The notes under the pieces are model-generated. The model worked only from the letters and a program-made list of their open reading frames with translations. It was not told where the DNA came from and ran no database searches. A program made the position numbers and the translations under genes. A DNA stretch of 11,277 nt from an uncultured Oscillospiraceae bacterium (GTDB lineage: Bacteria > Bacillota > Clostridia > Oscillospirales > Acutalibacteraceae): assembly GCA_900552925.1 (NCBI GenBank), contig USBH01000025.1, positions 1 to 11,277 on the forward strand, given 5' to 3'. Of the stretch, positions 1 to 11,277 are shown one piece after another. Numbering within the stretch: the first letter of the stretch is position 1; each line of letters begins with the position of its first letter.

Positions 1-41
1 AGCTGCAGTCTCGTGGGCTCGGAGATGTGTATAAGAGACAG
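1..41. other. Sequencing adapter (Nextera transposase / read-2) left at contig end
   Basis: Bases 8-41 match the 34-nt Illumina Nextera read-2 transposase oligonucleotide as I know it. The 19-bp mosaic end AGATGTGTATAAGAGACAG occupies 23-41. Bases 1-7 have no recognisable origin. Read on the plus strand, the adapter gives the artefact peptide MGSEMCIRDR, seen at the start of many spurious database proteins. Genomic sequence therefore starts at about base 42, and the minus-strand phosphatase gene is cut here by the library or assembly rather than by biology. Confidence 0.97.
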
Positions 42-780
42 AAAACGCGTCGTGCATGCGCTCGAGGTCGTCGGGATTCGAAGGCGGGCCGATCATCAGG
101 TTGACCTGACGGCGCTCGCGCACCTTGATGGCGACCGAAGTGGTGTCGTCTCCGGGGCTGCCGCCGTACAGCTTGTTGCACTCGTCGAGCAGCATGGTGT
201 TGAGCGTCTTGGCCGTATAGCTCGAATCGTACATCATCTCCATATAGTCGATGATGTCCTTGCGCTCCCAGCCGAAGTTCAGCGACATGCCGATGCCGGC
301 ATGGATCGCGCCGTCGCTGAAAGCGATGAAGGTGTCGTCCTCCTGAATCGGGATACGCGTTTTATAGATGGTTTTTCCTCCGACTTCCACTTCCTCGCGC
401 GGGTACTCCAGATTCTTTCCGTTGCGCAGCATCACGACGAACGGGTTGTCATACTGGATGATTTCCGCCTCTTCGTTTTCGATGATGCGGATGATGGTGA
501 ACGTGGAGTAGGCAACGCCGCGCACAGAGCAGATCGGCAGCGTGGAAGCGATCGTTTCCACGCAGTCCTCCACCTGCATCCCCTCCGCCATCATCGTGGA
601 GATGATCTTGGAGGTCAGTGTGGAAAGGATGTTGGCCTTGACGCCGCTGCCCATGCCGTCGGCCAAAACGACGACTGTGGAATTTTCGCCCTGCGGAACG
701 ATATCGACATGGTCGCCGCAGAGCTGCTCGCCGTGTTTATTCAGGCTCATGAAGCCGATATCAGTACATAGATTATTCAT
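42..780 (-). CDS. SpoIIE-family PP2C-type serine/threonine phosphatase (3' end missing)
   Basis: Translating the minus strand from ATG at 780 gives 246 open codons up to the adapter, with no stop. The protein starts MNNLCTDIGFMSLNKHGEQL and carries PP2C metal-binding signatures: GD at residues 22-23, LADGMGSG at 39-46, FSDG at 154-157 and GDDTTS at 210-215. These are typical of SpoIIE-like phosphatases, which remove phosphate from Ser/Thr of partner proteins such as anti-anti-sigma factors. From memory, family members encoded beside HydS-type hydrogenases are about 390 aa, so roughly 140 residues are missing. The start overlaps the end of the hydS-like gene by 8 nt (ATGAATAA), implying translational coupling, and the upstream ribosome binding site is weak. 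No predicted transmembrane segment is seen in the visible part. It is the likely output of the adjacent sensor. The substrate is unknown, and no kinase or STAS partner lies in the window. Confidence 0.9.
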
Positions 781-2446
781 CTTTCAGCGAATCCTTTAAC
801 TTCGTGAGAGCTATCTTCGTCTCCGCCGTCGTTTCGCCAAGCAGCGACGCGATTTCCTGAACCACGCGCATCTGCTTCTCGATCACGCGGTTGGTGACCT
901 CGATAGTCTGCTGGCCCATCTTCTCTTTCTTCATGCGCTCGTCGACCTCAGCGGTCACGTCGCGCATCGTGCAGATCAGAATATGATAGCTCCGATCGTA
1001 CAGGATCGTCTGATCCACATAGCGATTGTACTCGGCGAGGTAGACGCGCTCGTCGTGGAGGGCGCGGCCCGTCTGCATGACATCGAGGAACGGGCGCGGG
1101 TCCAGAATGCGGATGACCGGCTCGCCGATGATGTCCGATGCGTTCTGGATGTTCATCAGCTTGCGCGCAGACGCGTTGATCTGCTGTACCTCCAGCGCTT
1201 CGTTGAGGACGAAGATGCCGTTTGCCGAGTTGTTGATGATCGTATCGGAGAAGGATTCCGCCTTGCCGAGCAGGTACGGCAGGCACATCGTGATTTCGGC
1301 CTTGCCCTGATAGACCGCAACGGCCTTTTCGCGGCAGGAATTGTAGCCGCAGGCGCCGCAGTTGAGCTCGTGCTCGGGACGGGTCTTGCCCATCTTGCGC
1401 AGGATCGCCTCGATCTCCGCGGTGCCGGGCATCTGGCGGTGCAGGCCGACAAACTCGAAGTTGTGGTGAATCGCCTCGGAGGCCGGCTGCTCAACGTTGA
1501 AGTCCCGCTTGCCGGCATACTTGTTCACCGCAATGAAATCCTGGATCGGCAGGCGCTTGTCGTGGTCCATGGCCGGGCCGTTGATGCAGCTGCCGACGCA
1601 GGCGCTCATCTCGATAAAGCAGTTGCCCATGTTGCCGCTGACAATATCGTGAAGGGCCGCGATGCAGTTTTCAAGGCCGTCGATCGCCATGTATGTATAC
1701 TCGGGATCGTCGCAGGCCATGCTGCGCAGAATGCCGCCGGTCGTCGGGAACAGACGCGCGCGGCTCTCTTCGTTGTGGTCGTCTCCGGCTTCCACCGAAA
1801 GATTTTCACCCTGCAGCCATGCGGTCAGCTCTTCGAAGGTCAGCACGCAGTCGACGTACGGGCTTTCGTCGCATTCCGCCTTTTTGGAGATGCAGGGACC
1901 GATGAACACGGTCTTGGCCTCCGGGTCCTGCTCCTTGATGCGCTTGCAGTGCGCCTGCATCGGCGAGAGCACCGGTGCGAGGAACGGCAGCGCTTCGGGA
2001 TAATACTTCTGGATCATTGTGTTGACGGAGTGGCAGCAGGTGGAGATGATGACCTTCTGCCGGCGCTCCGCGATGATTTTTTCGTATTCGGTCTTGACGA
2101 TCGACGCGCCGATCGCGGTTTCCTCCACCTCGTCGAAGCCGAGCTTCTTGAGCGCGGCCTTCATCGTGTCGATCGTAGCGCCCGGATAATTCGCAACAAA
2201 GGAAGGCGCAAGGCTGACGACCACGCGGCTGCCGCTGTTCAGAAGCGCCTGCACGGCCGGAACGTCATTGCGGATCTCCTTGGCGTTCTGGGGACATACG
2301 ACGAAGCACTGGCCGCAGAGCACGCATTCGTCCTTGACGATATGCGCCTGATCCGACTGGAACTTGATGGACTTCACCGGACAGTGCCGAATACATTTGT
2401 AGCAGTTTTTGCAGTTGGACTTTTTGAGTTTCAGGTAATCTGGCAT
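773..2446 (-). CDS. hydS: HydS-type sensory [FeFe]-hydrogenase with C-terminal PAS domain
   Basis: This 557-aa cytoplasmic Fe-S protein has, in order: two [4Fe-4S] ferredoxin motifs (C12/15/18/22 and C41/44/47/51); an [FeFe]-hydrogenase H-domain at about 70-340; another Fe-S motif (C363, C366, C371, C388; NCGACGYNSC); a PAS domain at about 396-500; and a C-terminal helix ending KLKDSLKDE. H-cluster motifs are STCCH (C137, C138), PCISKKAE (C185, K188, E191) and EMSACVGSC (C283, C287), so all four cluster-ligand cysteines are present. The bulky pocket residues of catalytic enzymes are changed: the Met of MPC is Gly183 and the Met before the third-motif Cys is Ser281. That pattern and the PAS domain match putatively sensory group C enzymes rather than H2-producing HydA. 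Start: ATG at 2446, with AGAGGATAAGGGGT just upstream and the thioesterase stop only 5 nt away. It likely senses H2 or electron-carrier redox state and signals to the overlapping phosphatase gene. Catalytic activity is not shown by the sequence. Confidence 0.9.
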   Translation of the reverse strand: MPDYLKLKKSNCKNCYKCIRHCPVKSIKFQSDQAHIVKDECVLCGQCFVVCPQNAKEIRNDVPAVQALLNSGSRVVVSLAPSFVANYPGATIDTMKAALKKLGFDEVEETAIGASIVKTEYEKIIAERRQKVIISTCCHSVNTMIQKYYPEALPFLAPVLSPMQAHCKRIKEQDPEAKTVFIGPCISKKAECDESPYVDCVLTFEELTAWLQGENLSVEAGDDHNEESRARLFPTTGGILRSMACDDPEYTYMAIDGLENCIAALHDIVSGNMGNCFIEMSACVGSCINGPAMDHDKRLPIQDFIAVNKYAGKRDFNVEQPASEAIHHNFEFVGLHRQMPGTAEIEAILRKMGKTRPEHELNCGACGYNSCREKAVAVYQGKAEITMCLPYLLGKAESFSDTIINNSANGIFVLNEALEVQQINASARKLMNIQNASDIIGEPVIRILDPRPFLDVMQTGRALHDERVYLAEYNRYVDQTILYDRSYHILICTMRDVTAEVDERMKKEKMGQQTIEVTNRVIEKQMRVVQEIASLLGETTAETKIALTKLKDSLKDE

Positions 2447-2451
2447 ACCCC

Positions 2452-2847
2452 TTATCCTCTCTTTTTTGCGGCTTTTGCCACGAACTTTTCATCTACAACA
2501 ATAAATCTTTCATGCGTTCCCGTGCCGATCAGTCCGGCGTCGTCGAACGCTTTCACCGTGAATACGAGCCGCCGGCCGTCAATCTCCGTAAGCTCGCTTT
2601 CCGCGGTGACCCGCATGCCGACCGGCGTTGCGGAGACGTGCTCGACGTTCATCAGCGTGCCGACCGTCCCCATGCCCGACTCCAGTTCGGCGGCCACAGA
2701 CCGGTATGCCGCCGACTCCATCAGCGCGACCATGGCGGGCGTCGCGAAAACATCCAGCGTTCCGCTGCCCATGGCTTTCGCCGTATTCTGCTCGGTCACG
2801 GCAGTTTCGGCCTGTCCTTTGATTCCTGTACTGAGCAAGAAAATCAC
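2452..2847 (-). CDS. FlK-type hotdog-fold acyl-CoA thioesterase
   Basis: This 131-aa protein resembles the fluoroacetyl-CoA thioesterase (FlK) family, single hotdog-domain enzymes that hydrolyse short acyl-CoAs. The signature GSGTLDVFATPAMVALME is at residues 27-44. Thr36, Glu44 and His70 have exactly the spacing of the FlK catalytic Thr42/Glu50/His76, so the site looks intact. The real substrate is unknown; fluoroacetyl-CoA is unlikely in this context. The longest reading starts at GTG 2847. TTG at 2838 (giving MLSTGIKG) is an alternative that fits the family N-terminus better and has AGGGTG 6 nt upstream, so the start is uncertain by three codons. It lies 47 nt after the ferredoxin gene and 5 nt before the hydS start, clearly inside the same operon. 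Confidence 0.85.
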   Translation of the reverse strand: MIFLLSTGIKGQAETAVTEQNTAKAMGSGTLDVFATPAMVALMESAAYRSVAAELESGMGTVGTLMNVEHVSATPVGMRVTAESELTEIDGRRLVFTVKAFDDAGLIGTGTHERFIVVDEKFVAKAAKKRG

Positions 2848-2894
2848 CCTACCCTATCTGCTTCCGGCTGTAGGCGCCGGCCTGCTGAATGAAA

Positions 2895-3137
2895 TTACTG
2901 AACTTTCGCGAGAACTTCCTTCTCAAAGAATTCGTCGACGGTCTCCGGCGAGACGGAATGCTTCACGCCGTCCACGGTGACGTTGACGCCGTTGACGCAG
3001 TCGCCCATGCAGAAGGTGCCGCCGAGCTCGACTTTATCCTCGAGCCCCTTTTCCTGAACGAGCGCCTGAAGCCGCTCGACGATCTGGCGGGAACCCTTGA
3101 GGTGGCACGAACTTCCAATGCAGATAATAACTTTCAT
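2895..3137 (-). CDS. Thioredoxin-like [2Fe-2S] ferredoxin
   Basis: This 80-aa protein starts MKVIICIGSSCHLKGS. It has the four cysteines of the thioredoxin-fold [2Fe-2S] ferredoxin family (related to NuoE and HydC/HndA): C6, C11, C43 and C47, the last two in FCMGDC followed by VNGVNVTV. Members are small soluble electron carriers, or standalone versions of the [2Fe-2S] module in bifurcating hydrogenases. The start is ATG 3137 with GGAG 10 nt upstream. It sits between rex (92 nt) and the thioesterase gene (47 nt). In Thermotoga and clostridial genomes such a protein commonly accompanies HydS-type genes, so it may pass electrons to or from the sensor; that role is inferred. There is no signal peptide or membrane segment. 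Confidence 0.9.
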   Translation of the reverse strand: MKVIICIGSSCHLKGSRQIVERLQALVQEKGLEDKVELGGTFCMGDCVNGVNVTVDGVKHSVSPETVDEFFEKEVLAKVQ

Positions 3138-3182
3138 TTGAATCTTTCTCCGTTTCTTTAATAGAGTATTGATATTATTCTA

Positions 3183-3213
3183 AGGCGGATAACGGAGCGA
3201 CCGTGCTCCGCCT
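3183..3213 (-). other. Intergenic hairpin between rex and the ferredoxin gene
   Basis: A 7-bp inverted repeat (AGGCGGA / TCCGCCT) encloses a second, mutually exclusive 6-bp repeat, CGGAGC (3193-3198) with GCTCCG (3205-3210). On the transcribed strand it is followed by TTAGAATAAT rather than a T-run, so it is not a convincing intrinsic terminator. It could be an attenuator, a processing site or a stabiliser that changes expression of the downstream genes relative to rex. I found no strong promoter in the rest of this 92-nt gap. Confidence 0.4.
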
Positions 3214-3229
3214 GAGCAACTTGTTTGTG

Positions 3230-3868
3230 TCAGCGCGCTTCAAACCCTTCACGCAGCTGCTTGGAGAGCAGCGCGAGGGACGCGGCCAGGTTTTCATTAT
3301 GCACAAGGACGCCGTCCGGCACCTCGAGGTGGACCGGGGCGAAATTCCAGATTGCGAGGATTCCGCTTTCGATGAGCAGATTGCATATTGCCTGCGCGTT
3401 TTCCGCCGGGACCGTGATGATGCCGATCCGCACGCGCATCCGCTCGCACAGATCCATCAGCTTATCCATCGGCAGAATGCGCTTGCCGCCGTAATCGTCG
3501 TCGTAAAGCTCCTCATCGATATCGAAGGCGGCGACGATATTCATGCCGCAGTCGCGAAAGCCCTTGTAGGTCAAGAGCGCTTTGCCGAGCTTCCCGGCGC
3601 CGACGATGATCGCGTCGTCCACGTCGTTATAGCCCAGAAACGCTTCGAGCTCCGCGATCAGATCCGCCGTCTTATACCCGATTTTCGGCTTGCCGGCCGT
3701 GCTGACCGAGGCCAGATCCTTGCGCACGACCACATGGTTGAGGCGAAGCGCTTCGGAAATTGTTGTTGCGGAAATATGTTCAGGCTGATTTTCGCCGAAT
3801 TGTTTCAGATAATTCAGGTAAAGCGGCAATCTGAGCAGCGTCTGCTTCGATATGCTGCGGTTCACCAT
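3230..3868 (-). CDS. rex: Redox-sensing transcriptional repressor Rex
   Basis: Rex is a homodimeric repressor that releases DNA when NADH rises, controlling fermentation, hydrogenase and NADH-using genes in Gram-positive bacteria. The 212-aa product has an N-terminal winged helix (RLPLYLNYL at 13-21, recognition region around VRKDL at 48-52) and a Rossmann domain with GAGKLGKAL at 90-98, FDID at 115-118 and WNFAP near the C-terminus, all family signatures. The usual Asn of the GxGNLG loop is Lys93. I chose ATG 3868 because GAGGTG (3878-3883) sits 9 nt upstream and the protein then starts like other Rex proteins. A GTG at 3892 would add eight residues and lie almost in the operator. It is first in the redox operon, 85 nt downstream of the LysR gene, and is preceded by its own likely operator. 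Confidence 0.94.
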   Translation of the reverse strand: MVNRSISKQTLLRLPLYLNYLKQFGENQPEHISATTISEALRLNHVVVRKDLASVSTAGKPKIGYKTADLIAELEAFLGYNDVDDAIIVGAGKLGKALLTYKGFRDCGMNIVAAFDIDEELYDDDYGGKRILPMDKLMDLCERMRVRIGIITVPAENAQAICNLLIESGILAIWNFAPVHLEVPDGVLVHNENLAASLALLSKQLREGFEAR

Positions 3869-3893
3869 AAGCAGTGCCACCTCGCTATCCACA

Positions 3894-3911
3894 TTGATAA
3901 TACATTAACAT
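3894..3911 (-). promoter_or_regulatory. Rex operator upstream of rex
   Basis: The 18-bp site reads TTGATAA-TACA-TTAACAT on the plus strand. The Rex consensus is TTGTTAA-N4-TTAACAA, so it differs at one base in each half. It lies 25 bp upstream of the chosen rex start and overlaps a possible -10 hexamer (TATTAT on the minus strand, 3897-3902). No good -35 could be matched. Autoregulation of Rex, and redox control of the genes after it, is inferred. Confidence 0.75.
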
Positions 3912-3942
3912 AAACACACAGAATTTAAAAGAGTGTTTTTTA

Positions 3943-3952
3943 CATATCGATA
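3943..3952 (-). repeat. CATATCGATA copy downstream of the LysR gene
   Basis: A 10-bp CATATCGATA sequence starts next to the LysR-gene stop codon, in the region upstream of rex. The same 10 bases occur at 4956-4965 in the LysR leader. With only two copies and an AT-palindromic core (ATCGAT), chance is possible, but both lie at regulatory positions and could be sites for the LysR protein. Confidence 0.35.
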
Positions 3953-3953
3953 G

Positions 3954-4922
3954 TTATTGAGCGATATAGGAAGGCTCTGCTGCGCCGTGATACAGCGCTT
4001 CAAGCTGGTCGCGCACCGCGTGGAGCTTTTCGATGAAGGCCTTATCCACCGCCGTGTATTTGTACTCCTTTTTGGACACCAGAATGTCGCGGTAGATGCG
4101 CCGCTTGCTGCCCCGGCATTGCCGGAGAACAAGGCCGTAGCGCTTGAGCTGCTCCGGCGCAATCGGCGAAACCCACATGTACGTGTTCGGCACCGTGCTG
4201 AGCAGGTCCATCTGGCTGCCGCGGCTGTACAGGTAGATCCGCTTCGTCACGTCGTCCGCCATCTCCGCTTTCTTGATGTCGGACATCGGCAGCGAAGGGA
4301 CAAACGGATCGCCGTGGCAGAGCTCGATGTAGCCGGAAAGGTCCTCGATGCAGAGGTCCTCTTTTGCGGCAAGCGGGTCCTTTTCCGAAAGCAGAAGCCG
4401 GTATTCGAACTCCCAGACAAATTCGGATTTCATGCCCTTGTCGCGCAGCATATTGTCGAAGAAGCGCTCGAAAACCGTCTGGAAGCGGACGATGCCGAGC
4501 CCGTAGTTTTCCTGCGCGATGTTGCGGATCGCGCGCATGGCGTTCGTTTCCTTGAAGGTAAATTCGATCTCCTTCGTCATATCCGCCTCGCGCACGAATT
4601 TCGTGAACGCATCGACGATGTAGCTCGCGCGCGGCACGGAGATGCTGAACTTCAGCTTATTGTTTTTTTCGGGACGATAAAGCGCCTCCACCTCTTCGAT
4701 CTGCGCCAGGATGCTCTTCGCGTAAACGAGGAATTCCTCTCCCTGCGGCGTCGGGACGATGCCCTTGGACGTGCGCTTGAAGATCTTCACGCCCAGCGTC
4801 TCTTCGAGATCCTTGATTCCGCGGCTCAGGTTCGGCTGCCCCATATACAGGTTTTCAGCCGCTTTCGTGATGGAAGCGGTTTTTTCAACCTCTACGGCAT
4901 ATTTCAGGTGGGCAATATTCAT
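3954..4922 (-). CDS. LysR-family transcriptional regulator
   Basis: This 322-aa regulator has a typical LysR layout: an N-terminal winged helix-turn-helix at about residues 1-60 (ASITKAAENLYMGQPNLSR, then LEETLGVKIFKR), a linker helix, and a C-terminal effector-binding domain of the periplasmic-binding-protein fold. The effector cannot be told from the sequence. The start is ATG 4922 with GAGGT (4929-4933) upstream. It has its own strong promoter and is separated from the dxs-recN operon by a probable terminator. No divergent gene is present, which is unusual for LysR regulators that normally control a divergent neighbour. The next gene in the same direction is rex, so control of the redox operon is possible but unproven. 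I did not find a clear terminator between the LysR gene and rex, so read-through may also occur. Confidence 0.92.
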   Translation of the reverse strand: MNIAHLKYAVEVEKTASITKAAENLYMGQPNLSRGIKDLEETLGVKIFKRTSKGIVPTPQGEEFLVYAKSILAQIEEVEALYRPEKNNKLKFSISVPRASYIVDAFTKFVREADMTKEIEFTFKETNAMRAIRNIAQENYGLGIVRFQTVFERFFDNMLRDKGMKSEFVWEFEYRLLLSEKDPLAAKEDLCIEDLSGYIELCHGDPFVPSLPMSDIKKAEMADDVTKRIYLYSRGSQMDLLSTVPNTYMWVSPIAPEQLKRYGLVLRQCRGSKRRIYRDILVSKKEYKYTAVDKAFIEKLHAVRDQLEALYHGAAEPSYIAQ

Positions 4923-4940
4923 ACGTGTACCTCACTAAGC

Positions 4941-4966
4941 GCATATTCGAATCGGCATATCGATAT
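4941..4966 (-). promoter_or_regulatory. Paired palindromes in the LysR leader (possible operator)
   Basis: Two perfect palindromes, ATTCGAAT (4945-4952) and ATATCGATAT (4957-4966), lie within a near-direct repeat on the plus strand (GCATATTCGA at 4941, GCATATCGAT at 4955; 14-bp period). They are between the -10 box and the ribosome binding site, a position suited to repression. The AT-rich dyads are compatible with LysR-type binding. This is suggestive only. Confidence 0.4.
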
Positions 4967-4975
4967 TTCAAGTCT

Positions 4976-5003
4976 ATTATAACATAACCTGTACGGTTGT
5001 CAA
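4976..5003 (-). promoter_or_regulatory. Housekeeping-sigma (SigA) promoter for the LysR gene
   Basis: On the minus strand a perfect -35 TTGACA (4998-5003) and a perfect -10 TATAAT (4976-4981) are separated by 16 bp, with an extended -10 TGT just before the TATAAT. The expected start of transcription is near 4968-4970, giving a leader of about 47 nt. It is the best promoter match in the window. Confidence 0.88.
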
Positions 5004-5013
5004 ATACTTGGGT

Positions 5014-5032
5014 AAAAATTCCGTTGGGAATT
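5014..5032 (-). terminator. Probable intrinsic terminator of the dxs-recN-divIVA-like operon
   Basis: On the minus strand AATTCC-CAAC-GGAATT forms a 6-bp stem with a 4-nt loop, followed directly by a short T-run. It begins 8 nt after the stop codon of the DivIVA-like gene and ends just before the LysR promoter. The stem is short and AT-rich, so termination may be partial. Confidence 0.6.
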
Positions 5033-5040
5033 GGTTAAAA

Positions 5041-5313
5041 TCAGTAATTTTCGTCGGCTTCCAGCAGCGGTGCCACCTTTTTTTCAGCTTCCAGCATCGT
5101 GCGCATGATGGACTCCGTCATTTCGGCGCGGATCTCGCAGATCGCCTCAAGGCGCGCTGTATACGCGGCGTCTGTATCGGCTTTTGTCCGAGCCTCGACG
5201 GCGGCGATCAAGGCGTCCATAAAGGCGTCCACTTCGCCGGCGTCGTAGGCGCCGCCGCGGCGCAGCGTAAATCGAACGCGCCGCAGATACTCGGCTGTCA
5301 GCTCCACTTTCAT
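5041..5313 (-). CDS. Small DivIVA-domain protein
   Basis: This 90-aa protein starts MKVELTAEYLRRVRF. It resembles the N-terminal DivIVA/GpsB domain: a conserved Phe15, then GGAYDAGEVDAFMDAL at 20-35 in place of the family's GYDxxEVDxFLD, followed by an amphipathic helix to the C-terminus (to about 80). DivIVA-domain proteins form coiled-coil dimers and organise cell division or polar growth. This one lacks the long coiled-coil of true DivIVA, so it is closer to GpsB in size, and its role is unknown. The start ATG 5313 has a strong GGAGG 8 nt upstream. The frame stays open well beyond this start, but that extension overlaps the preceding gene out of phase and shows no protein-like pattern. It is last in the operon, 70 nt after the signal-peptidase-like gene. 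Confidence 0.75.
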   Translation of the reverse strand: MKVELTAEYLRRVRFTLRRGGAYDAGEVDAFMDALIAAVEARTKADTDAAYTARLEAICEIRAEMTESIMRTMLEAEKKVAPLLEADENY

Positions 5314-5383
5314 CGTTTTTGCCTCCGTTTTTTTTTCGGTGGGAAATTTACAGTGCATCGGTCTTTCGTAAAAGCTTATGCCG

Positions 5384-5884
5384 TTACTTTTTGCCGTACT
5401 TCGGGGTATAGGCCCACTTCGGCAGAAGAAAAGCGCCGGCAAAAAGCAAAAGAACGGCGATGCCCAGAAGGATCCAGAAAACCGGCCTTGTGAGAAGCGC
5501 GGCGAAGCGGCCGAGCACCGGGAGGCTGAACGGTACGATTCCCTCCGACGCTTCGAACGGGATCGCGTCGCCGCCGGCTGTGTAAAGGGTGCGCGCCGCA
5601 TTGTCCGTTTCCAGAATGGTGCGGACCGCCGTGCAGCCCTGACTGCGGACGGCGACAGCATCGCCCGCCTGCAGCGTTTCCGCCGGGACATACCGGTAAT
5701 AGGCGAGCGCGCCTGCGGGATGCTGCGTGTTATCGGTCTCGGATACGGAAAACGGCCTGTACCCGAAAATCGCCGGCGCGGCAGCGAGGCACACAAGCAG
5801 TGCCACTGCCAAAAAGACAAGCAAAACGCCTTTACAGAACAGAGCGACAAAGGGAACAAAGCGGGACAGGCGGCGAACACTCAC
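5384..5884 (-). CDS. Two-TM SipW/S26-like membrane protein, probably catalytically dead
   Basis: This 166-aa protein has an N-terminal hydrophobic segment (about 12-40), an extracytoplasmic domain (about 43-130) and a second membrane segment (about 135-155). The fold pattern resembles SipW-type signal peptidases: PF at 44-45, PAGAL at 56-60, the AGD at 73-75, GGDA at 104-107, and PFSLPVLGRF at 118-127, which mimics their FSIPYLG motif. Aligned without gaps, the catalytic Ser of SGSMEP falls on Thr50 and the His of THRI is replaced (AVRTIL, 86-91). It is thus probably not a peptidase; a scaffold or regulatory role is conceivable. The start is GTG 5884, overlapping the recN stop by 4 nt (GTGA), with GGGAG 4 nt upstream, so it is translationally coupled to recN. 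Family assignment is by eye. Confidence 0.7.
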   Translation of the reverse strand: MSVRRLSRFVPFVALFCKGVLLVFLAVALLVCLAAAPAIFGYRPFSVSETDNTQHPAGALAYYRYVPAETLQAGDAVAVRSQGCTAVRTILETDNAARTLYTAGGDAIPFEASEGIVPFSLPVLGRFAALLTRPVFWILLGIAVLLLFAGAFLLPKWAYTPKYGKK

Positions 5885-7557
5885 GCTTCTCCCTCATTCC
5901 TCTGCAGCATCTCTTCAGCCATTTTGAGCTTCAGCGGCGTGATGTCGTCGCCGCCGATGATCCGCGCGATTTCGCGCACGCGCGCCGCATGATCCAGCGC
6001 GCACACATCTGTAAAGGTCTTTCCCTTTTCTTCGCGTTTGACGATATAGAGGTGGTTGTCCGCCATCGCGGCGATCTGCGCCAGATGCGTTACGCAGATG
6101 ACCTGCGCGTTTTTGGAGACGCCGCGCAGCTTCAGGCCGACTTTGTTGGCGGCTTCGCCGCTGATGCCGGTGTCGATCTCGTCGAAAATCTGCGTTTCGG
6201 TCATACCGGTGTCCGAGAGCACGGTGTTGATCGCCAGCATGATGCGCGAGAGCTCGCCGCCCGATGCGATTTTGGACATCGGCTTCGGCTCTTCGCCGGC
6301 ATTGGCGGAAACGAGGAATTGGATTCGGTCGCATCCGAAATTTGTCAGCGGTGTGCGGACCTGCTCCACGGAGAAAGAGACGCCCGGCATGTTGAGCTCG
6401 GCGAGCTCCGCCTTGACGCGCCGGGAGAAATTCTCACAGGCCGCGCGGCGTTTGGAGGAGAGCTGCTTGGCGAGCGCGACGGCTTCGCGCTTTTTTTCTT
6501 CGTACTGCGCTTCCAGCAGCGCGCGCTTTTCATCGGAAAACTCGATGTCAGAGAGCTCGTTGTGGGCCTTTTCGAGAAAATCCAGCATTTCGGCTTCTGT
6601 TTCGCCGTATTTGAGGCTGAGCCGGTAGATCACTTCGAGGCGGCTCTCCATCTCGTCGAGCGCGGATAAGTCGAACTGGGCGTTGTCGAGATAGTCCGAC
6701 ACGTCGGCCGCAGCGTCCGACAGCGTATATTCGGCGTCCCGCACGCGCTGCGCGAGATCGGAAAGCGAAGGCGCAAAGCGCGCGGCCTGCTCGAGCGCGT
6801 CCGCTGCGACTGTGACGGCCGTTACGGCGCCGTCCGTATCCTCGTCGCCCTGCAGCAGTGCCGCCGCTTCGCTGACGCCGCGCAGAATGCGCTCGCTGTT
6901 CCGGATTTCGTCGCGCTTTTCGGTCAGCTCCGCCTGCTCGCCGACGCGCAGCTGCGCCGCCTCGAGCTCTTCGATCTGATAGCGGAGAATGTCCATGCGC
7001 CGCGCCTTCTGCCCCTCGTCGGTCTCGAGTGCTTCCAGCGCATCGCGGAGCTCGCGCAGCGCCTTGTATGCGGCGCGGTACTCGCCGAGCAGCGGCTTTG
7101 TGCCCGCAAAGCTGTCGATATAATCCCCGTGGGTTTCCGGCGCCAGCAGCTTATAGCTTTCGTGCTGGCCGAGGATGTCGATCAGCGTTGTGCCGACAGC
7201 CTTCAGCATCGAAACCGTCGCCGGAAAGTTGTTGAGCTTGCAGCTCGATTTCCCATGCTGGCGGATCTCGCGCCGGATCAGCAGGCTGCCGTCTTCCTCG
7301 AGCGGGATGCCGAATTCCCGCAGGACGGCTTCCGTCTGCGGCGCAATACCGGTGAACAGCGCCGAAGCGCAGGCCTGGTCGGCGCCCGTGCGGATCAGCT
7401 CGCGGGAGGTCCGCTCGCCGAGCACGGCGTAAATCGCGTCGATGATGATCGACTTGCCCGCGCCGGTCTCGCCGGTCAGCACGGTGAAGCCCGGCTCAAA
7501 ATCGATCGCGGCCCGCTCGATCACCGCGATGTTGTCGATATAAAGCTGTGTCAGCAT
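5881..7557 (-). CDS. recN: DNA repair protein RecN
   Basis: RecN is an SMC-like ATPase that gathers DNA at double-strand breaks and supports RecA-dependent recombination. The 558-aa length is normal for the family. Seen in order: an N-terminal ATPase half (MLTQLYIDNIAVIE) with Walker A GETGAGKS at 29-36; a long Glu/Ala/Arg-rich coiled-coil region in the middle; the ABC signature SGGELSR near 432; Walker B with IFDEIDTGISG near 457; and THLAQIAAMAD near 490, a RecN-specific switch motif. I chose ATG 7557, 2 nt after the argR stop, because family members begin ML(T/S); a TTG at 7563 would add two residues. The argR-recN pairing is conserved in Firmicutes. The gene appears intact. Confidence 0.97.
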   Translation of the reverse strand: MLTQLYIDNIAVIERAAIDFEPGFTVLTGETGAGKSIIIDAIYAVLGERTSRELIRTGADQACASALFTGIAPQTEAVLREFGIPLEEDGSLLIRREIRQHGKSSCKLNNFPATVSMLKAVGTTLIDILGQHESYKLLAPETHGDYIDSFAGTKPLLGEYRAAYKALRELRDALEALETDEGQKARRMDILRYQIEELEAAQLRVGEQAELTEKRDEIRNSERILRGVSEAAALLQGDEDTDGAVTAVTVAADALEQAARFAPSLSDLAQRVRDAEYTLSDAAADVSDYLDNAQFDLSALDEMESRLEVIYRLSLKYGETEAEMLDFLEKAHNELSDIEFSDEKRALLEAQYEEKKREAVALAKQLSSKRRAACENFSRRVKAELAELNMPGVSFSVEQVRTPLTNFGCDRIQFLVSANAGEEPKPMSKIASGGELSRIMLAINTVLSDTGMTETQIFDEIDTGISGEAANKVGLKLRGVSKNAQVICVTHLAQIAAMADNHLYIVKREEKGKTFTDVCALDHAARVREIARIIGGDDITPLKLKMAEEMLQRNEGEA

Positions 7558-7559
7558 CG

Positions 7560-8015
7560 TCAAACCCCACCAATCAGCTTCTGAAGCTCCTGCTGCTTTT
7601 CCTGTGCGATCTCATTCGTCTTGCAGACGATCAGGATCGTATCCTCGCCGGCAAGCGTGCCGATGAAGTCCGGAAAGTGCAGCGTATCCATGGAGGCGCA
7701 GACGGCCTGTGCCATTCCCGTCATGCACTTGACAACGATCAGATTCCCGGCCGCTTCCACGTGGATGACGGAGTCGCCGAACAGGGAATAGAATTTGGAG
7801 GAGATGTCCCGCGCGTTGTCCCGGCCGGTCGAATACTTGTATTTTCCGTTGCTCGAAAGGCTTTTCACGAGCCGCAGTTCTTTAATGTCCCGGGAAACCG
7901 TCGCCTGCGTCACATCGAAGCCGCAGGCGCGCAGATTGCGCAGAAGCTCCTCCTGTGTGTCGATATCCTGTGCCTTGATGAGTTCGAGTATTTTGGCATG
8001 CCGTCTGGTTTTCAT
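7560..8015 (-). CDS. argR: Arginine repressor ArgR/AhrC
   Basis: ArgR is a hexameric arginine-dependent regulator that represses arginine biosynthesis and can activate catabolism. The 151-aa length is standard. The N-terminal winged helix has QATVSRDIKEL at 37-47 (recognition helix). The C-terminal domain carries GTLAGEDT at 119-126, corresponding to the arginine-binding loop; the usual Asp-Asp pair is Glu124-Asp125, a mild change. The start ATG 8015 has GGAGG 8 nt upstream. It lies between nadK (38 nt) and recN, the usual clostridial order, and probably acts in trans on arg genes elsewhere. I saw no clear ARG box (TNTGAATWWWWATTCANW) in the adjoining gap. Confidence 0.97.
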   Translation of the reverse strand: MKTRRHAKILELIKAQDIDTQEELLRNLRACGFDVTQATVSRDIKELRLVKSLSSNGKYKYSTGRDNARDISSKFYSLFGDSVIHVEAAGNLIVVKCMTGMAQAVCASMDTLHFPDFIGTLAGEDTILIVCKTNEIAQEKQQELQKLIGGV

Positions 8016-8053
8016 TTCGTTTCCTCCGTCTCTTTCTGGATTTACTCGGATGC

Positions 8054-8902
8054 TCAGCCCCCGCTGTGCAGGATTTTTCGGTTTACAATATCATAGAAAT
8101 TTCGGTCGTCCATCTTGATGAGCAGTGTCGCGCGCTCGGACCGGCGCACGGAGATCGTATCGCTGCGCGCGATGCGGATCGGGGCGTCGCCGTCCACGGT
8201 CAAAAAGACGTCGCCGCTATATTCGCTGTCCGCCGAGACGGTCAGGCGCTTGTCGGCGCTGAACACGGTGCTGCGGTTGAAGAGCGAATGCGGGCAGATC
8301 GGCGTAAACAGGATGCAGTCCATCTGCGGGTCGAGCACCGGGCCGCCCGCCGAAAGCGAATAGGCTGTGGAGCCCGTCGGCGTCGCGAGAATCAGGCCGT
8401 CGGCGCGAAAACGGTACGTTTCCGAGCCGTCGACCGACAGGCCGAAATCGAAGATCTTCGACTGCGCGCCCGAGACCACGGCGTCGTTCAATGCGCAGTA
8501 GGTCTTTTCCCCCGCCGCGCCGTGTACCGTGACGTCCAGCATCATGTGCCGCCGGACGGTGTAGCTGCCGTCGAACAACCTGCGCAGCAGGTGCAGCTCG
8601 TCCCGCTCCACGCCGGCCAGAAAGCCGAGCCGGCCGAGGTTTACGCCGAGGATGGGCTTATCCGCGCGCGACGCGTGCCTTGCGGTGTGGATGATCGTGC
8701 CGTCGCCGCCGACCGCAATGACCACGTCGCACCGCGCGATCATCTCCTCGTGCGAGACGCACGCGACCGTGCCGCCGTAATCGCTGGCGAGCGACGCGTG
8801 CATCAGCACCTCAGCGCCGCACTGCCGCAGCAGGGACACGATGCGCGCCGTATACGCCTCCGCATCGCGTTTATTCAGATTCGGTATAACCGCGATTTTC
8901 AT
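8054..8902 (-). CDS. nadK: NAD kinase
   Basis: NadK phosphorylates NAD+ at the 2'-OH of the adenosine ribose to give NADP+, the only de novo source of NADP(H). The 282-aa protein has the family motifs GGDGT at 65-69 (phosphate donor site), GVNLGRLGFL at 86-95, NDAVV at 139-143 and ATPTGSTAYSLSAGGP at 173-188 (NAD-binding, glycine-rich loop). The start ATG 8902 has a GGAGGAG sequence just upstream. It lies 30 nt after tlyA. Length and motifs indicate an active cytosolic enzyme; nothing looks damaged. Confidence 0.97.
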   Translation of the reverse strand: MKIAVIPNLNKRDAEAYTARIVSLLRQCGAEVLMHASLASDYGGTVACVSHEEMIARCDVVIAVGGDGTIIHTARHASRADKPILGVNLGRLGFLAGVERDELHLLRRLFDGSYTVRRHMMLDVTVHGAAGEKTYCALNDAVVSGAQSKIFDFGLSVDGSETYRFRADGLILATPTGSTAYSLSAGGPVLDPQMDCILFTPICPHSLFNRSTVFSADKRLTVSADSEYSGDVFLTVDGDAPIRIARSDTISVRRSERATLLIKMDDRNFYDIVNRKILHSGG

Positions 8903-8915
8903 CTGCTCCTCCCTC

Positions 8916-8930
8916 CCGTGCCGCGCACGG
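8916..8930 (-). other. GC hairpin just upstream of the nadK ribosome binding site
   Basis: CCGTGC and GCACGG form a perfect 6-bp stem with a 3-nt loop in the short tlyA-nadK gap, immediately 5' of the GGAGGGAGGAG ribosome binding region. There is no following T-run, so it is not an intrinsic terminator. It could affect nadK translation or mRNA stability. Confidence 0.35.
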
Positions 8931-8932
8931 CC

Positions 8933-9745
8933 TCACGCGTTTTTGGCGTCAAGCGCCGCGTGGGATTCCTCCACGACGCTGTGGGGCGTACAGTCCGCGG
9001 TATGTACGGGCGCGTCGCTTTTTTCAAGGTAGACGAGGTACTCGATGTTGCCCTCCGGTCCCTTGACCGGGGAAAACGTCAGGCCGAGCACCGAATACCC
9101 GTTTTCGACCGCAAAGCGACAGATCGTCTCGACGACCTCCTCGTGCACGGCGCGGTCGCGCACGACGCCTTTTTTGCCGACCTTCTCCCGGCCGGCCTCA
9201 AACTGCGGCTTGATCAGGCAGACCGCCTGCCCGCCGTCCCGGAGAAGCGGGCGGACAGCCGGCAGGATGATCCGCAGGGAAATAAACGACACGTCGACCG
9301 AAAAGAAATCGATTTCTTCCGGTACCTGTTCGCGCGTGAGATAGCGCGCGTTCGTGCGCTCGAGGTTCACGACGCGCGGGTCCTGCCGAAGCTGCCAGGC
9401 AAGCTGCCCGTAGCCGACGTCGACGCTGTACACCTTCTGCGCGCCGTTCTGCAGCATGCAGTCCGTGAAGCCGCCGGTCGACGCGCCGATATCCATGCAG
9501 ATCTTCCCGTTGAGGTCGATCGGGAAAAGCTGCATCGCCTTTTCGAGCTTCAGCCCGCCGCGGCTCACGTATTTGAGCGTGCTGCCGCGCACCTCGATTT
9601 CCGCGTCGTCGCTGACTGTGTCTCCTGGCTTGTCGAATTTTTGATTATTCACATAAACGCTGCCTGCCATAATGAGCGTGCGCGCCTTTTCGCGGCTCGG
9701 CGCGAGGCCGCGCTCAAACAGCAGGACGTCGATTCTCTTCTTCAT
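8933..9745 (-). CDS. tlyA: TlyA-family rRNA 2'-O-methyltransferase
   Basis: TlyA proteins methylate the 2'-OH of cytidines in 16S and/or 23S rRNA using SAM. Some were first described as hemolysins, but the rRNA activity is the established one. The 270-aa protein has an N-terminal S4 RNA-binding domain (about 1-60) and an FtsJ-like Rossmann methyltransferase with SAM motif DIGASTGGFTD at 85-95. Lys66, Asp151, Lys179 and Glu235 have exactly the spacing of the Mycobacterium tuberculosis K69-D154-K182-E238 tetrad. The start ATG 9743-9745 is 9 nt past the dxs stop; its ribosome binding site (GATGG) is weak, suggesting coupling to dxs. Which rRNA positions it modifies cannot be told. Confidence 0.94.
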   Translation of the reverse strand: MKKRIDVLLFERGLAPSREKARTLIMAGSVYVNNQKFDKPGDTVSDDAEIEVRGSTLKYVSRGGLKLEKAMQLFPIDLNGKICMDIGASTGGFTDCMLQNGAQKVYSVDVGYGQLAWQLRQDPRVVNLERTNARYLTREQVPEEIDFFSVDVSFISLRIILPAVRPLLRDGGQAVCLIKPQFEAGREKVGKKGVVRDRAVHEEVVETICRFAVENGYSVLGLTFSPVKGPEGNIEYLVYLEKSDAPVHTADCTPHSVVEESHAALDAKNA

Positions 9746-9754
9746 CGTCCATCA

Positions 9755-11277
9755 TCATTTCTGTTTCAGATTTTCGCGTATGGTGCGGAGCATGCCGGCC
9801 TTGTCCAGCCCGAGGTGCTCCAGAATGCGGAACATCGGCGCGTGACGGATGAAGCCGTCCTCGATGCAGCGCATCACATAACGGCCGGAAAAACCGGCTT
9901 CAACGAGCGCGCTGCCGAGACATTCCGCAACGCCGCCGGCATGGACGCCCTCTTCGAAGAAAAAGACCGTCTTGCAGTTCAAAAGCAGCTGCACGACTTC
10001 GGGGTCCAGCGGAATGATCCGGTTCAGCTTCACGATTTTGCATTTGACGCCCGACTCCGCGAGCGTCTGCATCGCTTCATAGGCGAAGGAGAACAGCCGC
10101 CCGTAGGTCACGACTGCAACCTGCGATTCCGTGCTCCCGTACACGCCGAACGGCCTGCCGGACAGCTTGTATCCCGCGGGGCGGAACAATTCCTTGCCGC
10201 GCGGATAGCGCACGGCGTACAAACGGTCCTCCCCCTCGATGCAGTCGCTGAGGTTGTCCGAAAGCTCGTCGTAGTAGGTCGGCGCATAGACGTGGATATT
10301 CGGCACGGTGTGCAGGAATGCGACGTCGAAAACGCCCTGATGCGTCCGGCCATCCTCGCCGACAACGCCCGCGCGGTCGATCGCCAGAATGACCTTGAGC
10401 TTCTGCAGGGCGGCGTCGTGGATGAGCTGATCGTACGCGCGCTGCAGGAAAGTGGAATACACGGCAAAGACCGGGACCATTCCGCCGCGCGCCAGACCGG
10501 CGCAGAACGTGACGGCGTGCTCCTCCGCGATGCCGACGTCGAAGAAGCGGTTCCGGTACTTTTCGCGGAACGCGGAAAGCCCCGTCCCGGATTCCATCGC
10601 GGCCGTCACAGCGCAGACCCTGTCGTTTTCGGCCGCAAGCGCGCACATCGTTTCGCCGAAAGCCTGCGAAAAGCCCTGCGCGCCGGCTTCCCCCGCGCCC
10701 TTTTCCCGGTCGAACGCCGGGAGGCCGTGGTACATGCCGGGGTCGTTTTCGGCGTACTTATAGCCGCGGCCCTTGTAGGTGCGGATATGGATCAGGACCG
10801 GCTTGTCGATGGATTTCGCCATGGTCAGGACGGAAATCAGTTCCTTCAGATCGTGCCCGTCGAACGGCCCGTAATAGCCAAAGCCCATATCCTGAAAGAT
10901 CGTCGTGTTGAAAATATTCTTTTTTATGACGTTTTTGACGCGGCGGACGCCGGACGCCATCGCCTCGCCGACCTTCGGCACGCGGCGAAGCGCCCCCTCT
11001 ATGCTGTCCTTTGCGTTCAGATAACCGGGCTTTGCCCGCACATAGGAGAGATAACGCGCCATCGAGCCGACGTTCTTCGAGATCGACATCGCGTTGTCGT
11101 TGAGGATCACGATCAGGTTGCGCTTCAGGCGTCCGGCATTGTTGAGGCCCTCGTACGCGAGCCCGCCGGTCAGCGCGCCGTCGCCGATCACGGCGATCAC
11201 GTGGCCCGGTTCGCCGGAAAGGGATTTCGCGACGGAAAGCCCGAGCGCCGAGGAGATCGACGCGCTGCTGTGGCCCG
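9755..11277 (-). CDS. dxs: 1-deoxy-D-xylulose-5-phosphate synthase (N-terminus outside window)
   Basis: Dxs condenses pyruvate and glyceraldehyde-3-phosphate to DXP with thiamine diphosphate, the first step of the MEP isoprenoid pathway and a source for thiamine and pyridoxal. The 506 visible codons start within GHSSASISSALGL and run to the stop at 9755; about 115 N-terminal residues of a usual 620 are missing. Present are the ThDP/Mg motif GDGALTGG and downstream LNDN, FGYYGPFDGHD, the VGIAEEHAVTF segment with the catalytic Glu, and DRAGVVGEDGRTHQG. A GTG at 11200 could look like a start, but conserved Dxs sequence continues upstream in frame to the window edge. It heads the visible part of the operon (xseA/xseB/ispA often precede it in related genomes). 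Confidence 0.97.
   Translation of the reverse strand, partial: GHSSASISSALGLSVAKSLSGEPGHVIAVIGDGALTGGLAYEGLNNAGRLKRNLIVILNDNAMSISKNVGSMARYLSYVRAKPGYLNAKDSIEGALRRVPKVGEAMASGVRRVKNVIKKNIFNTTIFQDMGFGYYGPFDGHDLKELISVLTMAKSIDKPVLIHIRTYKGRGYKYAENDPGMYHGLPAFDREKGAGEAGAQGFSQAFGETMCALAAENDRVCAVTAAMESGTGLSAFREKYRNRFFDVGIAEEHAVTFCAGLARGGMVPVFAVYSTFLQRAYDQLIHDAALQKLKVILAIDRAGVVGEDGRTHQGVFDVAFLHTVPNIHVYAPTYYDELSDNLSDCIEGEDRLYAVRYPRGKELFRPAGYKLSGRPFGVYGSTESQVAVVTYGRLFSFAYEAMQTLAESGVKCKIVKLNRIIPLDPEVVQLLLNCKTVFFFEEGVHAGGVAECLGSALVEAGFSGRYVMRCIEDGFIRHAPMFRILEHLGLDKAGMLRTIRENLKQK

Follow-up and report, generated by a model that had tools for sequence, protein, structure and literature searches.

The window analyzed here, a stretch of 11,277 nucleotides from an uncultured Oscillospiraceae bacterium, probably contains a compact and kinase-less Rex-linked operon of the hydS/hfs type that carries an FlK-type thioesterase and that, as a whole, would work in the manner proposed below. 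As evidenced by open reading frames and by Pfam and NCBIfam profiles, five co-directional genes follow one another on the minus strand in the order rex, small [2Fe-2S] protein (fdx), FlK-type thioesterase, hydS and SpoIIE/PP2C phosphatase, in agreement with a preliminary description of this DNA. The intergenic gaps are 92 nt between rex and fdx, then 47 nt, and then 5 nt between the thioesterase gene and hydS, while hydS (773..2446) and the phosphatase gene (42..780) overlap by 8 nt, as had likewise been described. Domains and gene order place the operon, as one variant, with the published hfsABCD / Ruminococcus albus HydS clusters; what is new in detail is the thioesterase in front of hydS.

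Operon architecture

Bases 1..41 of the contig (no strand assigned) are a non-genomic sequencing adapter, as seen from the sequence letters and from an open frame that continues into them; bases 8-41 correspond to the Nextera transposase adapter. Genomic sequence therefore begins at 42, with the phosphatase cut at residue 246, and position 42, being the adapter junction, was rejected as a gene boundary. Comparison with the closest relative that we found (locus L141 in assembly G251) indicates purifying selection on the operon, with pN/pS values of 0.11 for the phosphatase part, 0.20 for HydS, 0.22 for the thioesterase, 0.13 for fdx and 0.12 for Rex.

Gene neighborhoods were compared among the best 80 of 579 relatives, a sample that holds close relatives only. 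The small thioredoxin-like [2Fe-2S] protein (2895..3137, minus strand; PF01257, with cysteines C6, C11, C43 and C47) belongs to a gene cluster present in 72 of these 80 loci, and in many of them two copies lie immediately upstream of hydS. The window further holds a LysR-type regulator (3954..4922, minus strand; PF00126), and a gene of the same cluster occurs in 36/80 loci (best 80 of 579), often upstream of the operon. In the rex-fdx gap we found a hairpin without a T run (3178..3220, minus strand; fold z -2.59), and the closest relative has a different hairpin in the same gap (fold z -1.64). An intrinsic terminator at this site was rejected because of the missing T run and because no minus-strand terminator was called; Rfam gave no match at the gathering score within the window. 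As the hairpin separates rex from fdx, rex may sit on a separate transcript.

Rex and its operator

The rex gene (3230..3868, minus strand, from an ATG) encodes an NADH-responsive repressor that scores 279.5 bits against NCBIfam NF003994 (cut-off 130). A GTG at 3892 offers an alternative longer start; the ATG at 3868 aligns with the start in the relative. An operator-like palindrome at 3894..3911 (no strand assigned), with two mismatches to TTGTTAA-N4-TTAACAA, precedes rex itself in its own leader, as the preliminary description had claimed, and is the sole match in the window at up to three mismatches, against a mean of 0.09 matches in shuffled windows, 17 of 200 of which held at least one. 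The closest relative keeps the left half only of this site. In 96 related loci, 17 operator matches carry no more than one mismatch, and every one of them lies 320 bp or less ahead of rex, adhE or fdx, in zones that make up 4.3% of the DNA, with gene starts taken as match edges. A tie of this kind of operon to Rex, which is released from its operator at high NADH, is supported by these predicted sites.

The putative sensory hydrogenase

The product of hydS (773..2446, minus strand) is a PAS-bearing [FeFe] hydrogenase (PF02906, E 1.4e-49, with PF04060 and PAS) in which two N-terminal [4Fe-4S] motifs are followed by the H-domain, a C-terminal Cx2Cx4Cx16C cluster motif and the PAS domain. The PAS match is narrow: PF00989 scores 23.1 bits in the window, where 22.6 is the cut-off, and 36.4 bits in the relative L016. 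Four cysteines, C138, C185, C283 and C287, are invariant in 30/30 aligned HydS sequences, and on the basis of alignment and family knowledge we take them to be the ligands of the H-cluster. The same 30 sequences all keep C363, C366, C371 and C388 of the C-terminal motif together with eight N-terminal cysteines. The motif is the one given in PMC8163306.

G183 and S281, which alignment to PDB structures equates with CpI M353 and M497, are also present in 30/30 aligned HydS; Gly and Ser are the residues reported at these positions for TmHydS from Thermotoga maritima, a group C (M2f) enzyme, whereas the group D protein TamHydS is reported to have Ser and Leu instead (PMC8163306). The window's HydS further shares with TmHydS the PAS domain and the C-terminal Cx2Cx4Cx16C motif, but at the position of CpI C299, where TmHydS has Ala131 (PMC10055695), it carries a cysteine, C137, that is retained in 30/30 aligned sequences. 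Loss of this cysteine, a trait of characterized group C members that we do not use as defining, is not seen here, while the C-terminal PAS domain that parts group C from group D is present. Judged by domains, motifs and the Gly/Ser positions, HydS appears to fit the group C (M2f) sensory [FeFe] hydrogenases, and it would presumably sense H2.

The phosphatase and its possible partners

The phosphatase gene (42..780, minus strand) encodes a SpoIIE/PP2C-type Ser/Thr phosphatase (PF07228, E 2.5e-16) that is HfsC-like by gene order. It is incomplete, comprising the first 246 of about 390 residues, with a length of 390-392 aa in 76 relatives. Residues D23, D41, D156, D211 and D212 are invariant across 46 aligned relatives and all kept in the window's protein; from family knowledge we take them to be metal ligands. 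The gene directly follows hydS in 80/80 relatives, and the identical 8-nt overlap recurs in 67/80 (both among the best 80 of 579). We therefore rejected the phosphatase as a chance neighbor of hydS, and it is supported, as far as gene order can tell, that the two belong together. The outcome that the preliminary description had named as refuting, a phosphatase not conserved beside HydS, was thus absent.

Structure prediction for L002, a full-length relative, gave matches to SpoIIE and RsbU-type phosphatases, from which the protein differs in having, at its C terminus, a conserved domain of some 165 residues. For this domain (prediction pLDDT 88) Foldseek gave no match at E<=0.001, and a second structure comparison yielded middling Z scores, the best being 9.7 for 6s6y chain B, from a formyltransferase/hydrolase complex, followed by formylmethanofuran dehydrogenase subunits and complex I chain G. 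With no Foldseek match and only middling Z scores, a function assignment from this domain was set aside.

Regarding possible partners, an APH/RIO-like kinase is encoded in 56/80 relative loci and AdhE upstream in 46/80, and unnamed gene clusters, which may include STAS or anti-sigma proteins, each occur in at most 7/80 (best 80 of 579 throughout); targets of a SpoIIE/RsbU-type partner switch may also be encoded at other sites. Neither kinase nor AdhE was found in the window by tblastn; in the G251 assembly the kinase gave no match, and AdhE none over its full length. The preliminary description saw no histidine kinase or STAS-type partner in this DNA; in relatives, the APH/RIO-like kinase is a possible partner. 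The kinase tends to accompany AdhE, which lies upstream in 36/42 kinase loci versus 3/21 kinase-less ones. For the 24 kinase-less loci among the best 80 of 579 relatives, 21 genomes were searched for the kinase (those of L023, L052 and L078 lay outside the search): 12 had no match at E<=1e-3 and 9 had some match, strong or weak, with matches in 3/3 controls. Several of these loci are truncated upstream where the contig stops, and most records are titled as MAGs, so absence of the kinase may reflect incompleteness.

The closest relative has the same gene order from dxs to the phosphatase and shows that, beyond the window's cut, the remainder of the phosphatase gene is followed by a second [FeFe] hydrogenase. 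Such a second hydrogenase gene lies within 3 kb downstream in 79/93 loci, with the window and cut-off contigs scored as misses.

The thioesterase

The gene at 2452..2847 (minus strand) encodes an FlK-type hot-dog acyl-CoA thioesterase, as evidenced by the profile match (PF22636, E 4e-39) and by alignment to FlK structures. T36, E44, H70 and R114 are presumably the counterparts of the FlK active site. These residues align with those of FlK in PDB entries 3kv7, 3p3f and others, and profile and catalytic Thr/Glu/His/Arg together place the product in the FlK thioesterase family; it is predicted to hydrolyze acyl-CoA. In contrast to the fluoroacetyl-CoA thioesterase FlK, with which it shares the family and the aligned catalytic residues, it is encoded in a hydrogenase operon.

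The HydS survey gave 104 matches, of which 21 distant ones (35-46% identity) were set aside to leave 83 matches in 82 genomes; note that 3 of 62 kinase genomes counted as being without near HydS carry such a distant HydS. Of these 82 sampled genomes, 9, spread over several HydS lineages, have FlK as the gene immediately before hydS, between fdx and hydS on the same strand and 15-103 nt from hydS when measured between match edges. This state requires 5-6 changes on the HydS tree, which has 93 rows and was built by a quick method with SH-aLRT only, with a long-branch warning for L144 with L154, among others. Whether a genome carries FlK shows no association with HydS (36/82 versus 107/312, p 0.12, Fisher, kinship ignored), and within the order the family is common in the absence of HydS, with 143/394 genomes at E<=1e-20. 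In G140, G199 and G410 it follows an AdhE-kinase pair, with no HydS found in the 18 kb covered. The FlK tree (37 rows; 7 longer duplicates of loci that it already contains were left out) is poorly resolved: hydS-linked copies are intermingled with unlinked ones in a half of the tree that has weak support. It does not bear out FlK as one HydS-specific clade. Around unlinked copies, 10 flanking genes in 7 loci gave 9 Pfam matches, including one 4Fe-4S protein and no hydrogenase.

AdhE upstream is rarer in FlK operons (2/10 versus 37/53, p 0.005, Fisher, kinship ignored). A simple replacement of AdhE by FlK was rejected, as only 4 independent pairs on starred branches are available, which cannot reach 0.05; two operons carry both. 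A literature search, with supplements and subscription papers outside its scope, found no paper linking a thioesterase to HydS, and the word thioesterase is absent from the main texts of PMC6776011, PMC5707799, PMC11837493 and PMC8163306.

Discussion

By order and domains, the window shares with hfsABCD of Thermoanaerobacterium a serine phosphatase directly behind a PAS-bearing [FeFe] hydrogenase; the further hydrogenase that comes next has a counterpart by position in G251, the window being cut before that point. The window differs in having rex at its head and the FlK thioesterase before hydS. HfsB is described as being of the HydS type, HfsC as a serine phosphatase homologue and HfsD as a ferredoxin-linked hydrogenase (PMC5707799, PMC11837493, PMC13277313). 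According to PMC5707799, deletion of hfsA or hfsB led to more ethanol with the adhE transcript up two- to threefold, and deletion of all of hfsABCD is described there as giving no substantial rise in ethanol. For T. thermosaccharolyticum, hfsD alone in a whole-operon deletion is reported to give the high-ethanol phenotype, so that the phosphatase would be dispensable for it (PMC11837493).

The eight-gene HydS/HydA2 cluster of R. albus 7 has in common with the window a putative, PAS-carrying sensory hydrogenase of group C along with a Ser/Thr phosphatase, and is reported to hold also a ferredoxin-only hydrogenase and an alcohol/aldehyde dehydrogenase (PMC6776011), as well as an adjacent Ser/Thr kinase (Zheng et al., as cited in PMC5707799). 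The window differs by its thioesterase and by the lack of AdhE and kinase, and since neither of the two was found, we group it with the hfs kind rather than with the AdhE-kinase form of R. albus. With the same order and domains in both published clusters, a wholly new signaling route was rejected. For this kind of operon, a Ser/Thr kinase or phosphatase has already been proposed as the relay of H2 sensing, the target being left unnamed where these papers discuss it (PMC5707799, PMC6776011, PMC11837493). Of the route from H2 to a phosphatase layered on NADH sensing that the preliminary description had put forward, the HydS-phosphatase pairing and the tie to Rex stand, but its kind was already in the literature.

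In the mechanism that we propose, high NADH would take Rex off its operator, as deduced here from the operator, and the operon genes would be made. HydS would read H2 or the redox state at its H-cluster and pass the signal on by way of its C-terminal [4Fe-4S] cluster, so that it reaches the PAS domain and a conserved stretch behind it, a route suggested by the parts that are seen. PAS would then adjust the activity of the SpoIIE-type phosphatase, the product of the gene that overlaps the end of hydS, a coupling that we infer because the adjacency is constant, and the phosphatase would dephosphorylate a protein encoded outside the window and so tune hydrogenase and fermentation output; the second hydrogenase is next downstream in the closest relative. 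The thioesterase would most plausibly hydrolyze short acyl-CoA and free CoA when fermentation is over-reduced, a step that we include tentatively and with considerable doubt. The lineage in which it is placed is one whose closest relative has no full-length AdhE.

HydS might instead sense the redox state, namely the ferredoxin potential conveyed by the small [2Fe-2S] protein, with the H-cluster as a redox centre only and the phosphatase reporting ferredoxin reduction. The [2Fe-2S] gene, present in 72/80 loci (best 80 of 579) and often doubled before hydS, would fit such a role, but the presumed ligand cysteines of the H-cluster are invariant in 30/30 aligned HydS. Characterized sensory hydrogenases are reported to turn over slowly (PMC8163306, PMC10055695), in line with a redox sensor; against it, the eight-gene R. 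albus cluster with HydS drops 111-fold in co-culture with an H2 consumer, a response that the authors ascribe mainly to the H2 level (PMC6776011). Sensing of redox state rather than H2 thus appears possible, if doubtful.

It is quite possible, without being probable, that the thioesterase gene has no role in H2 signaling and is a housekeeping gene or travels with the operon as a passenger. Its abundance in the order without HydS, the lack of association with HydS, the mixing of linked and unlinked copies in the FlK tree and the absence of hydrogenases by Pfam among the neighbors of unlinked copies all point this way. The copies behind AdhE-kinase pairs, which lie away from HydS, can be read in both directions, and the recurrence between fdx and hydS on the same strand in 9 genomes of several HydS lineages argues against a mere passenger. 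That the protein is no enzyme but an acyl-CoA-binding co-sensor of the HydS-phosphatase pair seems very unlikely to us: the hot-dog fold binds CoA thioesters and the gene lies 5 nt from hydS in the window, but the FlK active-site residues are all kept, and a pure sensor would not need them. A more ambitious reading makes FlK a working arm of H2/NADH control, an acyl-CoA valve or co-sensor recruited several times to the fdx-HydS junction that would couple H2 sensing to CoA release, in the window's lineage along with loss of the kinase and the AdhE outlet and with a phosphatase working without its usual kinase partner; we regard this combination as unlikely.

For the Rex-linked operon proposed here, the comparison narrows the signal output of PAS-bearing [FeFe] hydrogenases, with a phosphatase that is constant (80/80, best 80 of 579) and a kinase that is optional. 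Compact, kinase-less operons such as this one would be small natural systems in which to study the coupling of HydS and phosphatase, and the thioesterase may add a metabolic arm to the HydS operon that is open to test.

Gene content and Rex operator

The preliminary description had read this region as a run of rex, ferredoxin, thioesterase, HydS and phosphatase genes, an observation that is confirmed, as each named gene is correct. The window (11,277 bases, G+C 59%) carries on its minus strand dxs (cut), tlyA, nadK, argR, recN and genes for an unnamed membrane-type protein, a DivIVA-like protein and a LysR regulator, followed by rex and the genes for a small thioredoxin-like [2Fe-2S] protein (fdx), an FlK-type thioesterase, HydS and a SpoIIE/PP2C phosphatase. 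Starting from rex, successive genes are spaced 92 nt, 47 nt and 5 nt apart and the last pair overlaps by 8 nt; the genes may form a single transcript. The phosphatase is broken off at residue 246 by the contig end, where positions 1-41 are non-genomic sequencing adapter (8-41 match the Nextera transposase sequence) and genuine sequence runs from 42 onward. Note that an open frame passes through the adapter, so that a gene caller would give an adapter-derived protein tail. The membrane-type protein (166 aa, 5384-5884, minus strand, between recN and the DivIVA-like gene) had no Pfam or NCBIfam match at E≤0.01, and its match in locus L141 of genome G251, the closest relative found, reaches just 35% identity. 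This relative belongs to the order of the related locus L002, titled Oscillospiraceae.

The operator previously ascribed to rex is present as an operator-like site at 3894-3911, immediately before the gene. With 2 mismatches it is the sole site in the window at ≤3 mismatches, against a mean of 0.09 matches in shuffles. A wider scan of 96 sequences (window, 80 relatives and 15 further stretches; 1,527,188 bases) yielded 199 sites with ≤3 mismatches. All 17 sites with ≤1 mismatch fall in the 320 bp preceding rex, adhE or fdx, stretches that make up 4.3% of the scanned DNA, although they do not represent 17 independent cases because the loci are related. In the closest relative, just the left half of the site at 3894-3911 is preserved. 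The rex-fdx gap of the window (3178-3220) holds a hairpin without a T run (fold z -2.59), the same gap in L141 a hairpin of different sequence (fold z -1.64), and terminator prediction calls none on the minus strand of this gap.

Conserved neighbourhood of hydS

Neighbourhoods were compared, as had been proposed, for the best 80 of 579 HydS relatives found, whose loci were fetched, and the phosphatase gene came next after hydS in 80/80. The 8-nt overlap reported for the window is indeed there and has the same length in 67 of these 80; eight others overlap by 14 nt and one by 41 nt, lengths that vary with start choices, and the remaining 4 have a gap of 12-21 nt. The fullest order among the fetched loci is LysR - Rex - AdhE - kinase - [2Fe-2S] (1 or 2) - HydS - phosphatase - second [FeFe] hydrogenase. 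The kinase, an APH/RIO-like protein of 249 aa (PF01636, E 1.7e-11), is found in 56, AdhE-cluster genes in 46 and Rex in 26-27 of the best 80 loci, and the second hydrogenase lies ≤3 kb downstream in 79/93, contigs ending early being scored as misses. Of 394 genomes of the order of genome G002, 57/82 with a near HydS carry the kinase (E≤1e-40), versus 62/312 others (odds ratio 9.2, p 6e-17, ignoring kinship); in 42 of the 82 the kinase gene stands ≤3 kb upstream of hydS.

A 314-aa protein, the same length each time and possibly an insertion element, recurs in or beside six HydS loci (L008, L023, L042, L044, L052, L078), lying between fdx and hydS in L023 and between phosphatase and second hydrogenase in L078. 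Loci L056, L057 and L001 belong to records whose titles name Bacteroides, Alistipes or Anaerolineae, yet their HydS falls among Clostridia in the tree; they are probably misbinned MAG contigs.

HydS and the phosphatase

HydS has eight N-terminal cluster cysteines, the H-cluster ligands, a PAS domain and the C-terminal cluster motif C363-x2-C366-x4-C371-x16-C388. G183 and S281, at the positions of CpI M353 and M497, resemble the group C TmHydS of Thermotoga maritima and differ from group D TamHydS. At the CpI C299 position, 30/30 aligned HydS keep a cysteine (C137, 2036-2038, minus strand), while TmHydS has Ala131; C137 is a natural counterpart of the published A131C variant.

The full-length phosphatase of L002 has the predicted fold of a SpoIIE/RsbU-type PP2C (pLDDT 86), with 3pu9 and SpoIIE 5mqh as best Foldseek matches. 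Its C-terminal domain (L002:8323-8820), which is about 165 residues long and follows the PP2C domain, is well predicted in structure and highly conserved, with a mean column identity of 80% over 35 sequences. Foldseek gave no match for it at E≤0.001, and only middling Z scores to formylmethanofuran dehydrogenase and complex I domains were obtained.

HydS may sense H2 or redox state, and its PAS domain may couple to the phosphatase. According to PMC5707799, HfsB of the Thermoanaerobacterium hfsABCD operon is a HydS homologue, and deletion of hfsA or hfsB raised ethanol and adhE transcript, whereas deletion of hfsC or hfsD left adhE expression unaltered and deletion of the whole operon gave no substantial rise in ethanol. 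The same paper credits Zheng et al. with the proposal that HydS senses H2 and signals via PAS to an adjacent Ser/Thr kinase. In PMC6776011, the eight-gene HydS cluster of Ruminococcus albus is 111-fold down in co-culture, and the authors suggest that a phosphatase subunit modifies regulators. According to PMC11837493, HfsC is homologous with serine phosphatases and HfsD is like HydA2; hfsD alone, expressed after whole-operon deletion, restored high ethanol, evidence against the phosphatase being required for that phenotype. In view of these proposals, the H2-to-phosphatase route suggested in the preliminary description is an already existing hypothesis, with mixed support.

A variant with a thioesterase

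The window's thioesterase belongs to the FlK family (PF22636, E 4e-39), aligns with solved FlK structures across T36, E44, H70 and R114, which we take to be the catalytic residues, and is under purifying selection (pN/pS 0.22); it may have a role in the operon. Across genomes, carrying FlK is not associated with a near HydS (36/82 versus 107/312, p 0.12). The gene stands directly before hydS in 9 of the 82 genomes with a near HydS, on the same strand, preceded by fdx and at 15-103 nt as measured by match edges, and likewise in L001. Five genomes have FlK after the kinase, and three of them (G140, G199, G410; L153, L151, L152) carry AdhE-kinase-FlK runs with no HydS within the 18 kb fetched around them. 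On the HydS tree, the FlK-before-hydS arrangement takes 5-6 changes to explain and was therefore gained or lost on more than one occasion. Resolution of the FlK tree is poor. Literature searches, with a word search in the main texts of PMC6776011, PMC5707799, PMC11837493 and PMC8163306, found no publication mentioning an FlK thioesterase beside hydS.

Neither kinase nor AdhE was found by tblastn in the 11,277 bases of the window. G251 (HydS 79%, thioesterase 78-79%, Rex 87% identity) has the identical order from dxs to the phosphatase, then a second hydrogenase. Judging from these genes, the contig end most likely removed the rest of the phosphatase gene, then a second hydrogenase. Searches of the G251 assembly gave no kinase match at E≤1e-3 and no full-length AdhE, just an Fe-ADH half. 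The next relative, G333 (HydS 70%), has Rex-AdhE-kinase-fdx-HydS-phosphatase-second hydrogenase with no FlK match in this stretch, and stands beside the window and G251 on a starred branch of the HydS tree. In the simplest reading, AdhE and kinase were lost and the thioesterase was gained on the line to the window and G251, a direction that hangs on the root of an unrooted tree. The operon of the window is of a known kind, in a variant without the kinase and with the thioesterase.
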